Source of the DNA: Brachybacterium endophyticum
Lineage (GTDB): Bacteria; Actinomycetota; Actinomycetes; Actinomycetales; Dermabacteraceae
NCBI RefSeq assembly: GCF_003130585.1
Contig: NZ_QFKX01000003.1
Span: 310,001 to 374,000, forward strand
Length of the DNA stretch: 64,000 nt
Direction of reading: 5' to 3'
Each line of letters begins with the position of its first letter. The first letter of the stretch is position 1. Below, one piece after another: positions 1 to 64,000 of the stretch. Both the position numbers and the translations under genes were made by a program. The notes beneath the pieces are model-generated. The model saw only the letters and a program-made list of their open reading frames with translations, was not told the origin of the DNA and searched no databases.

Positions 1-326
1 GGGTCGTCCAGGCGCAGCCGCCCCTCCTCGCGCAGTCGCAGCACGCCGGCCGCGGTGAACGACTTCGTCATCGAGGCGATGCGGGAGATGGTCCCGCGGT
101 CCATCGGGGCCGATCCCGGTGCGGGGCGGCCGCCCTCGAGCCGCCGCGAGCCCGAGGCGCCGGAGGCGAGCACCGCGGAGTCTTGGTCATGGCCGCCGAC
201 CACGGCCCAGACCAGCCCGGCCGTGCGGTGCTCCGAGACGGCCGCATCGGCGAGGGACGTGATCGTCGCCACCACCTCCTCGGGGATCACGGACGCAGCG
301 GGGGTCGCAGAGGCGGTGACAGGCAT
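1..326 (-). CDS. Serine hydrolase, beta-lactamase/class C family (partial, 3' end off window)
   Basis: Only the first 108 codons are inside the window; the gene runs off the left edge. Translation from the ATG at 326 contains SMTKSFTAAGV, whose SxxK matches the active-site Ser-Lys of the class C beta-lactamase/penicillin-binding-protein-like esterase family, followed by LRLREEGRLRLDDP, which is typical of that family. No signal peptide is seen, so a cytoplasmic esterase or peptidase-like role is more likely than antibiotic resistance; this is inference. An in-frame GTG six bases upstream is an alternative start. No Shine-Dalgarno is visible; a TAGAGT -10 box ends seven bases before the ATG, so the mRNA could be nearly leaderless. 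Confidence 0.72.
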   Translation of the reverse strand, partial: MPVTASATPAASVIPEEVVATITSLADAAVSEHRTAGLVWAVVGGHDQDSAVLASGASGSRRLEGGRPAPGSAPMDRGTISRIASMTKSFTAAGVLRLREEGRLRLDD

Positions 327-333
327 GGGGACC

Positions 334-339
334 ACTCTA
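334..339 (-). promoter_or_regulatory. Possible -10 box for the beta-lactamase-like gene
   Basis: Read on the minus strand this is TAGAGT, fitting TANNNT, and it lies seven bases before the ATG at 326. That spacing would give an almost leaderless transcript. No convincing -35 box is seen. Confidence 0.3.
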
Positions 340-495
340 GGACGAGGTCGGCGAGGGGATCGTCGGCCGGCGGCATAGGGAATTACCAGAGAAGGACCAG
401 TGGATTCCCACCCGCGGGGCGTTCCATGATTCTCGTGATGGACACCCCCTCGTCCGGATCCGGCACAGCTGTCGTGTCGTGACGGTTCCCTGAAT

Positions 496-535
496 GCCGG
501 GCCGGCGCGCCACCCCCTCAGCGCGTCGGCCCGGC
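496..535 (-). terminator. Hairpin over the SWIM gene stop codon
   Basis: Arms 496-509 and 522-535 pair over 14 bp with one G-U; the loop holds the TGA stop of the upstream minus-strand gene. There is no U-tract on the minus strand; on the plus strand the hairpin is followed by TTCTTCT. It probably ends the SNF2/SWIM transcript. Confidence 0.5.
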
Positions 536-1432
536 TTCTTCTCCGGGGTCCGCGGGCTGCTGGTCCGGCGCCTGCGAGTCCGTGGGATTCCGCTGCGCCA
601 CCGGCCGCGCCGCGGCGTCGTAGAAGCTCGCCAGGGCCCGTGCGGCCGACGGTCCGAGCACCTCCTGCAGCAGCGTCGGATCCGCGATCGCCGGGTCGAA
701 GCCGGGCCGCTCCTCCTGCTCCTGCTGCGGCTCCTCGCCCTCCGCGGATCCTGCCTCCGAGGCACCGTCCGCCTGCTCGTCGGGGCTCGCGCCGTGTCCC
801 TCATCCGATCCCTCGGCCTGGCTCTCGCCGTCGGGCGCCCCCGCCTGTGCCTCGCTCCCGGTCCTCCCCGCCCGGGCGAGCGCCGCTGCGCCGCGGCCGG
901 AAGCGGTCGGGGCGGCGATCTCCCGCAGCGTCAGTCCGCGCAGGGTCAGCAGGTGCACGGGGGACTCGTCGACCGCCTCGACCAGCACATAGGTCAGGGC
1001 GGCGACGTGCACGCAGGGCCCCGGCCAGTCCATGCACGTGCAGTCGTGGCTGAGCTCGGAGACGCTGCGCGGAAGCAATGTCGCATCGTGCCCGGCGAGC
1101 TCCTTCTCGACGCTCTCCGGATAGCCGCCGCTGCTCAGCAGGGCCGGGAGCTCGGGATGTTCCTGCAGGACACCCACCACGATCGTGCGGTCGTCGGCCC
1201 CGAAGGCGGCGACGTCGAGCTCGGGCTCGTAGATCGTGCCGTCGTCGTCCAGCACCCCGGCCCGGGCCCGACGGGGTGCGACGTCCAGCCACTGCACCCG
1301 GTCCGCGCGCGCCAGTCTGCGTCCGCTGCTCGAGCGGGAGGTGCCGAGGACCCCTTCGAGCGCGGCGCGCAGGGCGGCGCCCTGCCAGCTGGCGCCGATG
1401 CGGCCCCGACGAGATCTCATGCGGATGCTCAT
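518..1432 (-). CDS. SWIM zinc-finger protein, partner of the SNF2 helicase
   Basis: 304 aa. The SWIM signature CTCMDWPGPCVH (CxC...CxH zinc ligands) lies near residue 135; SWIM domains are proposed to bind DNA or protein. The C-terminal half is acidic and low complexity (many Glu, Ser and Gln) with no recognisable domain. The start was chosen because ATG at 1432 overlaps the SNF2 stop as ATGA, implying translational coupling; longer readings would run back through the helicase gene. SNF2 ATPase plus SWIM protein pairs are common in bacteria and are assumed to work together in DNA transactions, but I know of no defined role for this pair. The family call is firm; the function is unknown. Confidence 0.85.
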   Translation of the reverse strand: MSIRMRSRRGRIGASWQGAALRAALEGVLGTSRSSSGRRLARADRVQWLDVAPRRARAGVLDDDGTIYEPELDVAAFGADDRTIVVGVLQEHPELPALLSSGGYPESVEKELAGHDATLLPRSVSELSHDCTCMDWPGPCVHVAALTYVLVEAVDESPVHLLTLRGLTLREIAAPTASGRGAAALARAGRTGSEAQAGAPDGESQAEGSDEGHGASPDEQADGASEAGSAEGEEPQQEQEERPGFDPAIADPTLLQEVLGPSAARALASFYDAAARPVAQRNPTDSQAPDQQPADPGEEAGPTR

Positions 1433-4400
1433 CGCTCGCCTCCCGAGGGGTCCAGCTGGAACAGGGCGTGCAGCTCGGCACTGCTCATCGACATCAGCGC
1501 GCTCTCCACCGGGGCGATGGTGAGGTCGGCGAGGGTCTGCTTGTCCTGCAGCACCTGGTCGATGCGCTCCTCGATGGTGCCGGCGGCCACCAGCTTGCGC
1601 ACCTGGACGTCCTTGGTCTGCCCGATCCGGAAGGCGCGGTCGGTGGCCTGGTTCTCCACCGCGGGGTTCCACCAGCGGTCCAGGTGGACGACGTGGTTCG
1701 CGGCGGTCAGGGTGAGGCCGGTGCCGCCCGCTCGCAGGCTCAGCAGCATCGCCCCGGGCTCGCCGGGCGTGTCCTGGAACGTCTCGACCATGGCGTCGCG
1801 GTCCTTCTTGGCGAGACCGCCGTGCAGGAAGGGGATCTCGCGCCCGAAGCGCTCGCGCCAGTAGGGCACCAGCATGTGGCCGAAGGTCGTGAACTGCGTG
1901 AACAGCAGCACCTTCTCGCCGTCGGCGAAGGCCGACTCCAGCAGGTCGTCGACGTACTCGAGCTTCCCGGAGCGGTGCTGTCCCTCGCGCAGGATGCTCG
2001 AGCCGTCGCCGAGGTAGTGGGCGGGGTGGTTGCACACCTGCTTGAGCTTGGTGAGCGTGGAGACGACGAGGGTGCGCCGCTGGTTCTGATCGGCCCCGTC
2101 GATCTGGGCCATCATCTCCCCGACCAGGGCCTCGTACAGGCCCGCCTGCTCGGGGGTCAGGTTCACGGTGCGCACCAGGTCGATCTTCTCCGGCAGGTCC
2201 GAGATGATGCTCGGATCCGTCTTCACCCGTCGCAGCACGAACGGGCCGGTCAGAGCGCGCAGACGTGCGAGCGCCGCCTCGTCCCCGTCCTTCTCGATGG
2301 GGGAGGCCAGATGGTCGCGGAACTGCGTCGCGCTGCCCAGCAGGCCCGGGTTCACGGTCTCCATCAGCGCGTGCAGGTCGCTCAGACGGTTCTCCACGGG
2401 TGTGCCCGTGAGTGCCAGGCGGTGGAGCGCGGGCAGCGAGCGCGCCGCCTTGGCCACGGCCGTGCCCGCGTTCTTCACGTGCTGGGCCTCGTCCAGGACG
2501 AGCCGGTGCCAGGGGACCTGGGTGAGGATGTCGCGGTCACGGTCCAGCAGGGAGTACGTGGTGATGACCAGGTCGACCTCCCGGGCCCCCTCGACGAAGC
2601 CAGCGTCCCGGATCCGCTCCCCGCCGTGGTGGACGTGGACCGCGAGGTCCGGGGCGAAGCGCGCGGCCTCGCGCTGCCAGGAGCCGACGACCGACATCGG
2701 GCACACCAGCAGGGTCGGCCCGGCCGGGGTCGGCGCCCGGCGTCCCGCCCGCGGGCGTGACCGCGCGGCTCCGGCCGTCGCGGCCCCCGAGCGGTCGGGC
2801 TCGAGAGCGGGGGAGCGGCCGAGGAGCTCGAGCGGTCCCAGCCCCTCGCGCTCGCGGCACAGCAGGGCGAGCACCTGCATGGTCTTTCCCAGGCCCATGT
2901 CGTCGGCGAGGATCCCGCCCAGGCCCAGCTCGTGCAGGGCCCACATCCAGTTCAGTCCGTCGAGCTGGTAGCCGCGCAGCGTGGCCTCGAGGGAATCGGG
3001 CTGCGGCAGCGGGACCGGGCCGGGACCGTCCGGCACCAGGTTGCGCAGACCGTTGCGCCGGCCGGCACCGGGGGGCGAGGCATGCTCGGAGGACTCGACC
3101 TCCTCACGTCCCTCCGCCGGCGTCTCCTCGCTGCTCATCCGGATGTCGAGGCCTTCGGCCTGGCCGCCCGCGAGCAGGGAGAACAGCTCGGCCCAGCCCA
3201 TCGCGCCACCCTGGGCGGAGAGCGGACCCCCGGGCCCGCCCGACGGCTCGGCGGCGGGCGACGTGGCAGCGGCAGGTGCGGAGGGCGGCTGCGCGGAGGG
3301 CGAGGACCGGCCGACTGCAGGGGTGGGTGCGCCGGACCGTTCACCGCGGCCGCCGTCGCCGTCGCCGTCGCCCGCCGGGTCCGTGCCCCGGGATCCGCGG
3401 CGGCGCGCGGAGAAGGCGTCGAGGAACCGTTCGGCGGCCCTCAGGGTGGTGGAGTCCAGGCGCACCCACTGGCCACGCAGCTCCACGAGCTCGGCCTGCG
3501 CGGCGCGGATCTCGGCGATCTCGTCGTCGGTGAGGTCCATGTCGCCCACCGACATCTTCCAGTCGAAGCGGGCCATGGCCTGCAGCCCCACACCGCTGCC
3601 GGTCTGCTCCTGCGCCGGCTCCTCCTCGCCGACGACGGCCTGCAGTCGCGTCTTCTGCTTCGTCCACTCGCGCGGCAGCATCACGGTGACACCGGCCGCC
3701 TCCAGGGCGCCGGTGTCGTGGGCGAGGAAGGCGGAGGCCTGCGCGGTGGTCAGCAGCCAGTCCACACCGGTGTCGTCCACGGCAGCCTCCCGCACGGTCG
3801 GTGCGAGCCGCATGACCTCGGCCGATGCCTCCGCCGCCCCCTCGACGCCGATGTCGCCGACGGCTCGCAGGTCCGCGACCGGACGCACCGCCCCGTCGCC
3901 GTCGCGCAGGCAGGTCTGCAGCGGCCAGGCGGTGCCCAGCGGTGGCTCGTGCAGTCGGACCACGAGCTCCGACCCCGTGGCGCTCAAGTGCACGCGGGCA
4001 TGCCCGGAGTCGATGAACGCGTCGATCGCGGTCTGCAGACGGCGCCGCGCCGGGACGTCGGCGAGCAGGGGCTCCTCGCTCGCGAGTGCGGTGAGGAGGC
4101 CGTAGGGGTCCCCGTGCTCGTCCTCGGCCGCGTGCTCCGGTGCCGCCTCGGTGCTCTCGCCCTCGCTCTGGCTCTGGCTCTGGCTCTCGCTCTCGCCCTC
4201 GCCGGCGCCGTCGTCCGCGTCGGAGGAGGCCGTCATCGGGCTCGCCGCGGGAGAGTCCAGGTGGCGTGCGAACTGGTCACGGGCGTGCGCATCGATCAGG
4301 GCGTGCAGCAGCGGGGGGTCCTGCGGGTCCAGACCCGCCCAGCGGGCCCAGGGCCGGCCGAAGCGCTCGAGGATCCGCACCGTGATCCGGCGCTCGGCGA

Positions 4401-4827
4401 CCAGCTGCTCGGCCTGCAGGTCCCGCACCACGCCGGTCAGCAGGTCGGGCATCGCCACCAGGTCCTCGGTCAGGCGCAGAGGGGTGGCGTCGGCCAGCAG
4501 CGGGGTGAGCAGGGCCGGGACGTCCGCCTGCTCGCCCGCGCGCTCGCGGATCAGACCCGTCACTGCGCCCAGCAGGGCCCGCAGGCGGGGGCCGTCCAGG
4601 GGCAGGGCGGGCACGCGGTGCTCTGCGCTGCGGCCCTGGACCCGCACGCGATGCCGCAGCCGGCCCTCGCAGCCCGCGAGGGCACCGGCCAGCGGCCCGT
4701 CGGCCTCGGTGAGCGACGGATCGAGCTCGGTGGCGGGCCGCGAGCGACCATCGGCCGAGGACACCCGCATCCACAGGGACGGACCGAGGTCGTCGTCGAC
4801 CACCAGGTGTAGTCGGGTCACGGGCAT
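1429..4827 (-). CDS. SNF2-family DEAD/DEAH-box helicase (Swi2/Snf2 ATPase)
   Basis: 1132 aa. The N-terminal half (about 1-590) is the variable SNF2-associated region. The ATPase starts near residue 610 with TLRGYQLDGLNWMW; Walker A is DDMGLGKT with Lys648, and motif II DEAQ starts at residue 779. The C-terminal lobe (about 955-1110) carries LLFTQF, FLHGG, RAGGTGLTLTAA and DRAFRIGQ, diagnostic of SNF2 proteins. An Ala/Arg/Pro-rich insertion of about 35 residues separates Walker A from motif Ia (VCPMSVVGSW). A run of Ser-Gln/Ser-Glu repeats near residue 215 comes from a hexanucleotide repeat at about 4158-4200. SNF2 ATPases move along double-stranded DNA; bacterial members are linked to transcription recycling or defence, and nothing here chooses between them. 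The stop overlaps the SWIM gene start. Confidence 0.93.
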   Translation of the reverse strand: MPVTRLHLVVDDDLGPSLWMRVSSADGRSRPATELDPSLTEADGPLAGALAGCEGRLRHRVRVQGRSAEHRVPALPLDGPRLRALLGAVTGLIRERAGEQADVPALLTPLLADATPLRLTEDLVAMPDLLTGVVRDLQAEQLVAERRITVRILERFGRPWARWAGLDPQDPPLLHALIDAHARDQFARHLDSPAASPMTASSDADDGAGEGESESQSQSQSEGESTEAAPEHAAEDEHGDPYGLLTALASEEPLLADVPARRRLQTAIDAFIDSGHARVHLSATGSELVVRLHEPPLGTAWPLQTCLRDGDGAVRPVADLRAVGDIGVEGAAEASAEVMRLAPTVREAAVDDTGVDWLLTTAQASAFLAHDTGALEAAGVTVMLPREWTKQKTRLQAVVGEEEPAQEQTGSGVGLQAMARFDWKMSVGDMDLTDDEIAEIRAAQAELVELRGQWVRLDSTTLRAAERFLDAFSARRRGSRGTDPAGDGDGDGGRGERSGAPTPAVGRSSPSAQPPSAPAAATSPAAEPSGGPGGPLSAQGGAMGWAELFSLLAGGQAEGLDIRMSSEETPAEGREEVESSEHASPPGAGRRNGLRNLVPDGPGPVPLPQPDSLEATLRGYQLDGLNWMWALHELGLGGILADDMGLGKTMQVLALLCREREGLGPLELLGRSPALEPDRSGAATAGAARSRPRAGRRAPTPAGPTLLVCPMSVVGSWQREAARFAPDLAVHVHHGGERIRDAGFVEGAREVDLVITTYSLLDRDRDILTQVPWHRLVLDEAQHVKNAGTAVAKAARSLPALHRLALTGTPVENRLSDLHALMETVNPGLLGSATQFRDHLASPIEKDGDEAALARLRALTGPFVLRRVKTDPSIISDLPEKIDLVRTVNLTPEQAGLYEALVGEMMAQIDGADQNQRRTLVVSTLTKLKQVCNHPAHYLGDGSSILREGQHRSGKLEYVDDLLESAFADGEKVLLFTQFTTFGHMLVPYWRERFGREIPFLHGGLAKKDRDAMVETFQDTPGEPGAMLLSLRAGGTGLTLTAANHVVHLDRWWNPAVENQATDRAFRIGQTKDVQVRKLVAAGTIEERIDQVLQDKQTLADLTIAPVESALMSMSSAELHALFQLDPSGGER

Positions 4828-4927
4828 GGTGGCACCGTATGCCCCGCGACCGACATCCGGGCGCGGCGGTGGAGGAGGCGGACGGGGGAGGGACGGACCG
4901 TGCGACCGCGGGCGGTCGGTCCGCCCC

Positions 4928-6925
4928 TCACAGCCCGTCGACGATCTCGGCGGTGGCCTTCAACCAGGCCTCGCGGGTGCGGCGGTGGATGCGGCTGATG
5001 TCCAGCGGCGCCCCGTCGACGAACTGCTCCTCGTAGGGGACCTCGACGACCGCGCGCGTGTGCGCACCGAAGTGCTGGTGCAGGACGGAGCGCAGGGAGG
5101 GATCCATCGTCTTGCGCGAGGAGTGGGACAGGATCGTCACGGCGTGGTCGACCTGCTCGGCCAGGCCGGTGGCCCGCAGCTCGTCGATCATCCAGGCGGC
5201 GGCGTTGAACGTGTCCTCGCGCAGCGTCGAGATGATGACCAGCTGGTCGGCCGAGCGCACGCTGGCCAGCCAGTTCGAGGCGCGCACATTGTTGCCGGTG
5301 TCGATGACCTTGATCCGGTAGAAGCGAGAGAGGGCCTCGTCGAGGTCGCGGAAGGCGACGTCGTCGATGAGGGCCGAGGAGCCGGGATCCTCGTCCGAGG
5401 CGAGGATGTCGAAGCGGGCGGCTTCCTGCCGACGCACGTACGGGTCCAGCGCGGAGGCCGTGGTGTGGGCGCTGCGCAGCGAGTCCAGGTCGTGCAGCAG
5501 GTCGATCGCCGTGCGCTCGTGCTCCGTCGGGGCGGCACGCCACCCCAGGGTCCCGCGGGTTTCGTTGTTGTCCCAGGCCAGCACGTCCCCGCCGCGAGCG
5601 AGCCCCAGGGTGCTGGCGATCATCAGGGACGCGGTGGTCTTGTGGGCACCGCCCTTGAGGTTGACGACGGCGATGTTCTTCGGGGAGTCGAGCCGGCGGG
5701 CGATCCGCGCGATCTGGGCGCGCTCCTCCTGCTCGGCGCGACCGGGCCTCGGGCTGATCCGACCGCCCGTCAGGCGCGTGAGCGCGCCCTGCCAGCCGCG
5801 GGTGGCCGGAGCCTCGGCGGGAGTCCGGCCGTTGGCCTGCAGGTCCTGAAGGGTGGGCCTCTGCCCGCCACCGGCGGCGGGGGATCCGCCGGGGCCGACG
5901 GGCGCCTGCCCGAACGGGGTCTGCGCGGCGGGCACCTGCCCGTCGGGTCCCTGTCCGGTGGGAGCCTGGGTGGCCGGCGCAGCCTGCGCATGGTCCTCCG
6001 GGGCAGGCGCCGGCGTCTGGGCGGGAGCGATCCCGGCGGTCTGCGCCGCGAGCGTCGCGGCGGTCGGCTGCGCGGCCGAGGCTTGGCGCGATGCGGCATC
6101 ATCGCTCGGCTGCGGCTGTGACTGCAGCTCCGGGGTGTTCGCCGGAGTGGCCTCGGGCGCGGAAACGGGTGCCTCCGAGGCCTCGGGCGCCGGTGCCGGG
6201 GTCGGGGAGAACGCGGCCGCGCGGCGGCCGTGCCCCGGGCGAGCGGGTCGGGCGGGCTGTTCGACCGGCGCCGCCACGGGAGGCTCCGTGTCCTCGTGGG
6301 AGGGGGCATCGGGGGCCTGGGGCGTGTCTGCATCCTCGGTGTCGAGCAGGCGCGGCGGCACCCATCCCGGCCCACTGGTCTCGCTCGACGGCGTGGCCGG
6401 TGATGCCGGCGCGGAGTCCTCGGCGGGCACGGGGGCGAAGTCCACGCGGTCGCTGGTCGCGTCCCGCCGGACGGGCCTGACGATCGTGGCCTCGAGGTCG
6501 TCGGCGCTCTCATCCTCGTCGGCAGGGCCCGCGGCGTCCGCGGCGTCCGCAGGGTCCGCAGGGTCCGAGCCGTCCGCGACAGGAGCGGCGGCGGTGGTCG
6601 CCTGCCCGGCGGAGGGAGCGGTCTCCTCATCGACCTCGTTCTCGCCGGTCGCGGCCGACGTATCGGAGTCGGGGCCGAAGACCGGGCGGTCGTCGGCCGG
6701 TCGCGAGGTGATCCGCCCGCTCGGCTCCACCCGCAGGTGGTGGCGGGCGTCGGCCTCGATGATCACGACGTCCTGGGCGGTCCCGGCCCGCCGAGCCATG
6801 TCGATGAACAGGCGCTTGACGTCCGCACGCACCTCGGAGATCTGCTCCGCGCGGATGTCGACCGTGTCATCGGCCAGATGGACCGTCGCCGCCCTGTCGG
6901 AGGTGATGCGCGCCTGCGCGATCAT
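4928..6925 (-). CDS. MinD/ParA-like P-loop ATPase with long disordered linker
   Basis: 665 aa from ATG 6925, preceded by GAGGGAGAA. An N-terminal module (1-75, starting MIAQARITSD) predicts an alpha/beta fold I cannot name. Residues about 80-400 are Pro/Ala/Thr/Glu-rich and probably disordered. The C-terminal 250 residues form the ATPase: deviant Walker A KGGAHKTT (Lys424), a DNNE segment, then VIDTGNN and LVIIST as in MinD/ParA/EspI-like proteins. The layout (short N-domain, Pro/Ala linker, MinD-like ATPase) resembles actinobacterial ATPases linked to polar growth, secretion or partitioning. No parB, min or type VII genes lie beside it, so I do not call it a partition protein. An upstream in-frame ATG would add 35 residues but lacks a better ribosome site. 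Confidence 0.82.
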   Translation of the reverse strand: MIAQARITSDRAATVHLADDTVDIRAEQISEVRADVKRLFIDMARRAGTAQDVVIIEADARHHLRVEPSGRITSRPADDRPVFGPDSDTSAATGENEVDEETAPSAGQATTAAAPVADGSDPADPADAADAAGPADEDESADDLEATIVRPVRRDATSDRVDFAPVPAEDSAPASPATPSSETSGPGWVPPRLLDTEDADTPQAPDAPSHEDTEPPVAAPVEQPARPARPGHGRRAAAFSPTPAPAPEASEAPVSAPEATPANTPELQSQPQPSDDAASRQASAAQPTAATLAAQTAGIAPAQTPAPAPEDHAQAAPATQAPTGQGPDGQVPAAQTPFGQAPVGPGGSPAAGGGQRPTLQDLQANGRTPAEAPATRGWQGALTRLTGGRISPRPGRAEQEERAQIARIARRLDSPKNIAVVNLKGGAHKTTASLMIASTLGLARGGDVLAWDNNETRGTLGWRAAPTEHERTAIDLLHDLDSLRSAHTTASALDPYVRRQEAARFDILASDEDPGSSALIDDVAFRDLDEALSRFYRIKVIDTGNNVRASNWLASVRSADQLVIISTLREDTFNAAAWMIDELRATGLAEQVDHAVTILSHSSRKTMDPSLRSVLHQHFGAHTRAVVEVPYEEQFVDGAPLDISRIHRRTREAWLKATAEIVDGL

Positions 6926-7312
6926 GGTGGGTTCTCCCTCGCTGCCGGATGGACGCCCCCGCGCTGTCCACGGGATGCGGACCCACTGTACGAGACGCCT
7001 TCGTGCCTGCGTCCCCCGTGGCCGGATCATGCCTGGTGGGCGCTAGGTCATGGGTCAGCAAAACCCTGCACAGCATTGGATGATCGCGTTTACATCGGCG
7101 ACCGCAGGCCCGTAGCATCTTCTGCGGACGTCGCCTCCTCGATCCCCCTCGCGGGAGGTGACGCAGGGGCCCGCGAACAGTTCCCCCCGACTGCAGCGGC
7201 CCCGTCTCTGCCGGTCGTCCGCACCCACCACCACTGAGGGACGGCAGGCATCGCGAACGGCCCGTGAGCCCCGACAGTGCGTCGATGTGAGCTCCGGGCC
7301 GTTCGCTCGTCC
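6926..7312. other. Intergenic region, 387 bp
   Basis: It lies between two minus-strand genes. Apart from the hairpin at 7253-7306, I see no gene; short reading frames here lack a ribosome site and are out of register with any family. A moderately AT-richer stretch near 7055-7120 may hold the promoter of the MinD/ParA-like gene but shows no clear -35/-10 pair. Confidence 0.5.
7253..7306 (-). terminator. Hairpin terminator of the winged-helix regulator
   Basis: Perfect 12-bp arms (GCGAACGGCCCG at 7253-7264, its complement at 7295-7306) with a 30-nt loop, starting seven bases past the stop codon. No U-tract follows, as is common for actinobacterial hairpins. Confidence 0.5.
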
Positions 7313-8155
7313 TCAGTCGAGGATCGCGACGTCGCTTCCGGTGTCCAGGCGGTAGCCGGCGCCGCGCACGGTCGAGATCAGGCGGCGGTAGCGGCCAAGC
7401 TTCGCGCGGACCCGGCGCACGTGCACGTCGACCGTGCGCTCACCGGTCTCCTCGGAGGCGTCGGCCCACACCGACTCCATGAGCTCGTCCCGGCCGACGA
7501 TGCGGCGGGAGTTTCGGGCCAGATGGGCCAGCAGCTCGAACTCCTTGTAGGTGAGGTCCGCGTCCTCGCCGTCGATGCGCACCCGGCGCCCGAACAGGTC
7601 GATCACGAGGGACGTGTCCGCCCCGGTGATCGGGGCGACGTCAGGGCTGACCGCGGTGGCGCGCAGAAGGCGGCGGCGTGCGGCCTCCGCGTCCCGTCGT
7701 GCCGGGGAGTTCTGCGAGACCACGCCGCTGCGGCGCGTGCTCGTGGGCTGGGCCGCCTCGCCCTCCTGGGTGCGCGGGGGCAGGGCCCGCAGCGTCGGCG
7801 CGGAGCTCGCGCCGGTGCTGGGGGAGAAGGGACGCGGGGAGCGGACGTCCACGCTCGCCGCGGCCCGGCGACCGGCCGTCAGGCGGCGGGCGTTGGCCCG
7901 CAGGGCGTCGGCGATCTGGGCGGCCTCGACGTCCGGGGTGCCGGCGGGGAGGCTGACCGTGAGGGTCAGGGTGACCTCGTCGGTCTCGGGTGCCGCGGCC
8001 GGCGCCGCAGCCGAGGGGCCGGCGTGCGAGGGGGCGCGGAAGCCGGGGCGTCCGGCGCGCTGGGTGCGAGAGGTGCGGGCGCTGCGATCGAGGGTCAGCG
8101 GGCGATCGGCGGGGCGCTCGGTCTGGGTGACAGGACTGTTCAGGGTGATGGTCAT
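7313..8155 (-). CDS. OmpR/PhoB-type winged-helix DNA-binding protein without receiver domain
   Basis: 280 aa from ATG 8155 with GGAGAA six bases upstream. The C-terminal 95 residues are a full trans_reg_C domain: LTYKEFELLAHLARN, VGRDELMESVW, RTVDVHVRRVRAKLG and ISTVRGAGYRL give the alpha loop, recognition helix and wing. The N-terminal 190 residues are not a response-regulator receiver: there is no phosphorylatable Asp or Lys/Asp pair, but a Ser/Arg/Ala-rich segment and a short stretch rich in Thr, Leu and Val near residue 65. No histidine kinase gene is adjacent. It therefore probably binds DNA without phosphorelay control. The 172-nt leader contains a small Met/Cys-rich frame and a GC-rich hairpin. 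Family firm; target genes unknown. Confidence 0.85.
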   Translation of the reverse strand: MTITLNSPVTQTERPADRPLTLDRSARTSRTQRAGRPGFRAPSHAGPSAAAPAAAPETDEVTLTLTVSLPAGTPDVEAAQIADALRANARRLTAGRRAAASVDVRSPRPFSPSTGASSAPTLRALPPRTQEGEAAQPTSTRRSGVVSQNSPARRDAEAARRRLLRATAVSPDVAPITGADTSLVIDLFGRRVRIDGEDADLTYKEFELLAHLARNSRRIVGRDELMESVWADASEETGERTVDVHVRRVRAKLGRYRRLISTVRGAGYRLDTGSDVAILD

Positions 8156-8565
8156 GATGCGTTCTCCGGGTTCGTGCACCGTGGGTGCAACGGGTGGGGA
8201 CCCGGGATCCCAGATATGGATCGACGCGTGTGGTTCGCGGATCGCTGGGCTGTGCTCCCGGCCGGCACCTGGAGCCCGCGCCTTCCGGCCGGCTCCTGTC
8301 AGCCGACCCCGGAGGTTCTTCGAGCGCTCAGAGGCTCGGCTGACGGTGCATCATGCACATGCACATCATCATCGAACGCATCATCGAGCGGGCCGCCGTC
8401 GTGGCGACCTCTCGGCTCGGAGCGTTCGTGAACATGGTGACCATCATGCACGAGGGCCGCTCGGACCCTCAAGCGGGTGTTCGCATCCTGGGACGTCGGT
8501 GGTCAGCGGCGAGGGGAGCGCTCAGCGAGCACCGGGCTCCCGCCGCGGTCGCAGCCCGCGGGCCC
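8156..8565. other. Intergenic region upstream of the winged-helix regulator, 410 bp
   Basis: It lies between upp and the regulator on the minus strand. It contains the CAT-repeat segment around 8345-8390 (a Met/Cys-rich frame on the minus strand) and, between that frame and the regulator, a possible hairpin whose arms are GGAGCC and GGCTCC near 8270-8296. No other gene is seen. Confidence 0.5.
8328..8447 (-). CDS. Possible small Met/Cys-rich leader peptide (39 codons)
   Basis: From ATG 8447 the frame encodes 39 residues, 12 of them Met, ending in MMRSMMMCMCMMHRQPSL and stopping at 8328, 172 nt before the regulator start. Position and strand suit an upstream leader frame (uORF). It lacks a Shine-Dalgarno sequence, and the unusual composition comes from a CAT/CAC repeat that reads as His-rich or Ile/His-rich on the other strand, so it may be chance. 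If real, a run of Met and Cys codons would sense sulfur amino acid supply. Confidence 0.22.
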   Translation of the reverse strand: MMVTMFTNAPSREVATTAARSMMRSMMMCMCMMHRQPSL

Positions 8566-9204
8566 TCAGTCGACGACGCCGAAGAGGCGGTCGCCCGCGT
8601 CGCCGAGGCCCGGGACGATGTAGCCCTTCTCGTTGAGCTTCTCGTCGATCGCCGCGGTGACGACGGTGAGGTCGATCGCCGGATCGATCGCCTCGTCGAG
8701 GGTCTTCAGGCCCTCGGGCGCGCACAGCAGCGTCACGCAGGTGATGTCCTTCGCGCCGCGCTCGTGCAGGTAGTTCACGGAGTCGATGAGGGTGTGGCCG
8801 GTCGCGAGCATCGGGTCGAGCACGAAGCACTGGCGATCGGTCAGGTCGTCGGGCAGGCGGTTCGCGTAGGTGGTGACCTCGAGCGTCTCGTCGTTGCGCA
8901 CCATGCCCAGGAAGCCGACCTCGGCGGTGGGCAGCAGCCGCGTCATGCCGTCGAGCATGCCCAGGCCGGCGCGCAGGATCGGCACGACCATGGGCTTGGG
9001 GTCGGTCAGCCGGGTGCCCGTCATCGAGGAGACCGGGGTCTCGATCTCCACGGGCGCCACGGCGACGTTGCGGGTCGCCTCGTAGGCCAGCAGGGTCACC
9101 AGCTCGTCGGCGAGCAGGCGGAACACCGAGGAGCGCGTCTCCGCCCGACGAAGAACCGTGAGCTTGTGGGCGACGAGGGGGTGATCGATCTCGAGAACGC
9201 GCAT
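8566..9204 (-). CDS. upp: Uracil phosphoribosyltransferase
   Basis: 212 aa from ATG 9204, the usual length and start ([16 protein letters not shown]). It converts uracil and PRPP to UMP in cytoplasmic pyrimidine salvage. Diagnostic motifs are [10 protein letters not shown], the PRPP loop [13 protein letters not shown] near residue 130, and a C-terminal [16 protein letters not shown] that closes over uracil. A GTG seven codons upstream is possible but would extend beyond the family start. It is transcribed away from tadA with a 113-bp gap between the starts. No unusual residues. Confidence 0.96.
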
Positions 9205-9317
9205 GGGGGCGAATCTACCGGACACGTGGTGTGAGGACGCCGGGTCCGAAGCGTGCGTGAGAGGTCACCGATACCGGAGGTCCGCGCTGCCGGTGCTCGG
9301 CGAGCGAGAATGACCGC

Positions 9318-9836
9318 GTGAACGACATCCCTGCGACCCCTGAGCCGACCTCGGCCGCCTCCGCCGACGGGCCCCTGTCCGACGACGCGGTGATGGGGCT
9401 CGCCCTCGAGCAGGCCCGAGCTGCCGCCGCGCGCGAGCCCGCCGACGTCCCCATCGGCGCCGTGGTGCTGGACGCGAACGGCAGGGTCCTCGCCTCCGCC
9501 GGCAACCGCCGCGAGGCCGACGAGGACCCGACCGCGCACGCCGAGATCCTCGCTCTGCGTGAGGCGGCCCGCGCCACCGGTCGCTGGAACCTCTCCGGAT
9601 GCACCCTCGCCGTCACGCTCGAGCCCTGCACGATGTGCGCCGGGGCGATCGTGCTCGCCCGCATCGCCCGCGTCGTCGTCGGGGCTCCGGATCCGAAGGC
9701 AGGTGCCGCCGGGTCCCTCTACGACCTCGTGCGCGAGCCGCGGCTGAACCACCGCGCCCAGCTCACCACGGGAGTGCGGGAGCTGGAGTGCGGGGACCTG
9801 CTGCGGAGCTTCTTCCGGGCGCGACGGGGCCTGTGA
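9318..9836 (+). CDS. tadA: tRNA-specific adenosine-34 deaminase / nucleoside deaminase
   Basis: 172 aa with a GTG start. The zinc/catalytic motif is HAEI (His and Glu) with PCTMCAGA supplying the two zinc Cys ligands, and the C-terminus FFRARR fits TadA, which makes inosine at the wobble position of tRNA-Arg(ACG). The first 20 residues are a Pro/Ala/Ser-rich extension. A related cytosine or guanine deaminase is the alternative, but LEPCTMCAGAIV is typical of TadA. It is divergent from upp. Confidence 0.9.
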   Translation: MNDIPATPEPTSAASADGPLSDDAVMGLALEQARAAAAREPADVPIGAVVLDANGRVLASAGNRREADEDPTAHAEILALREAARATGRWNLSGCTLAVTLEPCTMCAGAIVLARIARVVVGAPDPKAGAAGSLYDLVREPRLNHRAQLTTGVRELECGDLLRSFFRARRGL

Positions 9837-9963
9837 CCGCTGAGGTGCGCGCCACACGCCGACCGTCCGCGCGGTGAGACCGGCCACTCGCTGACCCGGT
9901 CAGATGGCCGTACGTGAACGCAGGGGTCGAAAGGTGCGCTAGGGGAGTGCTCTACTTCTGCCT

Positions 9964-10992
9964 GTGATCACTCTCGAAGACCTCACCAAGGTCTTCCCCG
10001 CGCCGGGCGGGGGAGACCCCGTCGTCGCGCTCGACGGCATCGACCTCGAGGTCGGAGCCGGACAGATCCATGGGATCGTCGGCCGCTCCGGCGCCGGGAA
10101 GTCCACGCTCATCCGCTGCCTGACGGGCCTCGAGAAGCCCACTCGCGGCAGCGTGAAGATCGACGGCACCGACATCGCCGCGCTCGACGGGCCGGAGCTG
10201 CGTGCCGCCCGCCGCGAGATCGGCATGGTGTTCCAGCACGCGAACCTGCTGGACTCGCGCACTGCCGCCCGCAACATCGGCCACCCCCTCGAGATCGCCG
10301 GCATCGGCCGCGAGAAGCGCGCCGCGCGCGTCAGCGAGCTGGTGGACCTCGTGGGCCTCGGCGGCCGCGAGCACAACCACCCCGCGCAGCTCTCGGGCGG
10401 GCAGATCCAGCGCGTGGGCATCGCCCGCGGCCTCGCCGCCGAGCCCAAGGTGCTGCTGTGCGACGAGCCCACCAGCGCGCTCGACCCTGCGACCACCCGC
10501 CAGATCCTCGCGCTGATCCGCGACCTGCGGGACCGTCTGGGCATCACCGTCCTGATGATCACCCACGAGATGAGCGTGGTGCGCGAGATCTGCGACTCGG
10601 TGACCCTGCTCGAGGACGGCCGTGTCGTCCAGAGCGGTGCGCTCGCCGACGTCGCCTCGGACCCGCACGGTCCGCTCAGCAGTGAGCTGATCCCGCTGCC
10701 GCCCGCCCCGACCGGCATCAGCGCCCGCGTCGTGGACTGCGACTACGGCGCCGACCCCGAGAACCCTCGCGCGGTCGCCACCAGCGAGGAGCTGGTGCGG
10801 ATCGCGGAGGGCTACGGAGCCCGTGCGCAGATCGTCGCCGGCACCATCGAGACCATCGCCGGACGCCAGGTGGGTCGCGTGCAGCTCGCGCTGCGCAACG
10901 AGGACGACACCCCGATCACCGAGAAGGGTCTCGCCGAGTACCTGCGTGACCTCGAGTCCCGCGGCGTCGTCGCGAAGGAGGCGGCCTCATGA
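9964..10992 (+). CDS. metN: Methionine ABC transporter, ATP-binding protein
   Basis: 342 aa, GTG start. Walker A is GRSGAGKSTL, signature LSGGQIQRVGIARGLA, Walker [13 protein letters not shown] and the switch His lies in ITHEMSVV. After residue 245 comes a C-terminal NIL/ACT-like domain, the MetN feature that binds methionine and inhibits transport when the internal pool is high. It energises import of methionine (often both enantiomers) with MetI and MetQ. The stop overlaps metI as ATGA. No S-box is recognisable in the 127 bp upstream, so regulation is unclear. Confidence 0.95.
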   Translation: MITLEDLTKVFPAPGGGDPVVALDGIDLEVGAGQIHGIVGRSGAGKSTLIRCLTGLEKPTRGSVKIDGTDIAALDGPELRAARREIGMVFQHANLLDSRTAARNIGHPLEIAGIGREKRAARVSELVDLVGLGGREHNHPAQLSGGQIQRVGIARGLAAEPKVLLCDEPTSALDPATTRQILALIRDLRDRLGITVLMITHEMSVVREICDSVTLLEDGRVVQSGALADVASDPHGPLSSELIPLPPAPTGISARVVDCDYGADPENPRAVATSEELVRIAEGYGARAQIVAGTIETIAGRQVGRVQLALRNEDDTPITEKGLAEYLRDLESRGVVAKEAAS

Positions 10993-11684
10993 GCGAGTGG
11001 CTGAGCAACCCCGTCTTCACGACCTGGGACCCCAACACCTCCCTGTGGTCGAACACGCTGATCACCCTGTACATGACCGTCGGCACGATGGTGTTCGCGG
11101 CCCTGATCGGGATCCCGCTGGGGGTGCTGCTGTTCGAGACCGACCGGGCCTCCGGCGGCTCCGCCCGCTGGGTGAACCGGATCGTCGGCTTCATCGTGAA
11201 CGTCGGCCGGTCCTTCCCGTTCATCATCCTGATCATCGCCCTGATCCCGGTCACCAGGATCGTGGTGGGGCGCGTGACCGGCCCGAACGCGGCGATGTTC
11301 GCGCTCGTGGTCTCCGCGATCCCGTTCCTCGCGCGCCTGATCGAGATCAACCTGCGCGAGATCCCGGCGGGCAAGATCGAGGCCGTGCAGATGATGGGCG
11401 CGAGCCGCTCGCAGGTGATCCGCCAGGTGCTGTTCCCCGAGGCGCTGCCTGGGATCATCGGCTCCCTGACCACCACCACGATCGCCGTCATCGGCTACAC
11501 CGCGATGGCCGGCGCCGTGGGCGGCAAGGGTCTGGGCGACCTCGCCAACCGCATGGGCTATCAGAGCTACGACAACGTGGTGATGGTCGCGACCGTGCTC
11601 GTCCTCGTCGTCATCGTGATCCTCGTCCAGGCGCTCGGGTCCGTTCTCGCGCGCACGGTCGACCACCGCGCCCGCAACGCCTGA
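10989..11684 (+). CDS. metI: Methionine ABC transporter, permease
   Basis: 231 aa with five to six predicted membrane helices. The EAA-type coupling loop is EAVQMMGASRSQVIRQVLFPEALPG. The mid-region RSFPFIILIIALIPVTR is typical of MetI. It forms a homodimeric channel coupled to MetN, and the ATGA overlap with metN supports a common transcript. Confidence 0.95.
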   Translation: MSEWLSNPVFTTWDPNTSLWSNTLITLYMTVGTMVFAALIGIPLGVLLFETDRASGGSARWVNRIVGFIVNVGRSFPFIILIIALIPVTRIVVGRVTGPNAAMFALVVSAIPFLARLIEINLREIPAGKIEAVQMMGASRSQVIRQVLFPEALPGIIGSLTTTTIAVIGYTAMAGAVGGKGLGDLANRMGYQSYDNVVMVATVLVLVVIVILVQALGSVLARTVDHRARNA

Positions 11685-11756
11685 CCTGGTCGCCCGACCG
11701 GCTTCCCTGACCGACCCCAGCTCACTCCCCGCCCCATCCCGTCTGAGGAGACACCC

Positions 11757-12608
11757 ATGTCGAACCTGACCCGCCGTTCCCTGTTCGCCTCCGGCGCCGG
11801 CGTCGCCGCTCTCTCGGTCACCGGCTGCGGCCTGATCGGGGGCGCTTCCGACGGGCCCCAGGAGAAGAAGGGTGTCACCGAGATCAAGATCGGTGCCTCG
11901 CCGAAGCCGCACGCCGAGATCCTGCAGTTCGTACAGGACAAGCTCGCCAAGGATGCCGGCCTGTCCCTGAAGATCACGACGTACACCGATTACCAGATCC
12001 CGAACCAGGCGCTCAGCGACGGCGACATCGACGCGAACTACTACCAGAACCAGCCGTTCCTGGACGAGCAGGAGAAGAAGAAGGGCTACGACTTCTTCGC
12101 CTTCAAGGGCGTGCACATCGAGCCGCTGGGCCTGTACTCCGAGAAGATCACCAAGCTCGATGAGCTCAAGGACGGCGACGAGATCGCGATCGCCAACGAC
12201 CCGACCAACCGCGGTCGCGGACTGGGCCTGCTCGCCGAGGCCGGGCTGATCACGCTGAAGAAGGGCGTCGAGGTCACCAGCGCCACCACCGGTGACGTCG
12301 ACGAGAACCCGCAGAAGCTGAAGTTCACCGAGGTCGAGTCCGCCCAGATCCCGCGTTCGCTCGGCGACTTTGCCGCGGGGGTCGTGAACGGCAACTATGC
12401 GATCGACGCGGGTCTGAAGCCCTCGAAGGACGCGATCGTCCTCGAGAAGAGCGACGCGAAGAACCCTTACGCGAACTTCGTCGTGGCGCGCACCGAGGAG
12501 AAGGACAACGCCGGGCTGAAGAAGCTCGACGAGCTCCTGCACTCCGACAAGGTCAAGGACTTCATCACCCGCACCTACACCGACGGTTCGGTGATCCCGG
12601 CCTTCTGA
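11757..12608 (+). CDS. metQ: Methionine-binding lipoprotein (NlpA family)
   Basis: 283 aa. A twin-arginine-like start (TRRSLF) and hydrophobic stretch end in a lipobox VTGC, with Cys near residue 24 as lipid anchor. The mature part starts EIKIGASPKPHAEIL, as in NlpA/MetQ, and contains YTDYQIPNQAL and DANYYQNQPFL for ligand binding. GGAG lies eight bases before the ATG. It delivers methionine to MetNI at the outer membrane face. It lies 72 bp after metI and is followed by a strong hairpin. Confidence 0.95.
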   Translation: MSNLTRRSLFASGAGVAALSVTGCGLIGGASDGPQEKKGVTEIKIGASPKPHAEILQFVQDKLAKDAGLSLKITTYTDYQIPNQALSDGDIDANYYQNQPFLDEQEKKKGYDFFAFKGVHIEPLGLYSEKITKLDELKDGDEIAIANDPTNRGRGLGLLAEAGLITLKKGVEVTSATTGDVDENPQKLKFTEVESAQIPRSLGDFAAGVVNGNYAIDAGLKPSKDAIVLEKSDAKNPYANFVVARTEEKDNAGLKKLDELLHSDKVKDFITRTYTDGSVIPAF

Positions 12609-12637
12609 GCCGGGGCGACCCCGCCTCGCAGCACGCG

Positions 12638-12673
12638 CCGGCCGCGCCGCCTGTCGCCGGGCGGCGCGGCCGG
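12638..12673. terminator. Bidirectional terminator between metQ and oligopeptidase B
   Basis: Perfect 14-bp arms (12638-12651 and 12660-12673) around an 8-nt loop, in the 85-bp gap between convergent genes; short T-rich stretches only. Confidence 0.65.
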
Positions 12674-12693
12674 AGTCGTTCCGGCGCAGTCCC

Positions 12694-14889
12694 TCAGATC
12701 GTCGTGGGGGCCCCGACCTGGTCGAGCAGCCAGGCGAGCTCGTCGGCGCGCTGCTGCCACTTCGCGTAGCGCCCGGAGCGTCCGCCGTGGCCGGCGACCA
12801 TCTCGCAGCGGAACACGATCGGCCGCTCCGCCTGGTCGTTCGTGACCGTCTCGCGCAGGCGCGCCACCCACTTCGCGGGCTCGACGAAGAACACCCGGGT
12901 GTCGTTCAGCGAGGTCGAGGCGAAGATCGCCGGGTACTCGACCTCCCGCACGTTCTCGTACGGGCTGTAGGACTTCATGTACGCGTAGACCTCGGGATCG
13001 TGCAGGGGGTCGCCCCATTCCTCCCACTCGCCGACGGTGAGCGGCAGCGAGGGATCCAGGATCGTGGTCAGTGCGTCCACGAACGGCACCCCGGCGATGA
13101 TCGCGCGGAAGCGCTCGGGTGCGAGGTTCGCGATCGCGCCCATCAGCAGACCGCCCGCACTGCGCCCTTCCGCCGCGAGCCTGCCCGGCGCGACCCAGCC
13201 GCTCTGCTCCAGGTGCTCCGCGCAGTCCACGAAGTCGGTGAAGGTGTTGCGCTTCTCGAGCAACTTCCCGTGCTCGTACCAGGGTCGACCCATCTCGCCG
13301 CCACCACGCACGTGCGCGATCGCGACCACGATGCCGCGATCCAGCAGCGACAGCCGCGTGGGCACGAACGAGGGATCCATCGTCGCCTCGTAGGAGCCGT
13401 AGCCGTAGAGGTAGCCGGGGTTCGCGCCGTCGGCCGAGATCTCCTTCCGCGCGGCCAGCGAGATCGGCACCTCGGTCCCGTCGGCCGCCCGGGCCCACAG
13501 TCGCTTCTCGACGTACAGCTCCGGGTCGAAGCCGGGTGCGGGGGTGCGTCGCAGGATCGTGCGCGCACGGGTCGCGAGGTCGACCTGCGCGATGGTCGCG
13601 GGCGTCAGCAGACTGGTCAGCAGGTAGCGCAGGACGGTCTGCTCGAAGTCGGGATTGGTCTGCACGAAGACGGTGTCGAGCTCACCGCCGTGGGTGACGT
13701 CCCAGACTGCAGCGACGTCCCATGCCGCGGCCGCCTGCCGCGCCTCCAGCGGACGGTTGGCGGCAGGGGAGCGGCGCGGGATCACCCGCACCGCGGCGAG
13801 GCCCGCGCTGCGCAGCTCGAGGGCCACGTGACCGGCGAAGGCCTCCGCCGATTCGAGGCGCTCACCGTCGGCGGCCTCGAGGAGCCTGGTCCAGGTGCCG
13901 GGCTCGGCGAGCGCGGCGGTCGCGAGCGCGAAGCCCTCCACCCCGTCGTTGTGGACCACCAGCAGATGGTCGCCCGCGTGCTCGAGCGTGTACTCGACGC
14001 CCTGACGACGGCCGCCCGCGGCGCGCGGCGCGGAGGTCGGATCCGTGAGGTCCAGCAGCCAGCCCTCGCTCGTGGAGGTCGAGTCGGACTGGAGGATCAG
14101 CGTGGAGGCATCGCGCGAGACCTCGAAGCCGATCATGAACCGCTCGTCGCTCTCCTCGAGAACGAGCACGTCCTCGCTCGCGTCACCGCCCAGACGGTGT
14201 CGCCAGATCTGGTGCTGGCGCCAGGCCTCGTCCACGCGTGCGTAGAAGAGCCACTGCTCGTCGGCCGAGAACGCGAGTCCGTAGCCGGCACCGCGCACCG
14301 CCTCGTCGAGGACCTCCCCGCTGTTCAGATCGGTGACGACGACGTCGAAACGCTCGTCGCCGCGCACGTCGGTGCTGTAGGCCAGCAGGTCGCCGCCGGG
14401 GGAGGGATGGAAGCCGCCCAGGGAGAAGAACTCCTGGTCGGCGCCGAGGGCCTGGACGTCCAGGATCACCTGCTCACCGGGGAGGAGCGTGCCGGGCTCG
14501 ACCGCCGGCACCCCGCCCTCGCCGCGCGGGAGCTCGCTGCTCTCCCGCACCCGGGTGTGGCGGGGATAGTCCTCGCCCTCCGTGGTGCGGGTGATGTACC
14601 ACCAGTCGCCGCGGCGCACGGGGACCGAGAGGTCGGTCTCCTGGGTGTGGCCCACGAACTCCTCGACCAGCTGCTCGCGCAGGGACGAGAGGTGCTGCGT
14701 GCGGGCGTCGGCATAGGCGTTCTCGGCTTCGAGGTGGGCGATGACCTCCGGGTCCTCCTTGTCGCGCAGCCACTCGTAGGGATCGGTGACGGTGTCGCCG
14801 TGGTGCGTGCGGTCCGTGGGCCGGTGATCGGGACGGGGCGGCTGCGGCAGGTCAGCGGGCTGGGGAAGGGAGGCATCGGTGCTCGTCAC
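12694..14889 (-). CDS. ptrB: Oligopeptidase B (S9 family serine peptidase)
   Basis: 731 aa from GTG 14889; an ATG at 14919 would give 741 aa and neither has a good ribosome site. An N-terminal beta-propeller (THHGDTVTDPYEWLRDKEDPEV onwards, to about residue 430) is followed by the alpha/beta-hydrolase domain. The nucleophile is in EGRSAGG near residue 575; the Asp is in STSLNDTRV and the His in AGHGGRSGRY. It cleaves short peptides after basic residues, usually in the cytoplasm; no signal peptide is present. A TACGCT hexamer lies six bases before the GTG, so a leaderless message is possible. It is divergent from tRNA-Ser. Confidence 0.9.
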   Translation of the reverse strand: MTSTDASLPQPADLPQPPRPDHRPTDRTHHGDTVTDPYEWLRDKEDPEVIAHLEAENAYADARTQHLSSLREQLVEEFVGHTQETDLSVPVRRGDWWYITRTTEGEDYPRHTRVRESSELPRGEGGVPAVEPGTLLPGEQVILDVQALGADQEFFSLGGFHPSPGGDLLAYSTDVRGDERFDVVVTDLNSGEVLDEAVRGAGYGLAFSADEQWLFYARVDEAWRQHQIWRHRLGGDASEDVLVLEESDERFMIGFEVSRDASTLILQSDSTSTSEGWLLDLTDPTSAPRAAGGRRQGVEYTLEHAGDHLLVVHNDGVEGFALATAALAEPGTWTRLLEAADGERLESAEAFAGHVALELRSAGLAAVRVIPRRSPAANRPLEARQAAAAWDVAAVWDVTHGGELDTVFVQTNPDFEQTVLRYLLTSLLTPATIAQVDLATRARTILRRTPAPGFDPELYVEKRLWARAADGTEVPISLAARKEISADGANPGYLYGYGSYEATMDPSFVPTRLSLLDRGIVVAIAHVRGGGEMGRPWYEHGKLLEKRNTFTDFVDCAEHLEQSGWVAPGRLAAEGRSAGGLLMGAIANLAPERFRAIIAGVPFVDALTTILDPSLPLTVGEWEEWGDPLHDPEVYAYMKSYSPYENVREVEYPAIFASTSLNDTRVFFVEPAKWVARLRETVTNDQAERPIVFRCEMVAGHGGRSGRYAKWQQRADELAWLLDQVGAPTTI

Positions 14890-14939
14890 CGGGCGAGCGT
14901 ATCGCCCGGTGAACTGCATCGCACGGCGACCGTGAGCGT

Positions 14940-14969
14940 TTGCCCGTCCCTCGCACCGATGCGTAGACT
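14940..14969 (+). promoter_or_regulatory. Promoter of tRNA-Ser
   Basis: -35 TTGCCC (14940-14945), 18-bp spacer, -10 TAGACT (14964-14969), predicting a start at or just before the tRNA 5' end at 14977. Confidence 0.65.
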
Positions 14970-14976
14970 CATCCGC

Positions 14977-15062
14977 GGTAGCGTGTCCGAGCGGCCGAAG
15001 GTGCATCACTCGAAATGATGTGTGGTTAATAGCCACCGCGGGTTCAAATCCCGCCGCTACCG
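14977..15062 (+). tRNA. tRNA-Ser (CGA)
   Basis: 86 nt with a perfect 7-bp acceptor stem (GGTAGCG with CGCTACC), discriminator G, no encoded CCA, and a long variable arm as required for serine. The anticodon stem CATCA/TGATG frames the loop CTCGAAA, so the anticodon CGA (15011-15013) reads UCG. The T-arm GGGTTCAAATCCC is intact. Confidence 0.97.
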
Positions 15063-15094
15063 CCCTTGACCAGGGGTGCGTCCCTGGTCCGATC

Positions 15095-15124
15095 AGGCCC
15101 CTGCCGTGAGGCGGGGGCCTTTTT
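15095..15124 (+). terminator. Rho-independent terminator after tRNA-Ser
   Basis: 11-bp arms 15095-15105 and 15110-15120 (one G-U), loop GTGA, followed by TTTT. A second perfect 8-bp hairpin lies just before it at 15068-15089. Confidence 0.9.
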
Positions 15125-15242
15125 CGTGTCCGGGGCCGGGGCCGGGGCTGGGCGCCGTGGGCCGGGTTCCTGGTCGGCGCGGGTTGCCGGCCCTGCGCTG
15201 ACCGAGACTGCCGGAGGCCGGGATCCGTGCTCGGGCCTCCGC

Positions 15243-15296
15243 GGGACGTATGGCGCACTCGTTGCCATATATGGCACACGATGCGCTGTGCGTCCC
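15243..15296. repeat. Palindromic repeat family, copy A
   Basis: A 54-bp interrupted palindrome, GGGACG at one end and CGTCCC at the other, centre TGCCATATATGGCA. Its right half TATGGCACACGATGCGC is identical to copy C. Most outer mismatches to a perfect stem are G-U compatible, while the 5 bp next to the core do not pair well. Confidence 0.75.
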
Positions 15297-15304
15297 GTCG
15301 AAGC

Positions 15305-15438
15305 CCACGTACCTCCGGAATCGGTGCCACGTACCCCCGGAACCGGGCCCACGTACCTCCGGAATCGGTGCCAGGGACGTCCGCCATCGGAAGCCCCGGC
15401 CCTCCGGAATCGGGGCCCACGTCGCTACGGCATCGATC
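15305..15438. repeat. Degenerate 22-bp tandem repeats upstream of the GH35 gene
   Basis: Three clean 22-bp units starting CCACGTACC and containing CCGGAA (15305-15326, 15327-15348, 15349-15370; the first and third are identical) are followed by three decayed units to 15438. They begin eight bases after palindrome copy A and end about 105 bp before the GH35 start. Confidence 0.7.
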
Positions 15439-15543
15439 GAGGGCATGGGCTTGCTAGGTTGTGTGAATCGATACGGTCGATGGCTTCCCCGGCCGCCCCG
15501 CGCACGCACCGCCGCGTGCACCCTGACTCGACGAGGAGTCCCC

Positions 15544-18500
15544 ATGCCCCCGCTGTCCGAGCATCCCCGGCCCCGACCGGCTACCTCGATCCGCCCGGCC
15601 GCCCCGACCCGTCCGGCCGCCCCAGCCCGTCCGACCTCCTTCTCCCGATCGGCATTCCTGCGCGCCTCCGCCTCGGCACTCGTGGTCCCCACGCTCGCCG
15701 CGCCGGCCGCCCACGCCGCCGGCCCCGACCTCGCGACCGCGAGCACTGGACCGACGCCCACCGGCCACGGCCACGGCGGCGACCCCCTCGAGGACGGCCT
15801 CGTCCACGGCTCCCACAGCTTACCCGGCAACGACGGCCGCGCCCACGAGGTCACCTGGGACGCGCGTTCCTTCCGGATCGACGGCGAACGCCTGCACCTG
15901 TATGCCGGCGAGATCCACCCCTGGCGGGTGCCCGCTCCGGCGCAGTGGCGCGAGCTGCTGCAGCTGATGCGGGCGACCGGCTTCAACGCGGTCTCCTTCT
16001 ACTTCTTCTGGGGCCTGCACCAGACCGAGGAGGGCGGTCCCTTCGACTTCACGGGCATCAAGGACGTGGACCTGCTGCTGCGCATCGCCGAGCAGGAAGG
16101 CCTTTACGTCATCGCGCGTCCCGGCCCGTACGTGAACGCGGAGATCTCGATGGGTGGCCTGCCCGCCTATCTCACGAACCGGAAGGCCTCCCTGCGTTCG
16201 ACCGACCCGGACAACCTCGCGGACTCGAAGGCCTGGTTGAGCGCGATCGGGGAGATCCTGACGAAGCACCAGGTGACCGAGGGCGGCGGCAGCGTGCTCA
16301 TGTGGCAGATCGAGAACGAGCTGATCAGCGAGGAGGCCCAGCGATCGGAGTTCCTGCGCACTCTCGCCCAGCACGTCCGCTCGATCGGGGCGAGCGTCCC
16401 GCTGTTCCACAACGACTACAACCTGGGCGGACGCTTCCAGGATGCCGAGGTGCACGACCTCGACTTCTACGCCTACGACCACTACCCGCTGGGCTTCGAC
16501 GCGGGCGGCGACCGTCAGCGGCTGGGGGAGGCCGAGGCCCAGTTCCGGGAGTTCGCGCCCGAGTCCCCGCACTTCATCACCGAGTCCCAGGGCGGGGCCT
16601 TCACCCCCTGGGGCGCCCCATTCGACGCCTCGCAGGCCTACGAGTTCACCGATCCCGCCTTCACCCGCCAATGGGGTGTGCGGAACCTCGGCAACGGCGT
16701 CACCGCCTTCAACTACTACATGGCTTTCGGCGGCACGAACTGGGGGTACACCGGCTCGCCGTCCTCGGGGTTCACGAGCTACGACTACGGCGCGGGCATC
16801 ACCGAGGATCGCCTGGTCACCGGCAAACTGGCCGTCCAGAAGGAGCTCGCCGCCTTCCAGGACGCCCTCCCGCAGATCACCTCCATGGCACCGGCGAGCG
16901 CCCCGCTGCTGCGGGATGTCGACGGGGCCGACGTCCAGGCCTACCAGCGCATCGCCACCGACGACGAGAAGGCCGCGTCCGACGACGGTGCCTCGCGGCT
17001 GCTGGCCTTCCGCCTCGCCGACTCCAACGACGAGACCGACACCCGCTTCGCCGTGCGCCTGCTGCTCGGGGCGAAGGACACGGGCGGCGGCGCAGGGCAG
17101 GGTGACGGCGGCACAGGGCTGGGCGGCGACGCAGGGCAGGGCGGCGACGCAGGGCCGGGCGGCGGCGGCGCAGCGCAGGGTGACGCCCGTGGATCGTCGT
17201 CGGCCGAGGAGCCCGACGTCGACGACGGGGATGCGGCGATCCAGTACGAGGGTGACTGGGAGAGCACCCCGGACGAGACCGCCTTCGGCGGAACGGTGCA
17301 CCGCACCGAGACCGCCGGCGCGACCGCGAGCTGGACCTTCACGGGGACCGGCGTCGACGTCATCACGGCGACGGGAACCGACCACGGCACGGCCGAGTGC
17401 CTGATCGACGGCGAGGTGGAGGGCACCTTCACCTCCCACGTGGCCTCCGATCAGAACAAGCCCACCCGGTTCGTCGCCCACCGGGTGCGCGACCTCGAGC
17501 ACGGCGAGCACACGGTCACCGTGCGCGCCACCGGGAAGGCCGCGGAGGGCGGCACCGGCACCGTCGTCACCCTCGATGCCTTCGACGTGCCCGGCGACGC
17601 CGAGCAGGACCCCGACGCCCCGATCCCGGACGGCGTCACCGGTTGGGTGCGCGTGCCGCAGAAGCAGGACACGGCGCTGCACCTGCACGGTCGCGACGCC
17701 TTCGTGGTCACCGCCGACTGCCTGATCGGCGGCCATGCCCTGCTGTACTCGACCAGCCAGCTGTTCGGCCCGGCCCTGCCGCGCCGCGGCGGCATGCAGC
17801 AGATCCTCGTCGGCGCCGACGGCGACCCCGGCGAGATCGTGCTGCGCTACGACCGCGAGCCCCGCATCGACGCGCCTCGTCGGGGCGTCGAGAGCAGCTG
17901 GGACGAGACGTCCGGCCAGCTGCGTCTGAACGTCACCCATGGCGAGGAGCCCGTCGAGATCAGCCTGCGCGGCAGACCCCTCGGCGCCGACGGTACGGGC
18001 AGGCGCTCCACGCTGCACCTGCGGTTCCTCTCCCGTACGGCCGCCGCCCGCACCTGGATCCTGAGCGGCACGCCGGGCCGGTGGGTCGAGCCCACACCGG
18101 GCCACGAGGAGGCCCACGTGGTCGTCGAAGGCGCCGAGCACGCCCGCGCGGTCACCTTCGACGGCAGCACGGCGCGGATCACCGCCGGCGGTGCGGAGAG
18201 GACCTCGCTCCGGGTGGACGTCCCGGAGGGCGTGCGCCGCGTCGAGGTCGACGGCCATCGGGCCTCGGTGCACGAGGGCGTGGCGCAGGTGCACCTCCGC
18301 GCCCCGTGGAAGCTCGACGTGCCCGCACTGCGGTTCCGGGGCATCGACGAGGCCCCCGAGACCGCCGGGGACCTCGACGAGAGCGGCTGGACCCACGCCG
18401 ACTCCACCACCGGCAGCACCGACCAGCAGGGGCCCGGGCGCGGCGGCATCGTGCTGGACTCCAACCACTACGGGATGTTCGAGGGGTCGGTCTGGTACCG

Positions 18501-19311
18501 CGCGCACTTCACCGCGACGGCGAAGCGCTCCCTGACCCTGCGCGCGAACGGCGGCACCGGCCAGCCCGCGACCGGCAAGGCCCCGGCCTTCGCGCAGGCG
18601 TGGGCGGGCGGGAAGAGCCTCGGCGCCTTCCCCGCCGACGGCCAGGACCACGAGCTGGCCATCCCGGCCGGCGCGCGCACGACGGGCAAGGAGGCGGTGC
18701 TCGCCGTGCTCGTGCACAACCTGGGCCAGAACCTTGACTGGAGCGACGACGGACTGTCCAAGCAGACCCGCGGTCTCTACGACGCGGTGCTCCCCGCCGA
18801 CGGTGACGTGCGCTGGCTGATCCGCGGCGTCGCCGACCCCGCAGGGGCCGACGATCCGCTGCGCACGATGTACAACGTGGGCGGCCTGCACGGGGAGCGC
18901 GAGGGCTGGCACCTGCCGGAGTTCGCCGATCACCGCTGGAAGCGCGCGACGTCGATGGTCGCCGACGAGCCGGGCATCCGCTGGTACCGCGCGGATTTCC
19001 GCCTGCGCGTGCCCGAGCAGCAGGACGCCTCCTGGCGACTGGTGGTCCGCTCATCCCGTTTCGAGAGGGACCGCAGCGACCACAGTCAGGTCGTCCTCTA
19101 CGTCAACGGGTGGCAGATTGGCATCTACATCGGGGACATCGGCCCACAGTCGGAGTTCACGATCCCCGCCGGCATCCTCGACCCCAGCGGCCGCAACCAG
19201 CTGGCCCTATGGGTCGCCGCGAAGGAGAAGGGCGCGGGCCCGGACCACGTCGAGCTGAAGCTCGTGGGCAACCGCACCGGAGGCATCGGGCACGCCGACC
19301 CGCTGGTGTGA
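15544..19311 (+). CDS. Secreted GH35 beta-galactosidase, multidomain
   Basis: 1255 aa from ATG 15544, preceded by GAGGAG. Residues 1-60 form an export signal (long n-region, hydrophobic stretch, cleavage after AHA). The GH35 barrel (about 90-440) has acid/base Glu259 in QIENEL and nucleophile Glu347 in ITESQGG, plus FGGTNWGYT. It removes terminal beta-linked galactose from oligo- or polysaccharides outside the cell. Residues about 515-560 are a Gly/Asp/Gln-rich repeat linker. Next comes a galactose-binding-like beta-sandwich (IQYEGDW, GATASWTFTG); beta-rich segments at the C-terminus resemble jelly-roll domains of this family. No sugar transporter is adjacent, so the natural glycan is unknown. 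The gene lies between palindromes A and B. Confidence 0.9.
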   Translation: MPPLSEHPRPRPATSIRPAAPTRPAAPARPTSFSRSAFLRASASALVVPTLAAPAAHAAGPDLATASTGPTPTGHGHGGDPLEDGLVHGSHSLPGNDGRAHEVTWDARSFRIDGERLHLYAGEIHPWRVPAPAQWRELLQLMRATGFNAVSFYFFWGLHQTEEGGPFDFTGIKDVDLLLRIAEQEGLYVIARPGPYVNAEISMGGLPAYLTNRKASLRSTDPDNLADSKAWLSAIGEILTKHQVTEGGGSVLMWQIENELISEEAQRSEFLRTLAQHVRSIGASVPLFHNDYNLGGRFQDAEVHDLDFYAYDHYPLGFDAGGDRQRLGEAEAQFREFAPESPHFITESQGGAFTPWGAPFDASQAYEFTDPAFTRQWGVRNLGNGVTAFNYYMAFGGTNWGYTGSPSSGFTSYDYGAGITEDRLVTGKLAVQKELAAFQDALPQITSMAPASAPLLRDVDGADVQAYQRIATDDEKAASDDGASRLLAFRLADSNDETDTRFAVRLLLGAKDTGGGAGQGDGGTGLGGDAGQGGDAGPGGGGAAQGDARGSSSAEEPDVDDGDAAIQYEGDWESTPDETAFGGTVHRTETAGATASWTFTGTGVDVITATGTDHGTAECLIDGEVEGTFTSHVASDQNKPTRFVAHRVRDLEHGEHTVTVRATGKAAEGGTGTVVTLDAFDVPGDAEQDPDAPIPDGVTGWVRVPQKQDTALHLHGRDAFVVTADCLIGGHALLYSTSQLFGPALPRRGGMQQILVGADGDPGEIVLRYDREPRIDAPRRGVESSWDETSGQLRLNVTHGEEPVEISLRGRPLGADGTGRRSTLHLRFLSRTAAARTWILSGTPGRWVEPTPGHEEAHVVVEGAEHARAVTFDGSTARITAGGAERTSLRVDVPEGVRRVEVDGHRASVHEGVAQVHLRAPWKLDVPALRFRGIDEAPETAGDLDESGWTHADSTTGSTDQQGPGRGGIVLDSNHYGMFEGSVWYRAHFTATAKRSLTLRANGGTGQPATGKAPAFAQAWAGGKSLGAFPADGQDHELAIPAGARTTGKEAVLAVLVHNLGQNLDWSDDGLSKQTRGLYDAVLPADGDVRWLIRGVADPAGADDPLRTMYNVGGLHGEREGWHLPEFADHRWKRATSMVADEPGIRWYRADFRLRVPEQQDASWRLVVRSSRFERDRSDHSQVVLYVNGWQIGIYIGDIGPQSEFTIPAGILDPSGRNQLALWVAAKEKGAGPDHVELKLVGNRTGGIGHADPLV

Positions 19312-19521
19312 GGGGGCGTGGCCGGGGCCCGGGCTGGGGCTGGGTCCGTAGCCGGTGCCGATGCCGGTGCCGGTGCCGGTGCCACTGCCAGTGCCGGGCC
19401 CGTGGCCGGGCCGGGTGCCGGGTCCGAGGCAGGGGTGCCGGACGCCGGGTGCCGGACGTCGGGTCGCGGAAGTCGGTCACCGAGCCCCGCCGAGCGTTCC
19501 CTTCGGACCCGGTCGGGCCTG

Positions 19522-19581
19522 GGAGGGACTAATAGCGCATCATCTGCCATATACGGCAGATGATGCGCTATTAGTCCCTCC
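19522..19581. repeat. Palindromic repeat family, copy B (near perfect)
   Basis: 60 bp that folds into a 30-bp stem with a single A-C mismatch next to the centre and no unpaired loop. Each half runs from GGAGGGACTAATAGCGCATC towards the core TGCCATA. It lies between convergent gene ends. There is no U-tract, and the length is far beyond a normal terminator. Confidence 0.85.
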
Positions 19582-19667
19582 GCGGCCCGGATCACCCTGG
19601 CGGGCAGGCCCTGCGGGCCCGGCTGGGCTTGGCTGGACCCGACAAGGCCCGACAAGGCCCGACACGA

Positions 19668-19757
19668 CCCGGCCGGCCCGGGGTCGGCCCGGCGTGGCCC
19701 GGCCGGCCCGGGGTCGGCCCGGCGTGGCCCGGCCGGCCCGGGGCCGGTCCGACGCGG
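19668..19757. repeat. 30-bp tandem repeat, three units
   Basis: Units at 19668-19697 and 19698-19727 are identical, and 19728-19757 differs at a few positions; each starts CCCGGCCGGCCCGGGG. It lies in the same gap as palindrome copy B. Confidence 0.8.
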
Positions 19758-19813
19758 GCCCGACCATGCCCGGCGGCGCCGTGCAGGCCCGCCGCGAAGC
19801 CCGCGGGCACCGC

Positions 19814-20362
19814 TCAGATGAACTCGTACGGGTCGAACTCGTCGATCTCGATGACGCGCACGCGCGGCAGCGGGCTCGTGAAGGCGCCGGCGTCGAACTC
19901 GAGGTCGAGGATCTCCACCCGGGGGACCTGACGCAGGTCCGAGGCCATGAACTCGCGGAAGCCGACGACCGCGAGGCGGCGCTGCTCGTCCTCCGAGAGC
20001 CCGCGCATCTGCTCGACGAAGTCGCGGTCGTGGCTGACCAGGGCGACGTCGGCCGGTCGGTCCTGCAGGGCGGTGAGGGTGCGCTGGATCGCGATGTCCA
20101 CGACCTTGCCGTCGCCGCGCAGCGGGATCGGCGTGTAGCCCATGGCCAGCAGTGCCTGGACGAAGGAGGCCGGCAGGTCGCTCGAGACGGCCAGGAAGAA
20201 CAGCCCGTGCGTCGGCTCGCCCCAGTGCTCCTGGATGAAGGAGAGCAGGGTGTTCCAGCGCGGACGCTCCTCCGGGTGCGGGCGCCTGCCCAGGACCGAC
20301 AGGCCCAGGGTGGCGTCGATGTTCTCGCCGTCGACGAGGAGGTACGAGCTGCGATCTGCCAT
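19814..20362 (-). CDS. NYN-domain (LabA/DUF88) PIN-like nuclease family protein
   Basis: 182 aa. The fold is marked by three acidic clusters: LVDGENID near the N-terminus, KVVDIAI near residue 88 and SHDRDF near residue 113, placing Asp residues as metal ligands in a PIN-like site. NYN proteins are predicted single-strand RNases; bacterial LabA-type members are mostly uncharacterised. The C-terminal 60 residues are acidic and unassigned. It is transcribed away from ptsI, with no partner gene. Confidence 0.85.
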   Translation of the reverse strand: MADRSSYLLVDGENIDATLGLSVLGRRPHPEERPRWNTLLSFIQEHWGEPTHGLFFLAVSSDLPASFVQALLAMGYTPIPLRGDGKVVDIAIQRTLTALQDRPADVALVSHDRDFVEQMRGLSEDEQRRLAVVGFREFMASDLRQVPRVEILDLEFDAGAFTSPLPRVRVIEIDEFDPYEFI

Positions 20363-20501
20363 GGAGGGAGCCTATCTGCCGACGGGGTGCCCCGCTCACG
20401 CCCGCGCCTCGGCCCGCCCGTCCACCCCGCCCCTCTGACCCTCCCCGTCCGCGCCTCGCATGCCCCCTCCCACCCCTCATCCGCTGTGGAGGACGGGCAC
20501 G

Positions 20502-20507
20502 TAGGAT
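20502..20507 (+). promoter_or_regulatory. Possible -10 box for ptsI
   Basis: TAGGAT (TANNNT type) 106 bp before the ptsI start codon; no clear -35 at 16-18 bp, so tentative. Confidence 0.3.
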
Positions 20508-20612
20508 GGCCAGGTCAGCGTGCCCGACCGCGGCAGGCTGAGGGCGGGGCGCCGGCCCCGTGCCTCGCCGCAGCGGTCCGCGCCCCAGCTTCTTCATGTC
20601 AGGGAGACCGAG

Positions 20613-22331
20613 ATGTCCCAGTACACAGGTGTGGCGGTCAGCCCCGGCCGCGTCGTCGGCACGGTGCGCACGATGGCGCCGCCGGTCGCGGAGCCGCCGG
20701 TCGGCGAGAAGCTGCCCGATGGGACGGATCCGCAGGCCGAGTCCTCGCGCATCGCCGTCGCCGCGGAGGTCGTGCAGAAGGCGCTGACCCACCGTGCGGA
20801 GAACACCGAGGGCGACGGCAAGGCCGTGCTGGAGGCGACCGCACAGATGGCCGCCGACCCCTCGCTCACCCAGACCGCCCAGGGCTTCGTGCTGGCCGGC
20901 AACGCCTCCGCGGAGCGGGCCGTGTGGGAGGCCGGCGACCAGGTCGCCTCGATGCTCGAGGGCCTCGGCGGCTACATGGCCGAGCGCGCGGCCGACGTCA
21001 AGGACGTGCGCGGGCGGATCGTCGCCGAGCTGCGCGGCGAGCAGGCCCCCGGCATCCCGGACCTCGACGAGCCCTTCGTGCTGACCGCGACGGACCTCGC
21101 CCCGGCCGACACCGCGACACTGGACCCCTCGGTCGTGATCGCGCTGGTCACCTCCGACGGCGGCCCGCAGTCGCACACCGCGATCCTGGCCCGCCAGCTG
21201 GGCCTGCCGGCGATCGTCGCCGCCAAGGGCATCCACGACCTGGCCGGCGGCACCGAGGTGTTCGTCGACGCCGGCTTCGGCACCATCACCGACGACGTCA
21301 CCGACGAGCACCGCCGCTTCGCCGAGGCCTGGAGCGAGCTGCAGCGCAATCCGCTGACCTACGAGGGCGGCGGCGTCGAGCTCACCGATGGCACGCGCAT
21401 GCAGCTGCTCGCCAACATCGGCGGCGCCAAGGACGCGAAGGCGGCGGCCGAGGCACATGCCGACGGCGTGGGACTGTTCCGCACCGAGTTCCTGTTCCTG
21501 GACCGGGAGGACGAGCCGAGCGTCGAGGAGCAGACGGCCGCCTACCTCGAGGCCTTCGAGTCCTTCCCGGGCAAGAAGGTCGTGGTGCGCACGATCGACG
21601 CCGGCGCCGACAAGCCCCTGCCCTTCCTCACGGACTCCGAGGAGCCGAACCCGGCGCTGGGCGTGCGCGCCTATCGCACCTCTTGGGAGAAGCGTTCGGT
21701 GCTGACCAACCAGCTCGATGCGATCGCCGCTGCCGCGAAGGCCAGCGAGGCGAAGGCCTGGGTGATGGCCCCGATGATCTCGACCACCGAGGACACCGAG
21801 GACTTCGTCGCCCTGTGCCGCGAGCGGGACCTCGCGCCTGCCGGCATCATGGTCGAGACGCCCTCGGCGGCCGTCACCGCCGACCGTCAGCTCGCCGCCT
21901 GCGACTTCGCCTCGATCGGCACCAACGACCTCACCCAGTACACGATGGCCGCCGATCGCATGCTCGGCACCCTCGCCCACCTCAACAACCCGTGGCAGCC
22001 CGCGGTGCTCTCGCTGGTGAAGGCGACCTGCGAGGGTGCCCGCACGGCCGGCGGCGACCCCGACGGCTTCGGGGAGAGCGCGAACAAGCCCGTGGGCGTG
22101 TGCGGCGAGGCCGCCGGCGACCCGGGCCTCGCGGTCGTGCTCGTCGGGCTGGGCGTCAACAGCCTCTCGATGACGCCGCGCTCCCTGCCGGCCGTCGCCA
22201 AGGTGCTCTCCACGGTCTCCCTGGACCAGGCGAAGCAGCTCGCGGCCGCGGCCGTCTCGGCCCCCACGGCCGACAAGGCCCGTGACGCGGTGCGCGCTGG
22301 CCTCCCGATCCTCGGCGAGATCGGGCTCTGA
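20613..22331 (+). CDS. ptsI: PTS enzyme I (phosphoenolpyruvate-protein phosphotransferase)
   Basis: 572 aa from ATG 20613 with AGGGAGA upstream. It is the first phosphoryl carrier of the sugar PTS: it autophosphorylates from PEP on His188 (GGPQSHTAILARQLGLPA) and passes phosphate to HPr. The C-terminal PEP-binding barrel shows GLFRTEFLFLDR, GTNDLTQYTMAADR and the catalytic Cys in VCGEAAGD. Its partner ptsH and the mannitol permease lie 3-9 kb downstream in a separate operon. Confidence 0.97.
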   Translation: MSQYTGVAVSPGRVVGTVRTMAPPVAEPPVGEKLPDGTDPQAESSRIAVAAEVVQKALTHRAENTEGDGKAVLEATAQMAADPSLTQTAQGFVLAGNASAERAVWEAGDQVASMLEGLGGYMAERAADVKDVRGRIVAELRGEQAPGIPDLDEPFVLTATDLAPADTATLDPSVVIALVTSDGGPQSHTAILARQLGLPAIVAAKGIHDLAGGTEVFVDAGFGTITDDVTDEHRRFAEAWSELQRNPLTYEGGGVELTDGTRMQLLANIGGAKDAKAAAEAHADGVGLFRTEFLFLDREDEPSVEEQTAAYLEAFESFPGKKVVVRTIDAGADKPLPFLTDSEEPNPALGVRAYRTSWEKRSVLTNQLDAIAAAAKASEAKAWVMAPMISTTEDTEDFVALCRERDLAPAGIMVETPSAAVTADRQLAACDFASIGTNDLTQYTMAADRMLGTLAHLNNPWQPAVLSLVKATCEGARTAGGDPDGFGESANKPVGVCGEAAGDPGLAVVLVGLGVNSLSMTPRSLPAVAKVLSTVSLDQAKQLAAAAVSAPTADKARDAVRAGLPILGEIGL

Positions 22332-22424
22332 GCCGACCCTCCCGGTCACCAGCACGCGGGCTCCGGCACCCACGATCATCGTGAGCGCCGGGGCCCGATG
22401 TGTTCCCCGCGCGAGGAGCGCGGC

Positions 22425-23084
22425 TCAGCCCGCGCGACCCTGGAGCCCGGCCTCGGCCTCGGGCGTGGACCCCGGCACCTTCATCTCGAAGGTCTCGTTG
22501 ACCACGGCGTAGTCGAAGTAGCCCATCCGGGCGATGGGCTGGATGCTGGGGATGTCCAGGCGCCCGTCGGGGGTGATCACCTCGTCGGCGACATGGATCT
22601 TCTCCACCTGGGCGTAGACGATGTCGATCGTGCCCACCGTGCTCGCGCCGGGCAGGCGGTGCGTGCTCAGGTAGCGGCACTCGAAGTGGACCGGGCTCTC
22701 GGCGACCATCGGCACCGTCGGAGCGAGGTCGGCGTAGCTCCTGGTCACCCCGGCGCGGTCGAACTCGCTCTCCTCGGGAGGGAGCACCATCGCGCTGATG
22801 TTCACGGCCTCGCGCAAGGCGTAGGTCGCCATGTTCCAGACGAACCAGCCGGTCTCCTCGGCGTTGATCACCGTGTCCTTGCGGCGGCCGTCGGGGTACT
22901 GGTTCGCCGAGAACATCACCATCGGCGGGTCGAAGGTGAGGTTCTGCCACTGGCTGTAGGGGGCGAGGTTCTCGACGCCGTCCTCGCTGACGCTCGAGAG
23001 CCAGCCGATCGGCCGCGGCACCGTGCAGCTCTTGAACGGGGAGTACGGCAGGGGGTTCGCCTCGGTCGTGGGGGAGTACTTCAT
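22425..23084 (-). CDS. Flavin reductase-like FMN-binding domain protein
   Basis: 219 aa from ATG 23084 with AGAGGAC upstream. The FMN-binding split-barrel begins PRPIGWLSSVSEDGVENLAPYS and has FSANQYPDGRRKDT and ECRYLSTHRLPG, as in the flavin reductase/DIM6-NTAB family. Members reduce FMN for a partner oxygenase or act as flavoprotein oxidoreductases. No oxygenase is adjacent. It follows the NCS1 permease gene by 68 bp on the same strand, so it probably acts on, or supports use of, the imported compound. Confidence 0.85.
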   Translation of the reverse strand: MKYSPTTEANPLPYSPFKSCTVPRPIGWLSSVSEDGVENLAPYSQWQNLTFDPPMVMFSANQYPDGRRKDTVINAEETGWFVWNMATYALREAVNISAMVLPPEESEFDRAGVTRSYADLAPTVPMVAESPVHFECRYLSTHRLPGASTVGTIDIVYAQVEKIHVADEVITPDGRLDIPSIQPIARMGYFDYAVVNETFEMKVPGSTPEAEAGLQGRAG

Positions 23085-23152
23085 GAGGTGTCCTCTCGGT
23101 CGTGGTCGATCGGTCGGTTCTCGGCCGATGGGTGGTCTCGCGCCGACTCCGC

Positions 23153-24571
23153 TCAGGCGTCGGCCGGGGTCGGTGCCGCGGATGTGCGGGCCTCGGCACG
23201 GATCTCCTCGCCCACGGCGAGGCGGATGCGGCGGGTGAGCACGAAGTACAGCCCGCCGGAGATGATGATGCCGAGCAGCCACGCGACCTCGGCGCCGCCC
23301 ATGGCCTTCGCGATGGGCCCGGTGTACAGGTCGCTGCTGATGAAGGGGATCTGGCACAGCACGCCGAGCCCGTAGGCGAGGAAGGCGGGGCCCGAGAACC
23401 GTCCGTAGGCCCCGGTCGGCGTGAAGAGGGAGTCGATGTCGTAGCGCTCCCGGCGCACCAGGTAGTAGTCGACCAGGTTGATCGCCGACCAGGGCGTCAT
23501 GAAGTAGAGCAGGAACAGCAGGAAGTTCGTGAAGTTGGCGACGAAGTCCGCGCTGGCCGGCAGGGCGATCGCGAGGGCGGCGAGCGAGATGCAGCAGATC
23601 AGCACGGCTCGCGCCCGCGGGGAGACGCGGTCGCGGCCGGTGAAGCTGGTCAGGATCGTCGCGACCGACATGTAGCCGCCGTAGGAGCTGAGGGTGTTGC
23701 CCGTCAGCTTCCCGGCGAGCACGGCGATCAGCACGACGATGGCGAAGGGGCCGCCCAGGCCGGCGAGGTAGGCGACCTGGTGCTCGGAGAACGCGGTGCC
23801 GCCCATCTCCGCGACCAGGGCTCCGAGCACCATCGCGAGGCTGCCGCCGATGACGCTGCCCAGGAAGGTCCAGCCGAAGGTCCGCAGCTGCGGCGTGGTG
23901 GAGGGGAGGTAGCGCGAGTAGTCGGCGATGTACGGGCCGAAGGTGAGCTGCCAGGACGCGGCGAGCGAGATCCCCAGGATGAAGGCCGGCAGGTCGAAGG
24001 AGGAGTCGGAGAACAGGGGACCGCCGACGGGGCTGATGAGCACCCGCAGCAGCAGGCCGAGGATGGCGACGGCGCTGAGCACGGTCGCCAGGTGCGAGAA
24101 GCGGTGGATGTAGCGGTACCCGAAGATCGCCAGCACCGTGGAGAACACCGCGAAGATCACCGCGCCGGCCCCGTCCGACACGTGCAGCAGCGATCCCATC
24201 GCCTGGCCGCCCAACACCAGGCCGGTGGCGTAGAAGCCGAGGTAGATCAGGAGCGCCAGGAAGAGCGGCAGGGTCGCCCCGTGGAAGCCGAACTGGGCGC
24301 GGCTCTGGATCATCTGCGGGACGCCCAGTCGGGGGCCCTGGACCGAGTGCAGCGAGGTGACGAAGGCCCCCAATATGTTCCCGAGGATCGCTGCGGGGAT
24401 CGCCCACATCGCCGTGTTGCCCAGCAGGACGAACAGGGCGCCGGTGACGACCGCGGTGATCGAGGTGTTCGCGGCGAACCAGAGGAAGAACAGACTGCGG
24501 GCGGTTCCGTGACGCTCGGACTCGGGGATCCGATCGATGGAGCGTTGCTCCACGACGGGCGTGCGTGCCAT
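23153..24571 (-). CDS. NCS1-family nucleobase/hydantoin-type cation symporter
   Basis: 472 aa from ATG 24571, chosen for the perfect AAGGAGG upstream. It has about 12 membrane helices; FFLWFAANTSITAVVTGALFVLLGN, MIQSRAQFGFHGA and SWQLTFGPYIADYSRYLP are NCS1 features (cytosine, purine, allantoin, hydantoin or thiamine-precursor carriers). The substrate cannot be set by sequence alone. It lies head-to-head with the GntR gene and just before the flavin reductase, giving a small regulated uptake-and-oxidation locus. Confidence 0.9.
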   Translation of the reverse strand: MARTPVVEQRSIDRIPESERHGTARSLFFLWFAANTSITAVVTGALFVLLGNTAMWAIPAAILGNILGAFVTSLHSVQGPRLGVPQMIQSRAQFGFHGATLPLFLALLIYLGFYATGLVLGGQAMGSLLHVSDGAGAVIFAVFSTVLAIFGYRYIHRFSHLATVLSAVAILGLLLRVLISPVGGPLFSDSSFDLPAFILGISLAASWQLTFGPYIADYSRYLPSTTPQLRTFGWTFLGSVIGGSLAMVLGALVAEMGGTAFSEHQVAYLAGLGGPFAIVVLIAVLAGKLTGNTLSSYGGYMSVATILTSFTGRDRVSPRARAVLICCISLAALAIALPASADFVANFTNFLLFLLYFMTPWSAINLVDYYLVRRERYDIDSLFTPTGAYGRFSGPAFLAYGLGVLCQIPFISSDLYTGPIAKAMGGAEVAWLLGIIISGGLYFVLTRRIRLAVGEEIRAEARTSAAPTPADA

Positions 24572-24616
24572 GAGGGGGTCCTCCTTCGCAGTGCCGCGGG
24601 ACGACCGTGCCCCGGG

Positions 24617-24642
24617 ATCCCCATATACAACCAATATATTGG
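24617..24642. promoter_or_regulatory. Probable GntR operator/promoter region
   Basis: An AT-rich island in very GC-rich DNA holds the perfect palindrome CCAATATATTGG (24631-24642) next to CCATATACAA. It sits between the divergent NCS1 permease and GntR genes and overlaps possible TATATG/TATATT -10 boxes for the permease. Confidence 0.5.
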
Positions 24643-24747
24643 CGGGAGCGCCAGAGGTGACCGGGAATTCTCCGCGCACCGACGGGGGCATCCGTTGTCT
24701 GCTGTACTGGGCATCGGACCGCAGAGCGATCACGAGGCAAGGACGAG

Positions 24748-25431
24748 ATGACAGCCAGAAGCATCGAGGGTGAGCCGACGGCACGCACCAAGGCCGAGCA
24801 GGCCTACCTGCGGATCGAGGCCATGATCGTCGGCGAGCAGCTCCCGCCCTCCTCGCTCATCTCGGAGTCACGGTTGATGGAGCTCACGGGCTTCGGTCGC
24901 ACGCCGGTGCGCGAGGCACTCCAGCAGCTCGCCCGGGCACGGATGGTGGAGGTGCTGCCCCATCGCGGCGTGCTCATTCCCGCCATCTCGGTCGAGGAGC
25001 AGCTGCGGATGCTCGAGCTGCGTCGTGTGCTCGAGCCGCTGGCCGCGAGTCTGGCGGCCAGGCGGGCCGATGCGAGCGACCGGGCGCGCCTGTCGGCGCT
25101 GCTCGAGGAGCTGCGGGGCGACGTCCAGGACGCGACGGCCTACGCGGAGACCCTGCGGCAGGTCCATGAGACGGTCGGGCGTGCGGCCCACAACGCCTAT
25201 CTGGTCGACGCGATCGCGGCCGTGCAGGGCCTCTCGCGCCGGTTCTGGTTCGCCCATCTGCGCGATGCGTCGTCGGAGATCGCGCGGGGCTCGGCCCTCT
25301 ACGGGCAGGGGATCGCCGCCGTCCTCGACGGCGACGGGGAGGGCGCCGAGCGCGCCCTACTCGCCCTGAACGACTATCTCGTCGAGTTCACGAGAGCGAC
25401 GTTGGACGAGCAGGGACGCGGGCTCGGCTGA
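24748..25431 (+). CDS. GntR-family transcriptional regulator, FadR/FCD subfamily
   Basis: 227 aa. The N-terminal winged helix has LISESRLMELTGFGRTPVREALQQLARARMVEVLPHRGVLIP, the GntR pattern. The all-helical FCD domain that follows has LELRRVLEPLAASLAA and the metal/ligand positions His in VHETVGRAAHN. It probably represses the divergent permease/flavin-reductase pair in response to its substrate or a product. It ends nine bases from the convergent ptsH gene. Confidence 0.9.
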   Translation: MTARSIEGEPTARTKAEQAYLRIEAMIVGEQLPPSSLISESRLMELTGFGRTPVREALQQLARARMVEVLPHRGVLIPAISVEEQLRMLELRRVLEPLAASLAARRADASDRARLSALLEELRGDVQDATAYAETLRQVHETVGRAAHNAYLVDAIAAVQGLSRRFWFAHLRDASSEIARGSALYGQGIAAVLDGDGEGAERALLALNDYLVEFTRATLDEQGRGLG

Positions 25432-25440
25432 GAGCGAGGA

Positions 25441-25713
25441 TCACTCCTCGGCGTCGAGATCCTTCTCCAGGAGCTCGGCGAGGGCGGCGACCGACTCGTC
25501 GGCGCCGTCGCCCTCGGCCTTGAGCGTGACCTCGTCGCCGTGGCCGGCGCCGAGCGTCATCAGCATCAGGATGCTGGAGGCCTGGACGGCGTTGCCGCCC
25601 GCCTTCTCGATGGTGACGGTCGCGGGCTGCTCGCCGGCGGCCTTGGAGAAGATCGCGGCCGGACGCGCGTGCAGTCCGGAGGCGCTGGCGATGGTGACGG
25701 TGCGCTCTGCCAT
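25441..25713 (-). CDS. ptsH: PTS phosphocarrier HPr
   Basis: 90 aa. It transfers phosphate from enzyme I to sugar permeases through His15 in GLHARPA. Ser46 is present in the VQASSILML helix, but whether an HPr kinase exists in this organism is not shown here. It is the last gene of the mannitol operon, 156 bp after mtlD, with AAAGG before the ATG. Confidence 0.96.
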   Translation of the reverse strand: MAERTVTIASASGLHARPAAIFSKAAGEQPATVTIEKAGGNAVQASSILMLMTLGAGHGDEVTLKAEGDGADESVAALAELLEKDLDAEE

Positions 25714-25869
25714 GGTTCAGCCTTTCGATGGGTCGCCGTGGGAGACGGCGGGCGGGGCGCGGACGAGGTGGCCGCGCGGTCTTCCGTGTACCCCGGGACG
25801 ATATCGGACGGGCATGCCCGACGCCCGGGAGCTGGGCCCGGCGACCCGTGCGAGTCGCCGGGCACAGGA

Positions 25870-27021
25870 TCAGAGGGCGGACTGCCTCCGGGAGATGCGG
25901 TCGGTGACCTGGGAGAAGAGCGGATGCCCCTCCTCGAGTCCCGTGATCGTGCTCGTGGCCGAGGCGGCGTCCTGGGTGCGCAGGATCTCCTGCAGCTGCG
26001 CGGCCTCCTCGTCGCCCTCGGGCGTGAACGCCAGGGCGGCGCTCAGCGAGTCCAGCAGCGCCGTCGCCTCCAGGCCGCGCTCGGCGAGCTCGGCGGCGGG
26101 GCCGACGATCCGGTCGTGCCGGGAGAGCTTGCGCAGAGGGGCGCGTCCCACGCGCTCGACCGGATCGGGCAGTGCACGGTTGTGGAAGCGCCCGAGCACC
26201 TTGGTCGCGTAGGCCTGGAGCGTCTCCTGGTCGAAGCCGTGCTTGGCGATCAGCAGTGCGGAGGTCTCCGCGAGCACGGCGCGCACGCTCTCCTCGACGG
26301 AGGCGTCCTCGATCGCATCGGCGATCGTCGCGTACCCGGCCGCCCAGCCCAGCCAGGCGGTGGTGGCGTGCCCGGTGTTGACCGTGAAGAGCTTGCGCTC
26401 GATGTACGGGATGAGGTCGTCCACCCAGGTGATGCCGGGGACGTCCGGCTCCTCGCCCTGGAACGGCGTGCGGTCCACCGCCCACTCGTGGAAGTCCTCG
26501 ACGGTGACGTCGAGGCCCGCGGCCGGATCCTGCACGGGCACGATCCGGTCCACGGCCGTGTTCGCGAACAGGGCGCGCTCATCGAGGTCCTCGCCCGCGA
26601 AGTTCGCGCGGATCTCCTGCTCGAGGGTGTCCGTCGCGTTGATCGCGTTCTCGCAGGCCATCACGGCCGCGCGCGGGGCGCCGTCCGGGCGGGCGGCGAG
26701 CCCGGCGGCGATCGCCGGGGCCACGAACCGCAGGATGTGCACGCCCACCGCGGTGGTGACGATGTCGGCCGAGGCGATCTCCGCCGTCAGGGCGTCGAGG
26801 TCCTTCGCCGAGTTCACGGCGCGGAAGCCGTCGACGACGGTCTCGGTCGGCTCCTGGCCGACGGTGCGCACGGTGTAGGAGTCCGCTGCGTCGAGCGAGT
26901 CGATGAGGGCGTCGGCGACGTCCGCGAACACGACCTCGTAGCCGGCCTCGTGGAGCAGCAGCCCCACGAAGCCGCGGCCGATGTTCCCGGCGCCGAAATG
27001 CACTGCCTTCTTGGTGGCCAT
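25870..27021 (-). CDS. mtlD: Mannitol-1-phosphate 5-dehydrogenase
   Basis: 383 aa. It oxidises mannitol 1-phosphate to fructose 6-phosphate with NAD. The Rossmann motif [13 protein letters not shown] is at the N-terminus; [16 protein letters not shown] is the substrate-region hallmark of the polyol-specific long-chain dehydrogenases. It begins seven bases after mtlA, so the two are clearly co-transcribed. Confidence 0.96.
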
Positions 27022-27028
27022 GGGTGGA

Positions 27029-29200
27029 TCAGTCCTTGTCCTCGGAGAAGATGTCCAGGATCTCCTGCTCGGTGGTCGCCTTCTCGAGGCGCTCCACCTG
27101 GGCGGGGTCGGAGAACGTCATGGCGACGTTCTGCAGCAGGGAGAGGTGCTCGTTGCCCACGCCCGCGATGCCGACCACGAAGGTCACGGGGTTGCCGTTC
27201 CAGTCGATGCCCTGCGGGTAGCGCACGAACGACATGGCCGAGCGGGAGATCGACTCCTTGGCCTCGTTCGTGCCGTGGGGGATCGCCAGACCGTTGCCCA
27301 TGAACGTCGAGACGGTCGCCTCGCGGTCGTGCATGGCGCTGACGTAGGCGTTCTCCACGGCTCCGGCGCGGACCAGCAGGGAGCCGGCCTCGTCGATCGC
27401 GGCGTCGGCCGAACCCGCCGAACCGTCCAGCACGATCGAGGAGGCGGAGAGGATCTCCGGCTCGGCGTCGGCCGACGGCTCCGCCGTGGCCGTGGCTGCC
27501 TCGCTCGGCTGCTCCCCGGTCGGGGCGGCCTCGGCGCGGTGCGTGTTGGCGGCACCAGCGGCACTCGCTGCGCCCCCGGCGGCCGCCGCCGTCCCCTCGC
27601 CGACCGTCGCGTCGACCTCGTCGGCCGAGGCCGCATCGGGGTTGTTGCGCTGCTCGACGAGCTCGACGACCTCGTCGTAGCGCGGGGAGTTCATGAACTG
27701 GTCGACGCTCACGTGGATCGCCGAGCCGGTGCGCTGGCGGGCGCGGTCGGTGAGCTCCTTCTGCGTCACTACCACGTCCCACTCGTCGTTCAGGCTCGAG
27801 ATCGCCTTGTTGGTGACCTCGACGTCGTCGAAACCGGCGGACCGCACCTTCTTTCGCAGCACCGTCGCCCCCATCGCCGAGGAGCCCATGCCCGCGTCGC
27901 ACGCGAAGACGATGCGCTCGATCGGGCCGCTGTGGGAGGAGTCGTCGGCCGCCGCGGCAGCACCCGCCGCGCCGCCGGCGGCAGCGCCACCGGTGAGCGC
28001 ACCGGCGACCGAGGACTTCTTGCCCTTCATCTGCTCCATCTTCGCGGTGGCCGAGGCGATGTCGCCGTCGTCCTGCTTGCCGACTCGCAGCAGGATGGCG
28101 GCCAGCACGAAGCTGACGACCGTGGCTCCGAGGACGGCGATCGCGATGCCCAGATAAGAGTCCGTGGTGGCGTTGCCGAAGATCGCGATGATCGACCCCG
28201 GCGCAGCGGGGGCTCGGAGCCCGGTGTGGAACAGGACGTTGAGGAACACGCCGGTCATGCCGCCGCCGATCGCGGCGAGGATCAGGACCGGCTTCATCAG
28301 CACGTACGGGAAGTAGATCTCGTGGATGCCGCCCACGAACTGGATCAGCGCCGCTCCGGGGGCGGAGGCGCGTGCGGCTTCCCGGCCGAAGATCGTGTAG
28401 GCCAGCAGGATGCCGAAGCCCGGGCCGGGGTTGGCCTCGAGCAGGAACAGGACCGACTTGCCGTTCTGCGACGCCTCGGTGAGACCCAGCGGCGTCAGCA
28501 CGCCGTGGTTGATGGCGTTGTTGAGGAAGAAGACCTTCGCCGGTTCGATGAGGATCGAGACCAGAGGCAGCAGGCCCAGGCCGATGAGGCCTTCCACGCC
28601 CGAGCCCAGCAGGTTCATCAGGCCGTTGACGATCGGAGCGAGGCCGTAGAAGCCGATCAGCGCCATGATGAAGCTGAAGATGCCGGCCGAGAACAGGTTC
28701 ACCAGCATCTCGAAGCCGGCGGGGATCTTCTCCTGCCACAGCTGGTCGAGCTTCTTCATCAGCCATGCGGCCAGCGGGGCCATGATCATGGCGCCGATGA
28801 ACATGTGGATCTGGCCGATCTGCTGATCCGGCGGCTGAGTCAGGTTCAGCTTCGCCACGAGCTCGTCGGACCCGGCGATCACGCCCATCGTCGCGACCAC
28901 GCCGATGACCGCGCCGCGGGCCTCGTAGACCATCCGGCCACCGGTGTTCGCGATGAGCAGCGGCAGTAGGTAATGGATCATCGGGGTGACGAGGCCGACG
29001 TGCTCGGCTCCGGAGCCGTCCTTGAAACCGCCCAGCGCGGCGACGGGGGTGAAGCCGTCGGCGATGAAGAACGCGGTGAAGATGCCCCAGGCGATCAGCG
29101 CCGGGATGTTCGGCATCACCATGTTCGACAGCGACGTGCCGACCTTTTGCAGGACCACGCGCGGGTTGAAGGCGCTGGTGGTCTCGGTGGTTGTGGTCAT
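27029..29200 (-). CDS. mtlA: PTS mannitol transporter EIICBA
   Basis: 723 aa. It imports mannitol and phosphorylates it to mannitol 1-phosphate. Domains in order: EIIC membrane part (about 1-390, with [15 protein letters not shown]), EIIB with phosphocysteine Cys434 ([13 protein letters not shown]), and EIIA with active His642 ([12 protein letters not shown]). The joins between domains are long Ala/Gly- and Ala/Glu/Thr-rich linkers, longer than in enterobacterial MtlA. AGAGGAAG precedes the ATG. Confidence 0.95.
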
Positions 29201-29309
29201 GATCTTCCTCTACGACGACCCAGGGCGGGGAAGTGGCGACCCGGGTGGGGAACGGCGAGCCGGTGGGGACGCCGAGGCCGACGCGGAGGACATCCGCCGG
29301 TCTGCGAGG

Positions 29310-29315
29310 ATTCTA
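29310..29315 (-). promoter_or_regulatory. Possible -10 box of the mannitol operon
   Basis: TAGAAT on the minus strand, overlapping the last codons of the GtrA gene and about 110 bp before mtlA; no good -35 found. Confidence 0.3.
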
Positions 29316-29891
29316 CGGCTGATGGGTCGGTGTCGCTGGGGTCGAATGTCCGGTTCTCGGTGTGCGCTCGGAGGACGCGACGGCGTCGTGAGCCTTCCCA
29401 CGGCGTCCCTCGACGTCATCGATGTCGTCGTCGTGGTGGGGGAACACGAAGCGCCCGTAGGTGACGTAGCGGAACGACGTCGAGACGATCTGGCCGATCA
29501 GCGTGCCGGAGATGTTGTCGGCGAGCGCGGAGTCCAGCCCCAGGACGTACCGGGAGAAGCCCAGGCACCCCAGCTGCAGCACGGTGGCGATCACGTTGAT
29601 CAGGACGAACAGGACCACCGATCGCGCCGTGCGCGGACGGGGGCGGTCGCCGAAGGTCCACAGGCGGTTGCCCAGGTAGGTCAGCGAGGTCGCGACGGCG
29701 ATCGTGAGGATCTTGGCGAGGATGGGGTGGGGGTGCATCGCGCCCTGCCCCCAGCCCTCGGTCGGCGACCAGAAGACCAGCAGGTTGTACATCGCGGCGT
29801 CGAGCAGGAACACGAGGCCGCCGACGGTCAGGAACTTCAGGCTCGGCCCCAGATGACGGGCCATCAGCCCGGCATCGGTGGAGCGTGGCAC
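29313..29891 (-). CDS. GtrA-family membrane protein
   Basis: 192 aa from GTG 29891 (AGGGTG upstream); ATG 29864 would give 183 aa. Four membrane segments begin with FLTVGGLVFLLDAAMYNLL and include LGNRLWTFGDR and SFRYVTYGRFVF, the GtrA pattern. GtrA proteins are thought to flip or export lipid-linked sugars for cell-envelope polysaccharides. The Asp/Ser/Thr-rich tail is unassigned. No glycosyltransferase is adjacent. Confidence 0.85.
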   Translation of the reverse strand: MPRSTDAGLMARHLGPSLKFLTVGGLVFLLDAAMYNLLVFWSPTEGWGQGAMHPHPILAKILTIAVATSLTYLGNRLWTFGDRPRPRTARSVVLFVLINVIATVLQLGCLGFSRYVLGLDSALADNISGTLIGQIVSTSFRYVTYGRFVFPHHDDDIDDVEGRRGKAHDAVASSERTPRTGHSTPATPTHQP

Positions 29892-30072
29892 GCGGAGCAC
29901 CCTACCCGCCGCACCGCACCGCGCCTTGCCTGTCGTGCCTGTGGCCGCCCGCACGCGCGTATCGTGGGACGCCGCTTCGTCGCAGCGACGGCCCCGCGCA
30001 GGGAACTGCGTCCGCAGGCCTGGGAGCGCTCGACCCGCCGACCGTCATCGCCCGTGCCCGAGGAGGCTCCCC

Positions 30073-30876
30073 ATGGCCCACGTCGCCCTGTCCATCGCCG
30101 GCTCCGAGGCCACCGGCGGCGCCGGCGCCCAGACCGACATCAAGACCTTCCACCAGCTCGGCGTCTTCGGGTCGGTGGCGCTCACCTGCATCGTCAGCTT
30201 CGATCCCGAGGACGGCTGGGCCCACCGCTTCGTGCCGATCGCCCCCGAGGTGATCGCCCAGCAGATCCAGTCGACCACCGCCGTGCACGACGTCGACGCT
30301 GTGAAGATCGGGATGCTCGGCACCCCGGCCACGATCGACGTGGTCGCCGCCGCCCTGCGGGAGCACGAGTTCGGCCATGTCGTGCTCGATCCGGTGATGA
30401 TCTGCAAGGAGGGCGAGGTCGAGACCCCGGCCCGGGCGACCGACGACGCCCTGATGGAGAAGGTGCTGCCGCTGGCGACCTTCGTGACCCCGAACCTGGG
30501 GGAGACCAGGATCCTCTCCGGCCGCGAGCGCATCGAGAGCGTCGAGGAGCTGACCGAGGCCGCCCGCTCGATTCACGAGCGCTGGGGTGTGACAGTCCTC
30601 GCCAAGGGCGGCGTGGAGCTGACGGGCGAGGACGCGGTCGACGTGTTCGTCGACGACGAGCAGACGGTGCTGCTGCGCGAGCCCAAGATCGGGCAGTACC
30701 GCGTCTCCGGCGCGGGCTGCACCCTCGCCGCCGCGGTCACCGCGGAACTGGCCAAGGGTGCGAGCGCCCTGGAGGCCGCGCAGGTCGCCAAGGCGGTCGT
30801 CACCAGCGCGATCGTGAACCGCCAGAGCGGCCACGCCCCCTTCGACGCGGTCTACCAGGGGGCGTACCGGGGCTGA
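30073..30876 (+). CDS. pdxK: Pyridoxal kinase, two-cysteine ThiD-like (PdxK) type
   Basis: 267 aa from ATG 30073 with AGGAGG upstream. It is a ribokinase-fold enzyme of the PdxK/ThiD group: GSEATGGAGAQTDIKTF at the N-terminus and LDPVM before the lid. The anion-hole motif reads GAGC where most ribokinases have GAGD: Cys216 replaces the catalytic Asp, and a second cysteine, Cys111, sits in the lid sequence MICKEG. That pairing is the mark of the CC-type pyridoxal kinases described in Gram-positive bacteria, which bind pyridoxal as a hemithioacetal. It phosphorylates pyridoxal in vitamin B6 salvage, and a thiamine-precursor activity is possible. The gene is a single unit divergent from the GtrA gene. 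Confidence 0.85.
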   Translation: MAHVALSIAGSEATGGAGAQTDIKTFHQLGVFGSVALTCIVSFDPEDGWAHRFVPIAPEVIAQQIQSTTAVHDVDAVKIGMLGTPATIDVVAAALREHEFGHVVLDPVMICKEGEVETPARATDDALMEKVLPLATFVTPNLGETRILSGRERIESVEELTEAARSIHERWGVTVLAKGGVELTGEDAVDVFVDDEQTVLLREPKIGQYRVSGAGCTLAAAVTAELAKGASALEAAQVAKAVVTSAIVNRQSGHAPFDAVYQGAYRG

Positions 30877-30885
30877 TCGCCCCGG
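30867..30885. terminator. Small hairpin at the end of pdxK
   Basis: 7-bp arms CCGGGGC/GCCCCGG with the pdxK stop codon in the loop; between convergent genes; no T-tract. Confidence 0.4.
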
Positions 30886-30905
30886 CCGTGCTCGATCGGG
30901 TGCGC

Positions 30906-31928
30906 TCAGGTGAAGGCGTCGGTGCGGGCGAACAGTCCCGGCACGCCGCCGGAGTGCATCAGCACCACGGTGTCGTCGGCAGAGAACTCGCCCTGCCGGA
31001 CCAGGTCGATGAGTCCTGCGGCGGCCTTGCCCGTGTAGACGGGGTCGAGGACCACGCCCTCCGTGCGACCCAGCAGGCGCAGTGCCTCGACCATCCCCTC
31101 GGTGGGCAGGGCATAGCCGGGGCCGACGTAGTCGCCCAGGCCCACCGTGGCGGCGGCCGGGACGGGTGGGAGGTCGAGGCGCGTGGCCAGCGCGTCGACG
31201 AGGCCGCGGATCTTCGGCTCCTGCTCCGCGCGTGAGCGGCTGACGTTGATGCCGAGGACGCGCGTGCTGCTGCCCGCGGCGTGCAGTCCGGTGATCAGGC
31301 CGGCCTGCATGCCCGTCGATCCGCTCGGCACCACGATCGCCGTGACGTCCAGGCTCTGCTCGGCGAACTGGTCCAGCAGCTCGTCGGCCGCGTCGACGTA
31401 GCCCAGCGCCCCGGTCGCGTTCGAGCCGCCGATGGGGATCACGACGGGCGTGCGGCCCTGCGCCGTGAGCTCCTCGGAGAGCTCCTGCATCCGTGCGGGC
31501 AGGTCGGCGCCGTGGGGGAGGGCCTCCACCGAGTCCGCGCCGAGCAGGTCGAACAGCAGGTGGTTGCCGGTGTGCTGGGGCGGGTTCGCGCCCGTGCCCC
31601 CGGGGACGGGGTGACCATCGGGCCCGAGGTCCTCCTCGAGGACGAGGTGGCACTGCAGACCCTCCGCCCGCGCCGCGGCGAGGGTGAGGCGGCAGTGGTT
31701 GGACTGGACGCCGCCCGCGGTGATCAGGGTGTCGGCGCCCTGATCGAGAGCCTCGGCGACCAGGAACTCGAGCTTGCGGGTCTTGTTCCCGCCCAGCGTC
31801 AGCCCCAGCTCGTCGTCGCGCTTGAGCCAGATGTCCGGCCCGCCCAGCTCCGCGCTCAGGCGCGGGAGGTGCTGCAGGCGGGTCGGCCCGTCGGTGTACC
31901 GGCGGCGGGGGAATGTCGAGAGGTCCAT
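30906..31928 (-). CDS. dcyD: D-cysteine desulfhydrase / ACC-deaminase-family PLP enzyme
   Basis: 340 aa. It is a fold type II PLP enzyme; Lys49 in GGNKTRKLEF forms the Schiff base, and GGVQSNHCR binds the carboxylate. Two positions separate the family's two activities: ACC deaminases have Glu in DPVYEGK and Leu in AHLGG, whereas this protein has Thr (DPVYTGK) and Ser (MHSGG). That favours D-cysteine desulfhydrase (D-cysteine to pyruvate, H2S and ammonia) over ACC deaminase. The symporter gene lies 58 bp downstream on the same strand, so both may serve uptake and breakdown of an amino acid. Confidence 0.8.
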   Translation of the reverse strand: MDLSTFPRRRYTDGPTRLQHLPRLSAELGGPDIWLKRDDELGLTLGGNKTRKLEFLVAEALDQGADTLITAGGVQSNHCRLTLAAARAEGLQCHLVLEEDLGPDGHPVPGGTGANPPQHTGNHLLFDLLGADSVEALPHGADLPARMQELSEELTAQGRTPVVIPIGGSNATGALGYVDAADELLDQFAEQSLDVTAIVVPSGSTGMQAGLITGLHAAGSSTRVLGINVSRSRAEQEPKIRGLVDALATRLDLPPVPAAATVGLGDYVGPGYALPTEGMVEALRLLGRTEGVVLDPVYTGKAAAGLIDLVRQGEFSADDTVVLMHSGGVPGLFARTDAFT

Positions 31929-31986
31929 GGGATGTCCTCGGGTCTCGGGATGGCCGTGGTGACGGGGCGGGTGGGAGGAGGACCCC

Positions 31987-33306
31987 TCACGCGGCGGCCG
32001 GTTCCACGTCGGCGCTCTCCTCGTCGGCCCTGTCCATCCAGTCCTTCCCGTCGAGCGTACGGGCCACGAGCATGCTGCTGGCCTGGTCGCCCACGGAGTT
32101 GACGGTGGTCGCGGGCGGGTCGATGACGGTGCCGATGATCTGGACGATCGGCAGCGCGGAGGTGGGGAAGCCGTAGAGGGTGATGATCATCAGCTCGCCG
32201 ATGAACCCGCCCGAGGGGATCCCCGCCATCACCATGCCCGAGAGCAGGGCGACGCCGATCCCGATCAGCACGTTGCCGGGGGTGAAGAAGTCCCGCTGGA
32301 ACACCGCGAACAGGAAGGCAATCTTGAGGATCGCGCTGAGCGAGGAGCCCTCCATGTGGATGGTCGCGCCGATCGGGATGATGGTCTCGCGGATGTCGCG
32401 CGGCACCCCGATCTTCTCGCCGGCCCGAAGGTTCGCGGGGATCGCGGCCACCGAGGAGGAGGTGCCCAGCGACACCGCCGTCGGCTCGATCGCGTTGGTC
32501 CAGAACCGGCGCACGCCGCGCCGGCCGCCGGCCAGGAAGGCGTAGAGCGTGAAGGCGAACAGGAAGTAGAGGATCGCGACCGGGTAGTAGACGAGGAAGG
32601 CCCGGATGTAGTCGCCCACCAGCTGCGCGCCGAGCTCACCGATCAGGGCCGCGAAGTAGGCCCCCAGGCCGATGGGCGCGTAGTACATGATGATCGAGGT
32701 GAAGCGCAGGAAGACCTCGGTGCCCGAGGTGAGGAACCGGGAGAACGGCTCCCCCTTCTCCCCGATGCTGCTGGTCGCGGCGCCGACGATCACGGCGAAG
32801 ACGATCAGGGCCAGCATGTGCTCGCTGGAGAGGATCTTCGAGAAGTCGTCGACCACGAAGGTCCCCACCAGCTGATCGCCGATCGACCCGACGTCCTCGA
32901 CCGAGTCGGGCTCCTCGAGGGCGATGCGGATCCCGTCGGTCGCGTGGAAGAACCCGAGGGCCGCGATCATGATCAGGGAGGCGAGGATCCCGGTGGCCGC
33001 GAAGATCCCGAGCATCGCGCCCATGATCTTCCCCAGCCGCTTGGCCGAGGACATCCCCGCCACCGCCGAGGCGATCGAGAAGAACACCAGCGGCACCACG
33101 AGCGTGAACATCATGTTGATGAACAGGGTGCCGAAGGGCTTGATGACCGTCGCGCGATCGCCCAGCACCAGGCCGACGATCGCGCCGATGACGACACCGG
33201 TGAGGATCGCGAGGGGGAAGCGGTAGGCGCGCAGCAGTCGCCGGGCGCGGGACGGGGTCCGCTGCGAGGGGGATGCGGATCCGGTCTGGGAGGCGGGATC
33301 GGGCAC
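31987..33306 (-). CDS. Dicarboxylate/amino acid:cation symporter (DctA/GltP family)
   Basis: 439 aa from GTG 33306 (GGAAGGAC upstream). About eight helices plus two re-entrant loops; [17 protein letters not shown] is the serine-rich loop and [13 protein letters not shown] and [21 protein letters not shown] are family hallmarks. It imports glutamate, aspartate or C4-dicarboxylates with protons or sodium; the sequence does not decide which. It is divergent from the glutamate-type ABC system. Confidence 0.9.
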
Positions 33307-33438
33307 GACGGGCGTCCTTCCGGACGGAGGAGGGTCGGGTCCTCGGCACCGTACCCCCACCCGTGCCCCGACGGGCCGTGCCCGCCCCTGCTGCGCGTCG
33401 CGTGGACAGAACGCCCGGATCAGGGAATGCTTCCCGGT

Positions 33439-34230
<792 letters not shown>

Positions 34231-34277
34231 TCGCGCGCGGCTCCCCGCCCCATCCCCGCCGACCGAAGGAGTTCCCC

Positions 34278-35246
34278 ATGACCACCAGCAGCTTCCGGCC
34301 CGGCCGACGCAGCGTCGTCGCCGCCGCGGCAGCCCTCCCGCTCGGTGCGGCGCTCGCCGCCTGCTCCTCGGACACCGGCGACGCCCCGTCGCTGGACAAG
34401 AAGGACGACCCGGCGACCAAGGCGTACGACGAGGCCGTCGCGGGCGGGCCCGTCGCCGAGGACGCCGACGTCGAGAAGAACGAGTGGGCCGCGGCGATCA
34501 AGAAGGCCGGCAAGCTCTCGCGCGGCGGCACCACGGCCAACCAGGTGTTCTCCCTCGTGGACCCCACCTCGAAGAAGGTCACCGGCTTCGATGCCGGCAT
34601 CACCCAGCTGCTGGCCCGCTACATCCTGGGCAAGGGCGGGGAGGAGAAGGTCGACTACGTCGACACCACGGTCGACACCCGCGAGAAGATGGTCCAGAAC
34701 GGCACCGTGGACTGCGTGATCGCGACCTACTCGATCACCCCCGAGCGCCTCGACAAGATCGACTTCGGCGGCCCGTACTACCTCTCGGGCACCGCGATCC
34801 AGGTGCGCACCGAGGAGAAGGACACCATCACGGGTCCCAAGGACCTCACCGGCAAGAAGCTCGTCACCCAGTCCAACTCGACGGGCATCCAGGCCATCGA
34901 GAAGTACGTGAAGGACCCCGACGGGAAGCCGCAGACCCTCGCCGACAACGAGTCCTGCGTCGCGGCCCTCAAGCAGAAGCGCGTGGACGCCTACGTGCTC
35001 GACCAGGGCGTGCTGCTGGGCAACTCCAAGGCCGACCCCGAGGTCACCGTGGTCGGCAAGCCGTTCACCGAGGACCCCTACGGGATCGGGCTGAAGAAGG
35101 GCTCCGACGCCCTCGACTTCGTCAACGGCTTCCTGAAGAAGATCGAGGACGACGGCACCTGGAAGAAGCTCTACGAGGCCACCGTCGGCCAGGTCACGGA
35201 GGACGAGACGCCGGACCCGCCGACCATCGGCGAGATGCCGAACTGA
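34278..35246 (+). CDS. gluB: Polar amino acid (glutamate-type) ABC transporter, substrate-binding lipoprotein
   Basis: 322 aa. The signal peptide ends in lipobox LAAC (Cys near residue 29) and contains RRSV. The mature protein is SBP family 3: VTGFDAGITQLLARYIL, VDCVIATYSITPERLDKIDFGGPYY and the interdomain VTQSNSTGIQ. GAAGGAG precedes the ATG. It delivers the amino acid to the GluCD permease; glutamate is the best guess from gene order, and cystine or another polar amino acid remains possible. Confidence 0.88.
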   Translation: MTTSSFRPGRRSVVAAAAALPLGAALAACSSDTGDAPSLDKKDDPATKAYDEAVAGGPVAEDADVEKNEWAAAIKKAGKLSRGGTTANQVFSLVDPTSKKVTGFDAGITQLLARYILGKGGEEKVDYVDTTVDTREKMVQNGTVDCVIATYSITPERLDKIDFGGPYYLSGTAIQVRTEEKDTITGPKDLTGKKLVTQSNSTGIQAIEKYVKDPDGKPQTLADNESCVAALKQKRVDAYVLDQGVLLGNSKADPEVTVVGKPFTEDPYGIGLKKGSDALDFVNGFLKKIEDDGTWKKLYEATVGQVTEDETPDPPTIGEMPN

Positions 35247-35274
35247 TCCACGGCCCGGGGGAGGAGTCGCACCG

Positions 35275-35967
35275 ATGCAGGTCATCCTGGACAACTGGCC
35301 CCTGCTGCTGCAGGGGATCGGCACCACCGTCGCGCTGACGGTGCTGGGCTACGGCTTCGCGCTGGTCCTGGGCACCGTGCTGGCGGTGTGCCGGGTCAGC
35401 CCGATCCCGCCCCTGCGCTGGGCGGCCACCGTGTACGTCGAGATCTTCCGCAACATCCCGCTGCTGAGCCTGCTGGTCCTGCTGGCCTTCGGCCTGCCGG
35501 ACGCGGGCCTTCTGCTGCCCTACTTCTGGTGCGGGGTGCTGGGGCTGACCCTGTCGGGGGCAGCCTTCGTGTGCGAGAACGTGCGCTCGGGCATCAACAC
35601 GGTCCCGATCGGCCATGCCGAGGCCGCGCGCTCGATCGGGCTGGGCTTCTTCGGCGTGCTGCGCCACGTGGTGCTCCCGCAGGCCTTCCGCACCATGGTC
35701 CAGCCGCTGGTGAACGTGTTCATCGCGACCGTCATCGGTTCCTCGCTGTGCGCGGCGATCTCGGTCGTCGAGATCACCTACGTCACCCAGCAGCTGAACA
35801 TCGCCTCCGCCCAGGCGGTGCTGCTGTTCGTGGTCGCCGGGGCCCTCTACCTCGCGCTCTCGCTCGGCGTGGCCTACGCCGGTCGGCGTGTGGAGCGAGC
35901 GGTCTCGCCCGGGGGCGGCCGCTCCCCGCGCACGGCGGGCAGTCGGACGGGGGTGGCGCCGGCATGA
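35275..35967 (+). CDS. gluC: Polar amino acid ABC transporter, permease 1
   Basis: 230 aa, five helices, with coupling loop GHAEAARSIGLGFFGVLRHVVLPQAFR. The YVEIFRNIPLL segment is typical of HisMQ-type permeases. Its stop overlaps the next permease (ATGA). Confidence 0.88.
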   Translation: MQVILDNWPLLLQGIGTTVALTVLGYGFALVLGTVLAVCRVSPIPPLRWAATVYVEIFRNIPLLSLLVLLAFGLPDAGLLLPYFWCGVLGLTLSGAAFVCENVRSGINTVPIGHAEAARSIGLGFFGVLRHVVLPQAFRTMVQPLVNVFIATVIGSSLCAAISVVEITYVTQQLNIASAQAVLLFVVAGALYLALSLGVAYAGRRVERAVSPGGGRSPRTAGSRTGVAPA

Positions 35968-36800
35968 GCGCGAACACCACCGCCACCCAGGTCCTCTTCG
36001 ACGCACCCGGCCCCCGTGGCAGGCGCCGCATCCTGCTGCTGTCCGTCCTCTCGGTCCTGCTGATCCTCGCTCTGATCGGGGCGGGCCTGTGGCAGTTCCA
36101 GCGCAACGGCCAGCTCGCGGCCGACAAGTGGATCCCCTACCTGCGGCGCGACTACCTCGCGTTCCTGGGCAAGGGCCTCGCGGGCACCCTCGAGGCGACC
36201 GCGGTCGCGGCCGTCATCGCCTTCCCCTTCGGCCTCGTCCTCGCGCTCGGCCGGATCTCGCGCCTGCGCGCGCTGAGCACGGTCGCGGCCGTCTGGATCG
36301 AGTTCTTCCGCGGCATCCCGATGCTGCTGGTCGTCTACGCGTTCCTGCTGGCGCTGCCCGCCTACGGGGTCACCTTCCCGCGGTTCTGGATGCTCGTCAT
36401 CCCGATGATCCTGGTCAGCTCCGCGACCACCGCCGAGGTCTTCCGTGCGGGCATCGGCGCCGTGGACCGCGGGCAGAACGAGGCCTCGGCCGCCGTGGGG
36501 CTCACCCACGGGCAGACGATGCGCTACGTGATCCTCCCGCAGGCCGTGCGCCTGGTGCTGCCCAGCCTGATCCTGGCCCTGGTGAGCCTGCTGAAGGACT
36601 CGACCCTGGGGTACGTGGTGAGCTTCAACGAGCTGCAGTTCCAGGGCAAGACGATGGTCTCGATCACCCGCTTCCTGGTGCAGACCTACCTCGTGGTCTC
36701 GGTGATCTACATCGTCCTGAACTTCCTGCTGACCAAGCTCGCCGGTCTGCTCGACGTCCGCATGCACCGCCGTGCGGCCGAGGGCAGCGGCCGACGGTGA
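35964..36800 (+). CDS. gluD: Polar amino acid ABC transporter, permease 2
   Basis: 278 aa, with a longer N-terminal region before the first helix, as in GluD. WIEFFRGIPMLLV and EASAAVGLTHGQTMRYVILPQAVR (coupling loop) pair it with the preceding permease as a heterodimer. Overlaps the preceding gene by 4 bp. Confidence 0.88.
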   Translation: MSANTTATQVLFDAPGPRGRRRILLLSVLSVLLILALIGAGLWQFQRNGQLAADKWIPYLRRDYLAFLGKGLAGTLEATAVAAVIAFPFGLVLALGRISRLRALSTVAAVWIEFFRGIPMLLVVYAFLLALPAYGVTFPRFWMLVIPMILVSSATTAEVFRAGIGAVDRGQNEASAAVGLTHGQTMRYVILPQAVRLVLPSLILALVSLLKDSTLGYVVSFNELQFQGKTMVSITRFLVQTYLVVSVIYIVLNFLLTKLAGLLDVRMHRRAAEGSGRR

Positions 36801-36894
36801 CCGGCCGTGTCCCGCCCACCACGGGCCTCGATGGCGTAGTCTCGGACGGACATTTCGAACATCTGTACGACGATGCCCCTGCAGGGAGGCGGCC

Positions 36895-37725
36895 GTGATC
36901 CGTTTCGACCACGTCGGGAAGACCTATCCCGACGGAACGACCGCGGTCGAGGACTTCTCCTTGACCGTTGACTCGCACGCGAGCGTCGTGCTCGTGGGCA
37001 CCAGCGGCTCCGGCAAGACCACCCTGATGCGGATGGTCAACCGCATGGTCGACCCGACCTCGGGCCGCGTGCTCATCGACGACGAGGACGTGGCGGCCAT
37101 GGACCCGGTGAAGCTGCGCCGCCGCATCGGCTACGTCATGCAGGCCTCGGGCCTGCTCCCGCACCGCACGGTCGCCGAGAACGTGGCGACCGTCCCGCAC
37201 CTCGAGGGCGTCTCCCGCCGCCGTTCCCGCTCGCGGGCGCTCGCCCTGCTGGAGATGGTGGGCCTGGACCACAAGCTGGGCGACCGCTACCCCTCCCAGC
37301 TTTCCGGCGGTCAGCAGCAGCGGGTGGGCGTGGCCCGCGCCCTCGCGGCCGACCCGAACATCCTGCTGATGGACGAGCCCTTCGGCGCCGTCGACCCGAT
37401 CGTCCGCGCCGAGCTCCAGAAGGAGCTGCTGCGGCTGCAGAGCGAGCTGGGCAAGACCATCCTGTTCGTCACCCACGACATCGACGAGGCCTTCCTGCTC
37501 GGCGAGAAGGTCGTGATCCTGAAGCCGGGCGGCGTCGTCGCCCAGGAGGGCACTCCCTCCCAGATCCTCGCCGACCCGGCCGACGACTTCGTCGAGACCT
37601 TCGTGGGCAGCGGCCGCGGCAAGCGCGCCCTGCACCTCGAGGAGGTCGACGGCCGTCAGGTCGTGGTCGACGAGAGCGGCCGGCCGACGGGCGTGCTGCA
37701 CGCGGCGCCGGAGTCGCGCTCGTGA
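36895..37725 (+). CDS. Osmoprotectant (glycine betaine/choline type) ABC transporter, ATP-binding protein
   Basis: 276 aa from GTG 36895 (GGGAGG upstream). Walker A GTSGSGKTTLMRMVN, signature [17 protein letters not shown] and Walker B LLMDEPFGAVDPI; the DPIVRAELQKEL and ILFVTHDIDEAF features are those of OpuCA/ProV. There is no CBS domain at the short C-terminus, unlike OpuCA of Bacillus. It powers uptake of a quaternary-amine osmolyte. GTGA overlap with the next gene. Confidence 0.88.
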   Translation: MIRFDHVGKTYPDGTTAVEDFSLTVDSHASVVLVGTSGSGKTTLMRMVNRMVDPTSGRVLIDDEDVAAMDPVKLRRRIGYVMQASGLLPHRTVAENVATVPHLEGVSRRRSRSRALALLEMVGLDHKLGDRYPSQLSGGQQQRVGVARALAADPNILLMDEPFGAVDPIVRAELQKELLRLQSELGKTILFVTHDIDEAFLLGEKVVILKPGGVVAQEGTPSQILADPADDFVETFVGSGRGKRALHLEEVDGRQVVVDESGRPTGVLHAAPESRS

Positions 37726-38372
37726 CCTGGATCCTGGCGAACCTGGGGCTGCTGGGGGAGCGGCTCCTCGCCCATCTCGGGCAGGCGCTCCCGCCGATCG
37801 TCCTCGCCTTCGTGCTCGCCATCCCGATCGCGAAGCTCGCGAACTCCCGCGGCTGGCTGCGCGGCGGCCTGACCGCCGGCGCGGGGCTGCTGTACGCGGT
37901 CCCCTCGCTGCCCCTGTTCATCGTGCTGCCGATCGTGCTGGGCACCGGGATCCGCTCGAGCGTGAACATCATCGTGGCGCTGACCATCTACGGCCTCGCC
38001 CTGATGGTGCCCAGCGCCTCCGAGGCCCTGCGCTCCGTGTCCGGCTCGACCCTGCAGTCGGCCACGGCCCAGGGGTACGCGCCCTTCGCCCGCTTCTGGA
38101 GCGTCGAGCTGCCGCTCGCGGGGCCGGCCCTGGTCGCCGGGCTGCGCGTCGTCGCCGTCAGCACGGTCTCGCTGGTGACCGTCGGCGGTGTGCTGGGCGT
38201 GCCGAGCCTGGGCATGCTGTTCGTCGATGGCTTCCAGCGCAACATCACCGCCGAGATCCTCAGCGGCATCGTGCTGACGGCCGCGCTCGCCGTGGCCCTG
38301 GACCTGCTGATCGTGCTCGGGGGCAGGCTGCTGCTGCCGTGGGCGCACTCGCGGACGGGAGGCGGACGATGA
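37722..38372 (+). CDS. Osmoprotectant ABC transporter, permease 1 (OpuCB-like)
   Basis: 216 aa, about five helices; GLLYAVPSLPLFIVLPIVLGTG is the OpuC/ProW core, and TAQGYAPFARFWSVELPLAGPALVAGLR is the coupling loop. It overlaps both neighbours by 4 bp, so one transcript is certain in practice. Confidence 0.88.
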   Translation: MTWILANLGLLGERLLAHLGQALPPIVLAFVLAIPIAKLANSRGWLRGGLTAGAGLLYAVPSLPLFIVLPIVLGTGIRSSVNIIVALTIYGLALMVPSASEALRSVSGSTLQSATAQGYAPFARFWSVELPLAGPALVAGLRVVAVSTVSLVTVGGVLGVPSLGMLFVDGFQRNITAEILSGIVLTAALAVALDLLIVLGGRLLLPWAHSRTGGGR

Positions 38373-39034
38373 GCCAGCTCCTCGAAGCCTTCGCCTGGAT
38401 CGGCGATCCCACCCGCTGGTCCGGTCCCGGCGGCATCCCCGTGCGTCTGGCCGAGCACCTCTGGTACACCGCGCTCGGGGTCGCGATCGCCGCGCTGATC
38501 GCCGTGCCCGTCGGCCTGTACGTCGGCCACAGCCATCGCGCCCGCGGCCTCACCGTCGCGATCAGCGGTGCCGCCCGCGCCCTGCCCACCCTGGGCCTGG
38601 TCACCCTGTTCGGGCTCTGGTTCGGCATCGGGCTGACGGCGCCGATCCTCGCCTTCGTCGTGCTCGCGATCCCCTCGCTGCTGGCCGGCGCCTACTCGGC
38701 CTGCGAGTCCGTGGATCCCGACACCGTGGACGCCGCCCGTGCGCAGGGGATGACCGAGTGGCAGATCCTCACCCGCGTCGAGGTGCCGCTGGGCATGCCC
38801 CTGCTGATCTCCGGTCTGCGCCTCGCGGTGGTCCAGGTCGTCGCGACCGTCATGCTCGCCTCCTACATCGGCAACGGGGGCCTGGGCCGCTTCATCTTCC
38901 TGGGCCTCAACCTCCAGGACTACCCGCAGATGCTCGGCGGATCGATCCTGGTGGTGGCCCTCGCGCTCGTGCTCGACGTGCTGCTGCGTCTGCTCGAGAG
39001 GGGCATCTCCCCGCGCGGCGCCGCCCGCGTCTGA
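38369..39034 (+). CDS. Osmoprotectant ABC transporter, permease 2 (OpuCD-like)
   Basis: 221 aa. SGAARALPTLGLVTLFGLWFGIGLTAP and DAARAQGMTEWQILTRVEVPLGMPLLISGLR (coupling loop) match OpuCD. It pairs with the preceding permease. Confidence 0.88.
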   Translation: MSQLLEAFAWIGDPTRWSGPGGIPVRLAEHLWYTALGVAIAALIAVPVGLYVGHSHRARGLTVAISGAARALPTLGLVTLFGLWFGIGLTAPILAFVVLAIPSLLAGAYSACESVDPDTVDAARAQGMTEWQILTRVEVPLGMPLLISGLRLAVVQVVATVMLASYIGNGGLGRFIFLGLNLQDYPQMLGGSILVVALALVLDVLLRLLERGISPRGAARV

Positions 39035-39114
39035 GCCCTCGGTCCCGCAACACCACCGCCCCACAGCCCCACAGCCCTAGAACCATTCCGCACCACCCTT
39101 ACGAGGAGCCCACG

Positions 39115-40146
39115 ATGATCCGCCGACGCACCACACCGACTGCTTCCCAGGGACCCGACCACGAGCAGGATCGCGATCGGGGCCTCTTCCAGGGCGCCGT
39201 CATCGGCCGCCGCTCCCTCGCCTCGGCCGCCGGGGTCGGGATCATCGCCGCCGGCGTCGCCGCCTGCTCGAACGAGGACCCGCTGGCGAAGGACTCCGAG
39301 TCCGCGAAGGGAGGCGACTCCTCCGCGTCCGACGGTGGTGGCAAGAGCGGCGCGATCGTCGTCGGCTCGCAGCAGTACTACTCCAACGAGATCATCGCGG
39401 AGCTGTTCGCCCAGGCCCTCGAGAGCGCCGGCGCGAAGGTCGAGCGTCAGTACCAGATCGGCCAGCGCGAGGTGTACGTCCCCGAGCTGAAGAAGGGCTC
39501 GCTCGACGTGATGCCCGAGTACCTGGGGAACCTGCTGCAGTACCTCGACGAGAAGGCCGCGAAGGGCACCGCCGAGGATCTCGCCGAGGGGCTCTCCTCG
39601 GCCCTTCCCGACGGACTGCGGGCCCTGCCCTACGCGAAGGCCACCGACCAGGACTCCTACTCGACGACCCAGGAGTTCGCCTCGCAGAACTCCCTGAAGG
39701 AGATCGGCGACCTGGCGGGGCAGAAGGACCTGAAGATCGCCGCGAACCCGGAGTTCGAGGAACGGCCCTACGGACCCAAGGGAGCCAAGAGCCAGTACGA
39801 CGTGGACATCAGCGTCGTGCCGGTCTCCGACTCCGGCGGGCCGCTCACCCTGAAGGCGCTGATGGACGGCAAGGTCCAGATCGCCGACATCTACACCGCC
39901 GACCCCTCGATCGTGAAGAACGACCTGGTGGTCCTCGAGGACCCGAAGGTGATGGTGCTGCCCGAGAACGTGGTCCCGATCGTCTCGGAGAAGGTCGACG
40001 ACAAGGGCGCCGCCGCGATCAAGAAGGTCACCGACGCGCTCACCACTGAGGAGCTCATCAAGCTCAACACCCGGAGCGTCGACGACAAGACCGATTCGAA
40101 GACCATCGCGAAGGACTGGCTGGAGAAGAAGAAGCTGCTGAAGTGA
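39115..40146 (+). CDS. Osmoprotectant ABC transporter, substrate-binding lipoprotein (OpuCC/ProX-like)
   Basis: 343 aa from ATG 39115 (GAGGAG upstream). The N-terminal 30 residues are charged before a twin-arginine-like GRRSLASAAG and a lipobox VAAC near residue 51. The OpuAC-type fold follows: IVVGSQQYYSNEIIAELFAQAL and EYLGNLLQYL, with aromatic residues for cation-pi binding of a quaternary ammonium. It is placed last, unlike opuC of Bacillus where it is third. Confidence 0.88.
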   Translation: MIRRRTTPTASQGPDHEQDRDRGLFQGAVIGRRSLASAAGVGIIAAGVAACSNEDPLAKDSESAKGGDSSASDGGGKSGAIVVGSQQYYSNEIIAELFAQALESAGAKVERQYQIGQREVYVPELKKGSLDVMPEYLGNLLQYLDEKAAKGTAEDLAEGLSSALPDGLRALPYAKATDQDSYSTTQEFASQNSLKEIGDLAGQKDLKIAANPEFEERPYGPKGAKSQYDVDISVVPVSDSGGPLTLKALMDGKVQIADIYTADPSIVKNDLVVLEDPKVMVLPENVVPIVSEKVDDKGAAAIKKVTDALTTEELIKLNTRSVDDKTDSKTIAKDWLEKKKLLK

Positions 40147-40248
40147 GGGCGTAGGGCGTAGGGCGGGGCGGCGGCCCGGCGGTCGGCGGCCGACGGCCCC
40201 GCGGCCCCGCCCCGTCCACCACTTGCGATCGTCCGCCCCACACCTGCG

Positions 40249-40257
40249 TTATCCACA
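40249..40257 (+). promoter_or_regulatory. DnaA-box-like sequence
   Basis: TTATCCACA, an exact match to the DnaA-box consensus, alone in the 223-bp gap before the DUF222-HNH gene. A single box does not make an origin. Confidence 0.4.
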
Positions 40258-40295
40258 TTCCCATGCCTGCTCTGTCCGCGCATCGTCGCGCTGAC

Positions 40296-40313
40296 TAGAC
40301 TCGAGATATCTCG
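40296..40313 (+). promoter_or_regulatory. -10 box and palindrome before the DUF222-HNH gene
   Basis: TAGACT (40296-40301) is a good -10; it is followed at once by the perfect palindrome CGAGATATCTCG (40302-40313) at the expected start site, a possible operator. No clear -35. Confidence 0.4.
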
Positions 40314-40369
40314 CGTGACCAGCGCGGATACTCCGATTCGCGGGCGCAGAGCAGGGGAGGTGGGGGGAC

Positions 40370-42148
40370 ATGGGCACGACGGAACTGCCGACGGCGCAGG
40401 GCGTCCTCGACGTGCCCGCCGACGTCTCCCGCCCCGGCGTCTTCGCGATCCTCGATGAGCTCGAGCAGATGTCCCCTCGCGTCCTCGAGGACCTCCACGC
40501 CCACGACTGCTCCCGCGATCCGGCACCTGCGCCCCAGGGCGTGCGACCGCTGCGCAGCGTCGACACCCCGCGCCCTGTGTGCAGGGACGTCGCCGCTCGC
40601 CGGATCTCCCCGCGTCCCGATGTGCAGCTCACGGAGCGGGTGCACGCCCTCTGGGACGACGGTGCCCAGGAGGCGAGCGACCTCGCCCGGCGCCTTCTCC
40701 TGCTCGCGCCCTCCTGGCTGGACCGTGAGGCCGGCGGTACGGATCCCCACGTGGTGGAGGCGGAGGACCTCACGGTCGCCGTCGCTCTGCGCTGCACGCG
40801 CACCCAGGCTGGGGCGGCGATCCGAGAGGCCCATCGAGCGGTCGATCTCCTGCCCCGCTGTCTGCAGGCCCTCGAGACGGGCGAGTTCCCCGCGGCGTGG
40901 TTCCGCACGCTCCTCGAGCGGACGCGCCGCTTCACCGACGCGGAGATGCTGCTGGTGGACGTGACGGTCTCCTCGTGGACCCTGGGCATCACCCCCGAGC
41001 GGTTCACGCGTGAGCTGAACGCCCTGCTCGCCATGATCGAGGGGGCTCAGCCCGAGCCGGCCTCCCTCGACCCGGAGTCGCGTCGCAGGATGGTGGTGGA
41101 TCCCGGGCGCAGCGCCGGAACCGCGTGCCTGCGGATCATCGGTCCGGCCCCGGAGATCATGGCGCTCGCCGGGCGCTTCGACCAGGCGGCGCGAGCAGTC
41201 CAGGACGCGCAGCGCCATGCGCTGCGCGAGGGCACCGGGATCCCCCTGGATCCGGACGGCCAGGTCGAGCGTGAGGGCATGCCTCTCTCCCTCGCCCTGA
41301 TCCGCTACCACCTCGCCCACGCGGCCTCTCTCGACACCGATGGTGTCACCGTGCCCGAGGCCCGGTTCCGGTTGAACGTGCTGGTGCCGTTCCTGACCCT
41401 CGCAGGCGGGGACGACGCGCCGGGGATGCTGGAGGACGGGACCCCGATCCCAGCTGCGATGGCACGGGAGATCGCGGGCGCTGAGAAGGACTGGTTCCGT
41501 GTGCTGACCGACCCCTCGAGCAGCGAGTTCCTGCCCTGCCCCGCCCAGCGCTACCGACCCACGGACGCGATGCTCGAACACGTGCGCCTGCGCGGCCGGA
41601 CCTGCGCCGTCCCGGGCTGCACCCGGAGCTCCTCGATCGCCTCCGAGGCCGACCACATCATCGAGTACGACCACGCCGATCCCGCCGCGGGCGGCCGGAC
41701 GGAGATCGAGAACCTCCACCTGCTGTGCTGGTTCCACCACGCGATGAAGACCTCCGGCCTGCTGGACCCCACCCGCATCGACGCCGACAGGTCTCCCACG
41801 GGCAGGCGGGGCACGCTCTGGGACATCCAGGAGCGGGTGCAGATCTTCCGCGAGGACGACACCGACCTGCTCACCGTCGAGACCGTCGCCGAGCTCACCT
41901 CCGTGTGGGACTCCCTCGAGCGCTCCCGCGCCGAACACACCGACCGTCACGCCGCGGATCCGCCGACGTCGCCGCCGGTCCCGTCCCCGGCAGGCCAACC
42001 GGCGCCGTCCTTCGCGCCCCGGCCCGGTCCACGGATCGTCTCCCCGGAGAGGTCCTGGCGTGAGACCGCCGAATTCCGCGCCGACCACGAAGGACCGCGT
42101 CCCCTCATGCCGCTGCGTCCGGGCAGCTCCGGGCCGCCGCCGTTCTGA
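40370..42148 (+). CDS. DUF222-HNH endonuclease-domain protein
   Basis: 592 aa with GGAGG upstream. The N-terminal 400 residues are DUF222 (helical, including the TRTQAGAAIREAHRAVDLLP segment); an HNH motif follows near residue 415: CAVPGC, EADHIIEYDH and NLHLLCWFHH provide zinc Cys pairs and catalytic His. The C-terminal 90 residues are Pro/Arg-rich. Such 13E12-like proteins occur in many copies in actinobacteria; their biological role is unknown. Because copies recombine, the protein may have relatives elsewhere in the genome. Confidence 0.9.
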   Translation: MGTTELPTAQGVLDVPADVSRPGVFAILDELEQMSPRVLEDLHAHDCSRDPAPAPQGVRPLRSVDTPRPVCRDVAARRISPRPDVQLTERVHALWDDGAQEASDLARRLLLLAPSWLDREAGGTDPHVVEAEDLTVAVALRCTRTQAGAAIREAHRAVDLLPRCLQALETGEFPAAWFRTLLERTRRFTDAEMLLVDVTVSSWTLGITPERFTRELNALLAMIEGAQPEPASLDPESRRRMVVDPGRSAGTACLRIIGPAPEIMALAGRFDQAARAVQDAQRHALREGTGIPLDPDGQVEREGMPLSLALIRYHLAHAASLDTDGVTVPEARFRLNVLVPFLTLAGGDDAPGMLEDGTPIPAAMAREIAGAEKDWFRVLTDPSSSEFLPCPAQRYRPTDAMLEHVRLRGRTCAVPGCTRSSSIASEADHIIEYDHADPAAGGRTEIENLHLLCWFHHAMKTSGLLDPTRIDADRSPTGRRGTLWDIQERVQIFREDDTDLLTVETVAELTSVWDSLERSRAEHTDRHAADPPTSPPVPSPAGQPAPSFAPRPGPRIVSPERSWRETAEFRADHEGPRPLMPLRPGSSGPPPF

Positions 42149-42279
42149 GACCGCCCCTCACCTCACCCGCGTGCACACCACCGGGCGCTTCGGCGCGCCC
42201 GGACCCGGGTGCCCCGGTCTGCGCGCCCTGGTCTGCGACCTCCCGTGACATCCCCAGCGGATGGTGGCACGGTGGGGGC

Positions 42280-42750
42280 ATGACTACGAACGAGACCAGC
42301 ATCTCTGTCAGCCGCATCATCGACGCCGCCCCCAAGGAGATCTTCGCGATCCTCTCGCTGCCGGCCCGCCACCACGAGTTCGACGGTTCGGGCTTCGTGC
42401 GAAACGCCGAGGACACCGAGCGCATCACCAAGGTCGGCGAGCAGTTCGTCATGAACATGGAGGGCGAACACATGGGCGGGGAGTACAAGATGTACAACCA
42501 CGTCACCGCTTTCGACGACGGCAAGATGATCGGGTGGAAGCCCGCCAACGAGGACGCCAAGGACGACCCCAAGGGCTGGGAGTGGCTCTACACCCTCGAG
42601 CCCGAGGGCTCGGACTCGACCCGCGTCACCCTGACCTACGACTGGTCGGACGTGACCGACAAGGACCTGCTGCACATCTTCCCGCTCGTCTCGGAGGAGC
42701 AGCTGGAGCAGTCCCTGAAGGATCTCGCGGGAGCCGTCGCCGGCAGCTGA
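42280..42750 (+). CDS. SRPBCC-family (START-like) protein
   Basis: 156 aa. ISVSRIIDAAPKEIFAILSLPARHHEFDGS is the classic start of polyketide cyclase/dehydrase-like SRPBCC proteins, which form a helix-grip pocket for a small hydrophobic ligand. The remainder (WLYTLEPEGSDSTRVTLTYDWS) fits. No adjacent gene suggests the ligand. A strong terminator follows. Confidence 0.85.
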   Translation: MTTNETSISVSRIIDAAPKEIFAILSLPARHHEFDGSGFVRNAEDTERITKVGEQFVMNMEGEHMGGEYKMYNHVTAFDDGKMIGWKPANEDAKDDPKGWEWLYTLEPEGSDSTRVTLTYDWSDVTDKDLLHIFPLVSEEQLEQSLKDLAGAVAGS

Positions 42751-42786
42751 TCGGCGCCGGGAGCCCCGACTCCTGATCCTCCGGAC

Positions 42787-42824
42787 CCGCCCGGGTGGCG
42801 AAAGCGCCGCCCGGGCGGTTCTCT
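42787..42824 (+). terminator. Rho-independent-like terminator after the SRPBCC gene
   Basis: 14-bp arms 42787-42800 and 42805-42818 (one G-U), loop AAAG, then TTCTCT. Confidence 0.75.
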
Positions 42825-42887
42825 GTCCGGGATCGCCTCACCGCCTCCCCGCCTCACCGCCTCCCCGCCTCCCCGCCCGGCCCCGCC

Positions 42888-43847
42888 TCACCCCAGATGC
42901 GTCAGCCGCGTCGCCGTCACCTCGTCCATCACCACGTCGGTCGCGCATCCGGCCAGCAAGGCCGCCCGCAGCGGCGCAGCCTTCCTCGGGCCCGCCGCCA
43001 CGAGCACGCGTCGGGGGATGCGAGCCAGGTCCGCCGGCGTCGGGCCGGTCCCTCGCGCATTCAGCGGCACGTCCTCCCAGCTGCCGTCGGACCGCAGGAA
43101 CGTCGTGCACACGTCCCCGACCACCCCGTCCGAGCGCAGGTCGTGCACGTCGCGCGCCGAGAGGTAGCCGCTGGTGTAGACGTGGCTGGGAACCTCCGCG
43201 TCGAAGGCGCCCACCCCGAACACCGCGAGCCGGCACCGCGACTGCAGAGCGAGCACCTGGCGCACCGAACGCTCGCGCCACAGAGCCTCGCGCGTCTCGG
43301 GATGGTCGAAGAACGCCGGCACCGGGAACAGATGGACGTCCGCGCCCCACGACGAGGCCGCCTGCGCGAGCACCGAGGAGACGTAGCCCAGCCCCGATCC
43401 CTGCGGATTGATCGCGCCGTTCAGCTGCACGATCGCCAGGCCCGGCACCGGGCGCACCTCGGCCGCCTCCACGAGCGCGGCGACCGTCGTCCCCCACGCC
43501 ATCCCCATCACCGAGTCGGGCTGCTGCAGCGACTGCACGAGCGCCGCGCCCTCCGCCGCCACCGCGTCCAGGCGCTCCCTCTCGGTGTCCTCCGGGGCCG
43601 ACGGGACCACGCGGACCCGAACCCCGAAAGCCTCCGCGACCTCCTTCTGGAGATCCCCGGCCCGCCGCGCGCCCGGCGCGTGCAGGCTCACCCGCACGAT
43701 CCCCTCCTCGCGGGCGGAGGAGAGCAGCCGCGAGACCGTCGAGCGGGAGATGTTCAGGTGGGAGGCGATCGCCTCCATCGTCTGGCCCTGCTGGTAGTAC
43801 ATCCGTGCAGCCTCGAAGGCGGCGTCCCGGCGCGCATCCGCTCTCAT
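42888..43847 (-). CDS. SorC/DeoR-type sugar-binding transcriptional regulator, probable glycerol-regulon regulator
   Basis: 319 aa from ATG 43847; ATG 43865 is an alternative. The N-terminal HTH reads YYQQGQTMEAIASHLNISRSTVSRLLSSAREEGIV. The rest is the SorC effector domain (VMGMAWGTTVAALVEA, GYVSSVLAQAA, GAFDAEVPSHVYTSGYLS, VLVAAGPRKAAPLRAALLAG), which binds a sugar or polyol phosphate. It is divergent from glpD, so control of glpD/F/K by glycerol 3-phosphate or a related ligand is likely. An inverted repeat TGCAC-N4-GTGCA sits 12 bp upstream of the start. A glycerol regulator of the SorC family would differ from the usual GlpR (DeoR) or IclR-type regulators. Confidence 0.85.
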   Translation of the reverse strand: MRADARRDAAFEAARMYYQQGQTMEAIASHLNISRSTVSRLLSSAREEGIVRVSLHAPGARRAGDLQKEVAEAFGVRVRVVPSAPEDTERERLDAVAAEGAALVQSLQQPDSVMGMAWGTTVAALVEAAEVRPVPGLAIVQLNGAINPQGSGLGYVSSVLAQAASSWGADVHLFPVPAFFDHPETREALWRERSVRQVLALQSRCRLAVFGVGAFDAEVPSHVYTSGYLSARDVHDLRSDGVVGDVCTTFLRSDGSWEDVPLNARGTGPTPADLARIPRRVLVAAGPRKAAPLRAALLAGCATDVVMDEVTATRLTHLG

Positions 43848-43858
43848 TCTCGCAGTCT

Positions 43859-43872
43859 TGCACATCCGTGCA
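43859..43872. promoter_or_regulatory. Probable operator of the SorC-type glp regulator
   Basis: The inverted repeat TGCACATCCGTGCA lies in the regulator-glpD divergent region. CATCCGTGCAGCC recurs at 43800-43812 inside the regulator gene, 63 bp away from 43863-43875. SorC-family operators often carry TGCAC half-sites. Confidence 0.5.
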
Positions 43873-44029
43873 GCCAGGTTGCCTCGCGCGCACATCGTCC
43901 CGATCATGGTTCCACCGGCCACAGGAGGCCGGGCGACCGCATGCCCTCTGAGGGGCCGTGCTCGCCAGGACTCCCGACCGACCGGGCGTCGTCGCCACGC
44001 GATGACGCACAGCTGTCGAAGGAGCGCAC

Positions 44030-45766
44030 GTGCCGTCCCCGAACGCCACCACCCTGTCCGCCGCGAGCCGCGCCGAGCACCTCGAGCGCCTGCGGGCGGC
44101 CACCGCCGAGAATCCCCTGGACGTCCTCATCGTGGGCGGCGGCGTCAACGGGGCGGGAGCGGCCTTCGACGCGGCCGCACGCGGCCTCGACGTCGCCGTC
44201 GTCGAGGCGCACGACTGGGCCAGCGGCACCTCCTCGAGGTCCTCCAAGCTCATGCACGGCGGCCTGCGCTACCTGCAGATGCTCGACTTCAAGCTCGTCG
44301 CGGAGGCGCTGCGCGAGCGCGACCTGATGCTCACCCGCACCGCGCCCCATCTCGTGAAGCCCATCAGCTTCGTCTTCCCCTTCTTCAAGCGGGTCGTCGA
44401 GCGCGCCTTCATCGGCTCCGGCGTGATGCTGTACGACGCGATGCAGTCCATCGGTCGCAAGCGCGCGGTGCCCTTCCACCGCCACCTCTCCCACCGCCGG
44501 ATGCTCAACGTGTTCCCGGCGCTGGATGGGGAGAAGATCGTCGGCGCGCTGGAGTACTACGACGCACAGGAGGACGACGCCCGCTTCGTGATGATGCTGG
44601 TGCGCTCGGCCGTCGAGCACGGTGCGGCCGCCACCAGCTACACCTCCGTGGTCTCCTACCTGCACGAGGGGGAGCGCGTGGTCGGCGCCCGGATGCGCGA
44701 CGAGGAGACCGGCGAGGAGTTCGACGTCCACGCCACCCAGACCATCCTGGCCGCCGGCGTCTGGACGGGCGAGGAGCAGGACCGCGCCGAGGCCACCACG
44801 GGCCTGGAGGTCCTCGCCTCCAAGGGCGTGCACATCACCGTCTCGCGCGACCGGATCCCGGCCGCGCCCGACACCGGCATCATCACCCAGACCGAGAAGT
44901 CCGTCCTGTTCATCATCCCGTGGGACGAGTACTGGGTCATCGGCACCACGGACACCCCGTGGAAGGAGGACCCGGCGCACGTCGCGACGACCTCCGACGA
45001 CATCGACTACGTCCTCGAGCACGCCAACGCCGTGCTCGGCCAGGACCTCACCCGCGGCGACGTGATCGGCACGTACGCCGGCCTGCGGCCGCTGCTGCAG
45101 CCGGTGAAGGACTCCGGCGGGGCCTCCACGAAGGTCTCCCGCGAGCACACCGTGATGGAGGTCGAGCCCGGCCTCACCGCGATCGCCGGCGGGAAGTACA
45201 CGACCTACCGCGTGATGGCTGAGGACGTCGTCGACTTCGCGATCTCCAAGGACTTCCCGGGGCGCCCGTCCCTCACCACGTCTATCCCGATCCTGGGCGC
45301 CCAGGGCTTCGAGGGGATCCGCCGCGAGAAGGGCGAGATCCAGAAGGCCTACGGCTTCGACGACGTGCGCGCCGATCGGCTGCTCATGCGCTACGGAACC
45401 CTGCTGCGGGACGTGCTGGCGCTGATCGACGAGGACCCCTCGCTCGCCGAGCCGCTCGAGCAGGCGAAGCGCTACCTGCGCGCCGAGATCGTCTACGCGG
45501 TGCGCGCCGAGGGCGCCCTGCACCTGGCCGACGTCCTGATCCGCCGCACGCGCCTGGACTACGAGGTCCGCGACCGCGGTGTGGGCGCCGCCGAGGAGAT
45601 CTCGCAGCTGATGGCCGCCGAGCTCGGCTGGGACGAGAGCACCCGCGCCCGCGAGGTCGAGACCTACCGTGCTTTCATCGACGCCCGTCTGGCCGGCGAG
45701 TCCAGCCACAGCGACGCCGAGGCCGCCGCGGCGGTCGGAGCCGTCCAGGAGGTGCCCACCCGCTGA
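44030..45766 (+). CDS. glpD: Glycerol-3-phosphate dehydrogenase (FAD-dependent)
   Basis: 578 aa from GTG 44030 with GAAGGAG. It oxidises glycerol 3-phosphate to dihydroxyacetone phosphate and passes electrons to quinone at the membrane. The FAD site is VLIVGGGVNGAGAAFDAAARGLDVAVVE; RSSKLMHGGLRYL, IGTTDTPW and GGKYTTYR are GlpD hallmarks. It is the first gene of a glpD-glpF-glpK run, with a hairpin before glpF. Confidence 0.96.
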   Translation: MPSPNATTLSAASRAEHLERLRAATAENPLDVLIVGGGVNGAGAAFDAAARGLDVAVVEAHDWASGTSSRSSKLMHGGLRYLQMLDFKLVAEALRERDLMLTRTAPHLVKPISFVFPFFKRVVERAFIGSGVMLYDAMQSIGRKRAVPFHRHLSHRRMLNVFPALDGEKIVGALEYYDAQEDDARFVMMLVRSAVEHGAAATSYTSVVSYLHEGERVVGARMRDEETGEEFDVHATQTILAAGVWTGEEQDRAEATTGLEVLASKGVHITVSRDRIPAAPDTGIITQTEKSVLFIIPWDEYWVIGTTDTPWKEDPAHVATTSDDIDYVLEHANAVLGQDLTRGDVIGTYAGLRPLLQPVKDSGGASTKVSREHTVMEVEPGLTAIAGGKYTTYRVMAEDVVDFAISKDFPGRPSLTTSIPILGAQGFEGIRREKGEIQKAYGFDDVRADRLLMRYGTLLRDVLALIDEDPSLAEPLEQAKRYLRAEIVYAVRAEGALHLADVLIRRTRLDYEVRDRGVGAAEEISQLMAAELGWDESTRAREVETYRAFIDARLAGESSHSDAEAAAAVGAVQEVPTR

Positions 45767-45794
45767 CCACTCCGGGCCCCGGCGCCCGATCTGC

Positions 45795-45825
45795 CCCGCG
45801 CGCGGTCCCGATGGCCGCGCGCGGG
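45795..45825 (+). terminator. Intercistronic hairpin between glpD and glpF
   Basis: Perfect 11-bp arms CCCGCGCGCGG/CCGCGCGCGGG with a 9-nt loop and no T-tract. It could attenuate read-through or stabilise the glpD mRNA. Confidence 0.45.
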
Positions 45826-45876
45826 ACCTTCCCGACAGCCGCGAGGATGCGGCATCCCACTCGACGAGGAGACATC

Positions 45877-46608
45877 ATGGGAACCATCGGAACGATCCTG
45901 ATCTACGAGATCATGGGCACCGCGATGCTGACGCTGCTGGGCTGCGGCGTGGTCGCGAACCACGCCCTGGCGAAGACGGGCGGCCACGGCGGCGGCCCGC
46001 TAATGATCCACTGGGGCTGGGGCCTCGGTGTTTTCGCCGGCGTCTGGGCCGCGTACAAGACCGGGGCGCACCTGAACCCGGCGGTCACCGTCGGGCTGCT
46101 GGTCTCGGGGGCGGACGAGTACGCCAAGGGCATCCCGATCACCGTCGGCACGACGCTCACCTACTTCGCCGCCGAGATGATCGGCGCGTTCCTGGGCGCC
46201 GTGCTGGTCTGGCTGGCCTACCGCAATCACTACGACCAGACCGAGGACCAGGCCACCGTGCTCGGCACGTTCTCGACCGCCCCCGGCATCCGCAGCTACG
46301 GCTGGAACGTCGTCACCGAGGTCATCGGCACCTTCGTGCTCGTGTTCATCATCCTGAACTTCGGCAACACACCGGTGGACCTCGGACCGCTCGCCGTCGC
46401 CCTGCTGGTCGTCGGCATCGGCGCCTCGCTCGGCGGGCCCACGGGCTACGCGATCAACCCCGCTCGTGACCTCGGTCCCCGGCTCGCGCACGCCGTCCTC
46501 CCCATCAAGGGCAAGGGCGGATCGGACTGGGGCTACTCCTGGGTCCCGATCGTCGGCCCTCTGATCGGCGCGATCATCGCCGGCCTCGTCGTCCTCATGG
46601 GATTCTGA
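45877..46608 (+). CDS. glpF: Glycerol uptake facilitator (aquaglyceroporin)
   Basis: 243 aa from ATG 45877 with GAGGAG. MIP-family channel with six helices and both NPA boxes (HLNPAV at Asn67 and INPARD). The Asp after the second NPA (NPARD) marks glycerol facilitators rather than water-only channels. It supplies glycerol to GlpK. Confidence 0.95.
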
Positions 46609-46681
46609 TCGGACACCTGCCGACGCCCTGCGCCGGACCCACCACCATCATCACCGCGGCACAGAAACTGTAGGAGCTTCC

Positions 46682-48217
46682 ATGACTGAGCAGACGCAGT
46701 ACATCCTGGCGATCGACCAGGGCACCACCTCGACCCGCGCGATCGTCTTCGATCACGACGGGCAGATCGTCTCCTCCGGACAGAAGGAGCACGAGCAGAT
46801 CTTCCCGAAGTCCGGCTGGGTCGAGCACGATCCGGTCGAGATCTGGCGCAACACCCGCGCGGTCGTCGCCGACGCGCTGCAGCAGGCCGAGATCAACCGT
46901 CACCAGCTCGCCGGGGTCGGCATCACCAACCAGCGCGAGACCGCGGTGGTCTGGGACAAGACCAACGGCGAGCCCGTGTACAACGCGATCGTCTGGCAGG
47001 ACACCCGCACCCAGCGGATCTGCAACGAGCTCGGGGGCGACGAGGGCGCCGACAAGTACAAGGAGCGCGTGGGCCTGCCCCTCGCCACCTACTTCTCCGG
47101 CCCGAAGATCAAGTGGATCCTCGACAACGTCGAGGGCGCGCGCGAGAAGGCCGAGGCCGGGGACCTGCTGTTCGGCAACACCGACTCGTGGGTGCTGTGG
47201 AACCTCACCGGTGGCCAGAACGGCGGCGTGCACGTCACCGACGTCACCAACGCCTCGCGCACGATGCTGATGAACATCGACACCCTGGACTGGAACGAGG
47301 ACATCGCGAAGGACATGGGCATCCCGACGTCCATGCTCCCCGAGATCAAGTCCTCCTCCGAGATCTACGGGTACGGGCGCAAGAACGACCTGCTCATCGA
47401 CACCCCGATCGCGGGGATCCTCGGCGACCAGCAGGCCGCGACGTTCGGCCAGGCCTGCTTCGAGGTGGGCCAGGCCAAGAACACCTACGGCACCGGCAAC
47501 TTCATGCTGATCAACACCGGCGAGGAGCTCGTGCGCAGCGAGAACGGGCTGCTCACGACGGTGGCTTACAAGATCGGCGACGCCAAGCCGGTCTACGCCC
47601 TCGAGGGCTCGATCGCCGTCACCGGCTCGCTGGTCCAGTGGGTCCGCGACAACCTGGGGCTCATCAAGAGCGCCCCGGAGATCGAGGACCTCGCCAAGAA
47701 GGTCGACGACAACGGCGGCTGCTACGTCGTGCCGGCGTTCTCGGGGCTGTTCGCGCCGTACTGGAAGTCCGACGCCCGCGGCGCGATCGTGGGCATGACC
47801 CGCTACATCAACAAGAACCACATCGCGCGGGCGGCACTGGAGTCCACGGCCTTCCAGTCCGCCGAGGTGCTCGAGGCGATGAACGCGGACTCCGGGGTCG
47901 ACCTCACCGAGCTGAAGGTCGACGGCGGCATGGTCCAGAACGAGACCCTCATGCAGTTCCAGGCCGACATCCTGGGGGTGCCCGTGGTGCGTCCCAGCGT
48001 CATCGAGACCACCGCGCTCGGTGCCGCCTACGCCGCCGGCATCGCCGTGGGCTTCTGGGAGGGCGAGCAGGACGTCATCGCCAACTGGTCCGAGGGCAAG
48101 CGCTGGGAGCCCGACATGGACGACGAGACCCGCGAGCGCTCGCTGCGCCTGTGGAAGAAGGCCGTCACCAAGACCTTCGAGTGGGTCGACGAGGACGTCG
48201 AGGCCGCGAACGAGTGA
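46682..48217 (+). CDS. glpK: Glycerol kinase
   Basis: 511 aa. FGGY-family kinase making glycerol 3-phosphate. The N-terminal [56 protein letters not shown] and C-terminal [22 protein letters not shown] are GlpK-specific. It contains no visible PTS phosphorylation loop anomaly. A strong terminator follows. Confidence 0.97.
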
Positions 48218-48241
48218 GCAGCTGACACCGCCTCCACGGCA

Positions 48242-48280
48242 ACGGGGCGGGGAGCCGGTCGATCCGGCTCCCCGCCCCGT
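48242..48280. terminator. Strong bidirectional terminator between glpK and the amidase gene
   Basis: Perfect 17-bp arms 48242-48258 and 48264-48280 with a 5-nt loop, between convergent genes. Confidence 0.8.
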
Positions 48281-48307
48281 CCTCGTGTCCGGGTCCTTGT
48301 CCGGGTC

Positions 48308-49750
48308 TCAGATCTCGCGGACGTCCTGCTCGCGCACGAACACGAAGCGGTGGTTCAGGCTGATGCGGAGCCACCGCGTGCGGTCACGCACCCACCGTCC
48401 GCCGGTGCCGTCGAAGTCCGGGCCCCAGTAGTAGGCCCCGTGCACCTCGTCCTCGACGACGTAGGCCTGGTCCGCAGTGAGCTGGTAGGGGAGAGGATCC
48501 GTGGTCGAGGGCTCGAGGCCCACCGCCGCGAACGCCTCCGGTGCGGGGTAGGCCGAGCCGAAGACCTGCAGGGGCGAACCTCTGCGTGCGGTCACCAGGC
48601 GCGCGCGGCGCGGTCCCTTGGCGATGGTCGGGGCGCCGCCGGCGTCGGTGCGGGCCACCCAGCCGATCTGCCCGCCGACCCACAGGCCCACCCAGCCGTC
48701 TCGCTGCTCGGCGATGGCGAAGGACTGGCCGTGGGCGAGCTGCGTGCCCCAGTCGCAGATCCGGTCGCTGCCGCCGTTCGCGGTATCGTCGGCGCCGAGC
48801 GCCGGGTCCGCCAGCAGGGGCGCGTCCTCGCGGGGCTCCGTGCGCACGAGCACCGAGGACGAGCCGTGGGCCGGCAGGGCCCCGCCCGCGTCGTCGCAGC
48901 TGGTGAAGCTCAGGGTGTTGGTCCGCAGCGAGGGTGCGACGGTCGCGGTGCCCCGCAGGCGACGGGCGGTCGCGCGCGGTGTGCGGATGCCGGAGGCGGT
49001 CATCAGCGCCTCCCAGTCGAAGTAGGCACCGGGATCCCAGTGCATGTCGGCCTGGCCCGCCGCCGAGGAGCCCGGGATGTCCTCGTGGGCGACGACGTGC
49101 TCGCGGTCCTGTGGGATCCCGTAACGCCGGCAGAGGTAGGAGATCAGGGCGCCCGTGGCCTCGTACTGGGCCGCCGTGAAGGAGGCGGCCTGCTCCGCGT
49201 AGCCGATGATCTCGATGCCGATCGAGGACTGGTTGAAGGTCCAGTTGCCCGCGTGCCAGGCCAGGTCCTCCACGCGCACCATCTGCGTGATGTGCCCGTC
49301 CTCGCGGATCACGTAGTGGGCGGAGGTCTGGCTCGTGGGGTCCTGGAAGATCCCGATGGTGCCCTCGTCGGTCTCCTCGGTGTCGTGGACGACGATGCTC
49401 GTGATGTCCCGGGCGCGCCGGCCGCCCAGGGTGTAGTTGGAGAAGTCCTGGGGGTCCTCGCCGGTCTGCTGGTACGCGGCGAGCTGCACGTCGCAGGAGA
49501 CGCCCTGCGGGCAGTCCGGCGGGAAGGGGGCCAGAGGAGGGGCGAGCCTGCGCGGGTGGTCATGGTCGTGGCCGTGATGGTGACCGTGCTGATGACGGTG
49601 CCGTGACCCGCGGCCGCGCAGGTCCTCGAGGTCCGGTCCGTCGGCGGGGGCGGCCTCGGCGGCGACCGGCGCGGCGAGCACGCTCCCGGTGAGCGCGGCC
49701 AGGGCTGTCCGGCGGCCGATCTGCGAGGGGTTCGGGGAACGGGTGGGCAT
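48308..49750 (-). CDS. Tat-exported N-acetylmuramoyl-L-alanine amidase with His-rich segment
   Basis: 480 aa from ATG 49750 (GAAGGAG upstream). The twin-arginine signal GRRTALAALTGSVLAAPVAA is followed by a His/Arg/Asp stretch with HQHGHHHGHDHDH near residue 55. The amidase_2 domain (about 110-255) supplies zinc ligands: VVHDTEE, LAWHAGNWTFN and HWDPG; HEDIPG is also typical. It cuts the peptidoglycan amide bond between MurNAc and L-Ala, probably in wall turnover. The C-terminal half has repeated WVGLWVGGQIGWVARTDAG-type segments like SH3 or cell-wall-binding modules. The His tract may bind zinc or nickel; this is inference. Confidence 0.88.
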   Translation of the reverse strand: MPTRSPNPSQIGRRTALAALTGSVLAAPVAAEAAPADGPDLEDLRGRGSRHRHQHGHHHGHDHDHPRRLAPPLAPFPPDCPQGVSCDVQLAAYQQTGEDPQDFSNYTLGGRRARDITSIVVHDTEETDEGTIGIFQDPTSQTSAHYVIREDGHITQMVRVEDLAWHAGNWTFNQSSIGIEIIGYAEQAASFTAAQYEATGALISYLCRRYGIPQDREHVVAHEDIPGSSAAGQADMHWDPGAYFDWEALMTASGIRTPRATARRLRGTATVAPSLRTNTLSFTSCDDAGGALPAHGSSSVLVRTEPREDAPLLADPALGADDTANGGSDRICDWGTQLAHGQSFAIAEQRDGWVGLWVGGQIGWVARTDAGGAPTIAKGPRRARLVTARRGSPLQVFGSAYPAPEAFAAVGLEPSTTDPLPYQLTADQAYVVEDEVHGAYYWGPDFDGTGGRWVRDRTRWLRISLNHRFVFVREQDVREI

Positions 49751-49798
49751 GAAGACTCCTTCGTCGACTGCCGACGAGTGTTCCACGTCCCCCGGCTC

Positions 49799-51289
49799 TC
49801 AGTCCTCCACTCGCCGAGCGAGGGCGTGGACCAGGTCCTTCGTGCTCGGGTAGAGCTCGCGGAAGGATGCGTAGAGCTCCTCGTAGGTGCCCTCGGCCGC
49901 GGGATCGGGGGTGACCACGTGGTCCCGCGGGTTCCAGTCCGCGGTGTCGGAGAGACCCACCAGTCGGGCCGCCATCCGTGCGACGCCGTAGGCGGCGCCG
50001 ACGGTGTGCTCGGGGATCTCCTGCGCGACGCCGGTGACGTCGGAGACGATCTGCGGCCACAGGCCGCCCTGGATGCCGCCGCCGACGGCGACCACGCGCT
50101 CGGGCGTCACGCCCGCGGCGGCCATCTCCTCGAGGTGGTGGCGGACGCTGAAGGCCGCCGCCTCGAGGGCCGCGCGGTAGAGGTCCCCGCGGGTGTGGGA
50201 CAGGGTGAGGCCGAGGATCGCCCCACGCGCGTCGGGGTCCATGATCGGCGAGCGCTCGCCGGCGAAGTACGGGAGCATGAGCAGGCCGTTCGCCCCCGGA
50301 CCGCTGCGCTCGGCCTCGGCGATCAGGGTCGTGTGGTCGGCGCTGCCGGTGAGGTCGCGCAGCCACGAGGTGATCGCACCGGAGGTGGCCGTCCCTCCGG
50401 TGAGGGCGTGCGTCTCCTCCCGCAGACCTGCGGAGGCCCACAGGGTCCTGCTGCGTGCGCTCTCCCGGGTGGTCGCGATGAGGAACATGGAGGTGCCGTA
50501 CATGACCATGCAGTCGCCGACGTCGTCGGCTCCCACGCTCACGGCCTCTGCCCAGGCGTCGATGGTGCCGGTCGCGACGGGGGTGCCGGGGCTGATCCCG
50601 GTGAGATGACGGGCAGCGTCCTCGGTGACCTCGCCGGCCGCATCGCCCGGCATCCGCAGCGCCGGCCACTCCACGCCGGGGGCGAAGCGTTCGCAGCGCT
50701 CCGGGTCCCAGCTCGCCGTCGCGGGGTCGTAGAAGGGGGCGGTCTGGCTCGCGCTCGGGAGGTCCAGGACGTACTCGCCGGTCAGCCGGTGGGCGAGGAA
50801 CGAGGAGGGCATGAAGAAGCGACGGGTGCGGTGTGCGCTCGGACCGGGCTGCTGCAGGGCCCACATGATCTTCGGCCCGGCGGCCTGCGAGCTCAGCGCG
50901 AGACCGGAGGTGGACAGGATCTCGTCGACACCGAGGGCGTCCTCGAGCTCGCGGATCTGTGCGCTCGCCCGGGAGTCGACGCCGTAGAGGATGGCGGGCC
51001 GGACGGGTTCGCCGACGGCGTCCGCGGCGACCACGGAGGGTCCCATCCCGGAGACGCCGATCGCCGCCACCTCGACGTCACCCTCGGCCAGCAGCTCGTC
51101 GCTGATCGAGACGAACTCGCGCCACCAGACCTCCGCGTCCATCTCGACGTGCCCGGGGTGCGGGCGCGAGACCACGTGCTCGCGGACCGCGCGGCGCAGG
51201 ACGGTGCCCTCGGGGGTCACCAGCACGCCCTTGCTCCCGGAGGTTCCCACGTCGAAGCCGAGCACGACCACGGGGTGGGATGGCGACAT
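49799..51289 (-). CDS. FGGY-family carbohydrate kinase (xylulokinase-like)
   Basis: 496 aa from ATG 51289 with GGAGG upstream. The N-terminal DVGTSGSKGVLV, mid GTIDAWAEAVSVG and C-terminal AVGGGIQGGLWPQIVSDVTG are FGGY hallmarks. The closest subgroup by eye is xylulokinase; pentulose or tetritol (EryA-type) substrates cannot be ruled out. It is divergent from the SorC regulator that likely controls the tetritol genes. It could phosphorylate a polyol or ketose from the same diet, but that is inference. Confidence 0.82.
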   Translation of the reverse strand: MSPSHPVVVLGFDVGTSGSKGVLVTPEGTVLRRAVREHVVSRPHPGHVEMDAEVWWREFVSISDELLAEGDVEVAAIGVSGMGPSVVAADAVGEPVRPAILYGVDSRASAQIRELEDALGVDEILSTSGLALSSQAAGPKIMWALQQPGPSAHRTRRFFMPSSFLAHRLTGEYVLDLPSASQTAPFYDPATASWDPERCERFAPGVEWPALRMPGDAAGEVTEDAARHLTGISPGTPVATGTIDAWAEAVSVGADDVGDCMVMYGTSMFLIATTRESARSRTLWASAGLREETHALTGGTATSGAITSWLRDLTGSADHTTLIAEAERSGPGANGLLMLPYFAGERSPIMDPDARGAILGLTLSHTRGDLYRAALEAAAFSVRHHLEEMAAAGVTPERVVAVGGGIQGGLWPQIVSDVTGVAQEIPEHTVGAAYGVARMAARLVGLSDTADWNPRDHVVTPDPAAEGTYEELYASFRELYPSTKDLVHALARRVED

Positions 51290-51347
51290 GCGGTCCTCCG
51301 GCTTCTCCGCGGCCTGCGCGGAAGCGTTGCAGGTGGTGGGTTCACGT

Positions 51348-51378
51348 GCGCGACACCCGCAGTTGGTCCGCGCGACAC
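51348..51378. promoter_or_regulatory. Direct repeats between FGGY kinase and SorC regulator
   Basis: GCGCGACAC occurs at 51348-51356 and 51370-51378, exactly two helical turns (22 bp) apart, in the 162-bp divergent region. Regulator-binding repeats are a possibility. Confidence 0.3.
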
Positions 51379-51410
51379 GATGGACCATCCTGCCACGGGG
51401 CCACTGCCCC

Positions 51411-51416
51411 TACAAT
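51411..51416 (+). promoter_or_regulatory. -10 box of the SorC regulator
   Basis: TACAAT, close to the TATAAT consensus, 36 bp before the GTG start; -35 poorly matched. Confidence 0.4.
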
Positions 51417-51451
51417 CGCCAGGAACTGCGGGCCGCGAGGAAGGGGACGGT

Positions 51452-52390
51452 GTGCTCGAGACCGATATGGACCTGCGCCTCCTGCATCGTGCGGCGACCG
51501 CGTACTACGTCGACGACCTGCGTCAGGCCGAGGTGGCGGAGCGCCTGGGGATCTCCCGCCCGACGGTGAGCAAGCTGCTCTCCGAGGCCCGGCGCATCGG
51601 CATGGTCCGCTTCGAGGTCCTGGACCCCGACGACGTCGACGTGCGCGACCTCGCCGCGCAGGTGCGCGACGTGCTCGGGGTGCGCGGGGTGCGGGTCGCC
51701 CCGGGGGACCAGCGCGAGCGCGGGTTCCGGGGGCTGGGAGAACTGCTGGGCGAGGAGCTCAGCTCCCTCGGGCTCGCGGAGGGCGAGGCGGTGCTGCTCT
51801 CCTCGGGCAAGACGATCCACGCCGTGTGCGACGCCCCCGGGCTGCCGGACCTGCGGGGCGCGATCCTGGTCCCGACCGTCGGCGGGCAGCAGGAGAGCGA
51901 CCCCTGGTTCCAGACCAACGAGCTGGTGCGGCGCTTCGCCGATCGCACCGGGGCGACGCCGCGCTTCGTGTTCGCCCCGGCGCTGCCGAGCGCGAGCCTG
52001 TGGGAGTCCCTGCAGGCCGACCCGAGCTACCGCGGCATCACCGAGCAGTGGGACCGGGCGCGGGTCGCGGTCACGGGTGTGGGTGCTCCGTACCGCAACC
52101 GCACCAGCCTGACCTCCGTGGTCCCGCGCGGGGACTCCTCGCTCGCCCGGGCGGAGGGCGACATCTGCCTCCACTTCCTGGACAGCGCCGGCCGGGAGGT
52201 CGGTTTCCCGGGGGACGACCGCCTGGTGCGCCCCTCCCTCGAGCAGTTGCGTCGCGTCCCCACGCTGATCGCGCTCGCCGCCGGGGAGGACAAGATCCCC
52301 TCGATCCTCGCGGCCTGCCGGGCCGGATTGATCTCGACCCTGGTGACCGACGCCGAGACCGCCGAGGGCCTGCTCGACGCGGCGCTCTGA
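51452..52390 (+). CDS. SorC-family sugar-binding regulator of the tetritol genes
   Basis: 312 aa from GTG 51452 (GAGGAAGGGG upstream); ATG 51467 is possible. The HTH is YYVDDLRQAEVAERLGISRPTVSKLLSEARRIGMVRFEV. The SorC effector domain has VLLSSGKTIHAVCD, GAILVPTVGG and TLIALAAGEDKIPSILAACRAGLISTLVTDAETAEGLL. Its gene directly precedes the tetritol genes, whose two promoters share a 25-bp element; it is the best candidate to bind there. Effector unknown, most likely a phosphorylated ketotetrose. Confidence 0.87.
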   Translation: MLETDMDLRLLHRAATAYYVDDLRQAEVAERLGISRPTVSKLLSEARRIGMVRFEVLDPDDVDVRDLAAQVRDVLGVRGVRVAPGDQRERGFRGLGELLGEELSSLGLAEGEAVLLSSGKTIHAVCDAPGLPDLRGAILVPTVGGQQESDPWFQTNELVRRFADRTGATPRFVFAPALPSASLWESLQADPSYRGITEQWDRARVAVTGVGAPYRNRTSLTSVVPRGDSSLARAEGDICLHFLDSAGREVGFPGDDRLVRPSLEQLRRVPTLIALAAGEDKIPSILAACRAGLISTLVTDAETAEGLLDAAL

Positions 52391-52408
52391 GGCCGCGCAC
52401 ACACGTCC

Positions 52409-52433
52409 CGAACAAACGTGCTTGACGATTGTT
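52409..52433. promoter_or_regulatory. Shared operator-like element, copy 1 (upstream of the Zn-dehydrogenase)
   Basis: Starts CGAACA, then three variable bases, then GTGCTTGACG, two variable bases and TGTT. It matches copy 2 at 53764-53788 at every fixed position (20 of 25 bases) and overlaps the -35 box. Confidence 0.7.
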
Positions 52434-52450
52434 TAGGTCGCTCCTACTGT
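52422..52450 (+). promoter_or_regulatory. Promoter of the Zn-dependent tetritol dehydrogenase gene
   Basis: -35 TTGACG (52422-52427), 17-bp spacer, -10 TACTGT (52445-52450); the start codon is 88 bp downstream. Confidence 0.7.
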
Positions 52451-52537
52451 GATCCAGGACATCAACGCGTGCCCGCAGCGTCGCACCGCGGATCCCTCCG
52501 TGCGCTCTGACCGGGCATTTCGAAGGAGAGATCGGTG

Positions 52538-53626
52538 ATGAGCGAGTTCCCGAAGACCATGAAGGCCGTCGTCATGCACGCCCCGGAGGACTACCGGCTG
52601 GAGGACATCGCCGTCCCCGTGCCGGGGGCCGACGAGCTGCTGATGAAGGTCGAGGCCGTGGGTGTGTGCGCGAGCGACCTGAAGTGCTACCACGGGGCGA
52701 GCAAGTTCTGGGGCGACGAGAACCGTGATCGCTGGGTCGAGCCCGGCATCACGCCCGGCCACGAGTTCGTGGGGGAGATCGTCGCCGGGTCGCCGGAAGC
52801 GCTGGAGCTGCACGGCGTCCAGGTCGGCGACCGGATCGCCTGCGAGCAGATCGTGCCGTGCGGCGAGTGCATGTACTGCCAGCGCGGCTGGTACTGGATG
52901 TGCGGGCCGCACGACATGTTCGGCTTCAAGCACTACAACGGCGCGATGGCCGAGTACATGATCGTGCCGCCGCTCGCCCGCGCCCACAAGGTCGGCAAGT
53001 CCGTGCCGGCCCACCACGCGGCCTTCGCCGAGCCGCTCTCGTGCTCCCTGCATGCCGTCGAGCGCGCCCAGCTGACCTTCGACGACGTGGTCGTCGTCGC
53101 CGGCAGCGGTCCCATCGGCCTGGGCGCGATCATCGGCGCCGTGCACAAGAACCCCAAGATGGTCATCGCGCTCGACTTCGACGACCACAAGCTCGAGCTC
53201 GCCAAGAAGTGCGGCGCCGACCTCACGCTGAACCCCTCGAAGGTCGACGTGTACGAGGAGATCCGCAACCTCACCGGCGGCTACGGCGCCGACGTCTACA
53301 TCGAGTGCACCGGCCATCCCAGCGCCGTCGGCCAGGGACTGAACCTGCTGCGCAAGCTCGGGCGCTACGTCGAGTACTCGGTGTTCAAGGAGAACACCTC
53401 GGTCGACTGGTCGATCATCTCCGACGACAAGGAGCTCGACGTCCTCGGCGCGCACCTCGGCCCGCACTGCTGGCCGGCCGCGATCAAGATGATCGAGTCG
53501 GGAAGCCTCCCGCTCGACGACATCTGCACCCACCAGTTCGGGCTCGGCGAGGTCCAGGAGGCCCTCGACAAGGTCGGCGACTCCGCCGGCGCCTCCGTCA
53601 AGGTCTCGATCGTCCCCGGGCGCTGA
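52538..53626 (+). CDS. eltD: Zinc-dependent alcohol dehydrogenase, probable erythritol/L-threitol dehydrogenase
   Basis: 362 aa from ATG 52538 (AAGGAG upstream; GTG one codon earlier also possible). Medium-chain Zn-ADH: catalytic ligands in GVCASDLKCYHG and GHEFVGE, structural zinc Cys in CGECMYCQRGWYWMC, NAD site VVAGSGPIGLGAI. The pattern and context (polyol permease, SDR, DhaK-type kinase, RpiB-type isomerase) match EltD of the mycobacterial tetritol pathway, which oxidises erythritol or L-threitol to L-erythrulose. Other polyol dehydrogenases remain possible. Confidence 0.78.
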   Translation: MSEFPKTMKAVVMHAPEDYRLEDIAVPVPGADELLMKVEAVGVCASDLKCYHGASKFWGDENRDRWVEPGITPGHEFVGEIVAGSPEALELHGVQVGDRIACEQIVPCGECMYCQRGWYWMCGPHDMFGFKHYNGAMAEYMIVPPLARAHKVGKSVPAHHAAFAEPLSCSLHAVERAQLTFDDVVVVAGSGPIGLGAIIGAVHKNPKMVIALDFDDHKLELAKKCGADLTLNPSKVDVYEEIRNLTGGYGADVYIECTGHPSAVGQGLNLLRKLGRYVEYSVFKENTSVDWSIISDDKELDVLGAHLGPHCWPAAIKMIESGSLPLDDICTHQFGLGEVQEALDKVGDSAGASVKVSIVPGR

Positions 53627-53763
53627 CCGGATCCGATCTGGTCGGCGAGAACGCCATCAGCACGACGTGAGTCGTCGCCATCAGCGACTGAGCGCACGGG
53701 CGAGGCGGTCCGGATGCCGCGGGACAGGGTCACCGGCACCCGGATCGCTTCCCCACGCGCCCA

Positions 53764-53788
53764 CGAACATTTGTGCTTGACGTATGTT
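53764..53788. promoter_or_regulatory. Shared operator-like element, copy 2 (upstream of the permease)
   Basis: Same layout as copy 1: CGAACA, TTT, GTGCTTGACG, TA, TGTT. Inverted half-sites GAACA and TGTTC are 20 bp apart, as in copy 1 except for the last base. Confidence 0.7.
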
Positions 53789-53806
53789 CATGTCTCTCCC
53801 TAGGGT
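53777..53806 (+). promoter_or_regulatory. Promoter of the polyol permease operon
   Basis: -35 TTGACG (53777-53782), 18-bp spacer, -10 TAGGGT (53801-53806), 64 bp before the ATG. Confidence 0.6.
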
Positions 53807-53869
53807 CGGTCGCGTCATGGGCACGCGTGTGGTCATCGCGCCGCCCCCACTGCACGAAGGAGTGTCCCT

Positions 53870-55213
53870 ATGAGCGCTGCCGAATCGGCCGTCCGCACCG
53901 CCGGAGGCGGTGAGCGCGAGTCCTTCCTCGATCGACTCGGCATCCCGCACCCCTTGCGCTGGGGGTTCCTCGGTGTCCTCATCTTCATGACGGGCAACGG
54001 CATCGAGTCGAACTTCGTCTCGCCGCACATCGCGCACACGCTCGGCGGCGGTGATCCGACCGCGCTCGCCGCTCGCATCATCGCCGCGTACAGCGCGGCC
54101 GTGCTCATCGGTTCCTACCTGGCGGGTGCCCTGGCGGACCTCATCGGCCCGCGACGGGTGATGGCGCTCGGGTTCGGGGTCTGGGTCGTCTTCGAACTCG
54201 CCTTCCTGGGGTCGCTCCAGCTGGAGAGCACGTGGCTCGTGGCCCTCAGCTACTTCTTCCGCGGCTTCGGGTTCCCGCTGTTCGCCTTCGCCTTCCTGGT
54301 GTGGATCAACCACGTCGTGGACAAGGAGCGCAACGGCACGGCCGTGGGCTGGTTCTACGTCATGTTCACGGGCGGCCTCCCCACCCTGGGGTCTCTCGTC
54401 GCGCGGTTCATGATCCCCTCCTTCGGCGGAGGGCCCGGTGGCGAGGCCTGGACCATGTTCGCCTCGACCGGGCTGATCCTGATCGGCTTCCTGATCGCGC
54501 GGTTCGGGGTCCGCGAGAAGCACGGCACGATGAGACTGGCTCCCGCCGGGGAATCCGCGCCAGGCGTGATCCTCGCCGGCCTGCGCCTGACGTTCACCAA
54601 CGGACGCATCGCGATGGGCTTCCTGACGCGACTGATCAACACCGCGCCCGAGTTCGGCATGTTCATCATCCTGCCCAACGTCATCGCCGGCACCGTCGAC
54701 GAGGGCGGCCTGGGGTGGACCCAGTCGCAATGGCTCCTGATGACCACCGTCGTCTATGCCGGCAACATCCTGTTCAACGCGGCCTTCGGTGCCCTCGGCG
54801 ACAAGGTCGGCTGGGTCAAGACCGTGCGCTGGTTCGGCATCGTCGGCTCGGCCATCGGCCTGCTGCTGTGGTGGTACGTCCCGCACATGGTGCCCGCCGG
54901 CTCCGACTGGGGCTTCGCGGTCTCCGTGGCCGCCGGCACCGTCTTCGGCATCATGCTCGCCGGCTTCGTGCCGCTGGGCGCGATCATGCCGGCCATCGCC
55001 CCCAAGGAGAAGGGTGCCGCGATGGCGATGTACACGACCGCCGCGGGCGGCGCGACCTTCCTCGGCAGCTCGGTCGTCGCGATCGTCCTGCCCTTCGGTG
55101 GCAACGTCGGCGTGGTCTGGGCCTTCGTGGTCCTCTACGCCTGCGCCTTCCTCATGACCTTCTTCCTCAAGGTGCATCAGCCCCGGCTGCACGGGCCGGT
55201 CGTGGAGGACTGA
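53870..55213 (+). CDS. RbtT/DalT/CsbX-type MFS polyol permease
   Basis: 447 aa from ATG 53870 (GAAGGAG). Twelve helices; GFLGVLIFMTGNGIESNFVSP is the family start, and GALADLIGPRR is the MFS A-motif. Characterised relatives import ribitol and D-arabinitol. Here it heads an operon with an SDR, a DhaK-DhaL kinase and an RpiB-type isomerase, so a C4 or C5 polyol is the expected substrate. Its promoter shares the operator-like element of the dehydrogenase gene. Confidence 0.85.
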   Translation: MSAAESAVRTAGGGERESFLDRLGIPHPLRWGFLGVLIFMTGNGIESNFVSPHIAHTLGGGDPTALAARIIAAYSAAVLIGSYLAGALADLIGPRRVMALGFGVWVVFELAFLGSLQLESTWLVALSYFFRGFGFPLFAFAFLVWINHVVDKERNGTAVGWFYVMFTGGLPTLGSLVARFMIPSFGGGPGGEAWTMFASTGLILIGFLIARFGVREKHGTMRLAPAGESAPGVILAGLRLTFTNGRIAMGFLTRLINTAPEFGMFIILPNVIAGTVDEGGLGWTQSQWLLMTTVVYAGNILFNAAFGALGDKVGWVKTVRWFGIVGSAIGLLLWWYVPHMVPAGSDWGFAVSVAAGTVFGIMLAGFVPLGAIMPAIAPKEKGAAMAMYTTAAGGATFLGSSVVAIVLPFGGNVGVVWAFVVLYACAFLMTFFLKVHQPRLHGPVVED

Positions 55214-55302
55214 GCGTCCCGCACCGCTCCCGGCCTCCGAGCTCCGAGGCCTGCGCCGACCACGAGCACCGACCACATCATCTCCTCGAAAGGACACACC
55301 CC

Positions 55303-56085
55303 ATGAGCACCCCCACCGAGATCTTCGACCTCACCGGAACCGTCGCCCTGGTCACCGGTGGCGCGAAGGGCCTGGGCCTGGCCATGGCCACCGGTCTCGC
55401 CGAGCACGGCAGCGACATCGCGCTGGCCGACATCGACGACGAGACCGGTGAGGCGGCCGCCTCCGCGCTCGCCGAGGCCACCGGCCGCACCGTGCGCTAC
55501 TACCACTGCAACGTCATGGACCGCGAGGACGTCAGCGGCCTCGTCGACCGGGTCGTCGCCGACCTCGGCCACATCGACACCCTGCTGAACAACGCGGGGC
55601 GCACGATCCACCAGCCCCTCGAGGAGGTCACCGAGGACAACTGGCGCGCGGTGATGGGGCTGAACCTCGACGCCGTCTTCTTCGTCATGCAGGCCGTGGG
55701 CCGTCACATGCTCGAGCGCGGCAGCGGCAGCATCATCAACACCGGCTCGATGAGCGGCATCATCGCGAACGTGCCGCAGGCACAGGCCTCCTACAACGCC
55801 TCCAAGGCCGCCGTGCACAACCTGACCCGCTCGGCCGCGTGCGAGTGGGCCGAGAAGGGCCTGCGCGTCAACGCGATCGCCCCGGGCTACATGCGCACCG
55901 AGCTGACCCGCGGGTTCTACGAGGAGGGCGGCCCGCAGATCGACCAGTGGAACATGATGACGCCGATGAGCCGCCCCGGGGAGCCCGAGGAGCTCAAGGG
56001 TGCCGCGGTGTTCCTCGCCTCGCGGGCCAGCACCTTCGTCACCGGCTCGGTCCTCAGCGTCGACGGCGGTTACACCGCGGCCTGA
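55303..56085 (+). CDS. SDR-family oxidoreductase, probable polyol dehydrogenase
   Basis: 260 aa. NAD site TGGAKGLGLAMA, NNAG, catalytic Ser in NTGSMSG and YNASK (Tyr-x-x-x-Lys), and FVTGSVLSVDGGYTAA at the C-terminus. It lies 89 bp after the permease gene. D-threitol dehydrogenase (DthD) of mycobacteria belongs to this family and makes D-erythrulose, the substrate of the next gene's enzyme if the pathway is right; galactitol- or arabitol-type dehydrogenases are alternatives. Confidence 0.82.
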   Translation: MSTPTEIFDLTGTVALVTGGAKGLGLAMATGLAEHGSDIALADIDDETGEAAASALAEATGRTVRYYHCNVMDREDVSGLVDRVVADLGHIDTLLNNAGRTIHQPLEEVTEDNWRAVMGLNLDAVFFVMQAVGRHMLERGSGSIINTGSMSGIIANVPQAQASYNASKAAVHNLTRSAACEWAEKGLRVNAIAPGYMRTELTRGFYEEGGPQIDQWNMMTPMSRPGEPEELKGAAVFLASRASTFVTGSVLSVDGGYTAA

Positions 56086-56192
56086 GTCCGTTCCCCGTCG
56101 GCCGGGCCCGTCCAGGTTCGGCCGACGCCGATCCGTCCCGTCCTCCGCCCGTCCTTCCACGTCGCGTCCTTCAACGGAGAGAGCACAGCGCC

Positions 56193-57911
56193 ATGACCTA
56201 CCTGTTCGATGACCCCACCGAGTTCCCGGGCTCGGCCGTCGAGGGCCTCGTCGCCGCCCATCCCGAGGAGCTGATCGGCGTCCACGGCGGCGTCGTGCGC
56301 CGCGAGGCGACCCCGAAGGGGCAGGTCGCCCTCGTCGTGGGCGGCGGCTCGGGGCACTACCCGGCCTTCGCCGGCTGGGTGGGCCCGGGCTTCGCCCACG
56401 GCGCCCCCTGCGGCAACATCTTCTCCTCGCCGTCCTCCGACCAGGTCTACTCCGTCGCGCGGAACGCCGAGAACGGCGGTGGGGTGATCCTGGGCTTCGG
56501 CAACTACGCGGGCGACGTCCTGCACTTCGGGGTCGCCGCCGAGAAGCTGCGCGCCGAGGGCGTGGACGTGCGCATCGTCAAGGTCAGCGACGACGTCGCC
56601 TCCAACTCCGAGGAGAACCACCGCGATCGACGTGGCATCGCCGGTGACCTCGTCGTCTTCAAGATCGCGGGAGCCGCGATCCAGGAGGGCGCCGACCTCG
56701 ACGAGTCCGAGCGGCTGGCCCAGAAGGCGAACGACGCCACCCGCTCGCTCGGCGTCGCCTTCGACGGCTGCACCCTGCCCGGGGCCGACGAGGCCCTGTT
56801 CCACGTCCCCGAGGGGAAGATGGCCGTCGGCCTCGGGATCCACGGCGAGCCCGGCATCGACGAGGTCGACATGCCGAGCGCCGAGGACCTCGCCCGACGT
56901 CTGGTCGACGGTGTCCTCGCCGAGACCCCCGAGCTCGACTCCGAGCGGGTGGCCGTGGTGCTGAACGGTCTGGGAACCGTGAAGTACGAGGAGCTGTTCG
57001 TCGTCTACGGCCACGTCGCCCGCATGCTCGGGGAGGCAGGTCTGACGATCGTGCGGCCCGAGGTCGGCGAGCACGTGACCAGCCTCGACATGGCAGGACT
57101 CTCGCTCACGGTCATGCGCCTGGACGACGAGCTCGAGCGGCTCTGGCTCGCCCCCGCCGACACCCCCGCGTTCCGTCGCGGCGTGAGCATCGAGGGGCCG
57201 ACGGGCGAGGAGCGGGGCGAGGTCTACACGCCTGGTGAGGACCCGATCCCCGAGGCGAGCGAGGAGTCCCGCTCGAGCGCCGCCCGCATCGTCGAAGTCC
57301 TCGAGGACCTGCAGGGCAAGCTCGAGGAGTGGGAGCTGGAGCTCGGGCGCATGGATGCTGTCGCGGGCGACGGCGACCACGGGCAGGGCATGGTGCTCGG
57401 GATCCGCGGAGCCCGGGCCGCCGCTGCGAAGGCTCACGACCACGGGGCCGGCGCGCGCACCGTCCTGGTCCAGGCCGGCTCCGCCTGGTCGGCCGAGGCC
57501 GGCGGGACCTCCGGTGCCCTCTGGGGCGCCGTGCTCACCAGCCTCGGCAGCGCGCTGGCCGACGACTCGGCCGTCACGCCCGAGCAGCTCGTCGCCGGGA
57601 TCGTCCAGGGCATCGAGGCCGTCGAGCGCCTGGGCGGCGCGAAGGTCGGCGACAAGACGATGGTCGACGCGATGGTCCCGTTCCGCGAGTCGCTGACATC
57701 CGCAGGCACGCCCGACGACCTCGCCGCCGCCGGAGCCGCGATCACCACCGCCGCCGAGGCCGCCGCCGAGGCCGCCGAGGCGACCAAGGACGTGGCAGCG
57801 CACCTCGGCCGCGCCCGAGTGCTCGGCGACAAGTCCGTGGGCACGCCCGACCCGGGCGCCGTCTCCTTCTCCCGGATCGCCGCACGGGTCGGGGAGATCG
57901 TGGCCGACTGA
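56193..57911 (+). CDS. derK: DhaK-DhaL fusion ketose kinase, probable D-erythrulose kinase
   Basis: 572 aa from ATG 56193 (GGAGAGAG upstream). The DhaK domain (1-330) binds substrate via His217 in GIHGEPG as a hemiaminal; the DhaL domain (about 375-572) has the ATP/Mg motif GDGDHGQGM. At the substrate loop the usual GGGSGHEP is GGGSGHYP here (His55 kept, Glu replaced by Tyr), pointing away from plain dihydroxyacetone kinase. Together with the SDR and RpiB-type neighbours, phosphorylation of D-erythrulose (DerK) is the best inference. No PTS-type DhaM is nearby, so ATP is the phosphate donor. Confidence 0.78.
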   Translation: MTYLFDDPTEFPGSAVEGLVAAHPEELIGVHGGVVRREATPKGQVALVVGGGSGHYPAFAGWVGPGFAHGAPCGNIFSSPSSDQVYSVARNAENGGGVILGFGNYAGDVLHFGVAAEKLRAEGVDVRIVKVSDDVASNSEENHRDRRGIAGDLVVFKIAGAAIQEGADLDESERLAQKANDATRSLGVAFDGCTLPGADEALFHVPEGKMAVGLGIHGEPGIDEVDMPSAEDLARRLVDGVLAETPELDSERVAVVLNGLGTVKYEELFVVYGHVARMLGEAGLTIVRPEVGEHVTSLDMAGLSLTVMRLDDELERLWLAPADTPAFRRGVSIEGPTGEERGEVYTPGEDPIPEASEESRSSAARIVEVLEDLQGKLEEWELELGRMDAVAGDGDHGQGMVLGIRGARAAAAKAHDHGAGARTVLVQAGSAWSAEAGGTSGALWGAVLTSLGSALADDSAVTPEQLVAGIVQGIEAVERLGGAKVGDKTMVDAMVPFRESLTSAGTPDDLAAAGAAITTAAEAAAEAAEATKDVAAHLGRARVLGDKSVGTPDPGAVSFSRIAARVGEIVAD

Positions 57912-57915
57912 GGTC

Positions 57916-58027
57916 GTCGCCGACTGCGTCTGTCGCCGACTGCGCCCGTCGCCGGGCGGAAGGTTTGGCGGGCGGAAGGTCCGCCGGGCAGGAGGTTCGC
58001 CGGGCGGGAGGTCCGCCGGGCAGGAGG
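57916..58027. repeat. 16-bp tandem array, seven units
   Basis: Seven consecutive 16-bp units fill most of the 211-bp gap between kinase and isomerase genes. The first two begin GTCGCCGACTGCG; the last five carry GCCGGGCRGGAGG variants. Imperfect but in strict 16-bp register. Confidence 0.8.
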
Positions 58028-58122
58028 TTCGGCGGCTGCGCTGCATCACCACCGGGCACGTGTCACGGCACGCCCGGACGGTCCGTGTCCCATCGGACCT
58101 CGACATCACGAAGGAGAGCGTC

Positions 58123-58593
58123 ATGACCTGGAACATCGTGGTCGGCGGGGACAACGCCGGGTTCGGGTACAAGGAGGAGCTGAAGAAGCTCCTGGAGGCT
58201 GATGACCGTGTGGGCACGGTGACCGATGTGGGCGTGACCGGTCGTGAGGACGGCACGTACTACCCCAATGTCGCGATCGAGGCGGCCGAGCTGGTCGCTG
58301 CCGGGGATGCGGATCGTGCGCTGTTGATCTGCGGGACGGGTCTGGGCGTGGCGATCTCGGCGAACAAGGTCAAGGGCATCCGTGCGGTGACCGCGCATGA
58401 TCTGTATTCGGTTCAGCGCAGCGTGCTGTCGAACAATGCGCAGGTGCTGTGCATGGGTGAGCGCGTGGTGGGTCTGGAGCTGGCCAAGGAGCTGGTGAAG
58501 GTGTGGCTGGATCTGGAGTTCGATCCGGAGTCGTCCTCGGCGGCGAAGGTGGATGCGATCTGTGCGTATGACGGGTCGCTTGAGGAGGGGTGA
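58123..58593 (+). CDS. rpiB: RpiB-type sugar-phosphate isomerase (ribose-5-P or D-erythrulose-4-P isomerase)
   Basis: 156 aa from ATG 58123 (GAAGGAG upstream). RpiB fold: GGDNAGFGYKEELKKLL, YYPNVAIEAAELV, catalytic Cys in LICGTGLGVAISANKVKGIRAV and His in AHDLYSVQRSVLSNNAQVLCMGERV. Within the operon it probably turns D-erythrulose 4-phosphate into D-erythrose 4-phosphate, as DerI does in mycobacteria; a plain ribose-5-phosphate isomerase is the alternative. Codon use is unlike its neighbours: Asp is mostly GAT and many codons end in G or T, where the rest of the operon uses C. Confidence 0.82.
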   Translation: MTWNIVVGGDNAGFGYKEELKKLLEADDRVGTVTDVGVTGREDGTYYPNVAIEAAELVAAGDADRALLICGTGLGVAISANKVKGIRAVTAHDLYSVQRSVLSNNAQVLCMGERVVGLELAKELVKVWLDLEFDPESSSAAKVDAICAYDGSLEEG

Positions 58594-58979
58594 TCGCTGG
58601 TGGGGCGGGGCCCGCGGGGCGAGGCTCCGCGGGTTCCCGCGCGGCCCGGCATGCTCCGGAGTCGGCGTTGGGCTGATCGTGAGCGGTTGGGCGGGCTTCG
58701 GCGGGACTAATAGCGCATCATCTGCCATATATGGCACACGATGCGCTATTAGTCCCTTCCAGGCCCTGACCTCTCCCGGTAGTCGGCCTGGCCACCCCGC
58801 GAAGGCCCTGATCTCTCCTCACAGCCGCCCCTGGCCGTCCTCCCCGCCGCGTCGCCAACCCCGCACCACCCCCGATGTGGCGTTGGTCCTGCGCACGTCC
58901 CCGCCCCGTCCCCTCGACGCGCGCCGATCCTAGGCTGGCCGCACCAGCACGCCGCTGGGCCACCGATGGACGGAGTGCC
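58594..58979. other. Intergenic region with palindrome copy C, 386 bp
   Basis: Between the isomerase and MFS genes on the same strand. Holds palindrome copy C; otherwise no gene. The MFS promoter is not identified. Confidence 0.6.
58703..58756. repeat. Palindromic repeat family, copy C
   Basis: 54 bp, 25 of 27 stem positions pair. The left half matches copy B (GGGACTAATAGCGCATCATC then TGCCATA); the right half carries TATGGCACACGATGCGC as in copy A. Confidence 0.85.
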
Positions 58980-60344
58980 ATGACCGCAGCGCCCGCGCGC
59001 ACCGCGCCCTCAGGGCCGTCCTCCTCCCGCGAGGCACGCCGCGTCACCTGGGCCTCCCTCGTCGGCACCTCCCTCGAGCAGTTCGACTTCTACCTGTTCG
59101 GGTACTTCTCCGCCTTCTTCGTCGGCCCCCTGTTCTTCGAGCCGCTCGGCGCGGCCGGCGCCACGCTTGCCTCCTTCAGCACCATCGCCGTGAGCTTCGT
59201 GATCCGGCCCGTCGGCGCGATCGTCTTCGGACACATGGGGGACCGGCTGGGCCGACGCGCGACGCTGCTGTGGACGGTCGCCGTAATGGGCGTCGCGACC
59301 GGGCTGATCGGGCTGCTGCCCAGCTATGAGCAGGCCGGATGGCTCGGCGCCGTCGGTCTGGTGGTGCTCCGTCTCGCCCAGGGGATGTCGCTGGGCGGCG
59401 AATGGGGCGGCTCGGTCCTGCTCGCCGCCGAGCACGCCCACCCGCTGCGCCGCGCCCTGTACGCCGCGATCCCGCAGCTGGGCTCGCCCGTGGGGTCCAT
59501 CCTGTCGGCAGCGGTGTACCTGCTGCTGATCGGCGTCATGCCCAGCGACCAGATCGCGGCCTGGGGATGGCGCCTGCCGTTCCTCCTGGCCTTCCCGATG
59601 CTCCTGGTCTCGCTGTACCTGCGGTTGCGGGTGGACGAGACACCGGTGTTCTCGAAGCTCAAGGGCGCAGGGGGCCGCGACCGACTCCCCGTGCTGGACA
59701 TGCTGCGCGCCCGTCCGGCCGGCGTGCTGATCGCGATCTGCTCCGCGCTGCTCGGCATCGGTTCGTACTCGCTGATGAACACGTACACCATGAACTACGG
59801 CTCCGAGGTGCTGGGCTACTCCCCGTTGCAGCTGCTGATCGCCACCACCATCGGATCCCTCCTGCAGCTGGCGACGATCCCTCTGTTCGGGCTGCTCGCG
59901 ACGCGGATCGGGTCGGCCAGGGTGGTCGGCATCGGGGCGCTGGGCAGCGCCCTGATCGCGGTCCCGATGTACGCGCTGCTGCCCTCCGCCGGATTCGGGG
60001 TGCTGGTCGGGATGATGATCATCGGGGGGATCCTGCCGACGATGTCGTGGGCGGCGCTCGGCGGCCTCATGAGCGACCTGTTCGACGAGCGGTTCCGCTA
60101 CTCCGCGCTCTCCCTCGCCTATGCCATCGCCGCCACGGCGAGCGGCTTCGTCCCGCTGCTCACGGCGGCGCTGGGCCGCGCCACCGACGAGGCATGGTGG
60201 CACCCGGCGCTGATGCTCATCGCGATGTCCGCCCTCACCCTGCTGGGCGCCGTCCTCGCCGGGCGGCGCGCCCCCAGCGGCGCGCTGGGCAGCAGCGGCG
60301 TGGCCGACGGCGCCCTGGACCGGGGCGCCGCGCGGAGACGCTGA
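58980..60344 (+). CDS. MFS transporter, metabolite:H+ symporter type (ShiA/ProP-like)
   Basis: 454 aa from ATG 58980 (CGGAG upstream). Twelve helices; SLVGTSLEQFDFYLFGYFSAFF, GHMGDRLGRRATLL and QGMSLGGEWGGSVLLAAEHA define the MHS group (shikimate, proline/betaine, alpha-ketoglutarate or citrate). No neighbouring enzyme indicates a substrate. The gene stands apart from the tetritol operon behind palindrome copy C. Confidence 0.88.
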   Translation: MTAAPARTAPSGPSSSREARRVTWASLVGTSLEQFDFYLFGYFSAFFVGPLFFEPLGAAGATLASFSTIAVSFVIRPVGAIVFGHMGDRLGRRATLLWTVAVMGVATGLIGLLPSYEQAGWLGAVGLVVLRLAQGMSLGGEWGGSVLLAAEHAHPLRRALYAAIPQLGSPVGSILSAAVYLLLIGVMPSDQIAAWGWRLPFLLAFPMLLVSLYLRLRVDETPVFSKLKGAGGRDRLPVLDMLRARPAGVLIAICSALLGIGSYSLMNTYTMNYGSEVLGYSPLQLLIATTIGSLLQLATIPLFGLLATRIGSARVVGIGALGSALIAVPMYALLPSAGFGVLVGMMIIGGILPTMSWAALGGLMSDLFDERFRYSALSLAYAIAATASGFVPLLTAALGRATDEAWWHPALMLIAMSALTLLGAVLAGRRAPSGALGSSGVADGALDRGAARRR

Positions 60345-60376
60345 CGGTTCGGCGACGCGTCTGTGAGGATGACGGG

Positions 60377-60862
60377 ATGAACGAGCTGCTGCCGGATCCC
60401 GTCTACTTCGCGGGTCTCCCCACCGTGATCACCTCCGGTGCCGTCCTGCTGCGCGACGAGCACGGCCGGGTGGTGATCGAGAAGCCGAACTACCGCGACC
60501 ACTGGCTGCTGCCCGGCGGTGGCGTCGACGCGGGGGAGGACGCCCGTGAGTGCGCGCGGCGTGAGGTCCAGGAGGAACTCGGTCTCCGGCTCGAGATCGG
60601 GCGTCTCCTCGCCGTGCACTGGATGCCCTCGCGGGCGAGCGTGGGCGCCCCCATGGGCGCCCATTTCCTGTTCGACGCCGGCGTCGTGCCGGCCGAGCGT
60701 CTGCAGGCGGAAGTGGTCCCGCAGGTCGCGGAGCTCGACGACTGGCGGCTGGTCGAGGAGGACGAGCTCGACCTCCTCGGCGCGTGGGGCGCATCACGCG
60801 CGCGGCGCGGGCTCGCGGTCCTTCGCGGAGAAGCCGAGGTCGACCTGGTTCCGGCCCTGTGA
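60377..60862 (+). CDS. Nudix hydrolase
   Basis: 161 aa, 32 bp after the MFS gene and perhaps co-transcribed. A full Nudix box GGGVDAGEDARECARREVQEELGL with the REVQEEL metal-binding core. Hydrolyses a nucleoside diphosphate linked to another moiety; substrate not evident. GTTCGG-type ribosome site is weak. Confidence 0.9.
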   Translation: MNELLPDPVYFAGLPTVITSGAVLLRDEHGRVVIEKPNYRDHWLLPGGGVDAGEDARECARREVQEELGLRLEIGRLLAVHWMPSRASVGAPMGAHFLFDAGVVPAERLQAEVVPQVAELDDWRLVEEDELDLLGAWGASRARRGLAVLRGEAEVDLVPAL

Positions 60863-61014
60863 GCAGGAGGATCGTCGCCTCGTCGCGAGGGGATTCACAG
60901 CGGATTTGACAGCTCCCGCGGGCGCGGATCGGCGCGGAACGCTGTCGTCGGCGTCTCACTCGCACTACGGTGCTGGTCATCCCTGTCCCTGTCCCCGACC
61001 AGAACGGCACGGCA

Positions 61015-62562
61015 ATGGACCTCACGTTCAAGCTGATCGCGCTCGCGATCTACTTCATCGCGATGCTCGCCATCGGCGCGTACGCCTTCTTCAAGACCCG
61101 CGGCGGCGACGAGTACATGCTCGGCGGTCGTCAGCTGCACCCCTTCACCGCCGCGCTCTCGGCCGGTGCCTCCGACATGTCGGGCTGGCTCGTGATGGGC
61201 CTGCCCGGCGCGCTCTACATCAGCGGGCTCGTCGAGGCCTGGCTCGCCGTCGGCCTCACCATCGGCGCAGCCCTGAACTGGTACTTCGTGGCGCCGCGTC
61301 TGCGTGAGTACACCAAGGCCGCCGACGACTCCATCACCGTGCCCAGCTTCTTCGGCAACCGTCTGACCGACCGCACCCGCCTGCTGCGCATCGTCGCGGG
61401 CCTGGTGATCCTGGTCTTCTTCGCCTTCTACGTCTCCTCCGGCATGGTCGCCGGCGGCAAGTTCTTCGAGTCGATGTTCGGCGGCAACTACCTGCTGGGC
61501 ATGCTCCTGGTCGCGGCCGTGACCCTGGCCTACACCCTGTTCGGCGGCTTCCTCGGCGCCACCTACACCGACGTGGTGCAGGGCATGATCATGCTCGTCT
61601 CCCTGCTGCTGGTGCCGGTCGTCGCGATCTTCGCGGTCGGCGGCCCCATCGAGATGTGGCACTCGATCCAGCAGGTCAACCCCGACTTCACCTCGATGAC
61701 CAAGGGTGCCACCGGTGTGGGCGTGCTGTCCTCGCTGGCCTGGGGCCTGGGCTACTTCGGCCAGCCCCACATCATCGTGCGCTTCATGGCGCTGCGCTCC
61801 GCGAAGGACGCGAAGGCCGGTCTGGTCTTCGGCGTGGGCTGGATGATCCTGTGCGTGCTCGGCGCGATCTTCACCGCGATGGCGGGCCTGGCCTTCTTCC
61901 AGCAGAACGGTGACTCCGGTCTGACCGACACGAAGAACGGCGAGTCCGTCTTCCTGGACCTCGCCCAGATCATGTTCCACCCGCTGATCGCCGGCTTCGT
62001 GCTCGCAGCGGTGCTCGCCGCGATCATGTCCACGCTCTCCTCCCAGCTCGTGGTGACCTCCTCGGCGCTGGTCGAGGACCTCGTGGGCGGCTTCGGCGTC
62101 TCGCTCGGTGCCAAGGCCAAGCTGTGGGCCGGTCGTGGCGCCGTGCTCGCGGTCGCGATCTTCGCCGGCATCCTGGCGGCGAACCCGAACAGCTCGATCC
62201 TCGACCTCGTCGGCTTCGCCTGGGCCGGCTTCGGTTCGGCCTTCGGCCCGATCATCCTGCTCAGCCTGTTCTGGCGGCGTCTGACCAACATCGGTGCCCT
62301 CGCCGCCATGATCGGCGGAGCCGTGGTCGCCTTCTGGTGGGGTCAGGCCACGCCCGACGTGAGCTGGGGCCTCTTCCCCGGCGACGAGCACCTCTACGAG
62401 ATCGTGCCCGGCTTCGCCGTGGCGCTGATCCTCGCGATCGTGGTCTCGCTCGTGACCCCGAAGCCCTCCGAGCGCACCCTGCAGCAGTTCGACCAGGTGC
62501 GCGCCAACGTGCGCGGCACGGCGGATGCGCAGACCGCCGCCGCGGAGGACGCGACCGTCTGA
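61015..62562 (+). CDS. putP: Sodium/proline symporter
   Basis: 515 aa from ATG 61015; a GTG 15 codons upstream is less likely. SSS family, about 13 helices; AGASDMSGWLVMGLPGALY, EYTKAADDSITVPSFFGNR, AFYVSSGMVAGGKFFESMFG, GYFGQPHIIVRFMA and AAIMSTLSSQLVVTSSALVEDL (sodium site) are PutP hallmarks. It imports proline as nutrient or osmolyte. TTGACA at 60906-60911 may be a -35 box but has no well-placed -10. Confidence 0.94.
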   Translation: MDLTFKLIALAIYFIAMLAIGAYAFFKTRGGDEYMLGGRQLHPFTAALSAGASDMSGWLVMGLPGALYISGLVEAWLAVGLTIGAALNWYFVAPRLREYTKAADDSITVPSFFGNRLTDRTRLLRIVAGLVILVFFAFYVSSGMVAGGKFFESMFGGNYLLGMLLVAAVTLAYTLFGGFLGATYTDVVQGMIMLVSLLLVPVVAIFAVGGPIEMWHSIQQVNPDFTSMTKGATGVGVLSSLAWGLGYFGQPHIIVRFMALRSAKDAKAGLVFGVGWMILCVLGAIFTAMAGLAFFQQNGDSGLTDTKNGESVFLDLAQIMFHPLIAGFVLAAVLAAIMSTLSSQLVVTSSALVEDLVGGFGVSLGAKAKLWAGRGAVLAVAIFAGILAANPNSSILDLVGFAWAGFGSAFGPIILLSLFWRRLTNIGALAAMIGGAVVAFWWGQATPDVSWGLFPGDEHLYEIVPGFAVALILAIVVSLVTPKPSERTLQQFDQVRANVRGTADAQTAAAEDATV

Positions 62563-62618
62563 TCCCGGAGCTCGCGCGGCCCGGAACCGCGCGGACCGGA
62601 ACCGTGCGGCCCCGAGCC

Positions 62619-62663
62619 CACGTGGCGCGCGTCGTCCCCTCAGCCGACGACGCGCGCCACGTG
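62619..62663. terminator. Bidirectional terminator between putP and the hydrolase gene
   Basis: Perfect 18-bp arms 62619-62636 and 62646-62663 with a 9-nt loop holding the hydrolase stop. The right arm is the last coding part of the hydrolase, and the left arm mirrors it. Confidence 0.7.
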
Positions 62664-63575
62664 CTCGAGGATCTCCTGGGCGGCCTCGTCGCGGATCGGC
62701 GGCTCGTTGTGCACCTCGTGGCGGAAGCCCGTGTACACGCGCGTCCGCACGTCGCGCGTCCCCGCATCGACGAGCTCGTTCGCGGCGCGATACGCCCCTT
62801 CCCCGAACCCGCAGACGGGATCCTGGTCGCCGGCCAGGATCAGCACCGGCAGATCGTCCGGGACCAGCTCCGCGAAGGCGCCGCCCTCGACCTCGTCGTA
62901 CAGGTCCACGAGATCCCGGACGAACCGCAAGGACAGGGGAGTACCGAAGCCGTTGAGCGGATCGGCGCCGTGGTCGGCGACCACGTCCCGGTCCAGCGCC
63001 ACCCAGTCGGTGGGACCGCGCACGTCGTCGTAGCGGTCCAGGAAGCCCTCGAAGAGGGCGTGCGCGAACTCCTCGCCGCTGCCCGAGCCGTCGCCCTCGC
63101 CGATCGCCCACTCGAGGGCCTGGCGATCGAAGGTCTCGATCGCCCTCCAGCCCGCGGCGATCCCGCCCAGCACCAGCCCTGAGACGCCGCCGGGGTGGCG
63201 GGTCACCTGGGCGCGGGCGATCATCGACCCCCAGCTGTGGCCGTAGATCAGGTACGGCAGGTCGGGGAACATCCCGGTGACGCGGGCGCGGAGCGTCTCT
63301 TCGTCGGCGATCACCGTGTCCCGGCCGTCCGCGCCGGTGTCCGCCCACGCCCCCGAGAGCACGGCGGTGCGGCCGTGCCCCGCGTGGTCGTCGGCCGCGA
63401 CCACGACGCCCGCGTCCAGCAGCCGGTCGGACAGCCGCTGATAGCGCCGCGAGTGCTCACCGAGACCGTGCTCGATCTGCACGATCGCCCTCGGGGTCGT
63501 GACGGGCACCTGGATCCAGGCCTGGATCTCGTCCCTTCCGTTGTGGGAGGGGAATGAGAACTCGTGCAGCGCCAT
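62640..63575 (-). CDS. Alpha/beta hydrolase (monoacylglycerol lipase/lysophospholipase type)
   Basis: 311 aa with GAAGGAGC before the ATG. Hydrolase_4 pattern: IEHGLGEHSRRYQRLSDRLLDAG, oxyanion DDHAGHGRT, nucleophile Ser in YGHSWGS, Asp in LAGDQDPVCGF and His in GFRHEVHNE. It hydrolyses monoacylglycerols or related esters; cytoplasmic. Convergent with putP. Confidence 0.9.
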   Translation of the reverse strand: MALHEFSFPSHNGRDEIQAWIQVPVTTPRAIVQIEHGLGEHSRRYQRLSDRLLDAGVVVAADDHAGHGRTAVLSGAWADTGADGRDTVIADEETLRARVTGMFPDLPYLIYGHSWGSMIARAQVTRHPGGVSGLVLGGIAAGWRAIETFDRQALEWAIGEGDGSGSGEEFAHALFEGFLDRYDDVRGPTDWVALDRDVVADHGADPLNGFGTPLSLRFVRDLVDLYDEVEGGAFAELVPDDLPVLILAGDQDPVCGFGEGAYRAANELVDAGTRDVRTRVYTGFRHEVHNEPPIRDEAAQEILEHVARVVG

Positions 63576-63644
63576 CGCAGCTCCTTCGTCGGTGCGACCG
63601 CGTGCGCTCGGCCGCTGAGAACGAGCGTAGTCCGGCGCCCCGGC

Positions 63645-63689
63645 CTCAGGCCCCCGGGTGCTCCCGTCTCAGGCTCCCGGGTGCTCCCG
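63645..63689. repeat. 22-bp direct repeat
   Basis: CTCAGGCYCCCGGGTGCTCC units one base apart, 21 of 22 identical; the second contains the stop codon of the small frame 63669-63866. Confidence 0.65.
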
Positions 63690-63866
63690 GACGGCGAGAG
63701 CCGCGCCGACGGCAGGCTTCGCCCCGGCCCAGCTCACGGGCGTGAGAGCGGGGGAGGTCGTCGGCGCATCGGCGGCGGGGTCCACCGGAGCGGCGGGCCG
63801 ATTGCAGGTCTCGGGACCGTGCAGGGACCCCGGGGCGGCGGTGGTGGCGGTGTCTGTCGTCTCCAT
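63669..63866 (-). CDS. Possible small hypothetical protein (65 aa)
   Basis: Starts METTDTATTAAPGSLHG and ends SWAGAKPAVGAALAVREHPGA. GAGGGTCGAGG before the ATG is a weak ribosome site. Ala/Pro/Thr-rich with no known domain; could be chance in GC-rich DNA, or a remnant. Confidence 0.3.
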   Translation of the reverse strand: METTDTATTAAPGSLHGPETCNRPAAPVDPAADAPTTSPALTPVSWAGAKPAVGAALAVREHPGA

Positions 63867-64000
63867 GCCTCGACCCTCGAACCGGAGCCTATGGATCGGC
63901 TGTGTCGATCCTGTCCCGGGCCGGTGCGTCGAGGTCCCTGGTCACATACGCCGACCATGCCTGCGGCACAGCAGATCCATAGCTCGGCGCGGAAATCTTC

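Follow-up and report, generated by a model that had tools for sequence, protein, structure and literature searches.

The question raised by this locus is what three long palindromes of one family are doing between genes of Brachybacterium endophyticum. The stretch of DNA analysed (64,000 nucleotides, hereafter the window) holds three copies.

15232..15307, no strand: palindrome copy 1, 76 bp, the most degenerate of the three
19514..19589, no strand: palindrome copy 2, 76 bp, 29 of 30 inner positions paired
58692..58767, no strand: palindrome copy 3, 76 bp, 26 of 30 inner positions paired

All three copies are present where the initial annotation had placed them, with its coordinates correct throughout, and each measures 76 bp once the outer GGGCC/GGCCC arm is counted in. 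The centre is TGCCATATATGGCA or a near variant, and the core TGCCATATATGGCA of copy 1 lies at 15263-15276. The description as near-perfect palindromes suits copies 2 and 3; it does not suit copy 1, in which just 20 of 30 inner positions pair. The best copy had been described as a 30-bp stem with one mismatch, which is what we see in copy 2. When the window was searched with a core-plus-arm pattern allowing up to three mismatches, 5 strand matches turned up; 100 shuffles produced none. Copy 1 lies between divergent genes, with a tRNA-Ser gene (14976-15065, on the near side) and a prolyl oligopeptidase gene on one side and a GH35 beta-galactosidase gene on the other. Copy 2 separates convergent GH35 beta-galactosidase and NYN-domain genes. 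Copy 3 stands between tandem genes, with an rpiB-type isomerase gene about 0.1 kb upstream of it. The neighbours of the three copies share no theme and are of ordinary metabolic or housekeeping type. The rpiB-type gene and its downstream palindrome occur twice in the genome (58108-58810 of the window and L109:4360-5120), the DNA being 89% identical over 761 alignment columns and the proteins 100% identical over 156 aa. Two further strong inverted repeats of the window overlap a predicted tRNA-Thr gene (62619-62663) or sit, with a terminator-like look, between convergent genes (48242-48280).

A covariance model built from 15 copies located 28 sites (56 strand hits) in the B. endophyticum genome. 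The initial annotation had set a limit of about five copies, which this count exceeds, and had expected dozens to hundreds, of which the hundreds did not materialise. The sites are distributed over contigs C1 (13), C11 (8), C10 (4) and C13 (3), and some form pairs a few kb apart. These four contigs amount to 2.73 Mb, and the remaining 824 kb holds no site. According to a purpose-built codon-usage gene caller, all 28 sites are intergenic, the three window copies among them as proposed earlier.

The family is not confined to this species. The first model matched 10 of 58 genomes searched, all ten Brachybacterium. The R2 model, built from 42 copies of nine genomes, found matches (E<=0.01) in 26 of the 38 Brachybacterium genomes, which bears out the conserved occurrence in relatives that had been considered; 17 of the 26 contributed no row to the model, and several of the 26, part of which were inspected, carry just 1-3 strand matches. 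Of 297 genomes sampled across the order, 16 gave a match (E<=1e-4), and 6 of those belong to other genera. The R2 match of G146 (L188) was discarded, since it was not palindromic on inspection. A second sequence pattern matched the named relatives B. halotolerans and Ca. B. merdigallinarum, and also two MAGs outside the phylum (Bacteroidales, Lachnospiraceae). The first exact pattern had 0 matches in genome_contigs, where the B. endophyticum genome itself may be left out, and one extended-core pattern found 0 stretches in viral_contigs, a narrow test of phage origin. Whole arms are species-specific, and the common outline consists of outer GTC/GAC or GGGCC/GGCCC, a middle GG/CC and an AT-rich core. 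Some genomes have more than one type: G030 carries a second subfamily with GTGGGGAGCC/GTGAGGAGCC arms beside the main one (L321, L323), and G058, G028 and G004 each hold two types, TGTCRYGG... and GGTCGGGTACTGGCG... The window palindromes are copies of an element of about 76 bases that is scattered between genes in many Brachybacterium species.

In B. endophyticum, as in G026 and G030, a pair of these palindromes brackets a gene for a predicted nuclease of about 306 aa; the B. endophyticum gene, at C11:292499-293413, is separated from the left edge of the window by about 16.6 kb. The product of the bracketed gene has a PF18741/DUF559-type nuclease domain at E-values of 2e-8 and 6e-7, under the Pfam cut-off (29.8 bits for the B. 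endophyticum protein, cut-off 38.2). The N-terminal part is weakly AbiEi-like, with no AbiEi Pfam hit for the B. endophyticum protein, and is joined to an EDxHD/Vsr-type domain, showing both the catalytic-domain fold and the conserved E, D, H and D residues. E205, D232, E242, D244, H249 and D258, which presumably include the catalytic residues, are identical in all 59 nuclease sequences; L241, L250 and L257, with stops within their reading frames, were kept as loci and omitted from A3. Homologues occur in 35 of 38 genus genomes (E<=1e-8). G006 and G059 have R2 palindrome matches and no nuclease at this threshold, and both assemblies exceed 500 contigs. A defence nuclease is a possible but less favoured reading of the protein. 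Among the five proteins scanned with PADLOC, those of B. endophyticum and L242 had no hit; the others matched AbiEi models at the N-terminus and the nuclease stretches of the large defence proteins Hhe and PDC-S37, and one protein matched a homing-endonuclease model.

Palindromes accompany this gene well beyond these three genomes. Of the first 30 nuclease loci, six have palindromes on either side of the gene and another seven on a single side, among them loci of G008, G015, G007 and G010, where the R2 model found no match. A strong palindrome (score >=15 and length >=40 bp) lay within 600 bp at 27 of 67 distinct nuclease loci, which are not independent of one another, and on both sides at 8, compared with 2 of 43 loci of two unrelated genes (Fisher p 1.6e-5 for 27/67), one of these two being the B. 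endophyticum solo palindrome at fumC. Repeat loci L236-L238 were removed ahead of the count of 67, a poly-G artefact (L242) was filtered from the scoring, and 17 of 60 control loci were removed because they hold the nuclease. After clustering at 80% identity, a palindrome was present in 25 of 55 clusters, and at 60% identity in 14 of 22; 40 of the 67 loci have no strong palindrome nearby. Distant paralogues, 30-45% identical, have palindromes of quite different sequence. Two paralogues in G012 each stand beside a palindrome of another type, and L274 of B. endophyticum (C1:821727-826209), a distant paralogue at 32%, has a different 61-bp palindrome 354 bp away. Identities of nuclease and palindrome correlate between genomes (Spearman 0.54, 36 pairs from 9 genomes, species phylogeny still included). 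Matching species-specific copies flank a homing-endonuclease-like gene in a number of Brachybacterium species.

A prediction from the palindromes bracketing the distant L264 nuclease of G032, a genome with no match to the R2 model, to dispersed copies held. When G032 was searched with an 18-letter pattern of this palindrome, allowing 2 mismatches, 16 sites emerged (25 strand matches; reversed control 0), two of them the bracketing copies themselves. The same pattern gave 0, 3, 1 and 2 matches in G009, G008, G023 and G015 (reversed control 0, 1, 1 and 1). When ten G032 loci were fetched, a palindrome passed the threshold and filter in six and not in four.

The comparisons establish the repeat family, its spread in the genus, the linkage between nuclease and palindrome, the matching arms and the conserved predicted active site, and they point to a REP/RAYT-like partnership with an unrelated enzyme. 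We consider it probable that the palindromes are dispersed cognate DNA sites of the chromosomal nuclease whose gene they bracket. In this mechanism, a nuclease dimer would bind the two-fold-symmetric palindrome and cut it as double-stranded DNA, and repair would copy one palindrome onto another site. Through such copying, the family could spread, stay palindromic and be rewritten in concert in each lineage. The system would then work like REP/RAYT, with break repair as its probable route in place of single-strand transposition.

The history of individual sites bears on this proposal. The ten closest nuclease homologues occupy two places, with neighbour names (fumC, phoH, RND-type) taken from reading sequences: beside an RND-type gene in G026, G030, G017 and B. 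endophyticum, or at fumC-phoH in G018, G024, G012, G058, G031 (one neighbour only) and G019. In 30 genomes in which the fumC locus was read, a nuclease homologue lies within 1.5 kb of fumC in 13. The B. endophyticum fumC locus has a solo palindrome, and the fumC-phoH interval of G026, G030 and G017 is 116-120 bp without a family palindrome and by eye not alignable to that of B. endophyticum. A single locus therefore occurs in three states: gene present, solo palindrome and neither.

Each of the 16 G026 sites sampled could be paired with a G030 site through one flanking protein or more (14 through both). Over the 15 pairs scored, identity is 0.91 for the inner 62 bp and 0.83 for the flanks. The sampled sites are thus old, with palindromes better conserved than their flanks, and no recent mobility was caught among them. 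Two G030 sites for which G026 had shown no partner were considered as empty sites elsewhere and rejected: the L321 site lies in a stretch that aligns without a break to G026 (92.5%) and includes a palindrome match, and at L323 the B. endophyticum genome has a different palindrome. Of 8 G017 sites sampled, 7 recur in G026, as judged from both flanking proteins for four and from one for three. At six of these seven, the palindromes are 0.55-0.71 identical, like pairs from different sites (mean 0.64, with the better-scoring of two orientations taken for such pairs and a single orientation for shared sites; within G017 0.71; L205-L078 pair 0.71), and the seventh (L100) is 0.97 identical. Some B. 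endophyticum sites are also common to relatives, with different arms. From this low identity at shared sites, sequences at fixed positions seem to be rewritten by lineage; the flanks of the six divergent pairs also align poorly (0.65-0.81), and an excess rate over the flanks is unproven.

The same observations can be read differently. The palindromes might be bound by a regulatory system, or by one that organises the chromosome, acting via the AbiEi-like part, with nuclease activity incidental, which we consider unlikely; the copy at the nuclease gene would then serve as an auto-operator and the others as a regulon or nucleoid anchors. Long-lived sites conserved above their flanks between G026 and G030 would agree with such a role, as would the invariant symmetric blocks, which resemble protein contacts. 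However, the species-specificity covers the whole arms, beyond the invariant blocks, the active-site residues are invariant, the neighbours of the window copies have no common theme, and one locus alternates between nuclease gene and solo palindrome.

That the element is MITE-like, moved by some transposase with the nuclease as a passenger, appears less probable still. Dispersed intergenic copies, some of them paired, would fit a MITE, but the gene repeatedly bracketed is the nuclease, even for distant paralogues with unrelated palindromes, and a Y1 transposase is absent as judged by PF01797, the family searched, with 0 of 24 Brachybacterium genomes positive including B. endophyticum (controls positive in 5 of 14). 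A RAYT/Y1 transposase was accordingly rejected as the partner. The earlier suggestion of a REP-like palindrome with a co-occurring protein was right in the class of idea and wrong in the RAYT-like partner.

Transcription terminators or RNA-processing hairpins are a very improbable alternative. The predicted RNA fold is strong (-75.4 kcal/mol, z -10.2), and convergent intervals are over-represented in B. endophyticum (15 of 28 copies vs 15 of 74 long intervals at the same loci, p 0.0016). The mapping relative to gene ends proposed initially gave 15 convergent, 7 tandem and 6 divergent copies in this genome, intergenic throughout, and 36, 36 and 2 in relatives; the 103 copies together comprise 51 convergent, 43 tandem, 8 divergent and 1 not assignable. 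A hairpin working as RNA would be expected to tolerate G·U mismatches better than A·C in its transcribed strand. Yet in the 43 tandem copies the two are roughly equal (53 vs 51), and selection on an RNA hairpin was rejected for want of a G·U excess. Tandem copies are not significantly closer to the upstream stop (27/43, p 0.13), divergent genes surround 6 of 28 B. endophyticum copies, and the nuclease linkage would be left unexplained. By reading, no T run follows either arm in the three window copies, in agreement with the U-tract having been called absent. At gathering scores, Rfam gave no match at the elements, its sole match in the window being a single tRNA, and the suggestion of an RNA-processing signal found no support.

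Changes on both sides are common among the pairs. The gap-free alignment of 42 copies (A2) comprises 42 of 65 centred copies, those left out being 23, mostly near-duplicates, plus L107, which was not properly centred. They occur in 29 of 35 pairs and cover 382 cells, where shuffling gives 167 on average. Choosing the centre of each row by best palindromicity tilts the result towards pairing, which makes the slide control important: 85% of cells pair, compared with 32-41% after sliding. Template-switch correction is known for quasi-palindromes, and such correction of arm from arm by mutation alone, with neither selection nor enzyme, would yield double changes and could act on top of our main explanation; as the whole account it is highly improbable, since it explains neither the many sites with one arm sequence per genome nor the linkage to nuclease genes, and the shared G017-G026 sites suggest that arms at different sites change together.

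Outside the genus, we examined 16 PF18741 loci in 6 genomes. At one locus each in G146 and G259, closely similar palindromes flank the PF18741 domain on both sides, and a dispersed G259 copy (L186) resembles the bracketing palindrome. G136, G267 and G149 have one palindrome near a PF18741 locus; the other eleven loci have no palindrome of such strength, several being very long fused proteins. In genus g27, the dispersed palindromes found do not match those beside its nucleases. As both-side palindromes are also seen in two or more further genera of the order, many such proteins could be palindrome-homing enzymes. We tentatively raise the possibility, itself somewhat doubtful, of a new class of genomic replicator, in which actinobacterial PF18741/DUF559-type nucleases would home on long two-fold-symmetric palindromes, cut them as double-stranded DNA and rewrite a genome's copies by break repair, giving lineage-specific sequences at conserved sites. 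Among the titles and abstract openings listed by literature searches, with subscription journals and preprints outside their range, no published link of such palindromes to DUF559/PF18741/Vsr nucleases appeared. If the proposal is true, a group of nucleases with no known role gains a candidate function, REP-like repeats turn out to arise also with an enzyme that is no relative of RAYT, and species-specific enzyme-site pairs become a direct test bed for concerted evolution at fixed bacterial positions.

In comparison with known systems, AbiEi antitoxins differ in that the AbiEi-like part is here fused to a nuclease, and the B. endophyticum protein lacks an AbiEi Pfam hit. The CGTC-tagged REPs, palindromic repeats without a dedicated transposase according to PMC3733652, have their tag at one end, whereas the Brachybacterium palindromes show symmetry, and many species have GTC/GAC at either end. 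I-Bth0305I dimerises on a target of nearly 60 bp, as PMC3943268 describes, and shares with the Brachybacterium nuclease the Vsr-type catalytic-domain fold and the conserved acidic and His residues. Unlike I-Bth0305I/Vsr, the Brachybacterium nuclease has another N-terminal part, is encoded by a free-standing, palindrome-bracketed chromosomal gene, and has putative targets that are repeated genome-wide. REPs are 20-40 bp repeats with a GTAG tag at one end according to PMC3733652; the element here is about 76 bp, symmetric to its centre, with no GTAG end in the copies shown, its copies number 28 and not >100, and a PD-(D/E)XK/EDxHD-type nuclease was found and no Y1/HUH enzyme. The likeness is to REP/RAYT as described in PMC2817692, where dispersed intergenic palindromes differ between species together with the enzyme whose gene two of them bracket, and where RAYT genes "always" have a cognate repeat on each side. 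For the nuclease gene, such bracketing is found on both sides in B. endophyticum, on both sides at 8 of 67 loci and on at least one side at 27 of 67.
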